A stretch of DNA of 64,000 bases from an uncultured cyanobacterium (lineage in GTDB: Bacteria; Cyanobacteriota; Cyanobacteriia; Thermostichales; Thermostichaceae): the NCBI GenBank assembly GCA_937944885.1, contig CALFBB010000023.1, positions 1-64,000 of the forward strand. The letters are read 5' to 3'. Within the stretch, counting starts at the first letter, position 1. Every line of letters begins with the position of its first letter. Below the pieces are notes generated by a model that worked only from the letters and a program-made list of their open reading frames with translations, was not told where the DNA came from and did not search any database. Of the stretch, positions 1-64,000 are shown one piece after another. Position numbers and translations under genes: made by a program.

Positions 1-1
1 G

Positions 2-64
2 CTAGAACCTCACACGGTCCGTATTCAGGGTCTGTTTTACGCCCGCTTGGCAGAGGATGCCTAA
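2..64 (+). CDS. C-terminal end of a truncated CDS (…LEPHTVRIQGLFYARLAEDA*)
   Basis: Open frame entering from the window edge and ending at TAA 62-64; too short to identify. Confidence 0.3.
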   Translation, partial: LEPHTVRIQGLFYARLAEDA

Positions 65-583
65 TTCCTACCTCGCCTAGGTTGAGGGTAGCCGCTGCGC
101 ATTCTACGAAGGGACGGGAAGGGTTATTGGCTAGTTAGCGGCGGAGGGGGTATAGTTGTTGCAGTCAAGTACGGCACTATTGCCCACCAGACCAAAACTC
201 TGGGCATCTGGGTAGATCTAAGACCTCCTTGGCAAGGTACAACTGAACCTGCAAGTCCTGGCATCACCCGATTTATAAAATTTATAAACCTAGGGAACAG
301 GCCAAGGGTTGGCATGAACACTTTCAACCCAAAACCCACAGGCAGAAATGACCTGGGGTGCTGCAAAGGCAAAAGTTCCTAGCAGTAGGCGAGAGCGCCG
401 CCTCCCTCTCTGGCAACAGGATTGGGAAGCTGGGGTTTAATCGCGAAGCCATAAATCGCTAGTTGCGTTCACAAGGGACAACCAGGAAATAGATCTTGAC
501 TACTCTAATATGGGCTGGGATCCCAAAGATCTCGGCCCATACTTGTGTTGCAGGGCAGTTTGGAGGAACAGGAGCGAACAGCC

Positions 584-1387
584 ATGGTGCAATCCCAGAG
601 CATCTGTTTTGATCGAGCGGCGAGCTTTTACGATGCCACCCGTGGCTTTCCCGCCGGTGTGGATGAGGAAATTGCCGATGCAATTGTGGCTGCGGTGGGG
701 GCTACTCCAGCTACTCACTTTCTGGAGGTGGGGGTTGGGACAGGGCGCATTGCTTTGCCTCTGATCTGTCGCGGTTATTCCTATGTCGGTATTGATATTT
801 CTGAACAGATGTTGGCCCAGTTGCGGCGCAAGTTACGGGAAAGACTGGGCCAGATCCCGCCGCAGGTGTCTATTCAGGTTGCTGATGCAACCGCCTTACC
901 CTTGCCGGAGGGATGCGTGGATGTGGCAATGACGGTGCATGTGCTGCATTTGATTCGGGAGTGGCAGCAGGTGATCGGGGAGATTCGGCGAGTTTTGAAA
1001 CCGGGCGGGGTCTATCTCTACGGCTATGGGGATCGGGTGATCAGTGCTCGCGGTGAGTTTGAGCCCCGCTGGACAGCGATTTTGGCGGCACTGGGCTTTC
1101 AACCGCAAAGGGTGGGGGCCAGTAGCGAGCAGGTGGAGCAATATCTGCAAGCCCAAGGGGCACACCTAGAACGGATGGTAGCTGCAGAATGGCAGACTGC
1201 TATCACTGCTCAGGCGCTTTTTGAGCTCTATGCCCAGCGCTCCTACAGTGCCTCTTGGCAGATCCCGGAGGAGATCTTCGCAGTTGCTCTGCGGCAATTT
1301 CAGGAGTGGTTTCGCGATACCTATCCTGACCCGCAGATCACTTTGCTAGGGGAAAGCGAATTTCAGATGCTACTGGCCCGTTGGTAG
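584..1387 (+). CDS. Class I SAM-dependent methyltransferase
   Basis: FLEVGVGTGRIALPL motif I and YVGIDISEQML; likely ATG at 584 (track ORF starts at 545). Confidence 0.85.
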   Translation: MVQSQSICFDRAASFYDATRGFPAGVDEEIADAIVAAVGATPATHFLEVGVGTGRIALPLICRGYSYVGIDISEQMLAQLRRKLRERLGQIPPQVSIQVADATALPLPEGCVDVAMTVHVLHLIREWQQVIGEIRRVLKPGGVYLYGYGDRVISARGEFEPRWTAILAALGFQPQRVGASSEQVEQYLQAQGAHLERMVAAEWQTAITAQALFELYAQRSYSASWQIPEEIFAVALRQFQEWFRDTYPDPQITLLGESEFQMLLARW

Positions 1388-1397
1388 GGATCCCTTT

Positions 1398-1922
1398 TCA
1401 CCGGTTGGCCAGATAGTTTTTCCAACCTTGAGCTTGCAACTGCTCATTTTTCTCTTCTACCGCTTGCTTCAGGCTTTGCCGGTAGGCGATCACCTGCTGC
1501 AGGAGATTGGGATCCCCGCAGGCCAAAATCTGCACCGCCAGTAACCCGGCATTGTGGCCGTTGCCGATGGCAACCGTGGCCACCGGGATCCCCGCCGGCA
1601 TTTGCACAATCGAGTAGAGCGAATCCAAACCCTGCAGGTGTTTGCCGGCCACCGGTACGCCAATTACCGGTAGAGGCGTTAAGGCAGCCACCATTCCCGG
1701 TAGATGGGCTGCCCCTCCGGCGCCGGCGATGATCACGCGGATCCCTTGGGTATGGGCGGAGCGGGCAAACTCCACCATGGCTTCTGGGGTGCGGTGAGCG
1801 CTGAGAACCTGGATTTGATAGGGGATCCCAAACTGTTCACACACTTGGGCGGCAGGGGCCATTGTCGGCAGGTCCGAATCGCTGCCCATGACAACGGCAA
1901 TCAAGGGGGGAGAGGGTTCCAT
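1398..1922 (-). CDS. purE: 5-(carboxyamino)imidazole ribonucleotide mutase
   Basis: [31 protein letters not shown] signatures. Confidence 0.95.
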
Positions 1923-2998
1923 GGTCTACTGGCCCGTTGCAGCCGATCCATCATCGCATGACCCAGTCCCTGCTGCAGCGGTGGTGGCTCCGCCAAAAGT
2001 AAAGTGGCGGCCCCTTCATCCAGACGACGCAAACTGGCAAACAGGGAAGAGGCGGCCAGGCTGGGATCCGGATCTAGCACTTCCAGGTGCAGGGTAGCGG
2101 CAGGGAAATGGGGTTGTAGGTGCTGCAGCAGCTTTTCGGGTTCACGGCTAAACCCTAGGATTCCCACCCGCGCATGTCCTAAACTCTGGCTTTGAATCTG
2201 CTGCCAATCGGCCGGTTGCAGCTGGAAAATCCCACGTGGCAAGAGCAATAAGGGTTTGCTCGGGGCATAATGGCTACTCAGTTGCCCGGGAGATTCTCGG
2301 GGGTGGGCAGAAGAACCGGTCGATTCAGCTGGCAACCGGATCCGTAAACCCAGGTGAGCCTCTAAAGTCTCTAACGGGATCCCTCCCGGTCGCAACAGGG
2401 TGGGGATCCCCTCTGGGCTGAGCTTGAGCACCGTAGACTCTACCCCCACCGCGCAGGGACCCCCATCTAAAATGTAGGGGATCCGCCCCGACAACTCGGC
2501 ATACACTGCCCGAGCAGAAGTGGGGCTGATGCGCCCAAAGCGATTGGCACTGGGGGCGGCCAGAGGCATTTGTAGCGCTTGCAACAGCGCTTGTGCTACC
2601 GGATGGGCAGGTACCCGCAGCGCCACCGTCGGCAAGCCACTGCTGACCAAATCCGGTACTAGCGTCGATTTGGGCAGGACCAATGTCAGGGGGCCGGGCC
2701 AAAAGGTATTCGTCAAAGTAGCCAACCGTTCCTGAGCCACAGGGGTAAAAGCGGAAAGATCCAGCAGCCATCCCTGCAGGGTTTCTAAAGGGATCCCGGC
2801 AGCCAGATGCAGGATTAAAGGATTGAAGCGGGGCCGCTCTTTGACGGCAAAGATCTGGGTAACGGCCGCCTCATCTAAGCCATTTCCCGCCAGACCGTAC
2901 ACCGTTTCAGTGGGTATTGCCACCAACTGTCCTTGGCGCAGCGCTTCTGCTGCCCGTTCAATCTGCCGGGGGCTGGGGGAAAGGATCTGGGTTTGCAT
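1901..2998 (-). CDS. L-threonylcarbamoyladenylate synthase, Sua5/YrdC type with C-terminal Sua5 domain
   Basis: [39 protein letters not shown]; overlaps purE start by about 22 bp. Confidence 0.92.
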
Positions 2999-3978
2999 TA
3001 TTGCTGCTGTTGTTCATGAATCAATTGTCGGGCTTGGAAGAGGGCAATGTTGATCTGATCCCCAAAGAGCAAAGCCAAGGAAGTGAGCCAAACCCAAAGC
3101 AGCAGAATGATCACAGCACCGACGGTGCCATAGGCTTGGTTAAACTGACCCAAATGCTCCACATAAAACCGCAACCCCCCTGAGGCCACCACCCACAAGA
3201 CACTGGCAACAATCGCTCCTGGAAAAATCGGCATTTGGCGTCGCCGCAAACTGGGACCAAAACGGTAGAGCACCCAGCAGGAGACGACGATCAACCCCAA
3301 GGAAATGGGCAAAGTCAGCAACCCCCAGAGGTGGAGCCAAATTTCCCGCAAGGGATCCAAACGGGTCGGGCCAGCCACCCCTTCCGGCAGGGCACCCGTC
3401 TGCAGAGCCAAAAGACGGAGAAAACTGGCGCTAAACAAGAAGATCAAACTGGCTAAACCTGTTAAACCCAGGGTGGCCAACATCCACACCAGCGAGATCA
3501 CCTTGCGCTTCCAAAACGGTCGGCGCATATCCGGCGGGATTTCATGACTCAGATCCAAGGCGGTCATCACCGCCCCCAAGGCCCCAGAAGCAGCCCAGAG
3601 AGTACCTAAGAAGCTCAGAGAGAGCAAACCGCGGTTTTTCCCAAAGCTAATGTCCCGCACATAGCGATCCAAAATCGCCAGAGCCTCCTGCGGAGCAAAC
3701 TGGCTTAACCTGGACATCAACCCTTGAAAGGTTTCTTCAGGGGATCCGGCAAACAACCCGACAGCGGTCAGAAGGGTGAGAATAAACGGAAACAGGGCCA
3801 ACATGGAGTTGTAGGCCATTTCAGAGGCCAGCCCAAACAGACGGTAGCGCATGGCATTTTCCCAGGCCAGCCGCAGCGTCAGTACTACCAGCCGCCAATT
3901 GGGAAGCCGTTGCCACCCAGCAGGTAGAAGCCGCAGCTGACTCCAGCGATCGATCAGACCCATGACCCGGCGCAGCAC
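2998..3978 (-). CDS. YihY/BrkB family inner membrane protein
   Basis: AYNSMLALFPFILTLLTAVGLF and YGTVGAVIILLLWVWLTSLALLFGDQIN motifs. Confidence 0.88.
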   Translation of the reverse strand: MLRRVMGLIDRWSQLRLLPAGWQRLPNWRLVVLTLRLAWENAMRYRLFGLASEMAYNSMLALFPFILTLLTAVGLFAGSPEETFQGLMSRLSQFAPQEALAILDRYVRDISFGKNRGLLSLSFLGTLWAASGALGAVMTALDLSHEIPPDMRRPFWKRKVISLVWMLATLGLTGLASLIFLFSASFLRLLALQTGALPEGVAGPTRLDPLREIWLHLWGLLTLPISLGLIVVSCWVLYRFGPSLRRRQMPIFPGAIVASVLWVVASGGLRFYVEHLGQFNQAYGTVGAVIILLLWVWLTSLALLFGDQINIALFQARQLIHEQQQQ

Positions 3979-4178
3979 ACGCTTTGAGCTTAGCAGCCAT
4001 GATTGTTACTCAACCGACTGTTTTTTTCCGCAGTTTTTTGCAGCCGTACCGACTACGGTCTGGGCCGAAGCATTCAAGGCCTCAGAAAAATACTTAACCC
4101 TGCTACTTGACCCTGCCCAGCCTCGACATCCAGGGATCCCTTCTAAGTCGCCCTCCCAAGGGATCTGCCTCACCTTGG

Positions 4179-5633
4179 CTAGCCCTCCAACTCCAGCGCC
4201 AATACATCCGTCAGCACCCGACGGGTATTTTCCCGAAACTCCGTTACACTGACACGCCCTAGCAAATACACCGCCAGCAACATCACCCCTGCCTCTACTC
4301 CAAACACAGTGGCATAAGTCAGCACCGGCGAGCCGGGGAAGAGCATCCGCCCCACATCCAGCAAAGTACCCCCAATCAGAGTGGAAAGAGCCTGCGACAT
4401 CGCCTGTGAGAGGCCCCAAGCGCCGATAAAAGTCCCCGCTGTTTCGGCTGCCGTCAAATCCAGCATCAGGCTGATGGCGCCATTGGTGGTGATCCCGGAA
4501 GCCAGCCCAAACAGAATCATACACAGTTGCAGCAGCAGCGGATTGCCCGTGAACCCTGACAAAATCGTCAACAGAAAGGATGCTGCTACCAACAAACAGC
4601 CAAGGCGTGCTGTCTTTTGTTTACCCAACTGCGGCACAATTAAAAATCCTGTCAGCATGATCCCGGCCAAAATGCCCAGGCTCCAGAAGGCATTCAGCTG
4701 AGTGGTTTGGGCCACAGTCATACCAAATACATCGCCACCATAGGGTTCCAACACCGGCTGCTGAATGAACAAGCCCATGGTCATCAGGGCCAAGAAACTA
4801 AAAAAGATCAGGGTTTGGCGGCTGGCGGTCAAGACTTTGATCGCAGTGCCCAGCGTGATCTGATCTTCTCGTCCGGCCAAGGTGGAACGGGATCCGTAGC
4901 GGGAGTAGCGCTTTTCCACCCCCCAAGTAGCCACCCAAGCCAGCAGGATCACCACCGCCGGGATTACCAGAAAGAGCTGATTGATCGTGCTGCGCAGATT
5001 ATCAGGGGTGAGACCCCGTAGCAGAAAGGCCGACGCAATCGCCCCACCGGCAATGCCCACCATCAACATTGACCAGACAATCCCCACCAATTTGGAGCGA
5101 TTGTCTTCATCCGACACATCCACCAGTAGAGCCGCAAAGGGAGTGGAGCAAGCACTCACACAAAGGCCGTAGAGGGCAAACATCAAAGAGGTCAGACCCA
5201 TCCAGCCGTAAGTGGCCCAAGACCATCCTGATGAGGCAAAGCTATCTCCCAGGCCCCACACCACCTGTACTGCCAGAAAGATGCAAATCGTAAACAACAC
5301 CGCCCCTAGCCGGACATAGCCGGTGCGATGCAGGCCAAACAGAGGCTTGGCATCCGACAGTTGCCCAAACCAAACACGGGCAGGAGAGACAAATTGGTAC
5401 ATAGCCAGGGATCCCCCTACCACCGTTGCCGGAATGGCTAACAGATCCGCGTCGATCATGACCCGGTTCAATACCCCCAAGGTGAGCAAGGACATCATGC
5501 CCAGGCCCATTTGGAACAGGCCCAAGCGAAACATGGTGTGTAGCGGCAGGGGCAAAGGTTGAGAGTGTACCTGAGGCTCGGCAGAAGCAGCAGACGAAAT
5601 CAGTTGAGGAGCCGTGTCAGACATGATCTGCAA
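4179..5633 (-). CDS. MFS transporter of the PucC/BCD (bacteriochlorophyll delivery-like) family
   Basis: LFQMGLGMMSLLTLGVLNRVMI and SPARVWFGQLSDAKPLFGLHRTGYV motif; about 12 TM segments. Confidence 0.85.
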   Translation of the reverse strand: MQIMSDTAPQLISSAASAEPQVHSQPLPLPLHTMFRLGLFQMGLGMMSLLTLGVLNRVMIDADLLAIPATVVGGSLAMYQFVSPARVWFGQLSDAKPLFGLHRTGYVRLGAVLFTICIFLAVQVVWGLGDSFASSGWSWATYGWMGLTSLMFALYGLCVSACSTPFAALLVDVSDEDNRSKLVGIVWSMLMVGIAGGAIASAFLLRGLTPDNLRSTINQLFLVIPAVVILLAWVATWGVEKRYSRYGSRSTLAGREDQITLGTAIKVLTASRQTLIFFSFLALMTMGLFIQQPVLEPYGGDVFGMTVAQTTQLNAFWSLGILAGIMLTGFLIVPQLGKQKTARLGCLLVAASFLLTILSGFTGNPLLLQLCMILFGLASGITTNGAISLMLDLTAAETAGTFIGAWGLSQAMSQALSTLIGGTLLDVGRMLFPGSPVLTYATVFGVEAGVMLLAVYLLGRVSVTEFRENTRRVLTDVLALELEG

Positions 5634-5939
5634 GGGGAGCTACAGTTTCTCATACTAGCCCACCCGGATTGGGATCCTGCCCAACCGCTAAGCCGGGGAT
5701 GCCGTTACCAGAAGCGAAACCACCACTATGTCCCCCTTTTTCCGAATTAGCGTCAGGGGATAGCCCGGAACGGGCGAAGCACCGCGACGGATTTCGGTAG
5801 AGAGAGTCTTTGCCGCAGTGCCGCCGTTGCCGGACGAGCTAGCCACAGGTAGAGCAGTTACGCAGGTTTGAAACACCAGAGCCTAGTTCCCCTAAGTTGG
5901 TACCAAGTTGGTGCCACAGCCCGGAGATCTTAGCCAGAG

Positions 5940-6542
5940 CTACTCGCCCTCTGACGCATCCTCCACACTTGCACAATCGGGGTTATTGTCTTTGCGGATG
6001 CTACCCAAGAGGGTGCTGACCACCACACAGCGATTCTCCCCTCGGGAATAGGTACTGCTCACAACAAACCTCCCTAGACGGCGGGCCCGACCCTCTGAAT
6101 CAAAAACAGCCCTCCCACCGGCAAAGTTATTGGTCACTGTCACATAATTGTTAAGTCGAACCCGCTGACAGGGAAGAGGCTCATCGCACAGCCCCTCCTC
6201 ATCCTGAATCAACAGTGTGGGCACATTTGGATCCAAGTTATCCACTTCAACCACCCAGGCTCTCCCCTGCAGAGAAGCCCTGGCATTGCTGCGGGCAGTA
6301 CGCAAAGCCCGCTCAACCCGGTTTTGGGCATCATCGAGCTGGATGCGCGCCCAGAGGTTGATCCCGGAAGGAATAATCGAGATAGCAGCCAAAATACCAA
6401 CAATCACAATAACCGCCAAAACCTCCAGCAGGGTAAAGCCCCTGCCTGGATGAGCACCCCTTGGGCCAGATACTTGCATTGCCTGAAACATATCGTCCCC
6501 TACGCTTGCTGGTTCTCTAGGCTCGACGATTAACCGCACCAC
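5940..6542 (-). CDS. Prepilin-like protein (type IV pilin-like N-terminus), HpsD-like pseudopilin
   Basis: GFTLLEVLAVIVIVGILAAISIIP class III signal; position in hps-type cluster. Confidence 0.75.
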   Translation of the reverse strand: MVRLIVEPREPASVGDDMFQAMQVSGPRGAHPGRGFTLLEVLAVIVIVGILAAISIIPSGINLWARIQLDDAQNRVERALRTARSNARASLQGRAWVVEVDNLDPNVPTLLIQDEEGLCDEPLPCQRVRLNNYVTVTNNFAGGRAVFDSEGRARRLGRFVVSSTYSRGENRCVVVSTLLGSIRKDNNPDCASVEDASEGE

Positions 6543-7608
6543 GGGATAGAACGCGGGTTTGCATCGTGGTCAGGTAACGGGAAACCTGCTCATCGTCAAT
6601 ATCGGTGTCACCTGAAATGTATCTTCTGAACAAGCCCGGGTTGGAGCGCTCCATTGCCGTTGCTGTAATATTGATCAGGACATCTTGAGGCAAGTTCGCA
6701 GCAGCTTCCCGACGCACACAGACATAGAAGCCCAAGTCATTTTGGTTAGTCTCCAGACCACCAAAGATAACCCCCTCCGGCCTGCCGCCACCGAAGGCAT
6801 ACCCTGGCGGGCAATCAGGAGCCACCTGCGGCCTGTTGTTGCGGCTGCTGAAGATGTTGGAGACAAGGGTAGTGAGCCTGGGTCCATCTCTTCGAGTGGC
6901 AATGGGCGTTTGTCTATCCGGCTCCCGAGGCCAAGCCAAGAAACCAGCTTGAAACGGATCCGGATCCTCTGCAAAAAATTCGCTACGCTCAGTACAGTCT
7001 TCATTAAAAGGTTGCAACTCAAAACGGGCAATACGAGCATTGCCCTCCCAGGGGATGGTTGAGCCATCGGCCAAGTTACCGGCATTGTTGTAGTTGCGCT
7101 GCAAGTAATAGACCACCAAGCTATACACGTTGCGACGGCTACGGATATTTTCCCAGTCTTCTTCATGAATGCGAGGCGGGCGTTCCTCCCTGAGCGTAAC
7201 ACGGCCCTCGCGAATCTCCTGGAGAGTTGGGTTACCAGCATAACAACGCTGGGGTATCGGCCTCAGCCGCCAAAAGGCCACCACCGGAATACTGCCTTCC
7301 GGACGGCGAATCCAGCCGGGCTCGTAAAGCCTTTGAATGAGATCCGGGATCCCATCGCCATTGGGCTGTTCGGCATCGTTATAGATGTAGAGAGCTTCTG
7401 CCAGGTCTTGCTGAATATACTCCAGCGCCTGGGTCAGCTCCGCTTGCACCTGGGTGCGGCCTGTCTCTTCCCGATCCACCCGCATGGTCTCGATGACAAT
7501 GCTGCCGGTAGCCAAGAGGAATATCGAGGCCATAAGAGCAGCCACCAGCAACTCGATCAAGGTAAAACCCCAACCGCGGCTCATCCGCTTGTGAAAGACT
7601 CTTGGCAT
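6517..7608 (-). CDS. Prepilin-like protein, HpsC-like pseudopilin
   Basis: GWGFTLIELLVAALMASIFLLATGSIVIE class III signal; cluster context. Confidence 0.78.
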   Translation of the reverse strand: MPRVFHKRMSRGWGFTLIELLVAALMASIFLLATGSIVIETMRVDREETGRTQVQAELTQALEYIQQDLAEALYIYNDAEQPNGDGIPDLIQRLYEPGWIRRPEGSIPVVAFWRLRPIPQRCYAGNPTLQEIREGRVTLREERPPRIHEEDWENIRSRRNVYSLVVYYLQRNYNNAGNLADGSTIPWEGNARIARFELQPFNEDCTERSEFFAEDPDPFQAGFLAWPREPDRQTPIATRRDGPRLTTLVSNIFSSRNNRPQVAPDCPPGYAFGGGRPEGVIFGGLETNQNDLGFYVCVRREAAANLPQDVLINITATAMERSNPGLFRRYISGDTDIDDEQVSRYLTTMQTRVLSRGAVNRRA

Positions 7609-7667
7609 AGAGGAGCACCCCTGTCTTGTGTCGGCAAAGAAAGGCTTGAACTGTCGCTGAGGAATCT

Positions 7668-8468
7668 CTAAGGACTCTCTATCGGGCTAGGCAGAGGAAG
7701 AGGAAAGGCATCACAATTGCCGGTTGGGTTTTGCACCGTCGCCAAAATGCTGCGACACACATCTCCCAAATTAGCCGCCAGGTTGATCTCCACCAACGAA
7801 CCGGCCATAGGGAATAGCCATACATCGGCATTGGCCAAGTTCTGATTGGCAGAAACAAGCTCGGTTCTTAAGCCTGGCAGAGCCTGACGGCTATCCTTGT
7901 CAAACGAGAAGCGATGGTAAACCCGTACCCCCATCCTAAAAGAGCAAGGTACGCCTTCAATCACGGCATTGTTGCGGCTATCGATGCAATCTGAGCCGGC
8001 CGTGCGGAAGCTCTGAATAACGTACTCTTCCGGGTTGCGACCCGGCAACTGAATTTCGGCAACCCGAACCGAGTAGTTGTTGGCACCGCTATCCATATTC
8101 TCTGGCGGCGGAGTGTTCTCCAGAGGGTTCTCCCCCACCCTAGGGAGACGATCCTCCAGTAGTTCTGCCCGCAGAATCGGGTCAGCGTAAGCGGCGGGAT
8201 TGGGAGCAACCTCCAGATCCACAATCGTGCGCACCCGATCCACCTCATCCTGGACCAGTCGCTCCGCCACTTCCACCCGCTCCGACATAGCCCGCCGATA
8301 GGCAATCAAGGTGAGAGCAGGCGCAAGGGCGGCCATGGCAATGGCCACAATGATCACCGAGGCCAACACCTCAATCAGGGAGAACCCCTCAGACTGCCAC
8401 TGGCGGTGTAAACGTTGCCAACCGATTTGCCGAGCCATTGCCAACTCTCCTTTGACCCAAAAAACCAA
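7668..8468 (-). CDS. Prepilin-like protein, HpsB-like pseudopilin
   Basis: GFSLIEVLASVIIVAIAMAALAPAL class III signal; cluster context. Confidence 0.78.
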   Translation of the reverse strand: MVFWVKGELAMARQIGWQRLHRQWQSEGFSLIEVLASVIIVAIAMAALAPALTLIAYRRAMSERVEVAERLVQDEVDRVRTIVDLEVAPNPAAYADPILRAELLEDRLPRVGENPLENTPPPENMDSGANNYSVRVAEIQLPGRNPEEYVIQSFRTAGSDCIDSRNNAVIEGVPCSFRMGVRVYHRFSFDKDSRQALPGLRTELVSANQNLANADVWLFPMAGSLVEINLAANLGDVCRSILATVQNPTGNCDAFPLPLPSPIESP

Positions 8469-8526
8469 GCCCGCACCTTTACCCTGACTTTACCCAAAAG
8501 GTATCGGATCCCTATCGCAGGGAGGG

Positions 8527-11500
8527 TTAATCAAACTCCCCACAACCGCCGATTTGGGCAGTAGCTTCTAGGTTTACCCCCGGCTGCTCCTGCAGGGCGC
8601 AGCGGAGACGACGCACATAAGGATCCTGTGGATCCAGCTCCCTTAGGAACTCGGTGCGCGTGTTGGAGGGGAACTGGAAGCGAGCCGACACTGCGCTGAA
8701 GCGGCGGGCAATTTGCAGACCCACGTCATAGCCGAAACGACGTCTGGGCGGGTAATAGTAGTCGTACCCTAGGACATTGGTCAAGTCCGGCACCAGATTG
8801 GGCGGCTCGAAGCTGCGCTGCAAAAATGGCCCGGTGGCATAGGTGCTGTAGTTCAGTTGAATCATCGACCCACTGAAGAAGAGGTCAACACCTCGCCACA
8901 GCTCATTCAGGCGCAGGAAGTTGTGCATACCGCCATTGGTTTGGTTCAGCCGCGGTGGCACTACGCCACTGATGGCAATGGCATTCACCCGCACCTGTTG
9001 GGCCGGTTGCAGCTGACGGTTGATGGAGCCGTCGTCGTTGCGGCGACGTTGTTCGACTTGAGCAGAAGCGATTTCCTGGAAGCTCGGGATGGGAATGGGG
9101 CGGCGGGTCACCTCATCCAAAATCACCCCTAGCACCGGGTTATTGCCGGCAAAGCCGGTGGTGGGCTGGTTGAGATTCAAGGTGAAAGGCTCAACATCCA
9201 CCCAGGCTTGGCTGCCACCCCAACCCCCATTGCGATCGATTTGCACCTGGATGGTCTTTCCGTTGGGCTTGACGTAGAAGCACAGCCCATTGCGAATGTC
9301 CTCTAGCCCTTTAGCATTGATGTAATAGCCATCCTGGTAGGTGGCGCTGGGGCTGTAGTTTTGAGTCTCGCCGTTGTTCACCCGAGCATAGGGGTTGAGC
9401 ACCATCTGTGGCTGGATGGCTGGCTCATCCTCGTCAAATTGCCCAAACAGCGGATCCCGATCCAGGATTTCCTCCGGCTCAAGGGTGTCGTTTCCGTTGG
9501 CATCCACAAACCTGAGGGTGCTGGGGCGGCTGGCACCGGTGTAAGCGGTGTACCTGAAGGTGGTGTTGAAATTGGGGCGGAACACCCCCGGTACCCAAAA
9601 GCCCCCATCCTTAGGATTAACCTCCTCTTCTCCACAGCGAATTTCGCCGCTGCTGTCGAGGAGCCGCCGCCGCAGTTGCCGTGCCCAGTCTTCACTACCC
9701 ACTGCAGGAGTTCCAGGGATCGGCGCCCCCACCTTCTCAGCAGGACGGATACCCGGTTCTTTGCTGGGGTTGGCAATTTCGCTTGGCAGCAGGGTTCCCT
9801 TCAGACCGGCGCGAGCCGCATGGGCAGGTTCGCCAAACATCCAATTTAAGGTTGCTTGCATCGCCTCTGCCAGGCTGGGCCAGTGGCGCTCCGGTGTGCC
9901 TGCTTTGACCTCCAGCTGCGGTGATAGCTGCGGCTCAAGGGCTAGGGTGACCCCCTGTCGGGCTTCATTGGCTGCCACCCTATTCACATCTAGGGTTTCC
10001 GGCTCCGGATCAGCTTCCACTTCCCATGCCGGCCGCAGCTCAATCGTGGTAGGACGCACCGCCACCGTATTGGGGCTGCTAAAGGGTGAATCGGGCCGCA
10101 GCTCTGGGGGAAGGAAGCTCTGTGAGCCACAAGGAGGAGCCGTGCAGGTGATTGTCTGGGTCTCGGTCTTGGTTGATGGGCAGGTAGGGCTGCTGCCGGT
10201 GATCAAGGAACCTGTCCTGGCTTGGATGAGCGACTGGGTGGTACTACACTTAAGGTTGAGGCTTTCGCAGCTAGGTGTCCAAGGGCTCCAGTTGTAGTTG
10301 CATATGGGGGGGCAAGTCACCGTCTGATTTTGGGTCTCGATGTAGGTTCCCTTGCAGACGGAGTTACAGGTACGGGAGCGAGTTTGCTTGACCTGAGTAC
10401 CACCATTGGCTACCGTGCAGGCCGGCGTCCAGGCAGAGAAACTGCCACAGCTAGGAGCAGGTGGTGTGCAGGTAATCGTTTGATTTTGAGTTTCCGTATA
10501 GGGAGGCTTGGTAGAACAGAGAGGTGTAACCGTGCGGCTTCTGGTTTGGGTGATCTGTGCGCCACTACACTCCTGGGCTTGGGTACAGGCCGGTGTCCAA
10601 CTAGACCAAGGCCCCTCGTTGTATTGAGGAACGCAGGTAGTCAGTCGGGTTTGCGGTGTGGGCGGGGTACCGGGGCAACCGGGGGGTAGGGTAGCCGTCT
10701 TGGTTTGGGTGATGGTTGCTGTAGTACAAATGTTAGGATCGCAGGCAGGCCCCCAATCGCTCCATATGGGATCACAGTTGAGGGATGCTTTACAGTTGCG
10801 CTGCACCGGATTGCCGCTGAGATCTATGGTCGAGCGTGGATCACAGGGCTTGTTCACCGGCTCCAAGGGCTTCAAGTAACGCAGGTCGTAGGTCTCCGGA
10901 GAGTCGCCATCGGGGTTGGTGCTAAAGCGAACAAAAGCATTGTTTATATTCTCATAGGCTTGAATTTCCACCAGATAAGGGGAAGGCTGGGTGGGATCGG
11001 CGCACTCCAGCTCCACCCGCAAAGTGGCCAAGACATTGGTTCCCCCTGCCCAATTTTCTACCCCGGCAGCATTGGGTCCTAGGTTGAGGAAATTACCAGC
11101 ATTAGTACCGGCTGCTGCATTCCGGAAGGTGGCATTGGAGCCATCCCGCCGCCGGATTACAATCCGACCACCATCACCATCATTGGCGTTGAGGTTGTAG
11201 TTAACCAAGCCCGGATAGCGGGGATACAACTCACCCACCCAACGCACCACAAAGAAGTCGTTGCCCCAGTTATTCCCGTTCGGCGCCCCGCCACTTCTTC
11301 GCCGCCAGCAGGAGCGTAAGTGGTTAAATTGATTGGGATTAAAGTTGAACTGCGTCTGGTTGTTGTTGGAGACATTGTAAGCAATGCGGGGGTTCCCAAA
11401 AGGCTCATAGGAATAGCCGATATCATCCGCATCCACCGGCGTACCGGCTGCGTCCGGCTCCAGACAGGAGGGGTTCCAGAAGAAGTCGCCTCGATCTGGT

Positions 11501-14500
11501 TGAGCCGGATCCGATGGAGTGAAAGGAGCTACAGGCGGCCAAGAGTTAGGGGGAGAAAGAATGGGTACCGAAAGGCGGCAGGCCGGTTGTAGAATATCTG
11601 CCAGTGCCGGGGAGCCATTACAGGTGGGGTAGTTGTTGTACAACCGCCGCTTAAAAGGCGAGTTGGAGTCTTGTCCAGTGTTACTACCAAACATGTACCG
11701 AAAGCCACCCCAGCCGGGGAAGCTGCCACCGTCTCTGGCAAACTTGGCTAGGTCAGCAGGGTTGAGGATGGCATCCCGCACACACGCCCATCTCTGCGGC
11801 CCAGTTGCAGTTGAGTTAGGATTGCAAGTAGGAGCACCCGTGAATGCGCCGATATTGTCCGGGATCCCTTGTTGGGGATAAATAGGATCCGGCCAGCGTA
11901 CCGAGCGCAGGTAGGGTAAGTTATTCTCCTGAGCCGCCGGAGCAAGAGGACCAACCAGGCCAGTGGCCGCAAAGTTGGTCTCGTTGCGTCTGTACTGATC
12001 TCTAGGATTGCTCAACCAGCCGTTGTAGTACTCTGCCAGTAGGCCTGAGCCATTCGGTACGGGGCAGGGCCCAGGAGGAGCAATCAGCACCCAGCGGGAG
12101 GTATCGATCACCGGGTTACCCAAGGCAGAAATGCGGGTACCAAAGGCAGCATAACCCCAATCCGGGGCCCGCAACTGCCGCACCGCCGGCACACCTCCCC
12201 CTGCCGTTCTATCGTCGTTGCTGGGATCGCTATCGGTATTGTCAAAGCGGGCAAAGATAGTGTCACGGGCAAAGACCTCCGGATGCCCAGGGCGGGCGGT
12301 GTGGTTCCCCAGATCCTGAGCCCCGTTGGTGTTGTCAAACCGCCGTACCCCAGCTCCCGTATTGTTGGGGTCGTTAGCAGGCCAGTTGTTCCCCCGCACC
12401 ACCAGGGCTTGGTTGAGGAAGGAGGTACTTCCTATCGGGTCCAGCCCTACGCAGCCATAGTATTCGTTGCGCCGAGGAGAAGAGGCCCGGCCATCTTGAT
12501 AATCTCGGTTGGCTACAAAGGCAGAACCACCCCCATTCAGGGTGCCGTCCTGGATAAAGCCATCATCCAAGCTGCCATCGCAGAAATTAGCCGAGAGGAT
12601 ATTTACCGAGTCACCCAATACATCCGTTGCTCGCCATAAATCCTCTTTGGCGCGGGCAAAGTTGGGGTTTTCATTTTCATCTTCCGGTCGCCGCCCGGAC
12701 CCGTAGAAGTTGTTGTACAGACCATCGCTACCAAAGGTGAGGAGTTCCTTAAATTCTTCGAGAAGGTTGCCGTTCTCATCTTGGTGCAGGTTAAAATTAC
12801 CCTGAATGTAAACTGGGTTATCGGAGATAAAAGATAAACCAAAGACTGCTTCATCCGGATCCAAACCTGCACCGCGCCGCAGCACCGCACCGTTGCGCAG
12901 CCGGAAACCATAGGGGCGGCGATCCGGATCGGCAAAGTAATCCACCGGCTTGGGACTCAAGCCCATGTCGGAATTGGGCGGATCCCAGATGGTTTGGTTG
13001 TTCACCGTGCCGCGATCCGGTTGCCCGGCATTCATCACCCCGGCATTGCCCAATACCCCGTTGGCGTTGTTGTTCCGCCAATTGGTCAAGTAGCTGCCAA
13101 AATCACCCAGGGCCGGGCGAGCAATGGCATCCTCCCGCACCGCATCTTCCCGGAAGGCGTAGAAAATTCCCCCTTCCCGATTTTCCTCAATGCCGGCAGG
13201 CAGCCACGTATCGTTATTGATCAAGCTATTGGCTTGACCGTTGACATTACCGGTGAGCAAGGCCAGGTCGATGTTGAGGTTGCGCACCGCCATCGCCTCC
13301 CGCCCGTCGTAAAAGACGGAATCCTTAAAGGGGACACGATGGCATTGATTGCCAATCTGAATCAGCTCAAATTGGTTGCTGTTGGGGCCAGCCGTGTCAT
13401 TGGCACACGCCTGCTGGGCATGGGGCAAAGCCCAGTTGTCAATGCTGGCGCGGGGAGGCAAGGCCACCTGAGCCAGATCAGTTACCGCCAGGTAATTGCC
13501 ACTAGGCGGTAAGAAGCTATAGGCAGCTCGCCGCTCCTGTTCTAGAGGATCCGTCCCACCAAAGTTCTCCGTTGGGAAAATGTAGCGCAGCGGCAGATAA
13601 AAGCGGTGGGTACCCTCTTCAATCGGTAAACCATCGCGGCTATCGTTGATGTCGGCCAGCAACTGTTGAGCAACAACATTACCCTCCTCGGCGGCCCTTT
13701 CAATACGTAAGATATTGTCCGCCAGCATCCCCAGCATGCAGCCGGCAGTTTGCAGCGTGGTTTGATCCGCCAAGCTCAAGCTTTCATAAGGTATGCCGCT
13801 ATCGATGATCCGCCGCAGCTCTGAGAAGTTACCAAAAGCAGTAATAAACGGATCCGGGTGAATCCGCCCTGGCTCTTGGGTAGGAGGAAAGGCCCCTTGT
13901 GGGTCGCCGGCAAAATTGGCCAGGTTGGTAAGGGCATTCCAAAGGGGAGTACCTGGTGTAAGACGTGCCCGCATGGGAGCTGGGTCGTACTCCCAGACGT
14001 TGGTGCCTTGGCCGGTAAAGAAGTTAATGCCCAATTGGGTGGTCTGGTTACCCGTTGGGAAGGTAGAGGCCCGTCGCAAGCTATCCACAGAGCCGGGGTG
14101 AGCAACGGTGGCCAAGCAAGCAACCGGGAAGCGCCCCTCCTCGTGGCTGTAGTGATAAACGGCGGTGGCCTGAACGGCTGCCGGGTTATCGCGCAGGGTA
14201 AGGCGTTGGCGCGCCTGGTTGCTGATCAAGATGGGTTGCAACTTGGTGGGATCGTTGACATCCCCTACAGGTACTAGGGGCAAGGGCAGAGAATCGGTAC
14301 GGGTTAGCTCCAGCCGCTGGCCCACAATGACCCGCAGCCCTTCTACACGGGCACGCCGCTCCCAGTAGCCATCTAGGCCCACCTCCGAGAGAGCCCCTGG
14401 CGGCGGTTCATCAGCGGTGAGCGATTCTTTCTGGTTATTGACAGCATCTGGATCAATGGGAGCACCGGCAGGTTGACCAAAAGTGTCAAAGAAGGTAGGT

Positions 14501-15993
14501 ACGTTACACCCTGTCTCCGGGTCTGGGATCGTGGGCGGGCGATCGTAGCTGGCTTTGGGGCCAAAGCGGTTGTCTGCTCGATAGACATCATCCACATAGG
14601 GAGGACAAATCTGGCTCTGCCCGGAGCTGAACCCCCCAACTTCTACTCGTCCTTTAGGAACGCCTTCGCCCTCCCGTTTAAAGTTAACCGGGGAAGTCTT
14701 CCAGTTAGCCTGATCTTGAATGTAGGGGCCTCGGTTGCGGTTACGGCCAAAGAGGTGCAGCTCCAGCGGATCCAAAGCAACATTCTCCGGTGAAGCACCG
14801 TTATCCACCGAGTCATAGAGATTGTTATTTAGAGCGGGGAAAAAGCTGGGTTCAAGAAAGTGACCCCTTTCGTCGACAGCAAGCCCTGGGTGGGCATCAA
14901 AGCGGATGTTCTCACTGACTGCCTGTCCAGGATAGCCAATTGAGCCTGCCACCAACTCGCCAAAGGCTCTGATCTCGGAGTTGTCTACAGGTATGTAGAA
15001 ACAAGATCCATGCGAGCTGATGGTAAAGGCACGGAACAATGTGCCGGGACCGTAGCGGAAGAAAAGACTGCCACCGGCATAGATGGCGCCGTTCCAGTTG
15101 TAGCTAGGGGTGAAGAAGAACTCGATATCCCCACGGCTAAATGCACCCCATTTGTTGAGTACATCTCGCCGCCGATCCTGCTGAAATTGCAAGGCCGAGA
15201 TGGCACGGGTGGTGGAGTCGGCCCCTTGAATGGGCAGAGTCACCGCATACACCTGGAAGGGCTTGTACAAAGCAGAACCCACCTGGAACCAATCCCCCAC
15301 GTTGGGGTTCACGGTCTGAGCAGCTGGTCTATCCGTGCAACCCTTCAGGGCCGACCCTTGCAGTGGTCCGTTGCGAATCATGAGGCGACGGGCCCGCTCG
15401 GTGTCGGTGATGTTTTCTTCAAAGCCAACGCCGCCAGCCCGCCGAGTATTGAGAATCGTATAAACCGTAACCGAATCGTTGGTGCCATTGTTATCAGTAT
15501 CGACCAGAAACCACCAAGCCGGTGACCGTACCGGCACATTGATGAAGTTGCCAGAGCCAGGGGGATCCTCCGTCGGGATATCGGTGGTGATGACAAACTG
15601 GGTTTCATCCGGCAGGATGTAGGGGTTGGGGTTTTCCTGGGGAATGAGCGACCCATCGTTAATCAAGGCAGAGAGAAATTGGGCATCGTTGGGAGCACTG
15701 TTGGGTAGGCGGCGATCCCTCACCAGAAAATCAATTTTGGCCCTGGCCCGGTCAATGGCGGTATTCAGCTGGCGGCTAATGGTTTGCCCAGCTCGTTCCA
15801 CCTGGGTTTGCACACTGCGCTGGGTAGAACGGGTGAGCAGGCCAACGGTAACCAAGCTCAGCACCAGCACAATTAAAATGGCAATCGGCAGGACAAAGCC
15901 CTTCTGCCGGATCTTGTATCTATCTACCCGTATTTTGAGGGATGCCAGCAAACGCAGGGTGAGCTTGAGCAGAAGGGTGGAAGGAGCAGGCAT
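8527..15993 (-). CDS. Giant HpsA-like (hormogonium polysaccharide biosynthesis-type) surface/secreted protein, 2488 aa
   Basis: N-terminal KGFVLPIAILIVLVLSLVTVGLLTRSTQRSVQTQVERA membrane segment plus helix; followed by three pseudopilin genes as in the hpsABCD arrangement; contains PA14-like and TSP1-like regions. Confidence 0.75.
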   Translation of the reverse strand: MPAPSTLLLKLTLRLLASLKIRVDRYKIRQKGFVLPIAILIVLVLSLVTVGLLTRSTQRSVQTQVERAGQTISRQLNTAIDRARAKIDFLVRDRRLPNSAPNDAQFLSALINDGSLIPQENPNPYILPDETQFVITTDIPTEDPPGSGNFINVPVRSPAWWFLVDTDNNGTNDSVTVYTILNTRRAGGVGFEENITDTERARRLMIRNGPLQGSALKGCTDRPAAQTVNPNVGDWFQVGSALYKPFQVYAVTLPIQGADSTTRAISALQFQQDRRRDVLNKWGAFSRGDIEFFFTPSYNWNGAIYAGGSLFFRYGPGTLFRAFTISSHGSCFYIPVDNSEIRAFGELVAGSIGYPGQAVSENIRFDAHPGLAVDERGHFLEPSFFPALNNNLYDSVDNGASPENVALDPLELHLFGRNRNRGPYIQDQANWKTSPVNFKREGEGVPKGRVEVGGFSSGQSQICPPYVDDVYRADNRFGPKASYDRPPTIPDPETGCNVPTFFDTFGQPAGAPIDPDAVNNQKESLTADEPPPGALSEVGLDGYWERRARVEGLRVIVGQRLELTRTDSLPLPLVPVGDVNDPTKLQPILISNQARQRLTLRDNPAAVQATAVYHYSHEEGRFPVACLATVAHPGSVDSLRRASTFPTGNQTTQLGINFFTGQGTNVWEYDPAPMRARLTPGTPLWNALTNLANFAGDPQGAFPPTQEPGRIHPDPFITAFGNFSELRRIIDSGIPYESLSLADQTTLQTAGCMLGMLADNILRIERAAEEGNVVAQQLLADINDSRDGLPIEEGTHRFYLPLRYIFPTENFGGTDPLEQERRAAYSFLPPSGNYLAVTDLAQVALPPRASIDNWALPHAQQACANDTAGPNSNQFELIQIGNQCHRVPFKDSVFYDGREAMAVRNLNIDLALLTGNVNGQANSLINNDTWLPAGIEENREGGIFYAFREDAVREDAIARPALGDFGSYLTNWRNNNANGVLGNAGVMNAGQPDRGTVNNQTIWDPPNSDMGLSPKPVDYFADPDRRPYGFRLRNGAVLRRGAGLDPDEAVFGLSFISDNPVYIQGNFNLHQDENGNLLEEFKELLTFGSDGLYNNFYGSGRRPEDENENPNFARAKEDLWRATDVLGDSVNILSANFCDGSLDDGFIQDGTLNGGGSAFVANRDYQDGRASSPRRNEYYGCVGLDPIGSTSFLNQALVVRGNNWPANDPNNTGAGVRRFDNTNGAQDLGNHTARPGHPEVFARDTIFARFDNTDSDPSNDDRTAGGGVPAVRQLRAPDWGYAAFGTRISALGNPVIDTSRWVLIAPPGPCPVPNGSGLLAEYYNGWLSNPRDQYRRNETNFAATGLVGPLAPAAQENNLPYLRSVRWPDPIYPQQGIPDNIGAFTGAPTCNPNSTATGPQRWACVRDAILNPADLAKFARDGGSFPGWGGFRYMFGSNTGQDSNSPFKRRLYNNYPTCNGSPALADILQPACRLSVPILSPPNSWPPVAPFTPSDPAQPDRGDFFWNPSCLEPDAAGTPVDADDIGYSYEPFGNPRIAYNVSNNNQTQFNFNPNQFNHLRSCWRRRSGGAPNGNNWGNDFFVVRWVGELYPRYPGLVNYNLNANDGDGGRIVIRRRDGSNATFRNAAAGTNAGNFLNLGPNAAGVENWAGGTNVLATLRVELECADPTQPSPYLVEIQAYENINNAFVRFSTNPDGDSPETYDLRYLKPLEPVNKPCDPRSTIDLSGNPVQRNCKASLNCDPIWSDWGPACDPNICTTATITQTKTATLPPGCPGTPPTPQTRLTTCVPQYNEGPWSSWTPACTQAQECSGAQITQTRSRTVTPLCSTKPPYTETQNQTITCTPPAPSCGSFSAWTPACTVANGGTQVKQTRSRTCNSVCKGTYIETQNQTVTCPPICNYNWSPWTPSCESLNLKCSTTQSLIQARTGSLITGSSPTCPSTKTETQTITCTAPPCGSQSFLPPELRPDSPFSSPNTVAVRPTTIELRPAWEVEADPEPETLDVNRVAANEARQGVTLALEPQLSPQLEVKAGTPERHWPSLAEAMQATLNWMFGEPAHAARAGLKGTLLPSEIANPSKEPGIRPAEKVGAPIPGTPAVGSEDWARQLRRRLLDSSGEIRCGEEEVNPKDGGFWVPGVFRPNFNTTFRYTAYTGASRPSTLRFVDANGNDTLEPEEILDRDPLFGQFDEDEPAIQPQMVLNPYARVNNGETQNYSPSATYQDGYYINAKGLEDIRNGLCFYVKPNGKTIQVQIDRNGGWGGSQAWVDVEPFTLNLNQPTTGFAGNNPVLGVILDEVTRRPIPIPSFQEIASAQVEQRRRNDDGSINRQLQPAQQVRVNAIAISGVVPPRLNQTNGGMHNFLRLNELWRGVDLFFSGSMIQLNYSTYATGPFLQRSFEPPNLVPDLTNVLGYDYYYPPRRRFGYDVGLQIARRFSAVSARFQFPSNTRTEFLRELDPQDPYVRRLRCALQEQPGVNLEATAQIGGCGEFD
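10125..10800 (-). repeat. Four thrombospondin type-1-like repeats inside the HpsA-like protein
   Basis: WSDWGPAC, WSSWTPAC, FSAWTPAC, WSPWTPSC, most followed by QTRSRT-like and ETQNQTITC-like segments. Confidence 0.75.
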
Positions 15994-16146
15994 AGCCGTA
16001 TCTCGGATAACGATGAATAGTCAAGAAGGGGATGCTTTCCCGTACTTGGATGCCAAACTAGTGACAGTATGAAGGTTATCTTGGCCACTGTGCATCCCCA
16101 CCTCTGGGGGGAAACTCTAAGTACCTGCTGTTCCTTGTTCTGAAGG

Positions 16147-16743
16147 TTAGAGAAGGCCCAGTTGTTGAGCCTTGAAGAGGGCGGTAACGCGGTCACTGGC
16201 CTCCAATTTGCGGTAGACGGCGCTGGCATATTCTTTAACGGTTTCGATGCTTAACCCCAAGCGGCGGGCAATCTGTTTGTTGGCTAAGCCCTCGGCCATC
16301 AACTGCAAGACACTTAGCTCGCGGGGGGTAAGGTGGGGCAACTTTTGCTGGGCAGGTAGCCAGTCTTGCTCGGGGGCAGCCACAATCTGCCGAATCGCTT
16401 GGGCTAATTGAGCCGGGTCGGTTTCTTTGGAGAGATACCCTTTGGCTCCTGCTTTGCGGGCCGCTTCGATTAAAGCCGGCTCTTGAAAGGTGGTCATTAA
16501 CAAGACCACCACCGGCAACCCCAGCTCGGTAATCTGCCGGCAGGCCAGAATGCCATCTCCATCCGGCATGCGCACATCCAGGATGGCTACATCTACCCCG
16601 CCACCCTGACACCGGCTCACCGCCTGGGATCCGGTTTCAGCTTCTGCCACCACCTCAAATCCCTGGGCTTGCAGAGCAAACTTTAACCCCAACCGAAATA
16701 GGGGATGATCATCGGCAATCAAGATGCGAATAGGAGAACTCAT
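16147..16743 (-). CDS. NarL/LuxR-family response regulator
   Basis: REC: ILIADDHPLFRLGLKFAL, ILDVRMPDGDGI; HTH: LTPRELSVLQLMAEGLANKQIARRLGLSIETVKEYASAVYRKL. Confidence 0.93.
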   Translation of the reverse strand: MSSPIRILIADDHPLFRLGLKFALQAQGFEVVAEAETGSQAVSRCQGGGVDVAILDVRMPDGDGILACRQITELGLPVVVLLMTTFQEPALIEAARKAGAKGYLSKETDPAQLAQAIRQIVAAPEQDWLPAQQKLPHLTPRELSVLQLMAEGLANKQIARRLGLSIETVKEYASAVYRKLEASDRVTALFKAQQLGLL

Positions 16744-16824
16744 GCCAGGTGGATCCCAGCCGAGACATGGGCTGACTCTAGTCTTCCCAGATCAGGGGAT
16801 CCCTGGCTCAGCCGCAGGAAAAAT

Positions 16825-18756
16825 TCACACAGGCTGTCGGGGGAGCTCCAAGATAAAGCAGGTTTTTCCCCCGCTACTTTCTGCCCACAGGGATCCTTGC
16901 AGGCGCTCTGCCAGTTTACGGCTGAGGGCCAACCCCAGACCGGTCCCCCCATACTTCCAGGGGTCGTTGTTGGGTAGCCGGTAGAACCTCTCGAAGATGC
17001 GTTCTAGATCCTTGGCAGGGATGACCACGCCGGTATTCGTGACCCGCAGTTGCCAGGTATTGTCCAGGAACAGAGTAGAGACGGTGATGGTTTCCCCTGC
17101 GGGGGTGTATTTGCAGGCGTTGGTAAGCAGCTCGGTAACAATGCGCTCTAGGTAAGGGGAAAAGGTTTGGATAAGCGGGCAATTTTCCGGTAACCCAATC
17201 TCTAGGGTTTGCCGGTGAAGGGCAGCTCGTTCTCGAAAAGGATCCAATTTCTGGAGTAGCCATTCTCGTAGATTAAGGGTGTGCCACTGCAAGGGTGCGG
17301 TATCGGCATCAAGGCGAGACAGCTCCAGCAGATCGTTGATCAGCTCGGTCTCGCGGTTACACTCCTGCTCCAGGATCGATAGGTAGCGCTTGACCAGCGC
17401 TTTATTCTTGGCCGCCAGACCGGCCCCCTCCAGGACCACCGACAACATTTTGGCCGCCATTTTGATGCTGGCCATGGGGGAGCGCAGCTCGTGAGAAACG
17501 GTGCTCAGAAAGTCATCTTTGAGCTGGTTGAGGCGCTCTAGCTCATGCACCTGAGCTAAGGAGGCTTGGTAAAGGCGGGCTTGCCGCAGAGCAATGACAC
17601 ATTGGCTGGCCACCTGCTGCACCATGCGCACTTCCGCTTCTGTGAAGCTTTCCTCAGCCGGCCTGTACAGCCACATATCCCCCAAGACCTGCTTTTCAGC
17701 GATCAAGGGGCAACTGAGCACCGTAAAGCGGGTATGGATTTTTGCAGAAGGATCCCGGTAGGAGGGCAATAGGGGACAAAACTGGACAGCTTGCCCCTGC
17801 AGCAGTTGCCGATAGAGATCCGGAAGAACGGCAAAGGAGACAACCCGTCCCACTGCCGGGGTTAACGGATAATCAGGGTGGAGGTACTCGTGGTGAATGG
17901 TGGAGGATTGCTGATGCTGGTCGTAAAGAGCAGTATCACAGCTAATCACCCCCAATTGACGGCCCAACTCTTCCACTACCGTCTGTAAGATATCCTTTTC
18001 ATCCAGGCTATCGCGCACTTTTTCAATAATGCCCTTGAGTAACTGTTCAAGCTCAAGAGCCTGCCGAAGTTGATGGGTGCGCTCTTCCACCATCTCTTCT
18101 AGGTCGGTGTTGAGCTGCTGCAGCTGCCGGTACAACTGAGCTTGATGGATGGCAACGGCTACCTGATCCGCCAGCCGCTTGAGCAAACTGATCTCGTGAG
18201 TCTGCCAGTTGCGAGGGGCAGAACAGTGATGGGCAATCAGCAAACCCCAGAGGGATCCCTCGGGTAAAATCGGTACCACCAAGTTGGCCCGTACCTGATA
18301 CCGGCCCAGAAACTGAATGTGACAGGGATCCAGATTGGCAACTTCAATATCATCGATGCTCTTAATCCGCCCCTGCCGATAGGGTTCAACCAGGTCACCC
18401 CCAAAGCAATTATCCCGAATGTCGGATCCCAAAATCGGTAGCCACGGCTCTGCTACAGACTCGGTTACGACCTCTCCCCCTTGCCAATCCGGTTGGAAGC
18501 GAAAGATGAGCACCCGATCCGTCTGCAGCAGAGAACGAACTCCTGAAACGGCTCGATTCAAGATTTCTTGCAGATCTAAAGACTCGCGGATATGATGGAT
18601 AACTTCCGCAAGTAGCTCAGCTTGCCGAAGTTCTAGCTCTAAAGATTGTTTGGCTGCTCTTTTCTTGACAAGATCCTCAATTTTGCCACCATCCTCAACT
18701 GAGGAATCTCTGCTTTCTTCCGCATTCTCCTTCAAAACAAGCCGAAAAGTCGTCAT
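16825..18756 (-). CDS. GAF-GAF sensor histidine kinase; first GAF looks like a cyanobacteriochrome
   Basis: H-box STVSHELRSPMASI; G box KYGGTGLGLALSRKLAE; GAF1 with DNCF and PCHIQFLGRYQVRANLVVPI…LWGLLIAHHCSAPRNWQ. Confidence 0.9.
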   Translation of the reverse strand: MTTFRLVLKENAEESRDSSVEDGGKIEDLVKKRAAKQSLELELRQAELLAEVIHHIRESLDLQEILNRAVSGVRSLLQTDRVLIFRFQPDWQGGEVVTESVAEPWLPILGSDIRDNCFGGDLVEPYRQGRIKSIDDIEVANLDPCHIQFLGRYQVRANLVVPILPEGSLWGLLIAHHCSAPRNWQTHEISLLKRLADQVAVAIHQAQLYRQLQQLNTDLEEMVEERTHQLRQALELEQLLKGIIEKVRDSLDEKDILQTVVEELGRQLGVISCDTALYDQHQQSSTIHHEYLHPDYPLTPAVGRVVSFAVLPDLYRQLLQGQAVQFCPLLPSYRDPSAKIHTRFTVLSCPLIAEKQVLGDMWLYRPAEESFTEAEVRMVQQVASQCVIALRQARLYQASLAQVHELERLNQLKDDFLSTVSHELRSPMASIKMAAKMLSVVLEGAGLAAKNKALVKRYLSILEQECNRETELINDLLELSRLDADTAPLQWHTLNLREWLLQKLDPFRERAALHRQTLEIGLPENCPLIQTFSPYLERIVTELLTNACKYTPAGETITVSTLFLDNTWQLRVTNTGVVIPAKDLERIFERFYRLPNNDPWKYGGTGLGLALSRKLAERLQGSLWAESSGGKTCFILELPRQPV

Positions 18757-19125
18757 ACTAGCCTTTCTCCGTCATCTTTGTGAAATCTTAAAAAAATTGA
18801 AGGACTCTTCAGCTAAAACCCTTACTTGGACAAAACAAGATTTATTGATAAGAACTACTGAGTCGTTTCTTTAATTTTAACTTTATTTTTATACTCGCAA
18901 TAGTAGTGCTCCAAAAACGACACAAACTGCAACAATCTCACTTGCCCTTCCTGTGGCTGCTGGGGATGGCAGGTTCTGAGGTGGGATCCGCTTGACATAG
19001 ACAGGGAGCCCGGGGTTGCTTAAGATCGAGTCGAGAATGTAAAGAAAACGCTACACACCGGTCGACCGGGCTAGAGGTTTTGCTTTTACCTACTCTCCTC
19101 GGAAGGCTTGTTAGACAAGGTCACC

Positions 19126-20844
19126 ATGCTGCGACTGGAACACATCAGCAAGATTTATCCCACTGGCGAGGTGCTGCGGGACGTCAATTGGGAGGTGAAA
19201 CCCGGGGACCGCATTGGCTTGGTGGGAGTAAACGGGGCCGGAAAAACCACGCAGCTGAAAATTATTGCCGGGCAAGAGGAGCCCACCAGTGGAGAAGTAA
19301 TCCGCCCCGCCAACTTGCGCATCGCCTACCTCACCCAGGAGTTTGAGGTGGATCCCGGTCGTACGGTGCGGGAGGAGTTTTGGACGGTTTTTGCGGCTGA
19401 GAACCGCATCCAGTTGGAGCTAGCCCAAGTTACACGGCAGATGGAGCAAGCGGATCCCGATACCCTAGATGCCCTCTTGCAGCGCATGGATCGCCTGCAA
19501 CGGCAATTTGAGAGTCTACACGGCTACGAACTGGATGCCCGCATCGACAAGATCTTGCCGGAAATGGGGTTTGCACCGGAAGATGGCGACCGCCTGGTGA
19601 GTGCTTTTAGTGGTGGTTGGCAAATGCGCATGAGCTTAGGCAAAATCCTTCTACAAAATCCCGATTTACTCCTCTTGGATGAGCCCACCAACCACCTGGA
19701 CTTGGAAACCATTGAGTGGCTGGAAACCTATTTGAAGGGTCTAACCATCCCCATGGTGATTGTTTCTCACGACCGGGAGTTTTTGGATCGGCTTTGCACC
19801 CAAATTGTAGAGACAGAACGAGGAGTATCTACTACCTACCTGGGTAATTATTCTCAATATCTGCTCCAGAAGGCCGAGCAAAGGGAAGCCCAGCAGGCTA
19901 GCTATGAGCGGCAACAAAAAGAGATTGAAAAGCAGCAAGCTTTTATTGATCGTTTCCGTGCCAGTGCCACCCGCAGCACCCAGGCCAAAAGCCGTGAAAA
20001 GCAACTGGAAAAAATCGAGCGCATCGAAGCTCCTGTTGGTGATGTGCGCACGCTCAAGTTTCGCTTTCCGCCTGCACCCCGCAGTGGTCGCGAGGTTGTG
20101 AAAATTGAAGACCTGACCCACAGCTATGGCGATAAGATCCTCTTTTTGGGAGCAGAATTGCTGATCGAGCGGGGGGATCGCGTTGCTTTTTTGGGACCCA
20201 ATGGGGCCGGAAAGTCCACTCTTTTGCGTCTGATTATGGGTTTGGAGCAACCCACTGAGGGATCCGTCCGATTGGGGCCTCATAATGTTATTCCCTCCTA
20301 CTTTGAGCAAAATCAAGCGGAGGCACTGGATCTCAACAAAACGGTGATGGACACCATCCATGATGAGGTGCCCGACTGGAAAAATGAAGAGGTGCGCACT
20401 CTCCTGGGTCGATTCTTGTTTAGTGGCGACGCGGTCTTTAAGAAGGTAGCAGCTCTGAGTGGAGGAGAAAAGGCTCGCCTGGCCCTGGCAAAAATGCTGT
20501 TGCAACCGGCCAATCTGCTCATTTTGGATGAACCGACCAATCACCTGGATATTCCAGCCAAGGAGATGCTGGAGGAAGCTCTACAGCACTACGATGGAAC
20601 GGTGATTGTTGTCTCCCACGACCGCTACTTTATTTCTCAGGTGGCCAACAAGATTGTTGAAATTCGGGATGGAGAACTGATTCCCTACCTAGGGGATTAT
20701 CACTACTATCTCGAGAAGATCCAAGAGGAAAAGGAAAAGGCTCGGCAGGAGCAATTGGCTGCTGAGAAAGCCGCCAAGGCTGCCGAGAAACGAGCCAAGG
20801 AACGGGAAAAACAGAAAGCCAAAAAGGCAGCCGGCAAGGCCTGA
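19126..20844 (+). CDS. ABC-F family ATPase (Uup/EttA-like)
   Basis: Two Walker A motifs (GVNGAGKTTQLK, GPNGAGKSTLLR), LLLDEPTNHLD twice, no TM; ATG at 19126. Confidence 0.92.
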   Translation: MLRLEHISKIYPTGEVLRDVNWEVKPGDRIGLVGVNGAGKTTQLKIIAGQEEPTSGEVIRPANLRIAYLTQEFEVDPGRTVREEFWTVFAAENRIQLELAQVTRQMEQADPDTLDALLQRMDRLQRQFESLHGYELDARIDKILPEMGFAPEDGDRLVSAFSGGWQMRMSLGKILLQNPDLLLLDEPTNHLDLETIEWLETYLKGLTIPMVIVSHDREFLDRLCTQIVETERGVSTTYLGNYSQYLLQKAEQREAQQASYERQQKEIEKQQAFIDRFRASATRSTQAKSREKQLEKIERIEAPVGDVRTLKFRFPPAPRSGREVVKIEDLTHSYGDKILFLGAELLIERGDRVAFLGPNGAGKSTLLRLIMGLEQPTEGSVRLGPHNVIPSYFEQNQAEALDLNKTVMDTIHDEVPDWKNEEVRTLLGRFLFSGDAVFKKVAALSGGEKARLALAKMLLQPANLLILDEPTNHLDIPAKEMLEEALQHYDGTVIVVSHDRYFISQVANKIVEIRDGELIPYLGDYHYYLEKIQEEKEKARQEQLAAEKAAKAAEKRAKEREKQKAKKAAGKA

Positions 20845-20944
20845 GGTAGGCTTGGCTGCCTCCTCAACAACATAGCTACAGCACAGCCGTATCACCCATC
20901 GAATCATCATCCAAAATATCCAAAGCATAAAACCATAAAATATT

Positions 20945-21580
20945 ATGTTCACCGGCTTGGTACGCAGCATTGGCACGGCCCGATTGATCAGCCCCTCACG
21001 GGTGCAGGTCACCTGCCCACAATTGCAGCCGCAACTGGTTTGTGGCGACAGTGTGGCGGTCGATGGTCTTTGCTTAACTGTTGTGGATATTCTGCCCGAT
21101 GGTTTTTGGGCGGATGTATCCCCGGAGACGCTGCGGCGCTCTGTATGGGGCCAGGGATCCGGCCCGCGCCAGGTGAATCTGGAACCGGCGCTGCGGGTAG
21201 GGGATAGACTGGGTGGGCATTTTGTCAGCGGTCACATCGATGGAGTGGGGCAGCTGTGGGATCAAACGGCCACGGGTGCTGCCTGGGAGATGAGCTTCAA
21301 GGTGCCTGGCGAGATTGGTCGCTACATTGTGCCCAAGGGCAGTGTGGCGGTGAATGGGGTCAGCCTGACTATTGCTCAGGTGCGTCAGGGAGGCTGCTGG
21401 TTTAGTGTGGCCGTTATTCCCCAAACCTACCGTGATACCAATCTGTCTTTGTTGCAGGCTGGGGATCCCGTCAATGTCGAGGTGGATATACTGGGCAAGT
21501 ATGTGGAAAAATTGTTGGGCCTGGGTTCACCGGAAAGTCTTGTCTCTCTGGAGTTTTTGGCAGAACACGGCTATGTCTAG
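20945..21580 (+). CDS. ribE: Riboflavin synthase alpha chain
   Basis: MFTGLV start, duplicated lumazine-binding folds, GHFVSGHIDGVG, SVAVNGVSLT. Confidence 0.93.
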   Translation: MFTGLVRSIGTARLISPSRVQVTCPQLQPQLVCGDSVAVDGLCLTVVDILPDGFWADVSPETLRRSVWGQGSGPRQVNLEPALRVGDRLGGHFVSGHIDGVGQLWDQTATGAAWEMSFKVPGEIGRYIVPKGSVAVNGVSLTIAQVRQGGCWFSVAVIPQTYRDTNLSLLQAGDPVNVEVDILGKYVEKLLGLGSPESLVSLEFLAEHGYV

Positions 21581-21607
21581 GCTTTCTCCATTTACGACAT
21601 TTACGAT

Positions 21608-22168
21608 ATGATCCACCCGCTGATCCATCCAGAAGAAGCCGAGCGCTTGCGGGGGGTTAATCTTTACTTGGTCGGCATGATGGCCAGTGGTAAATCCACC
21701 CTAGGTGCAGAGTTGGCAAGCCAGTTGGGATGGCAATTTTTCGATACGGATACACTGGTGGAGCAGGTGGCAGGCTGCTCAGTTGCAGAGCTTTTCGCAA
21801 AAGAGGGGGAAGCCTACTTCCGGGATTTGGAAACCCAGGTGCTGGCCCAGTTGAGCAGCTACACACGACTGGTGATTGCCACCGGCGGGGGGGTTGTCCT
21901 GCGGCCTCAAAATTGGGGCTACTTGCACCACGGTCTTACCATCTGGCTAGATGTTGCTCCCACCTTGATCTGGCAACGGCTGCTCAGGGATCCTGGTCAA
22001 CGACCCCTGCTGCAAACTGAGGATCCGCAAGCAGCTTTGCATACCCTGATGCAGCAGCGGCAGCCTTTTTACCGACAGGCGGATGTGCGGGTTCCCATCT
22101 CCTCAGAAATCAGCCCGCCCCAGTTGGCCCAGCAGGTTTGGCAAGCCATACGTGCCCGCCTGCGCTAG
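21608..22168 (+). CDS. aroK: Shikimate kinase
   Basis: [36 protein letters not shown]. Confidence 0.93.
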
Positions 22169-22429
22169 GGGATCCCTTCCCTCAAGAGAGCGTGAGCTTG
22201 CTCCCCGGACCATTCACAACTACAACTTATAGCTTCAGGATCTTCTGCGCCTTGTGCACTAATGGAATGATCTGAGGAAGAAAAAACAAGGGGTTACAAG
22301 GGTCAGGCTGGAGTGGGCGGACACCCCATCAACAGGCAAGAGCTGTCCATCGGCGATAAAGCGATAAAATTGTAGACCTGCTGTAGACCTGCCGCCATGG
22401 GTTGGCAGTGTGGATGGGAGAGGAAGAAA

Positions 22430-23833
22430 GTGAGCGAGAGAACTTTATTCGATAAGGTGTGGGATGCCCATACGGTACGTATTCTCCCTTCTGGGCAAAC
22501 GCAACTGTTCATCGGCCTGCATCTGATCCATGAGGTAACTAGCCCACAAGCTTTTGCCATGCTGCGGGAACGAAATCTACCGGTTCTTTTCCCGGAGCGT
22601 ACCGTTGCAACGGTGGATCACATTATTCCCACCGACAATCTGGCCCGGCCTTTTGCGGATCCTTTAGCAGAAGAGATGATCCAAGAGCTGGAGCGCAACT
22701 GCCGCCAGTATGGTATCCGCTTCTACAACAGCGGCTCCGGTCGTCAGGGGATTGTGCATGTGATTGCTCCCGAGCAAGGCTTAACCCAGCCAGGGATGAC
22801 CATCGCCTGTGGAGACAGCCACACGTCCACCCATGGGGCTTTTGGGGCAATTGCTTTTGGCATCGGCACCAGTCAGGTGCGGGATGTGCTGGCCAGCCAA
22901 AGCCTGAGCCTTTCGAAGCTGAAGGTGCGCCGTATTGAGGTGAACGGTCAGCTTGGCCCTGGAGTTTATGCCAAGGATGTAATTTTGCACATTATCCGCA
23001 AGTTGGGGGTAAAGGGCGGGGTAGGCTACGCCTATGAGTACGGGGGCAGTGCTATTGAGAGCATGAATATGGAAGAGCGCATGACCCTCTGCAATATGTC
23101 CATTGAAGGGGGAGCCCGCTGTGGTTATGTGAATCCGGATGGGGTGACCTTTGAGTATTTGCAAGGGCGGGAGTTTGCTCCCCAGGGATCCAATTGGGAG
23201 GAGGCTGTGGCTTGGTGGCGCGGTCTGGCCAGTGATAGCGATGCTGTGTACGACGACCGGGTGGTGTTTGAGGCAGCTGAGATCCCTCCGACGGTGACTT
23301 GGGGAATTACCCCCGGCCAGGGCATGGGGGTGGATGAGCGGATCCCCAGACCAGAGGATCTACCGGAAAGTGAGCGGGCTTTGGCCCAAGAAGCCTATGC
23401 CTACATGGATCTCCAACCCGGTCAGCCGATCCTGGGTACGCCGGTGGATGTCTGTTTTATTGGTAGCTGTACCAATGGCCGCCTCAGTGATTTGCGGGAG
23501 GCGGCTAAGGTGGCCAAGGGTCGGCGGGTAGCTACTGGCGTGAAGGCCTTTGTGGTGCCTGGCTCAGAACAGGTGAAGCAACAAGCGGAGCAGGAAGGTT
23601 TACACGAAATCTTTATGGCGGCAGGGTTTGAGTGGCGAGACCCGGGTTGCTCCATGTGCTTGGCCATGAATCCCGATAAGTTGGTGGGCCGGCAGCTGAG
23701 TGCTTCTTCCTCTAACCGCAATTTTAAGGGTCGCCAGGGATCCGCCAGTGGACGTACGCTGTTGATGAGCCCGGCCATGGTGGCGGCAGCGGCGGTGAGT
23801 GGCAAGATTGTGGATGTGCGAACGTTGCTTTGA
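22430..23833 (+). CDS. leuC: 3-isopropylmalate dehydratase large subunit
   Basis: [54 protein letters not shown]; likely GTG start at 22430 (track start 22397). Confidence 0.95.
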
Positions 23834-23874
23834 AGATTCAGCTACTGACGCTTTTGCTTGCCCCTTGTTCATCC

Positions 23875-25350
23875 CTAAAGCTGGTTAGGGGGAGCATGCC
23901 GGGCAATAACAACGATTAAGTCCCCTTCTAGCAGCTTGGTATCTGCCGGAGGATTGACTAGGGAGACACGGGATCCCCCTTCTTGCCGGCGTTCCAGGGC
24001 TAGCAAGATAGCATCGAAGTCCTGTTTGGCCCGCAGGGATCCCTGGGCAAAGGTGAGTCCCACCCAGCTTTTGGGCAGGGGCAGCTTGTAAAATTGGTTG
24101 CCAATCTGAACCGTGAGCAATTCCGACAAGATGTCTGTAAGGCCGCGGTTGCGGGCGGAGGTTGCAATCAGGTGGCTAGTCAGTTCATCGCCAACCACCA
24201 CATCTTCAACACCGGCCACCCGCATTTGCACATCATTTCTGCGATCCAGCAGTTGGGCACAGGTGTGGATGCCGGGGTTGAGCTTCTCGATGGTAAGGGC
24301 AGCCAGAACGGTGCGGGCATCCCGGTCTTGGTCACTGCGGGGGCGGGTGGAATCCGCCAGCAGGATTGCTTGGCTAGCCTGTCGAATACCGACACTTTCC
24401 AGGACATCCAAAGCCGTGTAGTCCCCCGTGTGGAAGTAGAGCTGGGAGCGATCCACCTTGCGCAGCTCCCGTTCTGGGGTTTCGACAAATTCGGCCACAA
24501 TCACAATCGGGCATTGCCGCAGCTTGGGATCCGATTGCAACTCCTCAATCACCAAATGGCCGCTGCGGTTCCAGCCACAGATAACGATGTGCCCGCATAG
24601 CTCATCCAATTCCATTAAACGGACCTCAAGAGCTTGCCTCAGCCGCTCGATCATTACTGCCGAGACAATCCCCGTCAAGACAGCAAACAGGGTTAAACCG
24701 CTCAAGGTCACCACCAGCGTCACCAGTCGTCCCGGCCCGGTGCTGGCTTCTGCTCCGATCGGTTCTGCTGCGATCATGGTGAAGACACTCCACCAGAAGG
24801 CTTCATTGAGATCGGAGAAACTTCCTTCAGGATTGCCTTCAAATTGATAGATGGCCAAGGTGCCGCCGATCAGGATCAAGCCGATCACCAGAAAAATACC
24901 GATTTGCAAACTCAAGCTGGTGGACAAAGGGCCGGCCCGATGGCTAAGGCGACGATTGAGGAGAACACCTAAGCGCAGCAGACGCAACAACCGCAACAGG
25001 CGCAACCCCCGCCATAGCGGGATCACCGAGAGAATATCCAGCCAGTAGTTCTGAAAAAAGCGGGCTTTGCGACTGGCTACCCAGTAACGCAGGGACAATT
25101 CCAGGACAAATAGAGTGTTGATCCCGTCTCCTAAGTGCTGCAGGGGCTGACCCAAACCGGTACGGCTTAGTTCCGCTTCTGCCACAACGAGCAAAACAGA
25201 AGCCACAATCAACCCCATCAGCAAAAACTCAAACCCTGGCTCCAGCAGCAGCTGTGATACTTGATTTTTGAGGGCCTGCCGAGAAGAAGGAGTCAAGGAA
25301 TCCTCAGAAGAAGAAGATCTAGGCAAGGGTCGCATGGCAAGAGCCCTCAC
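23875..25350 (-). CDS. Voltage-gated-like ion channel with RCK/TrkA-N domains, non-canonical pore
   Basis: S4-like RGLRLLRLLRLLRLGVLLNRRLSHR, pore region WWSVFTMIAAEPIG, TrkA-N-like HIVICGWNRSGHLVIEEL. Confidence 0.8.
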   Translation of the reverse strand: MRALAMRPLPRSSSSEDSLTPSSRQALKNQVSQLLLEPGFEFLLMGLIVASVLLVVAEAELSRTGLGQPLQHLGDGINTLFVLELSLRYWVASRKARFFQNYWLDILSVIPLWRGLRLLRLLRLLRLGVLLNRRLSHRAGPLSTSLSLQIGIFLVIGLILIGGTLAIYQFEGNPEGSFSDLNEAFWWSVFTMIAAEPIGAEASTGPGRLVTLVVTLSGLTLFAVLTGIVSAVMIERLRQALEVRLMELDELCGHIVICGWNRSGHLVIEELQSDPKLRQCPIVIVAEFVETPERELRKVDRSQLYFHTGDYTALDVLESVGIRQASQAILLADSTRPRSDQDRDARTVLAALTIEKLNPGIHTCAQLLDRRNDVQMRVAGVEDVVVGDELTSHLIATSARNRGLTDILSELLTVQIGNQFYKLPLPKSWVGLTFAQGSLRAKQDFDAILLALERRQEGGSRVSLVNPPADTKLLEGDLIVVIARHAPPNQL

Positions 25351-25368
25351 GCAACTGGGTTGTGGGCC

Positions 25369-27282
25369 CTAGAGGGATCCCACCGGTGCCGGAGTTGAGG
25401 ACAAGGTGGGGGCAAGGCTTAAGCGGCGCAATCCGGACAACCCTGTATCGGCTACCACCAAGTTGCCATCCGGTAACCAAACCACATGGGAAGGCTGCTC
25501 AAACTGTGCTCGCTCAGCTGGGCCATCCTGCCAACCCGGCTCATCCTGACCGGCCAAAGTGGAAACTTGACCCCTGAGATTCAGGCGACGCAGGCGATGA
25601 TTATCCCGATCGGCCACCCAAAGGATGCCTGTAGGATCAAGGGCCAGCCCACTGGGAAAGCGGAAGCGGGCCGCTGCTGCAGGGCCATCCGCATAGCCCG
25701 CCTCTTGCCCGGCAAAGGTGGTCAGTTGCCCGCCGGGAGATAACACCCGAATGCGATGGTTCCCTTGATCGGCAATCCAAATCCGTCCGTTGGCCTCCAC
25801 CGCCAAGGCAGTGGGGTGAGACAGCTGGGCTTGGTCAGCAGGCCCATCGGCGGATCCCGCCTGCCCTGTACCGGCTACGGTTGTCACTTCCCCTTCAGCA
25901 GTAATGCGGCGGATGCGGTGGTCGGCTCGATCCACAACATAGAGGCTGCCCTCCGGCCCTAGGGCCAACCCGAATGGCGCCCGAAACTGAGCTTGAGCAG
26001 CCTTTCCATCCCGGTATCCAGCCTTACATGAGCCGGCAAAGGTGGAAACCCGTCGCCGACGACTGATGTAGCGCAAGCAATGGTTGCCGCTGTCCGCCAC
26101 CCACAGCCCCCCCTTGGGATCCCAAAGCAGCCCTTGGGGAGCATCAAACTGCGCTTGATCCGCTAACCCATCCCGATAACCGGCCGTGCCAGTGCCTGCC
26201 CACACCATCAGATCTCCCTCTGGAGACAGACGAAAGATCAGGTGTTGAGTCGGATCGGATAAATAAAAATATCCCTCCGGATCCACAGTGATGCCACCGA
26301 TCTCCCGCAACGAAACCTCTGTGTCGGTGTTAGGTAGGGAAGCGCTGCCCATCGGTAAGGTCTCTACAACCCATGCCAGCGTTGCTGTGGGGGTGGCAGA
26401 AGGACGGGGGGAAGGTGTTGCCACCGGCCAGTCCAGAACTAAAGTTCCCAACCCCTGCCCTGCGGCATCGGCAAGGGCCACCCAGACGGAACCGGATAGA
26501 GAAGCAGGAGGGATCACTGTTAGGCGGTCATCGCTGCGGGAGCGGATCTCCCCCTTGAGTAGGCGACTGGGGTTGGCTGCCGGCGCAAAGAGAACCGTTT
26601 CCACCCGTTCCAGCTTTTCCCCTGAAAGCAGCAACGGTTGCCCTGGAGTCACCTCTGTAGATCTAAGCAGTAAAGGTACCTCCACTTCAGAGAGCACCAA
26701 TAAAAAGAGGCGGCGGTTGGTACTGCTGCCGATACTACCGCCAGAACTACCGGAGCGGGCAGAAAGAGTCAGGGATCCCTTGCCTTGGGCCAGGGTGGCG
26801 GAACCCCGATAAGCAACAGCATTCAGCTCTGCTTCGCCGGGAGGGGGGTTGGTAAATGTGAAGGTGGCCGGTTGCCCCGGGCGCAAGGTGGCAGTGGCGG
26901 TTTGCCGATAGGATCCCCGGGTAATGCTCAGATCAATTCCCTCTACCCCCGGCCACTCAGGGGTGCGGGCCAACCAGCGATCCACTTCTGCAGCCGGTAG
27001 CTGAGCCACCAGATCGGATCCCTGTTCTTGCAACAACAAAACAATACGGTTGTCTGGTACCGACAAGCCAGCCTGGCGGGCCTGTTGCAGACTCAGAGCC
27101 TCTGATGCAGGCAGCGATGGGCTAGGGGTGAAGACCGGCTGTAGCGCCGAAGGCGGCACCACACTGGGGGGTAAGGTGGAAGAAGAAAGGCTACCACAGG
27201 CAGAGAGAGCTAGCACCAGAGCACCCCAGACGGGCAGAGTTGGCGGCACAGAAAAGAGCTGTCGTGGCATGATCCGACTCAT
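25369..27282 (-). CDS. NHL-repeat lipoprotein
   Basis: Lipobox LALSACGS; several repeats of the type WVADRDNHRLRRLNLRGQVSTLAGQ. Confidence 0.85.
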   Translation of the reverse strand: MSRIMPRQLFSVPPTLPVWGALVLALSACGSLSSSTLPPSVVPPSALQPVFTPSPSLPASEALSLQQARQAGLSVPDNRIVLLLQEQGSDLVAQLPAAEVDRWLARTPEWPGVEGIDLSITRGSYRQTATATLRPGQPATFTFTNPPPGEAELNAVAYRGSATLAQGKGSLTLSARSGSSGGSIGSSTNRRLFLLVLSEVEVPLLLRSTEVTPGQPLLLSGEKLERVETVLFAPAANPSRLLKGEIRSRSDDRLTVIPPASLSGSVWVALADAAGQGLGTLVLDWPVATPSPRPSATPTATLAWVVETLPMGSASLPNTDTEVSLREIGGITVDPEGYFYLSDPTQHLIFRLSPEGDLMVWAGTGTAGYRDGLADQAQFDAPQGLLWDPKGGLWVADSGNHCLRYISRRRRVSTFAGSCKAGYRDGKAAQAQFRAPFGLALGPEGSLYVVDRADHRIRRITAEGEVTTVAGTGQAGSADGPADQAQLSHPTALAVEANGRIWIADQGNHRIRVLSPGGQLTTFAGQEAGYADGPAAAARFRFPSGLALDPTGILWVADRDNHRLRRLNLRGQVSTLAGQDEPGWQDGPAERAQFEQPSHVVWLPDGNLVVADTGLSGLRRLSLAPTLSSTPAPVGSL

Positions 27283-27801
27283 CCTCTCCTACTGACTGGA
27301 GATCGACGGGAACCTGAACTCACCAAACCGCCCACAGAAGCGGCTTGCCCTTCTTCTATCTATTTGAAGCGCCGTAGTCCCTTTGCCCAAGGATACCCTC
27401 GGCAAATCGGGAAAATGCCCTAGCCCTTGAATGCAATCCATAGTTAACCGTCCTCACCCACAGGTGAGTCACACTCCTCACTCTATCTATCCTTACTCGA
27501 ATCCCTATCAAAAGACCAGATGAAGAGGTGAAAAGACCCGCGGGCTGGAGATGGCCTGTTGACAGCAAAAACTCCTGAGTTCGAGTTCTCATCCGCTGGG
27601 ATGAGGGATCCAATTAACCCTTTTACCGAGGTAGCTGCCATCTAAGGCGGTTCGTCAATCCATCCAGACAGAGTACTGTCCCCGTAGCCCTATCTGCAAC
27701 AGGATCACCGGATCCAGACAGGATCTTCCAGACAGGATCTAGATACAGACAGTTACAGGTGGCAATTCTCCCTCAGGCTATTCTGTCTGTGTCCTGCTTC
27801 C

Positions 27802-28821
27802 CTAGATGGAGGATCCAAGACGCTCCTCCCATTTGCGGGCCGGTGCAGCCCGTCGGATCTCCCGCCAAATGGCTGTAGCAGCCAAGGTGCCATCAGCAAC
27901 AGCAATCGAGACTTGGTTTAAGCCCTGCTTTAGATCTCCTAGGGCAAACAGGCGGGGATGGGAAGTACGGCACCATTCATCGGTGATCAAGTTTTCCCCC
28001 TGCCAATGTAAGTCCGGGATCCCTTTCAAATAAGCATTGTGATAGTGGGATCCCATCGCTACCAGGCCGGTGGTGGCTTCAATGTAGGTTCCATCTTCTA
28101 GCTCTACACCGCTAAGCTGATGGTTCTCCCCCAAGAAACGGCGAATCGGAGCTTCGTAAAGGGGGTAGCCGTGCTCTGAGAGCTTCTCGCGCATACCAGG
28201 GTTCACCGAGCACAACCCATGGGTTAACACTGAAATATAGGGAGTAAACCAATTGAGCACAAAAGCTGTGTTGATTTGGGCTTCAGAATTGACAATGAGT
28301 ACCGCCTTTTGATCCCGCATTTCATAGCCATCGCAGATCAAACATACATGGAGAGAATAGCCGGCATAATCATAAACATTTTGCATATCCGGCAGTTGTG
28401 GCAAATGATCAATAATCCCGGTGGCAGCAATCAGGTATTTGCTATGAAAAACCGGGTAAATACTGTTGCTCTTACCCACCTTGACCTTAACGGCAAAGTG
28501 TTCACCTTCATCTGTAGCATCTTCCACAAACCCGCGCAGGTAGTCCACCCCTAGGCTGAGGATGTGATCCAGACCCTGCCGCAACAGCTCTCGCCCTGGA
28601 GTGGTTGGGGCTAAACCCAGATAATTGCGCAAATCTTGCATCCAAAAGGAGCGTCCCTTGCCTTTTTCCACCACCAAACAGCTCAGCCCATAACGGGCCA
28701 GATAAATGGCCGCTGAGAGACCACCTGCACCTCCTCCGGCCACAATTACGTCATAGGTTTTGTTCAGGGCAACTTCTAGATTTTTGCTACTCAACTTCAT
28801 GGATGGGATCCCTTGCAACAC
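27802..28821 (-). CDS. Thioredoxin reductase-like FAD/NAD(P) oxidoreductase with CLIC active-site motif
   Basis: VIVAGGGAGGLSAAIYLARYG; VCLICDGYEM (CxxC); LFALGDL. Confidence 0.85.
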   Translation of the reverse strand: MLQGIPSMKLSSKNLEVALNKTYDVIVAGGGAGGLSAAIYLARYGLSCLVVEKGKGRSFWMQDLRNYLGLAPTTPGRELLRQGLDHILSLGVDYLRGFVEDATDEGEHFAVKVKVGKSNSIYPVFHSKYLIAATGIIDHLPQLPDMQNVYDYAGYSLHVCLICDGYEMRDQKAVLIVNSEAQINTAFVLNWFTPYISVLTHGLCSVNPGMREKLSEHGYPLYEAPIRRFLGENHQLSGVELEDGTYIEATTGLVAMGSHYHNAYLKGIPDLHWQGENLITDEWCRTSHPRLFALGDLKQGLNQVSIAVADGTLAATAIWREIRRAAPARKWEERLGSSI

Positions 28822-28933
28822 TTCTGTAATAACCCTTGGATAACCAGTCCAAAGGAAAAGAAGTTTAAGAAAAGCCGTAGGGAAAGATAATCACGTAGAA
28901 TAGAGACAAACTCCAATCCAGGAGAAGACCTCT

Positions 28934-29911
28934 ATGCCAGGCATCGTAGCGGCCATTGCCTTGATCTTTCTGGGCTACCTGTTTAACTCGGTCAAGATTA
29001 TCAACCAGGGTTATGAGGCGCTGGTGGAACGACTAGGCCGGTTTCATCGCAAGCTCACCCCCGGTTTGCATTTTATCTTGCCTCCCATCGACAGAATTGT
29101 GTACAGCGAAACCATCCGCGAGAAGGTGTTGGATGTGCCGCCGCAGCAGTGCATCACCAGCGACAACGTCTCCCTGATGGCCGATGCTGTGGTCTATTGG
29201 CGGATTACCGACATGATTAAAGCCCGCTACGCCGTCGAAGATGTGCAACGGGCCTTGATCAACCTGGTGTTGACGACGTTGCGCTCCGAAATTGGCCGCA
29301 TGGTGTTGGATCAAACCTTTTCTTCACGAGCCGAAATTAACGCACGCCTGTTAACCGAACTGGATGAAGCCACGGATCCCTGGGGAATCAAGGTGACCCG
29401 CGTAGAAGTCAAAGACATTCAGCCCTCCAAAACCGTCCAAGACTCGATGGAAAAGCAGATGGCTGCCGAACGGGAAAAGCGAGCTGCCATTCTGAAATCA
29501 GAAGGAGAACAGCAGGCCAGTATCAACCAAGCTACTGGGGCAGCCAAAGCACAGATCCTGAGGGCGGAGGCCGATAAGCGAGAACGCCTGCTGCTGGCGG
29601 AAGGAACTGCCGAAGCCTTGAAAACCATTGCGGCTACCTTGCAAGAGAATCCCCAGGCAAGCAACGCCCTGCAATACTTGATGGCGCAAAACTATATTGA
29701 CATGGGCTTCAAGGTGGGAAATAGCCCTAGCTCCAAGGTGATCTTTATGGATCCCAACTCCATTCCAGGCACCTTGCAAGGGTTGTTCTCGATGGTGGAG
29801 GTCTCCAAACCAGAAGAAGGGCCTGGCTTGCGCACCCCATCCTCTCCCAAGTTGCCGTTGCGTACTCCTACCTCCTTCCCGGCTGAGGCGGACTTTCCTC
29901 GGCGTGACTAG
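28934..29911 (+). CDS. SPFH/Band 7 (stomatin-like, QmcA-like) membrane protein
   Basis: N-terminal [41 protein letters not shown]-rich flotillin-like helix. Confidence 0.92.
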
Positions 29912-29919
29912 CTCCCCCT

Positions 29920-30468
29920 ATGGCCTCAGTTCCAAGCTCTAATTCTGATTGGCTGGTGGTGGGGCGAGTGGTGGCGGCTCATGGTTTGCACGGCTGGCTG
30001 CGGGTAAAATGTCTGTCGGATTTTCCGGAGCGCCTCACCGAGCCGGGGCAGCGGTGGTTACAGCGGCAGACGGATCCCGAGCCACTGCTGTATCCCTTAG
30101 TTCAGGGACAGTTTTTCCCGGCTAAGGGATTGTACTTGGTGCAGTTGCAAGGGATCCCGGATCGCACCACTGCTGAGGCTTGGGTGGGAGCTTATCTTCT
30201 GGTGCCAGCTTATGATCGCCCACCCCTAGAGCTTGAAGAATACCACTACCGCGACCTAATCGGGTTGGCCGTGTATCACGAGGGAGAATTGCTAGGTCAA
30301 GTATCCGGGATTTGGGCTGCTGGGCAGGACCTTCTGGAGGTAACCACTGCCAAAGGCCGACAGGTGCTGATCCCTTTCGTCAAGGCTCTGGTGCCTGTTG
30401 TGGATCTGGAACGAGGGCAAATCCAAGTGCAACCGCCGCCCGGATTGTTAGAGAGTTTTCTGAGTTAG
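29920..30468 (+). CDS. rimM: Ribosome maturation factor RimM
   Basis: VVGRVVAAHGLHGWLRVKCLSDFPER; YHYRDLIGLAVY; PRC-barrel-like C-terminus. Confidence 0.92.
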   Translation: MASVPSSNSDWLVVGRVVAAHGLHGWLRVKCLSDFPERLTEPGQRWLQRQTDPEPLLYPLVQGQFFPAKGLYLVQLQGIPDRTTAEAWVGAYLLVPAYDRPPLELEEYHYRDLIGLAVYHEGELLGQVSGIWAAGQDLLEVTTAKGRQVLIPFVKALVPVVDLERGQIQVQPPPGLLESFLS

Positions 30469-30563
30469 GAGCAAGCGGGTCCGCATCCCTTTTCAAAGTT
30501 TGCCCTCAGAGGCGTCTAAGTGCCTATTTTAGCTCATTATGCTATCATAGGGTCAACTTTTGA

Positions 30564-32579
<2,016 letters not shown>

Positions 32580-32642
32580 GTGAAAGAAAGTCTGTCGGTG
32601 TTGAAGAGCACCGATGCTATCATCTTAATACCTCTACAATCT

Positions 32643-32880
32643 GTGATTGGGTTACACCATGCCGGGGGCTTGGGCTTGCTGGGTGTGGTTTTGCTCCTGC
32701 CCCAGCTCGTCTTGGCTATCACCCTGGAGTAAGTTCCCAATCCCTGCTGCCACTATGGAGGCTGGGTTTCCAGTACTGCCGATATCCTCAGCAGCCCTAC
32801 AAAGTGGGAACTGGATCTGGAGCGTCTGAAGTTGGAGCAGCGCACCGGTACCGAAATGACAGACAGCAGTAGGGTTAGGG
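32643..32880 (+). pseudogene. Remnant of a TPM-domain (Psb32/TLP18.3-like) secreted protein
   Basis: GTG start, signal peptide MIGLHHAGGLGLLGVVLLLPQLVLAITLE, in-frame TAA (32730-32732), then same-frame VPNPCCHYGGWVSSTADILSSPTKWELDLERLKLEQRTGTEMT before similarity is lost. Confidence 0.6.
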
Positions 32881-33014
32881 GGTACTGGGGGCAGTGGGTA
32901 GGCGCTATTCCAACCCATAGAGGTTCCCTTATCTTTCTCCAAAGCGGTTGCCCCTTCTCCTAAATCCGGTGGGACAGTACAGTAGTAAAGGGAAATCGCA
33001 AGGATGGAGATCCA

Positions 33015-33623
33015 ATGACCCTTGGAGAAGGTGCACAACTGGTTACCTTTGCTGTGCTATCGCTGATGGCAATTGGGTTTGCTCTGGGAGTGGTTTGGGC
33101 TCCCAACATTGTTTACTCAGGTTTTCTGCTCGGGGGTGTCTTCCTGAGTATGGCAGGGCTATACCTTCTTCTCAATGCTGATTTTGTGGCGGCAGCCCAG
33201 GTGCTCATCTATGTTGGCGCTGTCAATGTGCTGATTTTGTTTGCCATCATGTTGGTGAACCGGCGCTACAATTTTGCTCCCCTGAAGCTGGGCTGGCTGC
33301 GTAACGGCGTAACAGCAGTGGTCTGTTTGGGTTTGTTTGCCCTGTTGGCAACCATGGCCTTTGATACGCCTTGGGAATTGCAACCGATCCAACCCCTGAG
33401 CAGTGTGTTGGTGATGGGTGGGCACTTCTTCAGCGATTACCTACTGCCTTTTGAACTGGCTTCGGTGTTGCTGCTAATGGCGTTGATTGGAGCAATTGTG
33501 CTGGCGCGGCGAGAATTTGTTACTCCTCAAGCTGGAGAAAGGGATCTCAGTTTGCTAGAACGGCCACGGCCACAGATCGAATCCAGTAGCGAAGCGGAAG
33601 CAGAATTGGTGAGCACCCGTTAG
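33015..33623 (+). CDS. ndhG: NAD(P)H-quinone oxidoreductase subunit 6 (NdhG)
   Basis: NADH dehydrogenase chain J profile: AAQVLIYVGAVNVLILFAIML. Confidence 0.92.
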   Translation: MTLGEGAQLVTFAVLSLMAIGFALGVVWAPNIVYSGFLLGGVFLSMAGLYLLLNADFVAAAQVLIYVGAVNVLILFAIMLVNRRYNFAPLKLGWLRNGVTAVVCLGLFALLATMAFDTPWELQPIQPLSSVLVMGGHFFSDYLLPFELASVLLLMALIGAIVLARREFVTPQAGERDLSLLERPRPQIESSSEAEAELVSTR

Positions 33624-33677
33624 GGATCCCGCCCCACATCTCGTGAACCTGTGTAGTGTTTTTAAGGAGCCCCTTAG

Positions 33678-33986
33678 GTGTTGCAACTGCAATTTTTTCT
33701 GTTGGTGGCGGCTGTCCTGTTCTGTATTGGCATTTATGGGTTGATCGTCAGCCGCAATGCGATTCGGGTGCTGATGTCTATTGAGTTGATGTTGAACGCG
33801 GTCAACCTGAATTTTATTGCTTTCTCTAATTTTCTGGACTCGGGCATGATTCGCGGCCAAGTATTTTCCGTGTTTGTGATTACGGTAGCAGCAGCAGAAG
33901 CAGCTGTGGGTTTGGCCATTGTGCTGGGGATCTATCGCAACCGCGCCACCATTGATATGGAGAGCTTTAACCTGCTCAAGTGGTAA
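33678..33986 (+). CDS. ndhE: NAD(P)H-quinone oxidoreductase subunit 4L (NdhE)
   Basis: [69 protein letters not shown]. Confidence 0.95.
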
Positions 33987-34362
33987 CCTGTAGCTTTACT
34001 GACTTTGATAAACAAGATCTATCCACAGACGTTACTGCAACGCCTTGGCTAAGGGAGAATAATCTATCTTCATCTATCTTCCACTCATGTTTTGTGTGGA
34101 GTGGCAAAGCTTTGATCGGAGGATCCTCAACTCCTAGGTTAGGAAAAACTCCCCTCTCCAGTAGCTGTCTTGCTACTGCGTAGCTAAGTGCCTGTTACTG
34201 GTTCAGGAAGAGAAACAAAGGAGTATCTCTACCGGAGGCAGCTAGACTCCCCACTACCGCTGCAAACATCACTCCAAACAAGCTGACCAGGATGCTGAGT
34301 CTGGCCAACAGGATTCGAATGAGCGCGATCAGGGTGATGCTAGTAGGTCGTTCCCTAGCTTT

Positions 34363-34716
34363 TTACGTGAAGGCCAAGATGGCGGAATAGGCCAAGGCTC
34401 CCAAAACCGGTAGGAAAACCAGCAGCCCCAACCAGCGGGACTTATTCAGGCGGGGAGGAATGGCAAAGATGACCCAAATGGCAACGATCAAATTGACCAA
34501 AGGGATGAAGAAAAGGATCACCCACCACCCCGGTTTGCCGGCAGCCCGGCACATCACCCAAATATTGGCGATCGGGATCCAGGCTAGCCAGGCATTTGGA
34601 ACACTCAAAATCCAGGCTAGCCAGGCATTTGGAACACTCAAACACGACGGGGAGGTAAGGGAGGGAGTTTGACCCCTGGCACTAAGGATTCCAGTAAACC
34701 ACTGCAGGCATCCCAA
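34363..34716 (-). CDS. Small membrane protein, DUF5684-like; start uncertain
   Basis: AGKPGWWVILFFIPLVNLIVAIWVIFAIPPRLNKSRWLGLLVFLPVLG; N-terminal region contains a tandem 11-aa duplication and overlaps the upstream gene. Confidence 0.6.
   Translation of the reverse strand: MGCLQWFTGILSARGQTPSLTSPSCLSVPNAWLAWILSVPNAWLAWIPIANIWVMCRAAGKPGWWVILFFIPLVNLIVAIWVIFAIPPRLNKSRWLGLLVFLPVLGALAYSAILAFT
34577..34642. repeat. Perfect 33-bp tandem duplication (ATCCAGGCTAGCCAGGCATTTGGAACACTCAAA x2)
   Basis: Direct reading: copies at 34577-34609 and 34610-34642. Confidence 0.97.
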
Positions 34717-35141
34717 AGCAACTCGATCACATAGTCAAACCCGGCCTCGCCGCCATAGTAGGGATCCGGAACCTCTTCATCAGGATGGGACCGGCAATAG
34801 CTACACATTAAGCGTACTTTCTCGGCATACTTTCCCTGGGGATCCAGGCTGAGAATATCGCGGTAGTTTTGCCGATCCATGGCCAGGATTAAATCAAACT
34901 CTCGCAAATCAGTTGGGCGAATTTGGCGGGCCTCACCCCGTAGTTCCAGCCCATAGCGTTGGGCTGCCTGGCGCATGCGTCGATCCGGAGGGCTGCCGAT
35001 GTGATAGGCGCCAGTGCCGGCTGAATCACAGAGAATTTCCTCGGAAATGCCGCTGCTGCGCAACAGATGATCGGTAATGCCTTCAGCCGCAGGGGAGCGA
35101 CAGATGTTGCCTAGACAGACAAACAGCAGCTTTTGGCTCAT
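34638..35141 (-). CDS. Low molecular weight protein-tyrosine-phosphatase
   Basis: LFVCLGNICRSPAAEG (CX5R loop); VPDPYYGGEAGFDYVIELL. Confidence 0.95.
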   Translation of the reverse strand: MSQKLLFVCLGNICRSPAAEGITDHLLRSSGISEEILCDSAGTGAYHIGSPPDRRMRQAAQRYGLELRGEARQIRPTDLREFDLILAMDRQNYRDILSLDPQGKYAEKVRLMCSYCRSHPDEEVPDPYYGGEAGFDYVIELLWDACSGLLESLVPGVKLPPLPPRRV

Positions 35142-35241
35142 ACAACCTATCCTGCAGAAAACCCCTTTTTAACCTTACCAGTCTTCTTCTCCCGGACGGA
35201 TCCCCGGCCAAAATGGAGCTAGTTTTACTGGTAAAGTGCCC

Positions 35242-35490
35242 ATGTCTGATCCCGCCCCCTATCCGCACCCTCAGGATGTGGCCAATTTGATTCTCTACGT
35301 GCAAACGGAACTGGCCCTGTTTGAGCAAGTTGCTGCCCAAGAAGGGATCCCGTCTACAGCCCTAGAGCCAATCCAGCGTTCTCAAGAGGCGTTGCGTCGT
35401 GCTGTGGATCAACTGGAGCTGCGGGACTGGTACCGCGAACTCACCCATGGCTTTCGGGATCAGCTGGGGCGATTGGAGGAGTGGTTGTAG
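35242..35490 (+). CDS. Small conserved hypothetical protein
   Basis: Continuous ORF with codon usage consistent with coding; MSDPAPYPHPQDVANLILYVQTELALFEQV. Confidence 0.5.
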   Translation: MSDPAPYPHPQDVANLILYVQTELALFEQVAAQEGIPSTALEPIQRSQEALRRAVDQLELRDWYRELTHGFRDQLGRLEEWL

Positions 35491-35554
35491 TCCACAATGG
35501 TTTTTCAGGGGGCAGGTCTGCCAAAATAACGGTAACCTCCCCCTATCGGCCTTC

Positions 35555-36205
35555 ATGTTGCAGGTTGAGAACCTTTCCTACCATCCGGCAGCCACTTCCC
35601 AACCCATTTTGAAGGATCTCTCCTTCCAGCTGGGTTTGCACCAGTTGGGATTGATTGTGGGCAAAAGTGGAGCCGGCAAAAGTACTCTGCTGGAAATTTT
35701 GGCAGGATTGGCTCGGCCTACCCAGGGACGGATCACTTGGCAAGGGGTCAACCTCCTCCCCTCCCAGCTGCGCAGTATGGCTGGCTTGGTGTTCCAATTC
35801 CCGGAACGACACTTCTGTGGTCTGACCCTCTTGGATGAAATGCGCTTTGGTCACCCAGAGTTGCAGGAAAAGGAGATCCAACATGCCCTCAAACAGGTGG
35901 GTTTGGAAGGGATCCCTTTGTACAGTTCCCCCAACCATTTGAGCGGTGGACAACAGCGGCGCCTGGCGCTGGCCGTTCAGCTAATCCGAGGCCCCTTTCT
36001 GCTATTGCTAGATGAGCCAACAGCAGGGCTGGATTGGTCGGTACGGCGGCAGTTGATCAATCTGCTGGCGCAGTTGAAATCCATGTGGACAGTGCTGGTG
36101 GTTTCCCATGACCCGGCGGAATTGGCCCAGATTGCCGATGTGCAATGGGTTCTGAACAAGGGATCCCTGCAACCTACCTCAGTGGATACCGTGCTGCAAA
36201 CATAA
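35555..36205 (+). CDS. ABC transporter ATP-binding protein (ECF/cobalt-type)
   Basis: Walker A GKSGAGKSTLLE, LSGGQQRRLALAVQLI, LLLDEPTAGLD; ATG at 35555 (track start 35399 too long). Confidence 0.88.
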   Translation: MLQVENLSYHPAATSQPILKDLSFQLGLHQLGLIVGKSGAGKSTLLEILAGLARPTQGRITWQGVNLLPSQLRSMAGLVFQFPERHFCGLTLLDEMRFGHPELQEKEIQHALKQVGLEGIPLYSSPNHLSGGQQRRLALAVQLIRGPFLLLLDEPTAGLDWSVRRQLINLLAQLKSMWTVLVVSHDPAELAQIADVQWVLNKGSLQPTSVDTVLQT

Positions 36206-36214
36206 TGAACATAC

Positions 36215-36262
36215 TGACAGTATTGATGACAGTGTTGATGACAGTGTTGATGACAGTATTGA
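36215..36262. repeat. Four tandem copies of 12-bp TGACAGTRTTGA
   Basis: 36215-26, 36227-38, 36239-50, 36251-62; order A,G,G,A at the variable position. Confidence 0.95.
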
Positions 36263-36265
36263 GCC

Positions 36266-37429
36266 TCACAGATAACGACGGGGATCCACCGGTTGACCAT
36301 TGACCCGCACCTCAAAGTGAAGATGAGGGCCGGTGGACAGCCCCGTGGAGCCGGAGGCAGCAATGGCTTGGCCCCGTTGCACCACTTGCCCAACTCCAAC
36401 GGCAAGCCGACTGTTGTGGGCGTAAAGGGTAGTGATGCCACCCCCATGGTTGAGAATCACCGTATTGCCATAGCCGCCATACCAGCCGGCATAGATGACC
36501 GTACCCCGATCCGCAGCCCGCACAGGGGTTCCGGTCGGCACACCAAAGTCTATACCGGCATGGAAGCGACGGCTGCGATAGATGGGGTGAACCCGCCAGC
36601 CGAACGGACTGGTGATCGGGCCACCCGCCGGAGGGATCAGTCGGCCTGTCCCTTGCACCGGATCCCTGCCCCCCCGCTGCTGGGCCTGTTGGGCAATCAG
36701 TTGCTGGATAAGCCCGGTCAGTTGCTGGGAATCGGCCTCTAGCCGGCGTTGAGCTGCCTCATATGCCGCTCGCTCATTAGCCAAGCGCCCCACCAGCTGC
36801 TCTTGGGTAACAGCCTGCTGCTGCAACTGGTTTTTCTGGGCCGCCAGCTCCTGCAAGATCAAAGCAATCTCATTGCGCTGGGCTTCCAGGGCAATGCGCT
36901 GTTGGTCCACCTCTTTAGCCGTGGCCTGTAACTCTTGGATCAACTGCCGATCCGCCTCGATCAACAGTTGCAGTTGGTGGCGGCGGTCAAAAAACTCGTT
37001 CAAATCGCGGCTACTGAGGAGCAAGGCCCACCAATGTTCAGCTCCTTGGCGCTGCATGTAGCGTAAGCGAGCAGCAGTACCCTGCTGCTGTCGTTTCAGA
37101 CGCTCCTCTAAATCTTGCAGATCCCTTTGAGCCTGTTCTAGGGCTTTCTGGGCTTGTTCTAAGCGGTACTGGTTATCTCGCAGGCTGGACTCTGTTTGCC
37201 GGATATTTTGCTGCAGGGATCCCATGCGGCGGCGGGCTTCCTGTTCCGCCTGGCGCAGTTCCTCCATGCGTCGTTGGTTGCTTTGGATTTGTTGCTGGAG
37301 CTGCTGCTGTCGCTGTTGCAGTTGGTTGACACTCTGAGCCTGCGACGGAGTAACCACCCACAGAGCTGCCAACAGCACCAGAGTGAACACCCCCCATAGG
37401 ATCCACGCTCTTCGCGCAACGTGATTCAA
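36266..37429 (-). CDS. Murein hydrolase activator/M23 peptidase with EnvC-like coiled coil
   Basis: Signal peptide, long Q/E/R coiled coil, FHAGIDFGVPTGTPVRAADRGTVIYAGWYGGYGNTVILNHGGGITTLYAH…GPHLHFEVR. Confidence 0.93.
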   Translation of the reverse strand: MNHVARRAWILWGVFTLVLLAALWVVTPSQAQSVNQLQQRQQQLQQQIQSNQRRMEELRQAEQEARRRMGSLQQNIRQTESSLRDNQYRLEQAQKALEQAQRDLQDLEERLKRQQQGTAARLRYMQRQGAEHWWALLLSSRDLNEFFDRRHQLQLLIEADRQLIQELQATAKEVDQQRIALEAQRNEIALILQELAAQKNQLQQQAVTQEQLVGRLANERAAYEAAQRRLEADSQQLTGLIQQLIAQQAQQRGGRDPVQGTGRLIPPAGGPITSPFGWRVHPIYRSRRFHAGIDFGVPTGTPVRAADRGTVIYAGWYGGYGNTVILNHGGGITTLYAHNSRLAVGVGQVVQRGQAIAASGSTGLSTGPHLHFEVRVNGQPVDPRRYL

Positions 37430-37736
37430 GCTCCATCTCTCCTCACAACCCTAGGGCTAATCCTACCAAAACTGACTTGGGAATGAGCCTTGAGCACAAG
37501 CAGCTCCAACCTGCTTAGAAAAATTGCCAGTTTCTCCAGTCAATTGCTGCCCTTCTCAATGTTGAGAGATTCAAGTGTTGAGAGATTTAAGGAGCCGTCT
37601 TGATCTGTAGGGTGCCTAGTATTACAGCCATAAGTTCAGTATTGGAGAGATTTGTCATACTCACGGCCCTGCTAGCTCGCTTAGGCGTAGCAGTAGAACA
37701 AGGCCAATTTTGATCACAGCTAAATCTAAATCTTGC

Positions 37737-40700
37737 TCAAGAACGAGACAGATAGTGACGAATCTCTGCTAAAGCTTGCTCCAATTCCACCAGAATCTGT
37801 TGCGAAAGTGCCCAATCGGCATCGGATCCTGAGTTGTCCTGCTGCACAAGTTGTAGACCGAGCTGTTCCAGGCGCTGAGCAATCTGAGAGAAAACATCAG
37901 CTCCAACATTGACAGCGGCCCCCTTGAGACGATGGCCAATTTGACGCAAAGCTTGTCCATCTCGGTGGGTAATCACCTGCTGAAGCTGGAGCAGCTGCTT
38001 CTCCGCATCGCCGATAAATACCTGTAAAAGCTCTTGTTCAAACTCTCGATCACTACCCGAAACCCGCTTGAGGTGAGCTTGATTGATGGGACAGGGCAGT
38101 GTCGGCAGCTCGCTTGAGTGGGGTATTAAGCCGGAAATGTCCGGGAAAAATTCATCACCTGTAGAACCTTTACTCGAAGAATCTTTATTGCCGGAATCGC
38201 AGCCATCTCCGTCGAAACTGGAAGAACCTGTCCCAGACACAGTGTCAGATCCCCCACCGACTGCAGCCTTGGCTAAAACCTGGCTCCAGTGGGTCAGCAT
38301 TTTTTCTAGATCTTCTTTCAACACAGGCTTGCTCAAATAATCATCCATCCCTGCCTGCAAACAGCGCTCCCGATCCCCTTGCAAAGCATTGGCCGTCATG
38401 GCAATGATCACCGTGTGCCGATGGGATCCCGCTTCTTTTTGGCGAATCCGGCGAGTAGCTTCATAGCCATCCATCACCGGCATCTGGCAATCCATCAAGA
38501 TAATGTCATAGGTAATCTGCTCCAACAAATCCAGTACCTCCTGCCCGGTGCCAACTGCATCGGCGTTGTAGCCCAAGCTGCGCAACTGCCGCAAAGCTAC
38601 CTTCTGATTGACAGGATTATCTTCTGCTAGCAAAATCCGAATTACAGAGGGCTTTCCAGACGGATCCAGTGGCGAAGGAGGAGCCTGATGCTGCCGACCG
38701 AGCTGGGCCACAGCAGAACCCATGGCCAGCAGTGGGGTAGACAATCCAGAGGGTTTACCCAAGGCAATGGCCAGAGCCTCCCGCAAGCGAGCTTGTTTGA
38801 CAGGCTTGATCAAGTAGGCGGCAAAGCCAATTTCCAGAATGCGGCGGGAAACCTCTCCGAACCCGATCGAGGTCATCATCACCAACTGGGTGCCCGCTAA
38901 CTCGGGATCCTCCTTAATCCAACGACCCAAGGTTTCTCCGTCCACCTCGGGCATCTGCATATCCAACACCGCCACCTGGAAAGGGATCCCCTGTTGCTTG
39001 GCTTGCCGCAGCTTATCCAGGGCTTGCCAGGCGTTTTCCACCTCTTCCACCAGCATGCCCCAAGCGGTGGTTTGGCAACGGACAATCTTGCGGTTGGTAG
39101 CATTGTCATCCACAATCAACAGCCGTTTGCCCCGTAGATCGGCAGGAATACGGATCGGGGGCTGAGACAGCAACTTGCCAGAACTGAGCGTTTGCTTCTC
39201 TAAAGTCAGTTCCACACTGAAAGTGCTGCCCTGGTGCTCTTGGCTTTCTAGCGTGATTTTCCCCCCCATCAATTCCGTTAACTGTTTACAAATAGCTAGC
39301 CCTAGCCCTGTACCGCCATACTTGCGAGTGGTCGAGGCATCGATCTGGCTGAAGGGTTGAAACAACTTGTGTTGCAAATGGGCAGGGATCCCAATACCTG
39401 TATCCTTCACAGATATCTTCAAGTGGGCATGGGTAGCGGTTTGATCCAAAAGCTCTGCTTGTATCAAAACCTCACCCTTGTGGGTAAACTTAATGGCATT
39501 GCTCACCAAGTTGCTGAGGATTTGCCGCAACCGAGATGCATCTCCCCGCAGTTGTCGTGGCACCTCCTCCTCGATGAGCACCCCCAATTCCAAGCCCTTA
39601 GCATACGCACTCGGCGCAAATAAGTCTGCTACTTCCTCCAAACAAGATCCAAGATCGAAATCAAGGATCTCCAGCTCCATTTCTCCAGCTTCTAGCTTAG
39701 AGAAGTCGAGGATCTCGTTAATCAAGGTAAGCAGAGCATCACCGCTGACACGGATAGTTTCCACAAAATCTCTTTGTTCGGGACTAAGAGGTGTCTCCAG
39801 CAATAGCCCCGTCATCCCTATCACTGCATTCATAGGAGTACGAATTTCATGGCTCATAGTAGCCAAGAAACTGCTCTTGACCTCAGAAGCTTTTTCAGCT
39901 GCTTTACGTGCTTGCTCCAGCTCAAGACTACGCTGTTTCTCCTGCTCAAGGAGCTGTGCTTGGGCCAGAGCAATAGCGATTTGATCTGCCAATTGCGAAA
40001 GGAGATCCTTCTCAAATGAGCGCCAATGGCGGGGACCGGAGCAGTGGTGGACAATCAATAAACCCCACAGATCCTTGCGCAAAAAGATGGGAACTACCAG
40101 ATTGGCCTTTACCTGAAAGCGCCGCAGTAGCCCAGCATAACAATCACTAATCTCACCTGAGGTAATGTCATCTATAGCTTTTATGCGACCACTGCTGTAC
40201 AGATCAAAGTAAGTTTTCTGAAAGCATTCATCCTCAATCACTTGATCAATCAGAGGCATATAGCCTTCTCGAACCTTTTCACTGACCACCCTGCCCGAGC
40301 CGTCTATTTGGAATTGGTAGACCAAAACACGATCTGTCTTGAGTAGGTCATAAATTTCCTGAACGGCTGTTTCTAGAATCTCCTCAATCTGTAGGGACTC
40401 ACGAATTTTGAGGCTCAGTTCTGAAAGTAACTTGATTTGTCGGTACTGTCGCTCTAACTTTTCTCTTGCTTGTTTTTGTTCGGTGATATTCCGGAAGATA
40501 CCGCGAGTCGAAACTGGCTTTCCCTCTTCAATGCGACAGCTAAGACTGCCTTCTACCCAAATCACTTCCCCAGAAGAACTAACAAAAGCAGTCTCAACTC
40601 GATCTACTTCTTCCCCTTGCATCAGCTTTTGAAAGATACTTTGGCAATGCTCTAGATAATCGGAATGAACAATATCTCGGAAAGTAAGTTGTCTAATTTG

Positions 40701-42422
40701 TTTTTCCGTGTAGCCTAGGGTTTCCTGCCAAGCCCGGTTGACGTAGACAAAACGGCCTTGAGCATCTATGGCTTGAATGAGATCGGTTGCGTTTTCAAAT
40801 AAATCTCGGTAGCGAGCTTCACTTTCTTTTAGAGCTGCTTCAGCTAGTTTTTTCTCAGTAATGTCAGTACCAATTGCTACAATAAACTCAATAGATCCAT
40901 CCTCATCAGCTAGGGGGGTTGCCGACCAGGAAAGGAGGCGTACTGCTCCGTGCTTGGTAACCCAAATGTTTTCGTAGCTTGCTAGCTGAGTGTTTGATTT
41001 TAGGAAGTTTTTGAAGTTTTCTCGAGTTCGTTCAACATCTTTCGGCGGAATTAAGCCCGAACTCCAAATAGGCTGTCCTTTGACCTCTGCCAATGTATAG
41101 CCAGACAACCGCTCGGCAGCTTGGTTAAAGCGGAGAATACGCCCCTCAACATCCATCACTAGCACCAATGCCCCTGCAGTATCGATCACAGCATTGGTGA
41201 AGTCTCGTTCTTGTTTAAGGGAGATCTCTACCTGTTCTCGATTCTCAACTTCTCGTCGAATCAACAGATAAACCAATAACAAAACAATGTAAGTGAATAC
41301 CAAACCAACCAAGAAGGTGGAATTGGTGTCGATAAAAGCTCGCTGAACGCGGAGGTTACGTTCCTGCAAGAGGCGATTTTCTTCCTCCTGCATAACTCGA
41401 ATCAAAGCTATGATCTGCTCCATTAACGGTTCTTCCTGCTGCTGAAGCTGCTGTTGAGCGGCAGAAAGTCTTTCCTGGTCTCTCAGATCAATCAATTCCT
41501 GTAACAACTGCAGCTTCTTTTGCAGCAATTGCTCCAACTCGACTAGACGTTGCTGCTGGATGGGACTCTCAGCAGTCAGTTCTCGCAACAGCTGCAATCG
41601 GTTTGGAATAGTCTGAAGATTGGTGCGGTACTGGTCTAGGTAGTAGCTGTTAGCGGTCAGGAGGTAGCTTTGTTGGTTGTTCTCTGCTGCGCGGGCTTCT
41701 GCCAGCAAACCCTCCAGGCTTTTCAAGGTGTCAAAGGTTTGGGTCAACTCAGCTGTGGTCTCGGGCAGTTGCCTCATACTGCGCTCAGTTAAGTAGGCAA
41801 CGCCACCCAGAAGCAGAGCAGCTAGACCAAAGCCGAGTGTAACTTTCTGTAAAAAACTTTGGATCTTGGAAGAGGGCTGGCCGGGAGCTGGCCTACTTCG
41901 AGGCAGAGGTGCCTTGGCTAGCTGAGCCAGGCTGCGGCGTAACTCCAGTTGGGCAACGACTTGGTGGGCTAGGGCCTTCAGTTGCTCTAGCTGTTCTGGG
42001 CTGAGGTGACGCGGTTGGAAATCGACGACGCACAGGGTGCCGAGAGCATAGCCTTCTGGAGTCACCAAGGGGATGCCGGCATAGAAGCGAATGTGGGGCT
42101 CCGCAGTGACTAAAGGATTATCGGCAAAGCGCTCATCCTGTTGAGCATCTTCGACGATAAGAGGCTCTTTTGGGTTGAGGATGGCATGGGCACAAAAAGC
42201 AACATCCCGGGGGGTTTGATCTACCTCTACTCCTACTTTGGCTTTGAACCACTGCCGGTCTGCATCGACTAAGGTCACCAAAGATACCGGAGTGCCGCAG
42301 ATGTAGGCAGCCAAGCGCACCAGCTCATCAAAGCTGGCCTCAGGCGTGGTGTCTAGGACGCGATACTCACGCAGGGCAGCTAGCCGCTGGATTTCATTGG
42401 CAGGGAGAGGAGCCTTTGGCAT
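37737..42422 (-). CDS. Hybrid sensor histidine kinase GAF-CHASE3-like-PAS-PAS-GAF-HisKA-HATPase-REC-REC-HPt
   Basis: N-terminal GAF, membrane/helical region, two PAS blocks, MSHEIRTPMNAVIGMTGLLLETPL, KYGGTGLGLAICKQL, LLIVDDNATNRKI, LLAEDNPVNQKVA, HRLKGAAVNVGA. Confidence 0.92.
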   Translation of the reverse strand: MPKAPLPANEIQRLAALREYRVLDTTPEASFDELVRLAAYICGTPVSLVTLVDADRQWFKAKVGVEVDQTPRDVAFCAHAILNPKEPLIVEDAQQDERFADNPLVTAEPHIRFYAGIPLVTPEGYALGTLCVVDFQPRHLSPEQLEQLKALAHQVVAQLELRRSLAQLAKAPLPRSRPAPGQPSSKIQSFLQKVTLGFGLAALLLGGVAYLTERSMRQLPETTAELTQTFDTLKSLEGLLAEARAAENNQQSYLLTANSYYLDQYRTNLQTIPNRLQLLRELTAESPIQQQRLVELEQLLQKKLQLLQELIDLRDQERLSAAQQQLQQQEEPLMEQIIALIRVMQEEENRLLQERNLRVQRAFIDTNSTFLVGLVFTYIVLLLVYLLIRREVENREQVEISLKQERDFTNAVIDTAGALVLVMDVEGRILRFNQAAERLSGYTLAEVKGQPIWSSGLIPPKDVERTRENFKNFLKSNTQLASYENIWVTKHGAVRLLSWSATPLADEDGSIEFIVAIGTDITEKKLAEAALKESEARYRDLFENATDLIQAIDAQGRFVYVNRAWQETLGYTEKQIRQLTFRDIVHSDYLEHCQSIFQKLMQGEEVDRVETAFVSSSGEVIWVEGSLSCRIEEGKPVSTRGIFRNITEQKQAREKLERQYRQIKLLSELSLKIRESLQIEEILETAVQEIYDLLKTDRVLVYQFQIDGSGRVVSEKVREGYMPLIDQVIEDECFQKTYFDLYSSGRIKAIDDITSGEISDCYAGLLRRFQVKANLVVPIFLRKDLWGLLIVHHCSGPRHWRSFEKDLLSQLADQIAIALAQAQLLEQEKQRSLELEQARKAAEKASEVKSSFLATMSHEIRTPMNAVIGMTGLLLETPLSPEQRDFVETIRVSGDALLTLINEILDFSKLEAGEMELEILDFDLGSCLEEVADLFAPSAYAKGLELGVLIEEEVPRQLRGDASRLRQILSNLVSNAIKFTHKGEVLIQAELLDQTATHAHLKISVKDTGIGIPAHLQHKLFQPFSQIDASTTRKYGGTGLGLAICKQLTELMGGKITLESQEHQGSTFSVELTLEKQTLSSGKLLSQPPIRIPADLRGKRLLIVDDNATNRKIVRCQTTAWGMLVEEVENAWQALDKLRQAKQQGIPFQVAVLDMQMPEVDGETLGRWIKEDPELAGTQLVMMTSIGFGEVSRRILEIGFAAYLIKPVKQARLREALAIALGKPSGLSTPLLAMGSAVAQLGRQHQAPPSPLDPSGKPSVIRILLAEDNPVNQKVALRQLRSLGYNADAVGTGQEVLDLLEQITYDIILMDCQMPVMDGYEATRRIRQKEAGSHRHTVIIAMTANALQGDRERCLQAGMDDYLSKPVLKEDLEKMLTHWSQVLAKAAVGGGSDTVSGTGSSSFDGDGCDSGNKDSSSKGSTGDEFFPDISGLIPHSSELPTLPCPINQAHLKRVSGSDREFEQELLQVFIGDAEKQLLQLQQVITHRDGQALRQIGHRLKGAAVNVGADVFSQIAQRLEQLGLQLVQQDNSGSDADWALSQQILVELEQALAEIRHYLSRS

Positions 42423-42664
42423 GGGTCGAGCACAACAACGGAAATCCAGGTCTAGCTTACCCCAATGGTATAAAAGGTAATCTCAGCATAGCCTTAGTGG
42501 GTAACCATCCTTCTGGGAGGAGATAAGAGAAAGCCTTTATCCTTCACCAACTGAGGTTCTGTTGCCCATGCCCTCAAAAACAAAAACTTAGGCCCCAGAC
42601 GGCGCTGGAACCTTTTGGTTGAGCTCTTCTTAGTTAAACTCCTGGCTAGAGGCAAAGTGCCAGA

Positions 42665-42817
42665 TCAGCGGTTTTCCTTACCAAAGGGATTGTTGCCCCT
42701 TTCGCCAAAGAGCTTGGCCTCTCCCTTAATGGCAGCCTTGATGATGTTGTAGGCGGCCCAACCCACCACCAAGACAATCGGTCCCAAAACAATAACCGGA
42801 CGCAAATCAATATCCAT
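42665..42817 (-). CDS. psbY: Photosystem II protein Y-like small membrane protein (50 aa)
   Basis: MDIDLRPVIVLGPIVLVVGWAAYNIIKAAIKGEAKLFGERGNNPFGKENR*; PsbY-like N-terminus, IVL.P…W..YNI..AA pattern; missing from ORF track because of size. Confidence 0.65.
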   Translation of the reverse strand: MDIDLRPVIVLGPIVLVVGWAAYNIIKAAIKGEAKLFGERGNNPFGKENR

Positions 42818-42969
42818 AGTCTTTCATCCCCTTCAAGGATTGGTGAGAATAAGGCTTCCAGAATCAGCTGCTGCTGGGATCCCCAGCATGGCACAGCACA
42901 ACTCTGAAATGGTGATCGCATCTAGGATAAACCCAAATTGGGATCCCAACTGGGCAAATTTTGGCGGAT

Positions 42970-43480
42970 CTAAGCTACCGAAGCAGTGGAAAACAGATCC
43001 ATACCGCGGATTGCATCTAAGCGGATTACATCTAAAAAGGCATAGACCAGGGGAACAGGCAACTCATTTACTCGCCAGGCTAGGCCAATCACCCGCTCCA
43101 GGGGATCCGGCAAGCTGCAAACTTGCACTCCCGCCGGTACTGGTGCAGCAGTCAAGCGAGGTAAGGTTGCCGTCCCTTGGGTCACCATGCTCACGACCGT
43201 TGAGTCTTCCCGAACCTGATAGGTATGGCGAAAGCTCTAGCCTGCCTGATACAGATGATTTTCTAGGGCCAATCCACAGCCGCTGTCATCGACACTCAGA
43301 ATCAGGGGCAGTTAGGCCAGTTGCTCCCAGGTTAAGGGGCCACTTTCTAGGTCATGGTGAGACGAAAGCGCGAGAAAATCGGCGGCGAAAAATGAGTAGC
43401 AGCGCTGCGCAAGGAGGCAATTCTCAGCTTACTGCCCTGTAAACCCCGTTCCTGTAGGGCCTTTCCAGTAATCTTAATAT
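42970..43480 (-). pseudogene. Degenerate LysR-family regulator (substrate-binding domain remnant)
   Basis: Pieces GKALQERGLQGSKLRIASLRSAATHFSPPIFSRFR, (frameshift) DLESGPLTWEQLA*LPLILSVDDSGCGLALENHLYQAG*SFRHTYQVREDSTVVSMVTQGTATLPRLTAAPVPAGVQVCSLPDPLERVIGLAWR…; no HTH domain. Confidence 0.7.
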
Positions 43481-43623
43481 CTGGCGGGCATGAAGGGATC
43501 CCTAAGCCTCAAGGATCCTGGTGGATACAGCAAGTCCGTATCAAAGGATGGGAACGACTTCCGGGGGTTTTTCGGTCGCAATGACAGCTTGCCTGAGAAA
43601 CCCACAGTCATAGGCTTACAAGC

Positions 43624-44514
43624 CTAGCGAGTTGCTGTACCGGTACCGCCGCTGGGTAGATGTAACTTACGAGCCAGGCCCAGCCGAGCCAAGATCCAGA
43701 TAGCCCAGTAGGTCATGTCAATTTCCCACCAGCGCAAGCCTGCTTTGACGCATTTCGGATCAGCATGATGGTTGTTGTGCCAGCCTTCACCGTAGGTGAG
43801 AAGGGCTGCCCACCAGAGGTTACGGGCATTGTCGTCACTCTCAAAGGTGCGGTAGCCCCAGAAATGGCTAGCGGAGTTGATCAACCAGGTGCAGTGTAGA
43901 AGCAGAACCGTCCGGACAAAAATCCCGTACACCACAAATGACCACCCCCCCAGCAAGTAGAGCAGGACAGCCAGAGGCAACTGCAAAAGTAGAGCGTACT
44001 TATCCAACCAGCAATAAAAGGGATCCCGAGCCAGATCAGGTGCAAAAGTCGCGTATTTCTCCCGATTAAAGAACTCCTCCCGCTGGTAAATCAGCCAGAG
44101 TATGTGGCTCCACCAAAAGCCTTTGCGGGCCGAGTAGGGATCCTTTTGCTCATCCTCTGTGAAAGCATGATGCTGGCGATGCCCCCCCACCCAGAAGATC
44201 GGCCCTCCTTGAATGGCCAAGGCACCCAAAATGGCAAAAACATACTCTAACCACTTGGGCACCTGGAAGCTGCGGTGGCTCAACAGACGGTGGTAACCCA
44301 AACAAATGCCGAGGCTACCGAAACACCAGTGTAGAAGCAAGGCTACCGCCAGCGCTGACCAGGAGAAAAAGAAAATCCCTCCCACCAAGGCTACCGCATG
44401 AAAAATAGCAAAGAAAAGCACATGTTCCCATGCAAAGCGCAACGAATCTGGCGGATCGGGCTGAGTCCGGGAATCTGGAGGATGAAACAACTTGGGAGGA
44501 AGGGAAACGGCCAT
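43624..44514 (-). CDS. Acyl-CoA/acyl-lipid delta-9-type fatty acid desaturase
   Basis: His boxes GYHRLLSHRSF, GGHRQHHAFTE, EGWHNNHH; likely ATG at 44514 (track start 44694). Confidence 0.92.
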   Translation of the reverse strand: MAVSLPPKLFHPPDSRTQPDPPDSLRFAWEHVLFFAIFHAVALVGGIFFFSWSALAVALLLHWCFGSLGICLGYHRLLSHRSFQVPKWLEYVFAILGALAIQGGPIFWVGGHRQHHAFTEDEQKDPYSARKGFWWSHILWLIYQREEFFNREKYATFAPDLARDPFYCWLDKYALLLQLPLAVLLYLLGGWSFVVYGIFVRTVLLLHCTWLINSASHFWGYRTFESDDNARNLWWAALLTYGEGWHNNHHADPKCVKAGLRWWEIDMTYWAIWILARLGLARKLHLPSGGTGTATR

Positions 44515-44799
44515 GAACCAATAAAACCTCAAAAGAAAGAGCGGTCTAGAGTGATAGGTTGCCAAGAGTTCCACTTCTCCGTTGCGCAGGATGCGTAGCC
44601 TTGAGAGAAGAGAACATACAAAGACCGCTGGATCCCAGCGGCTCAGAAACCTGAACTTCAGGAAACGATATAACAGTACCCAAGCATGCATCACTACAAA
44701 TAAAGTCTGACCTCAGGCAGACAGGAAGCGAAGATCAGCAAATGGGTACTGCCAACGTCATTTCACTTGACACTTAGCTTAACGGTATTCCACCGTGAA

Positions 44800-44816
44800 T
44801 GCAAGTGTTACTTGCA
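44800..44816. promoter_or_regulatory. Perfect inverted repeat TGCAAGT-GTT-ACTTGCA, candidate TetR operator
   Basis: 7-3-7 palindrome 35 bp upstream of the TetR start (44851). Confidence 0.55.
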
Positions 44817-44850
44817 GCCCACCACAGATTTTCAGGATTTCCTCCTCTTC

Positions 44851-45522
44851 ATGACTCACTCTTCCACCCGGCAAAGGCTGCTCAAGGCGGCCCGAGAGTT
44901 ATTTGTCCATCAAGGCATTACCCAAACGACGACCCGTCAGATTGCGGATTTGGCCGGCGTGAATGAGGTAACCCTATTTCGGCACTTCGGTACCAAGCAG
45001 GGGCTGCTGTTGGCGGTGTTTGCGGAGTTGGGGGTGTTTTCAGGTATTGCTGACTTGCCCCTGCCAGACCAGTCTGGCGGCAACATTGAGCAACCGCAGC
45101 TGAAGGCCATTTTGCTCAACTACGTTCACAGTTGCTTTCGGGCCTTGGCGGATAATCCGGAATTGGTGCGCTCTCTGGTAGGAGAGGCAGGGTCTTACTC
45201 AGCGGCTCACCGCCAGGCTTTGCGGGAAGGTTTTCTGCGGGCCCAAAAACAGCTGCGGGATTATCTTTACAAATTCTTTCCACCCAACCCAGAGACATCA
45301 ACGCCAGACCGGGTAGGTGAAGCAGCGGGGGTTTTGCATCTGATGATTCTAGGAGCAGCTGTGTTGGAGGTAACGGCTCAGCTGCCCGCTGGTCTGGGAA
45401 GACCGAACCCCAGCTCACCTGTGTCTGCAGAAGGGGGGATCCCACCTCTGTTGCAGGCCTGCGTGGAGGTGTGGATGGCAAGCATAGGGCAAATAGAGGT
45501 AAATAAACCTCCCACCGACTAA
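44851..45522 (+). CDS. TetR/AcrR family transcriptional regulator
   Basis: RQRLLKAARELFVHQGITQTTTRQIADLAGVNEVTLFRHFGTKQGLL; ATG 44851. Confidence 0.92.
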   Translation: MTHSSTRQRLLKAARELFVHQGITQTTTRQIADLAGVNEVTLFRHFGTKQGLLLAVFAELGVFSGIADLPLPDQSGGNIEQPQLKAILLNYVHSCFRALADNPELVRSLVGEAGSYSAAHRQALREGFLRAQKQLRDYLYKFFPPNPETSTPDRVGEAAGVLHLMILGAAVLEVTAQLPAGLGRPNPSSPVSAEGGIPPLLQACVEVWMASIGQIEVNKPPTD

Positions 45523-45549
45523 GGTAGGGGGCTCGTAGCAGCCTTGGGT

Positions 45550-46012
45550 GAAAAGAGAGGAGGTTGTAAGCCGGGTTCTGTAGTGCAGAGCCTACCTAGG
45601 GCGTAAAGCCCAGGTGAATCTGTACTGGCGATCATCTATCTGGGAGTGATGTTACCATCACCCTCTAGCGGCACACCCTCACCGAAACCACCCTTCCCCA
45701 ACTGGGTACCGTGATCTCGGTGCAGCCTACAGGGGCGAAGAACAGCCATATCCTGTCTGCTGCGGCCTTGCTTTCCACCGGGGTTTACCGAGCCAACGCC
45801 TCTCGACGTTGCTGGTGGGCTCTTACCCCACCTTTGCACCCTTGCCTGTGCTGAATCAGCCATCGGCGGTATGTTTCTGTGGCACTGTCCTCACGGTTGC
45901 CCGCACTGGGAGTTTCCCCAGCGGTGTGTTCTTCTGAAAGCCCGGACTTTCCTCATGGTGCTGCCTGGTGGCGGCAGCAGCCACGCGACCGCCTGCCCCT
46001 CCCCTCTTTTCA
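45550..46012 (-). ncRNA. rnpB: RNase P RNA (bacterial type A)
   Basis: Minus strand contains GAGGAAAGTCCGGGCTTTC near the 5' end and CACTACAGAACCCGGCTTAC near the 3' end, with P4-type pairing partners; ends approximate. Confidence 0.93.
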
Positions 46013-46187
46013 GCTCTAGTGTATCCTGGGCCCTGCTCTTAGCCACAACTGTTCACCGGTAGAGGGCGGGCTTCTCTGGTCTTTTGGCGCCAGCTGTGGG
46101 AACAACCTGATCCAGGTTTTGGCAGTGGGAACATATGGGCAGTTGCTCGACGGGATCCCGCTCAGGCTTACTCTTGGGGCTGTGGGG

Positions 46188-48824
46188 TTAAGGGTTCGGG
46201 GAATGCTGGTTCTGACTTTGGTCTCTCAGGCCGAGTCCGATGCAACTGTGCTTTTCCACCAGCTCCAGGACCTGCTTGGCCCGTTCAATCACCGGTTTGG
46301 GCAACCCTGCCATGCGTCCCACCTCGATGCCATAGGAGCGATCTGCTCCACCCGCTTGGACTTGGTGCAGAAATACAATCCGATCCTCCAGTTCTTTCAC
46401 CACCACCTGGAAGTTAGCCACGTTGGGCAGCAGCGTTTCCAACTGGTTGAGCTCGTGGTAGTGGGTGGCAAAGAGGGTACGGGCCTGCACTCGGGTGGCC
46501 AGGTATTCGGCCACGGCCCAGGCAATGGAAAGGCCATCAAAGGTGGCGGTGCCGCGGCCAATCTCATCCAGCAACACCAGTGAGCGCTCGGTGGCGTGGT
46601 TAAGGATGTTGGCGGTTTCGTTCATCTCCACCATGAAGGTGGATTGGCCGGTGGCCAGATCGTCAACAGCCCCAACACGGGTAAAAACGCGATCACACAG
46701 ACCCAATTCCGCTTCTTCAGCGGGGACAAAGCTGCCCATCTGGGCCAGGATTTGAATCAACCCAATCTGTCGTAGGTAGGTGGATTTGCCGGACATGTTC
46801 GGCCCGGTCAGGATGATTAGATCTGGGCCTTGTGGGGATCCCAAATCTACAGAATTGGCCACAAACAGACCTCTGGGCAGGGATTTTTCCACCACCGGGT
46901 GGCGACCCTCCTTGATGTAAAGGCGGCGATCCTGAGTGATGCGGGGGCGGACATACCCCTGTTGCACGGCTACTTCTGCTAGGCCAAACAAGGCATCTAC
47001 TGCTGCAAGGGTCTGGGCCACTGCTCGGATCTGGGTGGCCTGGGATCCCGCCTGTAGGCGCAACTGCAAAAACAGCTCGTACTCCCGTTGGTTGATGTCG
47101 GTTTGGGCGGTGAGGATACGGGCTTCTTTTTCCTTTAGCTCTGGGGTGATGAAGCGCTCCTCGTTGGTCAGGGTTTGCTTGCGGATGTAGTGCTCCGGTA
47201 CCTGGTTGGCTTTGGCGCGGCTGATGCTTAGGTAGTAGCCAAAGGCTTTGTTAAAGCCCACCTTCAGAGTGGGGATGCCGGTGCGTTCCCGCTCGATTTT
47301 CTCTAGGTTGGCAATCCACTGGCGGTCTTGTTCCACCTGTTGCCGCAGCCGATCCAGCTCCGGATCAACCCCTGCTTGGATCAATCCCCCTTCGGTGAGC
47401 AGAGGCGGGGGGGAGGGGAGGAGGGTGCGCTCAATTAACCGGCCCAAATCCACCAAGTTGGGATCCACCTGCTGCAAGCTCTGCAACAGCGGGGTCTGGG
47501 CGGTGGCCACCCAATCGGCCAGCTCCGGTAGCTTGCTCAGAGAAGAGCCCAAGGCCACCAGCTCGCGCGGATTGGCGGTGCCGGATCCCACCCGACTGGC
47601 CAGGCGCTCCAGATCATAAAGAGAGTCCAGCAGGGATCCCAGGCGGGTCCGCAGGGAGGGATTGTTGAGCAGCTCTTGGATGGTGTCTTGGCGCAGCTGG
47701 ATCTGGACTGGATCCTGCAAAGGTTGCAACAACCAGCGGCGCAGGGCTCGTCCCCCCATGGCGGTGCGACTGTGATCCAGTACCCAGAGCAGGGATCCCA
47801 CAAAGGCCCCTTCGCGGATGGTCTGGGTCAATTCCAGGTTACGGCGGGTTTGGGGATCCAAAAGTAAGTAGTCCGTTAAGTAATAGGTGCGGGGAGGAGG
47901 CAAGAGGGGGGAAAGCCCCTCCTGCGCCAGGTTTTTCTGGGTTTCTTCTAGGTATTGCAACAGGCCGCCGGCAGCGCGAACGGCCAAAGGCAAATCGGCA
48001 CAGCCCAGTCCCTCCAGAGAGCGTAGGCCATAGCTCTGCAAAAGATAATCCCGTGCTCTCCCCAGTTCAAAGGGCCCTGCTGGCCGCAGCGTATACCGGT
48101 ACTGGCCGGGTAAGTCGCTCAGAGCTTGGGGGTTGCTGGGGCGCACTAAGGTAAGCCCTAAGCCATCCTCCGCCGGGATTAAAACCTCCGCCGGCTGCAG
48201 CCGTGCCAGTTCTTGCTCCAGCTTTTCCGCCCCGGCGCTTTGGCAGACCCAAAACTCCCCGGTGGAAATATCGGCGTAGGCCAAGCCCCAAGGAAAATCG
48301 CAGCCCTTGGTATTCTGCAGACGGACAATGGCGGCCAGGTAGTTGTTTTGCCGCGCCTGCAGCAGCTCTTCTTCCAAAACCGTGCCGGGGGTAATTACCC
48401 GTGTGACTTCCCGCCGTACCAGTCCCTTGGCTTGATCCGCCGGTTCCATCTGGTCGCAGACGGCGATGGCATAGCCCTTGCCCACCAGCTGCGCGGCATA
48501 GCGGGCAAAGGCATGGTGGGGCACACCACACATGGGGATCCGCCCGATTGCTCCCCCCTCCCGCCCGGTGAGCACCAGCTCCAGCTCCCGTGAGACCAGC
48601 TGGGCATCCTGAAAAAACAGCTCGTAGAAATCCCCCAGCCGGTAAAACAACAGGGCCTGGGGATACTGCCGCTTTAGCTCCACGTAGTGCTGCATCATCG
48701 GCGTGAGCAAAGCAGGATCCACCGTCAGGGCATCCCAAGTTTCGGTAGAAGCAGAATTAGAAGACATAGAATCCGCACGTCCATCCAGAGGAACCATCTT
48801 GACCTGGTACCAGACCTTAAACAA
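46188..48824 (-). CDS. mutS: DNA mismatch repair protein MutS
   Basis: [63 protein letters not shown]; true start probably internal. Confidence 0.96.
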
Positions 48825-49019
48825 CCCCTGCCTCAGCTGTTCTTACCCAAGGGGGGACTAGAACCTGGAATCATTGTCCTAGCACGCCTGAGTGTTCCTC
48901 TAGCCGCTACGGTTAGCCCCTGCTGTCAACCCAACTGGGCCTGGCCCATTAGATGCTTGGCAAGGGATCCAAGCGGATTTCCCTTAACCCCCTCAGCCCG
49001 GCACCTGTTGGTTTACTTA

Positions 49020-49036
49020 TTGCAAGTAACTTGCAA
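49020..49036. promoter_or_regulatory. Perfect palindrome TTGCAAGT-A-ACTTGCAA upstream of the TonB-type uptake operon
   Basis: 8-1-8 inverted repeat; same half-site core as 44800-44816. Confidence 0.5.
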
Positions 49037-49153
49037 AAGCTAAGCAGCAGTGATATTCTGACACCACACAACTGTTGAGTTTATCTCTCAACAAAAGTCC
49101 GGCCTTTCCCCGCCTTTAGGATTTGCTGCCTAGGGTGGAGAGAGGAGGTTTCT

Positions 49154-50218
49154 TTGTCAAAAAAAGCTATAGAGGCTGCTGAAGTGCTGGCTAATTCTGA
49201 ACGTTCGTCCCTGAGTGGGGGGAGAGCCCCAAAGCAGAGGCGGTGGGAAATACCTCCCCTTGCTCTGGCCTGTCTGCTACTGGGTTGCATTAGTTTAGTA
49301 CTTCTGTTCTCTTTAACTTTGGGTTCTGTGCCCATGAGTGGTGGAGAGGTTTGGCGGGCCCTGTGGCGACAGGGGGATCCCACCCATCAGACCATTCTCT
49401 GGCAGCTACGCATGCCGCGGGCGCTGTTGGCCCAGTTGGTGGGGGCAGCGCTGGGTATGGCCGGGGCCCTGTTGCAGGGGATGCTGGGGAATGGGTTGGC
49501 GGATCCCTATTTGCTGGGGATTTCGGCGGGGGCAGGCTTGGCGGCAGTGGGGCTACTCACCTTGGGGGAGTGGACCCGTTGGGTGCCCTTGGCGGCTTGG
49601 AGTGGGGGAGTGCTCACCACTTTGTTGGTGTATGGGCTGGCCCGCAGCCGCAGCGGATTGGCGGTAGAGCGGTTGATCCTGGCGGGGGTGGCGGTAAGTG
49701 CCTTGTTTGGCGCCATCAGTTCCACCTTGCTGCTGATGGCCGATGACCGCGTGCAGGTGGCTTTGAGCTGGTTAATCGGTAGCCTGAGCGGGCGGGGCTG
49801 GCCGGAGGTGCAAACGGCAGGGATGTACATCCTGGTGGGCTTGGGTCTGGGCTGGGGACAGGCGCGGGCTTTGAACCTACTGAGTTTGGGGGAGGAGATG
49901 GCCGTTGGTTTGGGGATCCCTTTGGCCCGTACCCGGGTGGTGATTGGTTTAGTGGCAGCTTTGTTGGCGGCAGCAGCAGTCAGTGTTGGCGGGTTGATTG
50001 GCTTTGTTGGGTTGGTGGTGCCCCACATGGTGCGGCAGACAGTGGGATCCGATTACCGCTGGCTGTTGCCCCTTGCGGCGCTGGCAGGGGCGGGATTACT
50101 GGGATCCGCTGATATTCTGGCCCGCTTGGGAGCGGTGGAGCTGCCGGTAGGGGTGGTAACCGCCTTGATGGGGGCACCCTTTTTTGGTTGGCTGCTGCGG
50201 CAGCGGGGGGCAGCCTGA
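49154..50218 (+). CDS. FecCD-family ABC transporter permease (iron/heme/cobalamin type)
   Basis: LRMPRALLAQLVGAALGMAGALLQGMLGNGLADPYLLGISAGAGL; GGLIGFVGLVVPHMVR. Confidence 0.93.
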   Translation: MSKKAIEAAEVLANSERSSLSGGRAPKQRRWEIPPLALACLLLGCISLVLLFSLTLGSVPMSGGEVWRALWRQGDPTHQTILWQLRMPRALLAQLVGAALGMAGALLQGMLGNGLADPYLLGISAGAGLAAVGLLTLGEWTRWVPLAAWSGGVLTTLLVYGLARSRSGLAVERLILAGVAVSALFGAISSTLLLMADDRVQVALSWLIGSLSGRGWPEVQTAGMYILVGLGLGWGQARALNLLSLGEEMAVGLGIPLARTRVVIGLVAALLAAAAVSVGGLIGFVGLVVPHMVRQTVGSDYRWLLPLAALAGAGLLGSADILARLGAVELPVGVVTALMGAPFFGWLLRQRGAA

Positions 50219-51057
50219 TGAAGACCACTATGCCCATCCTACAGGCGGAAAACCTGACAGGCGGGTATGGCCTGCGACCGGTGGTGCGGCAGATCAGCCT
50301 ACAGGTGGAGCGGGGGGAATGGCTGAGTATTGTCGGCCCCAATGGCTCTGGGAAGTCCACGTTGCTGCGGTTGCTGAGCCGAGTGCTGCTGCCCTTACAA
50401 GGTCAGGTGTGGCTAGAGGGCAGAGATATCCACCGGCAGTTTACGCCACAACAGCTGGCTCAACGGCTAGCTCTCCTACCGCAGCAGCAGCGCATTCCCC
50501 AGGGACTAAGCGTGCGGCAACTGGTGAGCTTAGGTCGTGCTCCTCACCAGCCCTGGTGGCGGTGGCAGTTACCACGGGCGGACTGGCAGCGGGTGGAACA
50601 GGCGCTGGAGCAAACCGGATTGGGATCCCTAGCGGCGCGACCGGTGGAAACCCTTTCGGGTGGGGAACGGCAGCGGGCCTTTTTGGCACTCGCACTGGTG
50701 CAAGAGCCGCAGGTGTTGCTCTTGGATGAACCTACCACCTTCTTGGATCTGCACTACCAGCTGGAGCTACTGGAGCTGTTGCAGCGGCTGAAACAGGAGC
50801 GGGGGCTGACTCTCATCACGGTACTCCACGACCTAAACCTGGCGATTCGCTACAGCCGGCGGATTGCCCTGCTGGGATGCGGTTGTATGCAGGCCATCGG
50901 ATCCCCCCGCGAGGTTTTGACCCCCGGTCGGGTACGGCAGGTGTTTGGCCTAAAGGTGGAGTGGATCTCTACGCCAGTGGGTGGGCAACTCTGTCCTTTG
51001 GCAGCAGTGGGTAGAGGGGAAGAAAAAACTTTGAACGTTCTAGAACTGTCTTCTTGA
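50218..51057 (+). CDS. ABC transporter ATP-binding protein (FecE/BtuD/HmuV type)
   Basis: GPNGSGKSTLLRLLSRVL, LSGGERQRAFLALALVQEPQVLLLDEPTTFLDL; start overlaps preceding stop (TGATG). Confidence 0.92.
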   Translation: MKTTMPILQAENLTGGYGLRPVVRQISLQVERGEWLSIVGPNGSGKSTLLRLLSRVLLPLQGQVWLEGRDIHRQFTPQQLAQRLALLPQQQRIPQGLSVRQLVSLGRAPHQPWWRWQLPRADWQRVEQALEQTGLGSLAARPVETLSGGERQRAFLALALVQEPQVLLLDEPTTFLDLHYQLELLELLQRLKQERGLTLITVLHDLNLAIRYSRRIALLGCGCMQAIGSPREVLTPGRVRQVFGLKVEWISTPVGGQLCPLAAVGRGEEKTLNVLELSS

Positions 51058-51082
51058 AATTTTAGGTTGTGAGTGAGGCGTT

Positions 51083-53530
51083 ATGAGAGCTATGGGTCGT
51101 TTTTCGGGTGTCTTGGGTCTGGGGCTGAGTGTAGGGCTGGGTTGGGGATCCTTGGCTTGGAGCCAAACTCAACCGATGGCAGAGTCTATGTCGGATTCGC
51201 CGTTGCTGGCTCAAGCTACCCCTGCTCCTGTTCAGGGAGCAACCACCCTGCAGGAGCAAATTCGCGAACTGGAGGCCCAAATTGAGGCCGCTCGCCAGCG
51301 GGGGGATCAAGCAGAGGTGGAACGGCTACAGGCGGATCTGCGGGTACTGCAGCAGGAGGGCACCCCTGTATTTAACCTGCAACAGATCACGGTAACGGGC
51401 ACCCGCACAGAACGCTCCTTGGCCGATTCCCCCGCCAGCATTACCGTGATCGACCGGGAGCGCCTGCAACAGGAGCTGATCCAAAACATTCAGGATCTGG
51501 TGCGCTACGAGCCGGGGGTCAGTGTCCGGCGCAGCCTTCGCTATGGCCTGCAGGATTTCAACATCCGCGGCCTAGACAGCAACCGCGTGTTGATCCAAGT
51601 AGACGGGATCCGACAGCCGGAACGCTTTACTTTTGGCCCTTTCAACATTGGTCGAGACAGCTTTGAGCTAGAAACCCTAAAAACCGTTGAAATTATTCGC
51701 GGCCCGGCCTCTACCCTTTACGGCAGTGATGCCCTAGGGGGAGTGGTTACCTATGCAACCTTGGAACCTGGGGATCTGTTGGGAGAACGGGATAGCCATA
51801 TAGGCCTTTCCAGCCAGTACAGCAGCAGCAACCAAGGTTTTGTCAATACCCTCAGCCTGGCCGGGCGGCAGGACAACCTGGAAGCAATGCTGATCTACAC
51901 CCGCCGGGATGGACGGGAAATCGACATCAAAGGTGACGCCAGCCTAGTGGATCCCAAGACAGAAACGGGAGATAACCTCCTGGCCAAGTTGGTTTATCGC
52001 TTTGATCAGTACAGCAGCCTTAACCTCACCGGAGAGTATTTCAACCGGCGCACCACCACCACTAGCGCTCCCCGTAACTTGGCTACGGGCATTAGCTTTT
52101 TTGAGGAAACCATTGATGTAGAGCGCAGCCGCCTTAGCCTGGAATACCGCTACAGCAACCCTGATAACCCAGCCTTTGAGCTGGCCACTGCCCAGATCTA
52201 CTACCAACCGGCTCGCACCCAAGAACCGAGTGTAGAAAATCGTACTCTCACGGTGCAAGGACGACCGGTACCGGTGCGGCGGGATACCTTCAACGAGCTG
52301 ATCAGCAACATCTTGGGAGTGAGTCTACAGGCCCAGAGCCGCTTGCAAACGGGGGATATCTCCCACCGGCTGGTCTATGGAGTGGATTTATCTACCACTC
52401 GCAATGAACGTCCCCGTAACCGCTTCCAGACCAACCTGCAGACGGGGGAGGTTACCCAGAACATTCCCCCCGATGTTTTCCCCACCAAAGACTTTCCCGA
52501 TTCTGATACGGTGCGCTTTGGCCTTTATTTGCAGGATGAGATTGAGTTTAATGGTGGCAATCTCACCCTTATCCCCGGCATCCGCTACGACACCTACAAC
52601 CTCACCCCCAGCCCCGATGAAGACTTTTTGAGAAGTGGAGCAGAAGCCGTCAGCCTCTTTGCCGATGCCATCTCCCCCAAGTTGGGCCTGGTGTGGCGGC
52701 TTAACCCCAACCTCACCTTTACCGCCCAGTACAACACCGGCTTCCGAGCCCCCCAATACAATGAAATCAACAGCGGCTTTACCAACCTCACCAGTCCTTT
52801 TTTCCGCTACCGCACCCTCTCCAACCCTGACTTGCGTCCGGAGACCAGCCAGGGCTTTGAGGTGGGCTTGCGGGGGATCTACCCTCAGGCCAGCTTTAGC
52901 TTAGCCGCCTACTACAACGATTACTACGATTTCATTGAAGCTTTCCGAGAAGTGGGATCCGAGCCTTCTCCTCCCGGCTCCGGCCCTCCAGGCGGTCCGC
53001 CACCTCCACCGGTGATTTTGTTCCAAAGCCAAAATGTCAGCCGTGCCCGCATCTATGGCGTAGAAGCAACAGGGCAGTATTTCTTTAGCCCAGATTTGAC
53101 GGGGTGGAGCCTGAACGGCAGCTTTGCCTGGGCAGTGGGGGATAACCTTACCGAGGATAAGCCGCTTCTCTCCATTGAGCCACTGACAGCGGTGTTGGGG
53201 TTGAACTATGACGATCCCAGCCAAATCTGGGGCGCGAGGCTGATAGCCACTTTGGTTGCCGATCCGCGCGATCCGCAGCGGGAAGTGGTACGGCCAAACC
53301 CGAATGCACCCCCGCAAGTTCCCTTTGTTGCCAGTGGCTATACGGTTGTTGATTTGCTGGCCTACTACAACTTGGACAACAACTGGCAGTTGAACTTCGG
53401 GGTCTTCAATCTTTTCGATGAACAGTATTTCCTCTACTCCGAAACCCGCAACCTGTTTGTTGGGCCGGAAGTGGAGCGACGAGCTCAACCGGGCAGGAAT
53501 GTAGCTTTGAACTTTTCTAGTCGTTTTTAG
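51083..53530 (+). CDS. TonB-dependent outer membrane receptor, heme-receptor-like
   Basis: Signal peptide, coiled coil, plug (ITVTGTRTERSLADSPASITVIDRE…GPASTLYGSDALGGVV), FRAP…NPDLRPE, C-terminal …NFSSRF. Confidence 0.92.
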   Translation: MRAMGRFSGVLGLGLSVGLGWGSLAWSQTQPMAESMSDSPLLAQATPAPVQGATTLQEQIRELEAQIEAARQRGDQAEVERLQADLRVLQQEGTPVFNLQQITVTGTRTERSLADSPASITVIDRERLQQELIQNIQDLVRYEPGVSVRRSLRYGLQDFNIRGLDSNRVLIQVDGIRQPERFTFGPFNIGRDSFELETLKTVEIIRGPASTLYGSDALGGVVTYATLEPGDLLGERDSHIGLSSQYSSSNQGFVNTLSLAGRQDNLEAMLIYTRRDGREIDIKGDASLVDPKTETGDNLLAKLVYRFDQYSSLNLTGEYFNRRTTTTSAPRNLATGISFFEETIDVERSRLSLEYRYSNPDNPAFELATAQIYYQPARTQEPSVENRTLTVQGRPVPVRRDTFNELISNILGVSLQAQSRLQTGDISHRLVYGVDLSTTRNERPRNRFQTNLQTGEVTQNIPPDVFPTKDFPDSDTVRFGLYLQDEIEFNGGNLTLIPGIRYDTYNLTPSPDEDFLRSGAEAVSLFADAISPKLGLVWRLNPNLTFTAQYNTGFRAPQYNEINSGFTNLTSPFFRYRTLSNPDLRPETSQGFEVGLRGIYPQASFSLAAYYNDYYDFIEAFREVGSEPSPPGSGPPGGPPPPPVILFQSQNVSRARIYGVEATGQYFFSPDLTGWSLNGSFAWAVGDNLTEDKPLLSIEPLTAVLGLNYDDPSQIWGARLIATLVADPRDPQREVVRPNPNAPPQVPFVASGYTVVDLLAYYNLDNNWQLNFGVFNLFDEQYFLYSETRNLFVGPEVERRAQPGRNVALNFSSRF

Positions 53531-53595
53531 CTCTTAGACGGAAAACTCTCCTGCTTCTGAGTGCTTCCGCCTGCTGCTTGCCTTGACTTTGGTGA

Positions 53596-55026
53596 TTGCC
53601 GGTGATGATCTCACCCCCGCTTGCTGAGTGCCCCCTCCTCACTTCTAAGAGATCTCACAAGAGATCCCAGGGATCCCGAGCGCAGCTTTTGCTGCACTTG
53701 CAGGGGTGGTACTGGCAGCAGGAGGGCATGGCCTATGGGGTAGGTCTAGCTTGGTTGGAGCTGAGTTTTTGGGGCATGGGACGCGGGGACACCTGGATCT
53801 TGTGGAGCCGATATGCCGAGGAGTTGTTCAGATATGCCCTTGAGGCCAGTTGTTGCTGTACGGTTCTCTGTGTTTCTCGTGCTTATTTAGAAGAGACGCC
53901 AGAGGCTATTCCGCCGGTTCAAAGAAGGGAGCCTCAGCCTCTCTATTGGGAGAGCTGGGTATCTTTTCTTTTGCATCTGCTGCTGCTGCTGCCGCTGGCC
54001 TGGTGGGGATTCCGGCCTCCAGAGCCAGAATCCTTTATTCCCATCACCCTTTGGCTAGAAGACCCTCCTGTAGAACCCGCATTACCGCAAGCGGAAACAG
54101 AACCGGATCCCCCTGAAGAAACGGCCCCGCCGCCCCCTGAAGTGCCCCCACCTGCGCTGAGGGAGCCTGTCAGTGAGTCTATCTCTGCTGCTCCACCCCC
54201 CTTACCTGAACAACCGTTGCCGCTTTCCCCTTCTGTACAGGCTGAGTCTTTGCTGGTCCAACAAACGCCTACGCCATCCCCAACCCCTCCGCCAACACCG
54301 ACACCCACCCCCGCAGCCACTCCCGCAGCCACTCCCGCAGCCACCCCAATGCTTACTCCATCTCCCACGCCGACGCCACCCCCCACACCTACTCCTCCAC
54401 CGGCACCCACACCGGCCTCAACTCCGCTAGCTTCTCCCACCCCTTCTCCTGTCGCGACTTCTACCCCTGTTCCCACCCCGCTGGCCCCTTCACCGGCTCC
54501 GGCTGCTCAGGTTGCTCAAGAGCGGGAGCCGGATCCCTTGCCGAGACCTCGCTTTACCCCTCTCCTACAAGGGATCCGATCCGCTGCTTCCTCAACTGCT
54601 TCCACAACCGCTTCCGGAGCAGCCGGTTCCTCGCAAACGGTAACCACCGCTCCAGGGAGGGAACCCGCTGTCTCCTCTCTTGCGCCTGAATCCGGTTTGT
54701 CTTCCCCTGCTGCTAGCCCCCCTGCTGCTGTTGCTGTCAATCCCCAGCCGGATATCCTTGCCCGACCGATTCCAGGGCGCAACCCTCCTCCCCAGTACCC
54801 GCCACAAGCTCGCCGCCTCAATCAACAGGGGCAGGTGCTACTGAGAGCCAAAGTTAATACCCAGGGGCAAGTAGAGCAGGTGGAGATCCTCTCCTCAAGT
54901 GGTTTTCCGGCTTTAGACAGTGCTGCTCAGCAAGCGGTGCAAGGGTGGCAATTCAGCCCTGCTCTAAAAAACAATCTCCCGATTGAATCTTGGGTAACAG
55001 TACCCATTCAATTTGCCCTCAACTGA
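53596..55026 (+). CDS. TonB-family energy transducer with N-terminal extension and long Pro/Thr-rich linker
   Basis: TM LLHLLLLLPLAWWGF, PxPTPTP linker, C-terminal PPQYPPQARRLNQQGQVLLRAKVNTQGQVEQVEILSSSGFPALDSAAQQAVQGWQFSPA. Confidence 0.9.
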   Translation: MPVMISPPLAECPLLTSKRSHKRSQGSRAQLLLHLQGWYWQQEGMAYGVGLAWLELSFWGMGRGDTWILWSRYAEELFRYALEASCCCTVLCVSRAYLEETPEAIPPVQRREPQPLYWESWVSFLLHLLLLLPLAWWGFRPPEPESFIPITLWLEDPPVEPALPQAETEPDPPEETAPPPPEVPPPALREPVSESISAAPPPLPEQPLPLSPSVQAESLLVQQTPTPSPTPPPTPTPTPAATPAATPAATPMLTPSPTPTPPPTPTPPPAPTPASTPLASPTPSPVATSTPVPTPLAPSPAPAAQVAQEREPDPLPRPRFTPLLQGIRSAASSTASTTASGAAGSSQTVTTAPGREPAVSSLAPESGLSSPAASPPAAVAVNPQPDILARPIPGRNPPPQYPPQARRLNQQGQVLLRAKVNTQGQVEQVEILSSSGFPALDSAAQQAVQGWQFSPALKNNLPIESWVTVPIQFALN

Positions 55027-55085
55027 CCCCTTACCTGGGGAATGGTCCAAAAGATGCTGTTGTTTTTTCCTACGGAGGTTAGCCC

Positions 55086-55970
55086 ATGCTTTACCGTTAC
55101 TCTCGCCGCCAAATGGCAGTGCTTACTCTCTCGGGCTTAGGGGCTTGGTGGTGGGGCCATGCTGCAGGAGCGCAAATTCAGCCCCAACAGCCTTTGTTTC
55201 AGACACCTGTCAAGCGTGTTGCCAGCCTTACCAGCTTAACGGCGGATATTCTTTATCGCCTGGCCCCTGAAAAATTGGTGGGGATCCCGTCCGGGCAGCT
55301 CTTGGAATCGGATCCGCGCTTTCAGGGTATGACCCGTTTGGGCCTGGGCAACCAACCCAACCTGGAGCAACTGGTGGCTTTGCAACCGGAGTGGGTGGTG
55401 GGGGCCACTGGTTTTCACAATACTCTGGCCGAACGGTTGCAGGAATTGGGGATCCCGACTTATCTAACTTCTGTCAACAATTGGCAGGCCCTGGAAGAGA
55501 CCATCACCACTCTGGCTGCCGCCCTGGGAGTAGATCCCCAGCCTTTGCTACAGGAGTATGGATCCCTTTTGCCTCAGGAACTGCCCAATCCTCGGCCCAA
55601 AACGCTGCTGCTGGCGGGTACTCAACCGATTCTGTCTCCCAATCGGGAAAGCTGGGCCGGAGATCTACTGGAACGCTTTGGGGCCGATAATTTGACAGCC
55701 ACTCTGCAAAGCCAAGGGCAATTTCGCGGCTATGTCACCCTTTCAGCAGAGCGTATCCTGGAGGCTAATCCGGAAATTCTGTTAGTGGTCAACCCGGAGG
55801 CGGCGGATCCCTTGGCCTTTTTCCGCTCCCGTCCCTTCTGGAATCAACTGCAGGCGGTGCAAACTCAGAGGGTGTATGCCTTCGACTATTACGGCTTGGT
55901 CAATCCGGGTAGCCTAGAAAAAATTAAGGCGACCTGTGAGCGGCTAGCAGAAGTTTTGTCCGGTAGCTGA
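55086..55970 (+). CDS. Periplasmic binding protein of BtuF/FepB/HmuT type
   Basis: Signal sequence; VKRVASLTSLTADILYRLAPEKLVGI; NLEQLVALQPEWVVG. Confidence 0.88.
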   Translation: MLYRYSRRQMAVLTLSGLGAWWWGHAAGAQIQPQQPLFQTPVKRVASLTSLTADILYRLAPEKLVGIPSGQLLESDPRFQGMTRLGLGNQPNLEQLVALQPEWVVGATGFHNTLAERLQELGIPTYLTSVNNWQALEETITTLAAALGVDPQPLLQEYGSLLPQELPNPRPKTLLLAGTQPILSPNRESWAGDLLERFGADNLTATLQSQGQFRGYVTLSAERILEANPEILLVVNPEAADPLAFFRSRPFWNQLQAVQTQRVYAFDYYGLVNPGSLEKIKATCERLAEVLSGS

Positions 55971-56126
55971 TGATAATTGCCACCCAAGCAGAAGATGGAC
56001 CCAGTAAGCGCACCTCAGCTGCTTCAATCCACTCCCTAGCCCTGAGAGTTCGGCTCCTTCTCCACCAAGATCCGCCGTAGTGCTCCACCCATAGTGGTGC
56101 TGTGCAGCTAGCTTGAGCAGGATGAG

Positions 56127-56960
56127 TCAATCCAGCAGCCCTGACCAGCGCAGGTACCCTTCCACCAATTGGGGTCCCGCCAAGGCTGCTACCACTGCAC
56201 CCATGGCTAAGTAAGGGCCAAAGGGGATGGGTTTACCGAAGCGAGCTTGCCCCAATCCCACACTACCCAGCAAGCCCAAAAGGCAACCAGCTATCAGGCT
56301 GACCACCACCCCCGTCCACCCCAGCCACATGCCGATTAAAGCCAGCAACTTGCCATCCCCCAATCCCATGGCTTCCCGCTTGAGCACCCAACGGGCCAAG
56401 AGGCCAATTCCTTCCAGCAGCCAAATGCCCAACACGGCTCCTGCAATGCCTTCTAGCAGCGACATCCCCACGGCTACCCCAGATCCGGATCCCTCCAGCC
56501 AAGGCAAGGCCAACCGAGCCACCAGGCCTGCCAGTAACCCAGAACGGGTGAGTTCTTCCAACAGCAGAAAGGTATCCAGATCAATCAGGGCCAAAGCCAG
56601 TAGCCAACTGAACAAGACGCAGCTGAGGAACCCTTGGGCTGAAAACCCCAAAACCCCAATACTGAGGGCAAATAATACCATCGTCAGCGCTTCCACTGCC
56701 GGATAACGCCAGCTGATGGTTACCCCACAGTGACGGCAGCGCCCCCGCACCCAAAACCAACCCAAAATGGGGATGTTCTCGGTGGGACCTAGGGGGGTTT
56801 TGCAAGCTGGGCAATGGGATCCAGGATGAATTAAGGACATTCCATGGGGAAGGCGGTAAACCACCACATTCAAAAAGCTGCCCACACAAGCTCCCAACAG
56901 CAACACCGCCACCCAAGCCAGTAGGCGAAACTCCCAGGAGGTGACAAGAAGGTTGAGCAT
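56127..56960 (-). CDS. pilD: Type IV prepilin peptidase/leader peptidase (A24)
   Basis: GSFLNVVVYRLPHG, CPAC…CRHC zinc motif, MGLGDGKLLALIGMWLGW. Confidence 0.93.
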   Translation of the reverse strand: MLNLLVTSWEFRLLAWVAVLLLGACVGSFLNVVVYRLPHGMSLIHPGSHCPACKTPLGPTENIPILGWFWVRGRCRHCGVTISWRYPAVEALTMVLFALSIGVLGFSAQGFLSCVLFSWLLALALIDLDTFLLLEELTRSGLLAGLVARLALPWLEGSGSGVAVGMSLLEGIAGAVLGIWLLEGIGLLARWVLKREAMGLGDGKLLALIGMWLGWTGVVVSLIAGCLLGLLGSVGLGQARFGKPIPFGPYLAMGAVVAALAGPQLVEGYLRWSGLLD

Positions 56961-57033
56961 GAGTAGCCACCCACAGATAAGCAGGTTTGTCCTGCTATCC
57001 TACTTTCTGGAGAAGACCCTCAGAAACGGAACT

Positions 57034-57234
57034 CTAGACCGCCTGTTCCAAATGCTGAATCGGGATAAAAGTTTCTTGGGGCAAGAGGATGGGAAAATCC
57101 GAAAAGATAAGGTCTCCCCGCAGTGTACGGCGATGAATGACCACGCCCCGCGGGGGTTGCTCCAGCACATCCGGTCGATACTGCAAATGGAATTGATAAA
57201 TCTGGCGAGCTGCTTGAACCAAAGTGCTGTCCAT
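57034..57234 (-). CDS. Small hypothetical protein (66 aa)
   Basis: MDSTLVQAARQIYQFHLQYRPDVLEQPPRGVVIHRRTLRGDLIFSDFPILLPQETFIPIQHLEQAV; protein-like composition. Confidence 0.5.
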   Translation of the reverse strand: MDSTLVQAARQIYQFHLQYRPDVLEQPPRGVVIHRRTLRGDLIFSDFPILLPQETFIPIQHLEQAV

Positions 57235-57527
57235 GAGCTGTTTTCCTACCTTGCGAAGCTCACTACTAACCTAACGACATTCGGAAGAGTTTTTTGAATC
57301 GGTAACCTTCTGTGCACAGCCCTTAGACACTTTTAGAAATGCTTAAGGTTCCTTAAAAAAAAGGATCCCCTCCGCAAGGCCATAGGTCCGAGACCCACCC
57401 CTTTCCGAAGCTGAAGCCTCCAAACCGGCCCACCGGTTGGAAAGCCTGAACCTTAGGATATCGCCGATAGCGGCTTGTGGGTCATTTTTACCCAATCTTA
57501 ACCTTTTCCGCCCCTTGCATGGTTTGT

Positions 57528-60260
57528 TTACTCTGGGGAGCCTGTGGCAGCCATACCATCTGTCTCTGACGGTTTACCGCTGTGGGAATGGGGAACAAAA
57601 TCGGATCCCATGCTATATGAGGAGCCGCGGTAACTGGGTTTGGGGTTCAGTTTGTCCTGGAAGCGGCTGATGATCTGGATGGTGCGCTGCACATCGGCGG
57701 GGAAAATAACCACCAGATCCCCGGGTTGCGCCCTCTCCAGAGCTGTTTCAATGGCGATTGCCTCATGCAGAACTTCTTGTAACGTATCCCCTGGTTTTTC
57801 CTGTTCCCACCCCTGCCGAATCAAGGCTGCCACTTCCCCTGGCTCCCGACCGCGACGGTCATCATCTTCTTTGACGATGGCTCGGTCAAACATGCGGGCT
57901 GCCAGTACCCCCAACTCCTGCAGATCACTGTTACGCCGATCCCCAGGCCCACCAATCACACCGATTTTTTGCTGACACTCCCAGCGCTCCAGGGTGGTTT
58001 GAATGGCCTCGTAACCCGCCGGATTGTGGGCGTAATCCACCAACACTTGGTAGCCACCGACATCAAATAGGTTCAAGCGACCGGGAGTTTGGGCCACAGA
58101 ACTGGTGAAGGTGCCCAGGGCCATGCGAATGTCATCAATGGAAACTCCGTGTAGAAAGGCCACCAAGGTTGCTGCTAGAGCATTTTGAATCATAAAGCTG
58201 GCTTTGCCAGAGAGGGTGAGGGGAATGTTGGTGACATCCTCAATGCGCAGCTTCCAGCCGCGTTTGACAATCGCAATGTACCCCTCTTCATAAACTGCGG
58301 CAGTCCCCCCAGAGGCAATGTGCTTTTGAATCAAGGGGTTTTCTGGGTTCATACTGAAGTAAGCCACTGTTGCCTTGACGTTTTCGGCCATGGCGGCTAC
58401 TAAGCCATCGTCTGCATTCAAGACGGCATAGCCCTGAGGATGCACTGCTTCCACCAAAACTGACTTCACCCGCGCCATTTCTTCCAAGGTTTCAATGTCA
58501 CCAATGCCCAGGTGATCTGATGTAACATTGAGGACCACTCCAATGTCACATTCAGGAAAGCCCAGCCCCTCCCGCAAAATGCCGCCGCGTGCAGTTTCCA
58601 GTACGGCCACTTCCACGGTGGGATCCCGTAGCACCAGGCGAGCACTGTAGGGCCCTGTCATATCCCCCTTGGCAATCTGATGGTTTTGGATATAAACCCC
58701 ATCGGTGGTGGTAAAGCCAACTCGCTTGCCGATGCCTTTGAGAATGTGAGCAATCAAGCGGGTGGTGGTGGTTTTGCCGTTGGTGCCGGTTACTGCCAGG
58801 ATCGGAATACGAGTGTGGCTGCCGGGAGGGAACAGCATATCCAGGATGGGCTCGGCCACGTTGCGTGGGATCCCTTCGCTGGGGGCCAGGTGCATGCGTA
58901 AGCCGGGAGAGGCATTCACTTCCACAATGCCACCTCCGGTTTCGTTGACAGGCTGGGTAATATCCGGACAGATTAAATCAATCCCGGCTACATCCAGACC
59001 AATAATTTGGGCGGCCCGCTCGGCAATAAAGGCGTTGTAGGGGTGGATGATGTCGGTGCAATCGACAGCAATGCCGCCGGTACTGAGGTTGGCGGTGGAT
59101 TTAAGGGTGCAGTGTTCGCCGCGGGGCAGCACAGTCTCTAGGGTGTAGCCTTTGCCCTCAAGGATGCGGCGGGTCATATCATCGACACTGATCACGGTTA
59201 GGACATTTTCATGACCATAACCACGGCGGGGATCCCGATTCACTTCATCGATTAACTCTTGGATGGTAGAGCGACCATCCCCGACAACGTAGGCCGGGAT
59301 CCGCTTGGCCACCGCCACCAGTTTGTTATTGATCACCAACAGACGGTAATCATCCCCAAGCAGGTGTTTTTCCACCAACACCACATCTGAGTATTGTCTG
59401 GCAGCATCGTAGGCGATTTCGGCAGCCTCCAGATTGGTGATGTGGACGGTGATTCCTTTGCCATGGTTGGCATTGAGGGGTTTGATCACCACCGGGTAGC
59501 CCCCTACATCTTCGATGGTGGCTGCCAGTTCACTGCGGCGACGCACCGTATATCCCTTGGGCACCGGGATCCCCATATCCTGCAGCAGCTCTTTGGTGGC
59601 CCGTTTGTCTCCCGCCAAGTCGGTCGCGATGATGCTGGTTTTTTCGGTGGTGGTGGCTTCAATGCGTTTTTGATACACCCCATACCCCAGTTGCACCAGG
59701 GAGCCCTTGCTCAGGCGCAAATGAGGGATCCCCCGCAGCGTTGCTTCATCCAACAAAGCCTGGGTGCTGGGGCCAAAGCGAACATTTTCACGAATTTCCC
59801 GCAGCTCTTGGATATCCAACTCCAGATCCCGGCGGTAGTCTTCCCCATTCACCAGGGCTTGACAGAGATACACGGCCGCCTTGGCCGCAAACCGTCCGGC
59901 TTCTGCCTCTTGATACTCGAACACCACGTTGTAGGTACCGGGGATGGAGGTTTCGCGGGTACGGCCAAAAGTCACCCGCATCCCGGCCATTGTCTGCATC
60001 TCTAGGGCCACATGCTCAACCACATGCCCCATCCAGGTGCCCTCTTCCACCCGTTGCAAGAAACCGCCGTAGCAACCACGGGAGCATTGATGTTCCCACA
60101 AACCCGGCAACAAGGCTTCCAACCCTTCTTTGAACCCTGGGATCTTATTGGTGGGGCGATCCTTGAGATCTTCAAGATCAAGTCGCATTTGAATCAACTT
60201 ATGGCGACGAATGCTCCAGTAATTGGGACCACTGAGAACGCGAATGGATTGGATGCGCAT
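57528..60260 (-). CDS. cphA: Cyanophycin synthetase
   Basis: ATP-grasp plus Mur-ligase-like architecture; AVTGTNGKTTTTRLIAHIL; N-terminal SGPNYWSIRRHKLIQMRLDLEDL. Confidence 0.96.
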   Translation of the reverse strand: MRIQSIRVLSGPNYWSIRRHKLIQMRLDLEDLKDRPTNKIPGFKEGLEALLPGLWEHQCSRGCYGGFLQRVEEGTWMGHVVEHVALEMQTMAGMRVTFGRTRETSIPGTYNVVFEYQEAEAGRFAAKAAVYLCQALVNGEDYRRDLELDIQELREIRENVRFGPSTQALLDEATLRGIPHLRLSKGSLVQLGYGVYQKRIEATTTEKTSIIATDLAGDKRATKELLQDMGIPVPKGYTVRRRSELAATIEDVGGYPVVIKPLNANHGKGITVHITNLEAAEIAYDAARQYSDVVLVEKHLLGDDYRLLVINNKLVAVAKRIPAYVVGDGRSTIQELIDEVNRDPRRGYGHENVLTVISVDDMTRRILEGKGYTLETVLPRGEHCTLKSTANLSTGGIAVDCTDIIHPYNAFIAERAAQIIGLDVAGIDLICPDITQPVNETGGGIVEVNASPGLRMHLAPSEGIPRNVAEPILDMLFPPGSHTRIPILAVTGTNGKTTTTRLIAHILKGIGKRVGFTTTDGVYIQNHQIAKGDMTGPYSARLVLRDPTVEVAVLETARGGILREGLGFPECDIGVVLNVTSDHLGIGDIETLEEMARVKSVLVEAVHPQGYAVLNADDGLVAAMAENVKATVAYFSMNPENPLIQKHIASGGTAAVYEEGYIAIVKRGWKLRIEDVTNIPLTLSGKASFMIQNALAATLVAFLHGVSIDDIRMALGTFTSSVAQTPGRLNLFDVGGYQVLVDYAHNPAGYEAIQTTLERWECQQKIGVIGGPGDRRNSDLQELGVLAARMFDRAIVKEDDDRRGREPGEVAALIRQGWEQEKPGDTLQEVLHEAIAIETALERAQPGDLVVIFPADVQRTIQIISRFQDKLNPKPSYRGSSYSMGSDFVPHSHSGKPSETDGMAATGSPE

Positions 60261-60458
60261 AAAGTCGGGTGAGACGGATTCGGTAGTAGCAAAGGACAGG
60301 CCAAAGGCGGGATCCCCTTAAGTGGGTCCTCTTTCTTGCCCTAATCTACACTCCCTTTGCACTAACCAAGAAAGAGTATTTTTCAATACCCTTTTTTAGG
60401 GTAGGAGAAGTTCTCTACTCTACCGGATGGTGGAGAGCGTTAACATCCTGGAAGTCAT

Positions 60459-61020
60459 TTACACAATAATCAGCTTGCGCAAAAAGGGGATGACTGCTTC
60501 CTGTACCTTTTCTGGCCAATCCTGCTGGGGGTAATAGCCCACCTGCTGGAGTTTGACCACCTGAGCTTTCGGGAGCCGTTGGCAGAATGTCTCTACTAGC
60601 GCAAAGGGTAACCAGCGATCCTGCATCCCCCAGGCAATCAAAGTTGGCCGTTCCCAGGTTGTCAATCCTGCCTCCAATTCCTTCGTCACCTCGGGCAAAC
60701 TCAGGTTCTGTACCGTTGCGAATAAGGCCCGTCCGGTGGCGGAGGTGGTCAGAAAGGGGCGCCGATACACCTGTAAATCTAAATCTTTATCTTTAAGCTG
60801 GTAGGTACCGCCGGTTTCCAGGGTGCGATCCACCAAGAGCGGATCCTGAGTCAGCATATCCCCCAGCAAAGGGATCCCAAAGGCTCGAATCGACCAGGGC
60901 AGCTTGGCGCTTTGGCCAATTGGGGTATTGAGCTTACCCTCTTGGGAAGGGTCCAGGGGCGGAAAAAGCCCATCCAACTGCTGGAGCAGCTCGCACCTCA
61001 GATCAAGAAGATAGAGAGGC
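60459..61020 (-). pseudogene. 5'-truncated alpha/beta hydrolase
   Basis: C-terminal hydrolase half (LIAWGMQDRWLPFALVETFCQRLPKAQVVKLQQVGYYPQQDWPEKVQEAVIPFL); no GxSxG nucleophile elbow, oxyanion HG motif or N-terminal half upstream. Confidence 0.55.
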
Positions 61021-61197
61021 GTTGGCTGGCTATGCTCCGGTGGAATGCTAAAACGGTGAAGGGAGAGGGATCCTTAGATTAGATTTTGTCTGCGGCAACG
61101 TTGGATGCAAAGTGAACCTTTGCCACAACATCTGTCAACCAATGTCAACCAAGACCTGTTAATTAGATCACAAGGTAGATCACAAGAGGGAGTGGGC

Positions 61198-61734
61198 ATG
61201 AGCGAAAGCTGGACGAAACGGCTACGCAATGGATTGATTGCTTTGGCAGCAGTGGTTCTGGCAACAGGACTCTTTTTGGCCAATCAGAATCGCCATGCCA
61301 CTGTCAGCCTAGAAGCGCTGGCACAAAGGGCCGTCCCTCTGGAAGAGGCCCAGGCCAATGCCAAACCTTCTCTGGTGGAGTTTTACGCCGATTGGTGTAC
61401 GACCTGTCGGTCTATGGCACCGGTGCTGGCCAACCTGAAAGATGAGTTTGCTCAACAGGTGAACTTTGTCATGTTAAATGTGGACAACCCGAAATGGCTG
61501 CCGGAACTGAGCCGCTATCGGGTAAATGGGATCCCGCATTTTTTATTTTTGGATCGAGAGGGCACAGCTTTGGGATCGGCAATTGGGGAGCAGCCAGAAT
61601 CGGTGTTACGGGCCAACTTGCTGGCTCTGGCCACGGGTGCTCCCTTGCAGCTAACGGGCAGTGGCCCTGTCTCTGAGTTGGAGCGCAATTCTCCGCTTCT
61701 GCCTCATCAACCGGATCCCCGTAGTCATGGGTGA
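61198..61734 (+). CDS. Membrane-anchored thioredoxin-like protein (TxlA/HCF164-like)
   Basis: N-terminal TM; LVEFYADWCTTCRSMAPVLANL. Confidence 0.88.
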   Translation: MSESWTKRLRNGLIALAAVVLATGLFLANQNRHATVSLEALAQRAVPLEEAQANAKPSLVEFYADWCTTCRSMAPVLANLKDEFAQQVNFVMLNVDNPKWLPELSRYRVNGIPHFLFLDREGTALGSAIGEQPESVLRANLLALATGAPLQLTGSGPVSELERNSPLLPHQPDPRSHG

Positions 61735-61839
61735 GAATGGCTGGCTTGCCGGTTCGGGTAACCTGCTACTCCTGTTTGGTAGAGGTTCGGTCGAGTTTAT
61801 CCATTCCTTCCGCTCACATCACTGGGTTGAGGAGGTTGC

Positions 61840-62982
61840 CTAGCGCAAGGGTGTCTGTTGGGATCCCTCTGCTGGTCTGAGGGCAAATGACCTTAGGTCA
61901 CACAGCTGCGTTTCCCCTTGGAGCACCAGATCTCGTAGGATAGCCGCAGTAATGGGGGCCAGCAGCACTCCGTTGCGATAATGGCCGGTGGCAAGGTAGA
62001 GATTGCTATAGCCGGGAGCTAAGCCAAGAATGGGCGCTCGTTGGCCGCTGGGTCGGGGGCGCTGACCGGCCCAATGCTCCATGAGGGTGGCTTCTGCTAG
62101 CGCCGGACACAGAGCAACGGCTCGGGCCAGCAAATCCTGCAAGGCCAGCAGCGTTGGTTGGGGATGGGGAGCATGAAACTCTACGGTTGCACCTATCCAC
62201 AGGGATCCATCCCCAAGGGGCACCAAGTGTAACTCTTCATCGGTGATCACCGGCCCTAGCAGGATATGGGGAGCTTTAACCCGCAGTGCCTGTCCTTTGA
62301 CCGCTTGCAGCGGTAGCTGCAGCTGCAGTTGATCTGCCAGTGGGGAACTCCCCAAGCCGGCAGCCAGAATCACCTGCCCCGCCGAGAGACTGAGATTTGG
62401 GGTGTAAACGGCGTGGACACGAAAAAGGGGATCCGGGCTGCGCTTCAACCGCTGGACCGGCTGATGGAAGAAGAAGCGAGCCCCACGGCTTTGGGCGGCC
62501 TCCACGAGAGCCTGGGTGAGGAGCTTGGGTTGAATTTGCCGATCTTGAGGGGAATAGATGGCCCCGGCCCGATCCGTTCGCAACCCCGGTTGCAGGGATC
62601 CCAGCTCGGAAGGGCTTAAAAGGTGAAGGGAATAGCCGGCGGCCTGACGGGCCAGCAGTGTAGCTTGCCAAGCCTCAGCTTCCCCCTCTTTGAGCAGCTG
62701 CAGCAGACCACGTCGATTGACCGGCAAGCTACGACCTAGGTCTGCTTCTAAGCGGGCAATCCAGGGATCAAACTGCGCCAAGCTTTTGAGGCGCAAATTC
62801 ACCGTCTCTCCACCGGGTTGCTGACTGGAGATACCCACCAGTACCCCCAAGGCTGCTCCGGTAGAGCCTGCTGCCGGATCCCTGGCATCAACTGCAATCA
62901 CCGATAGACCGGCGACAGCCAGCTCATAGGCAATGGCACAGCCCACTACCCCACAGCCAATCACCACCACATCACACTTCAA
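61840..62982 (-). CDS. FAD-dependent amine/glycine oxidase (ThiO/DadA-like)
   Basis: VVVIGCGVVGCAIAYELAVAGLSVIAVDA; ATGHYRNGVLLAPITA. Confidence 0.88.
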   Translation of the reverse strand: MKCDVVVIGCGVVGCAIAYELAVAGLSVIAVDARDPAAGSTGAALGVLVGISSQQPGGETVNLRLKSLAQFDPWIARLEADLGRSLPVNRRGLLQLLKEGEAEAWQATLLARQAAGYSLHLLSPSELGSLQPGLRTDRAGAIYSPQDRQIQPKLLTQALVEAAQSRGARFFFHQPVQRLKRSPDPLFRVHAVYTPNLSLSAGQVILAAGLGSSPLADQLQLQLPLQAVKGQALRVKAPHILLGPVITDEELHLVPLGDGSLWIGATVEFHAPHPQPTLLALQDLLARAVALCPALAEATLMEHWAGQRPRPSGQRAPILGLAPGYSNLYLATGHYRNGVLLAPITAAILRDLVLQGETQLCDLRSFALRPAEGSQQTPLR

Positions 62983-62993
62983 GGGTAGAATCC

Positions 62994-63482
62994 TTAACGC
63001 AGCGACTTTTCGTAGTGATACTCGACCGAGTTGCTGCGGTCGTGCAGCTGGCGGGTTTCCGGCAACCGTGTGTAGCCTAGCCGTTCATAGACGCGATGGG
63101 CTGTGGTGAAACGGGTGTCTGTCCAGAGATGAACGAACCTTGCCTGCTGCTGTCGGGCTGTTGTTTCCACCTGTTCAATCAGCCGCCGCCCTAAGCCCCT
63201 ACCACGCACAGTGGGGAGGGTGTAAAGTTTTTTCAGTTCCATGCGCTCTGGCCTTTCGGTGGGTACCATGCCCACACAGCCCACCACCTGTTCCTGCTGT
63301 TGTGCTACCCAAAGAAATCCCCCTAGCTGGGCAAAAGCAGTAGCCGGCTGAAGCAGCTCCGGAACTTCCTCTAAATCCAAGACACAACCTGGATATTCGG
63401 CAAAGACTACTTCCAAGATGTGAAGCAAAGCAGCACTGTCGGTATCTTCCACCGGGCGAATCTCAATCTGCATCTGGGACAA
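62994..63482 (-). CDS. GNAT family N-acetyltransferase
   Basis: ELKKLYTLPTVRGRGLGRRLIEQVE; RVYERLGY. Confidence 0.92.
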   Translation of the reverse strand: MSQMQIEIRPVEDTDSAALLHILEVVFAEYPGCVLDLEEVPELLQPATAFAQLGGFLWVAQQQEQVVGCVGMVPTERPERMELKKLYTLPTVRGRGLGRRLIEQVETTARQQQARFVHLWTDTRFTTAHRVYERLGYTRLPETRQLHDRSNSVEYHYEKSLR

Positions 63483-63590
63483 GTGGTCAACTCTATTCGT
63501 GTAAACTACCTTGCGCTAGAGAGCGCGGAGCTTTGACACAAGAGAGCAGGCCTAGCCCGCCGGCGTGCGCCCCGCTTATACCTTCAGGTA

Positions 63591-63638
63591 AGTTTACAAT
63601 TCAGTTTACAATTCAGTTTACAATTCAGTTTACAATTC
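63591..63638. repeat. Four tandem copies of 12-bp AGTTTACAATTC
   Basis: Direct reading, perfect copies. Confidence 0.97.
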
Positions 63639-63894
63639 ACCCCAATGTTGCAATCAATATTTTTGGCCCGATTCCGATCGGCATCACACCGATTACCACA
63701 ATACCTGTAAACAAACCCCCCCTTGCTGATACAACAGGGGTGAGGTCATCGCGCTAAGTATACCATCTATTGCTGGATTCGGGGGCACCGTTCGCGGCAG
63801 TGGCAGCTTGCTGCACCCCCCTCACCCAGCCGCTCTACCTCCCTAGCCTAAAGATACAGGGGACTCACGCGATTTTGTTGATCAAGTTTGCGAC

Positions 63895-64000
63895 TTAATT
63901 TCCGGGCTTGAATAGACCAATGGCCTTGACTTGGTTGGATCCCACTTCAAAGGCGAAGGCTAAGCCCAAGGCATCGTAATTGACATAGTAGCGGTCATCC
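63895..64000 (-). CDS. C-terminal fragment of a CDS continuing past the window (…DDRYYVNYDALGLAFAFEVGSNQVKAIGLFKPGN*)
   Basis: Open minus-strand frame to the window edge ending at TAA; protein-like sequence. Confidence 0.6.
   Translation of the reverse strand, partial: DDRYYVNYDALGLAFAFEVGSNQVKAIGLFKPGN

Follow-up and report, generated by a model that had tools for sequence, protein, structure and literature searches.

Pilus tips can bear modular pilins with a vWA, lectin or PA14 module (PMC8179133). In the HIJK tip complex, the K subunit lacks the glutamate at position 5 (Glu5) and caps the filament (PMC9934059). PA14 lectins occur in RTX adhesins (PMC8092209; PMC12077191), and in these lectins two consecutive Asp residues in a cis bond (DcisD) hold calcium and the sugar (PMC8092209). 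How minor pilins define the function of the pilus was described as an open question in a 2025 review (PMC12288463). The cyanobacterial protein HpsA (hormogonium polysaccharide protein, NF038301) has been named, yet no molecular role for it is known from the literature considered here.

Here we examine an hpsA gene in a window of 64,000 nucleotides (the whole stretch of DNA that was analysed) from an uncultured hot-spring cyanobacterium of the Thermostichaceae. The open reading frame starts with ATG, contains no internal stop and encodes a protein that scores 480.1 bits against the NCBIfam model NF038301 (EPS_HpsA; E 1.6e-143, match aa 15-763), above the curated cut-off of 400 bits. The product is HpsA, as the first-pass annotation had suggested when it described an HpsA-like giant protein. 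Full-length counterparts with 62-75% identity are present in the five other genomes of the genus. The N-terminal membrane segment that had been described was located at aa 32-53 (GFVLPIAILIVLVLSLVTVGLL), and all of the motifs that had been quoted were found in their places: GSGLLAEYYNGW at aa 1315 (window 12051), VVRWVGELY at aa 1582 (window 11250), and WSDWGPAC, WSSWTPAC, FSAWTPAC and WSPWTPSC within aa 1743-1909 (window 10767-10267). A promoter and terminator scan gave signals at or below chance level. The features of the locus are collected in Table 1.

Table 1. Features of the hpsA locus, with positions in the window.
Feature	Residues (aa)	Position	Strand	Basis
GspH-like pseudopilin, GFTLLE, Glu5		5940..6542	(-)	TIGR01708 E 3.5e-7 (below cut-off), N_methyl E 6.7e-6
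HpsC-like / GspJ-like pseudopilin, GFTLIE, Glu5		6517..7608	(-)	NF038304 E 2.5e-27 (below cut-off), GspJ E 4e-4
HpsB-like / PilV-GspI-like pseudopilin, GFSLIE, Glu5		7668..8468	(-)	NF038303 E 1.3e-11 (below cut-off), PilV E 3e-4, N_methyl E 6.7e-5
hpsA-like gene, giant minor-pilin-like protein	2488 in total	8527..15993	(-)	NF038301 score and intact ORF
Conserved HpsA C block, follows insertion	2326-2466	8596..9018	(-)	C-block profile
Pro/Glu-rich linker with FGEPA[HY]AA	1958-2115	9649..10122	(-)	sequence and relatives
TSR-like unit 4, Cys pattern compatible with group 2 TSR	1898-1955	10129..10302	(-)	motifs and repeat profile
TSR-like unit 3	1850-1898	10300..10446	(-)	repeat profile
TSR-like unit 2	1794-1849	10447..10614	(-)	repeat profile
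TSR-like unit 1	1742-1790	10624..10770	(-)	repeat profile
PA14-like domain with long internal loop	1313-1712	10858..12057	(-)	profile comparison
PA14 core strands aligned by hhalign	1576-1691	10921..11268	(-)	hhalign; predicted beta-rich, pLDDT blocks mostly 57-78
PA14 Asp-Asp pair site NYNLNANDGDGGR, split by GATGGT tandem duplication		11164..11202	(-)	alignment of relatives
Loop of ~200 aa inside PA14-like domain	about 1375-1573	11275..11871	(-)	alignment of relatives
Conserved HpsA M block, precedes insertion	884-1150	12544..13344	(-)	M-block profile
Conserved HpsA N block	15-767	13693..15951	(-)	NF038301 match and relatives
Prepilin-like segment GFVLPIAILIVLVLSLVTVGLL, no Glu at +5	32-62	15808..15900	(-)	GFVLP invariance; PilX_N

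The N-terminus of HpsA partly resembles a class III signal (a short hydrophilic leader that ends in Gly, then a hydrophobic stretch): a Gly is followed by FVLP and a hydrophobic stretch, but the leader is 32 aa long when counted from the called ATG. GFVLP and the hydrophobic helix are invariant over all 13 HpsA N-termini compared. The best-supported relative in Pfam is the family PilX_N, which matches five of these 13 (best E 0.0011) and the window protein weakly (E 0.085). The residue at position 5 separates HpsA from its neighbours, as HpsA reads GFVLPI and lacks Glu5 while the three genes directly downstream of hpsA encode I-type (PilV-like), J-type (GspJ-like) and H-type (GspH-like) pseudopilins with Glu5 (GFSLIE, GFTLIE and GFTLLE, respectively). 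HpsB-like and HpsC-like genes thus lie next to hpsA in the right order, though both products score below the equivalog cut-offs. The gene order A-B-C-H is kept in one relative of the genus; the remaining loci of the genus share the order A-B and break off after it. Just upstream of hpsA (window 16147-18756) are genes for a NarL-type response regulator and a GAF histidine kinase; the NarL-type regulator also adjoins hpsA in genus relatives and may control the tip operon.

We consider it somewhat more probable than an even chance that HpsA is a giant K-type modular minor pilin at the tip of the type IV pilus, where it presents a clade-specific adhesive head. This reading is favoured because of the Glu5 pattern, the gene order, the insertion site described below and the precedents in other pili. 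The PilX-like N-terminal helix of HpsA would cap a tip complex that also contains the I-, J- and H-like products of the three downstream genes, and HpsA would be processed by PilD. The genome encodes PilB/PilT-type ATPases and a single secretin, so HpsA and its partners are most likely carried by the ordinary type IV pilus, and the tip complex would be exported and assembled by this one machine.

The pseudopilin neighbours are also what would be expected if HpsA were a scaffold or gate of a polysaccharide-secreting pseudopilus, with the PA14-like and TSR-like modules binding and guiding the outgoing polysaccharide and not outside surfaces. The name of the HpsA family and the literature tie the hps genes to motility polysaccharide, and PA14 domains are often carbohydrate-binding. 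This function is weakened by the finding that no HpsE-type glycosyltransferase exceeds the cut-off in the genome, which is 95% complete (best score 48 bits vs 300). Additionally, no polysaccharide gene turned up in the scanned ORFs of the window's first 25 kb. We regard a role in secretion of this kind as unlikely.

The PA14-like and TSR-like modules both lie within an insertion of ~1.1 kaa at the junction of the conserved M and C blocks of HpsA. The length of this junction was measured with profiles of the two blocks. Thirteen ordinary HpsA proteins have a spacer of 78-146 aa, and one further HpsA protein has 287 aa. In four HpsA-like proteins that are more distant the spacer spans 412-1511 aa, and in all six members of the genus 1103-1192 aa. 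In an HpsA-like protein of another lineage (locus L049, 1367-6037, a 3160-aa open frame), the same junction holds an unrelated stretch of ~1.5 kaa (1511 aa), in which Pfam found no family. Different stretches are thus found at one junction, so the junction seems to accept different modules, which suggests that it is a module-accepting site. Internal repeats are present in the L049 insert. In the window protein the insertion comprises a PA14-like head with its large extra loop, followed by the four TSR-like units and by a Pro-rich linker leading back to the core. The FGEPA[HY]AA motif of this linker, between the TSR-like array and the C block, is conserved family-wide and resembles a signal-peptidase AxA site.

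The region aa 1742-1955 consists of four tandem Cys/Trp units. When each unit was left out of the profile in turn, the omitted unit of the window protein was still recovered with 21.6-37.8 bits, and the maximum for 200 composition-preserving shuffles was 7.7 bits. The four units are real repeats, and the four consecutive Cys-rich units reported from the first reading of the sequence are borne out. An AlphaFold2 model of the array, built from an alignment of seven relatives, has a pLDDT of 86.6. The first 15 ranks of a Foldseek search with this model were all properdin, the TSRs of thrombospondin-1 or pleiotrophin (best E 1.9e-6, probability up to 1.00). Beyond this TSR-type group, the highest-ranking match was an S-layer protein with a probability of 0.20. 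The TM-scores are low (0.11-0.34, with the whole array compared), probably because several small domains do not superpose as one whole. No Pfam TSP family exceeded its cut-off in the whole protein, the block, the single units or the relatives; the best score was with TSP1_CFP_C (E 0.082, in one of 18 units). TSP_1 has zero matches in the organism's own genome, an NCBIfam scan of the whole protein for TSP or PA14 returned nothing over cut-off, and the PDB sequence searches with the array and unit profiles gave no match, so the TSR assignment is made from the predicted fold alone. The likeness to thrombospondin type 1 claimed by the first-pass annotation therefore stands for the predicted fold, which is TSR-like, and fails for membership of the TSP_1 sequence family.

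There are 20 Cys over the four units. From the sequence, the Cys of unit 4 would permit all three group 2 pairs (1898-1938, 1909-1950 and 1916-1955) and those of units 1-3 only two pairs each. We take unit 4 to have all six group 2 TSR Cys positions, and unit 3 presumably resembles a group 1 TSR minus one pair, both judged from the sequence and from what is known of the TSR groups.

The units could instead be an unrelated beta-ribbon repeat that has converged on the TSR pattern, in which case the TSR label would be a mere analogy. All Pfam TSP families stay below cut-off, and the units have the Trp-to-Cys spacing WxxWxxxC, one residue longer than the usual TSR consensus WxxWxxC. TSP_1 is also practically absent from the phylum; five weak matches in 386 phylum genomes, four of them with internal stop codons, were judged to be chance. 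Two points speak for more than an analogy: Foldseek specifically matched a wide range of TSR structures, and Trp, Arg and Cys follow one another in the order of the TSR pattern. Both could reflect either common descent or convergence, and we give an unrelated, converged repeat a substantial chance, though one short of even.

The region aa 1313-1712 is predicted to be PA14-like on the basis of profile comparison and not of a fold search. A profile of seven relatives matched the PA14 dyad of RsgI3 (6qe7) in the PDB with a whole-sequence E of 1.5e-6 (0.003 for the best single stretch) and the PA14 protein 6qdi with an E of 2.4e-4. When the profile was aligned to cyanobacterial PA14 domains with hhalign, a probability of 92.3% and a score of 49.9 over the core strands were obtained. 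The maximum for 60 column-shuffled profiles was 19.2 and the reversed profile scored 12.5. The result holds when the loop columns are removed (score 47.4). The Pfam family PF07691 had no match in the window protein or in scans of its sub-regions, nor in any genome of the genus. The model of this region has an overall pLDDT of 42.7, with core blocks at about 57-78, and gave no significant Foldseek match; the picornavirus capsids at the top of that search (probability about 0.1) were set aside as noise from a poor model. The PA14-like region had already been called in the first reading of the sequence. Profile comparison agrees with that call, Pfam does not, and the low-confidence model gave no confirmation. 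The region is upstream of the TSR-like array in protein order, as had been described, but is one domain interrupted by a loop of ~200 aa and not a compact block. The loop is largely missing from the sister-genus relative in the alignment. Both the TSR and the PA14 labels are remote resemblances below the Pfam family cut-offs.

At the site aligned with the Asp-Asp pair of PA14 lectins, DDG is kept in all five other genus members and is absent in the sister genus. In the window strain, the only genus member in which the pair is broken, a 6-base duplication repeats GATGGT in tandem and the protein reads NDGDGG. It is therefore doubtful whether the domain of this strain binds sugar in the usual way. 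A passive stalk would account for such a site: the TSR-like array would be a heat-stable, disulfide-rich spacer and the PA14-like domain would have no ligand, at least in the window strain. The absence of the pair in the sister genus and the varying number of recognisable units among relatives (2 to 4) are consistent with such a stalk, but DDG persists in the other five members and the PA14-like domain itself is retained throughout the genus (six of six members) and in the sister genus. We think a purely passive stalk improbable.

Matches to the whole window HpsA were found in 33 of the 39 relatives' genomes, and the full PA14-like and TSR-like modules only in the genus itself (all six members) and in one sister genus. 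In the assembly of this sister genus (L034), HpsA is broken up among several reading frames and contigs, and a second sister genus with a fragmented assembly gave a short PA14-like match. Among 390 genomes of the class, in the part of the first-look candidates that was scored per genome, the array and unit profile matched seven, all from the family of the window organism, and no TSR-like unit was found in the other 383. A scan of public genomes returned one MAG of the genus only. No TSR-like array was found in plasmids and phages, so there is no sign of a mobile source there. The possibility that the domains are constant in all HpsA proteins, which would have spoken against the first reading, was examined and does not apply, as the insertion is confined to the family.

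In the modular-pilin reading, the TSR-like units would form a disulfide-rich and probably elongated spacer and may themselves bind. The insertion presented at the tip would determine what the pilus grips, whether mat polysaccharide, neighbouring cells or the substratum, and this grip would act during attachment and phototactic twitching. Several points count against a tip adhesin: the PilX_N match is weak, the PA14-like domain has no fold-search confirmation, the Asp-Asp pair is interrupted, the downstream pseudopilins are below the HpsB and HpsC cut-offs, and HpsA has been linked in the literature to polysaccharide secretion and not to adhesion. The first-pass annotation had proposed a surface adhesin or a gliding or slime factor, and its interpretation is borne out in part. 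We infer that a surface adhesin at the pilus tip is the better part of that proposal; the slime part is weaker, with no HpsE above its cut-off in the genome and the Asp-Asp pair broken.

The likeness of HpsA to modular pilins of the K type, together with its insertion site, is more informative than the domain labels. The Glu5 pattern, the gene order and the insertion site lead to a testable claim, namely that HpsA is a cyanobacterial K subunit plus PilY1 in one protein. If true, this would explain how one and the same pilus could have a different grip in different cyanobacteria, and TSR-like modules would serve motility-linked adhesion in bacteria. TSR adhesins drive gliding in apicomplexans. 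A broader and rather doubtful view, which we offer tentatively, is that the HpsA proteins form a family of giant proteins of the pilus tip throughout the phylum, with one fixed site at which different lineages insert different adhesive modules. The Thermostichus-like cyanobacteria would then have acquired the TSR-like array at that site, as true thrombospondin-type adhesion modules at the tip of a bacterial type IV pilus, paralleling the apicomplexan adhesins.

The likeness to known systems differs from one part of the protein to the next. The array shares its predicted fold, WxxW, Q-T-R-x-R and the Cys order with thrombospondin type 1 repeat proteins (properdin and thrombospondin-1) and differs from them in being bacterial, in having 5 Cys per unit in mixed patterns and in falling below every Pfam TSP cut-off. 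The PA14-like domain matches the PA14 domains of RsgI3 and of RTX adhesins (MpPA14) in the core-strand profile, with DDG in most relatives, whereas the window domain has a large loop insertion and an interrupted Asp-Asp pair. Like GspK, which acts with GspH-I-J, and PilX, which acts with FimU-PilV-PilW and PilY1, HpsA shows the K-type lack of Glu5 and has H-, I- and J-type gene neighbours, although its core is several times larger than GspK and the sequence link to PilX_N is weak. The word thrombospondin is absent from the main text of two papers on modular pilins (PMC8179133, PMC9934059). With the modular pilins PilB and PilC of Streptococcus sanguinis and with PA14-bearing modular pilins (PMC8179133, PMC9934059), HpsA would have in common that a functional module is joined to a pilin and displayed at the tip, PA14 being one of the modules listed for known modular pilins (PMC8179133); HpsA is much larger and its module sits inside the conserved core. 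Also among the closest systems is the HpsA family itself, with which the window protein shares the N, M and C blocks, the prepilin-like N-terminus and the HpsB-like and HpsC-like neighbours, and from whose 13 ordinary members it differs in carrying, in place of a short spacer at the junction, the PA14-like domain and four TSR-like units.
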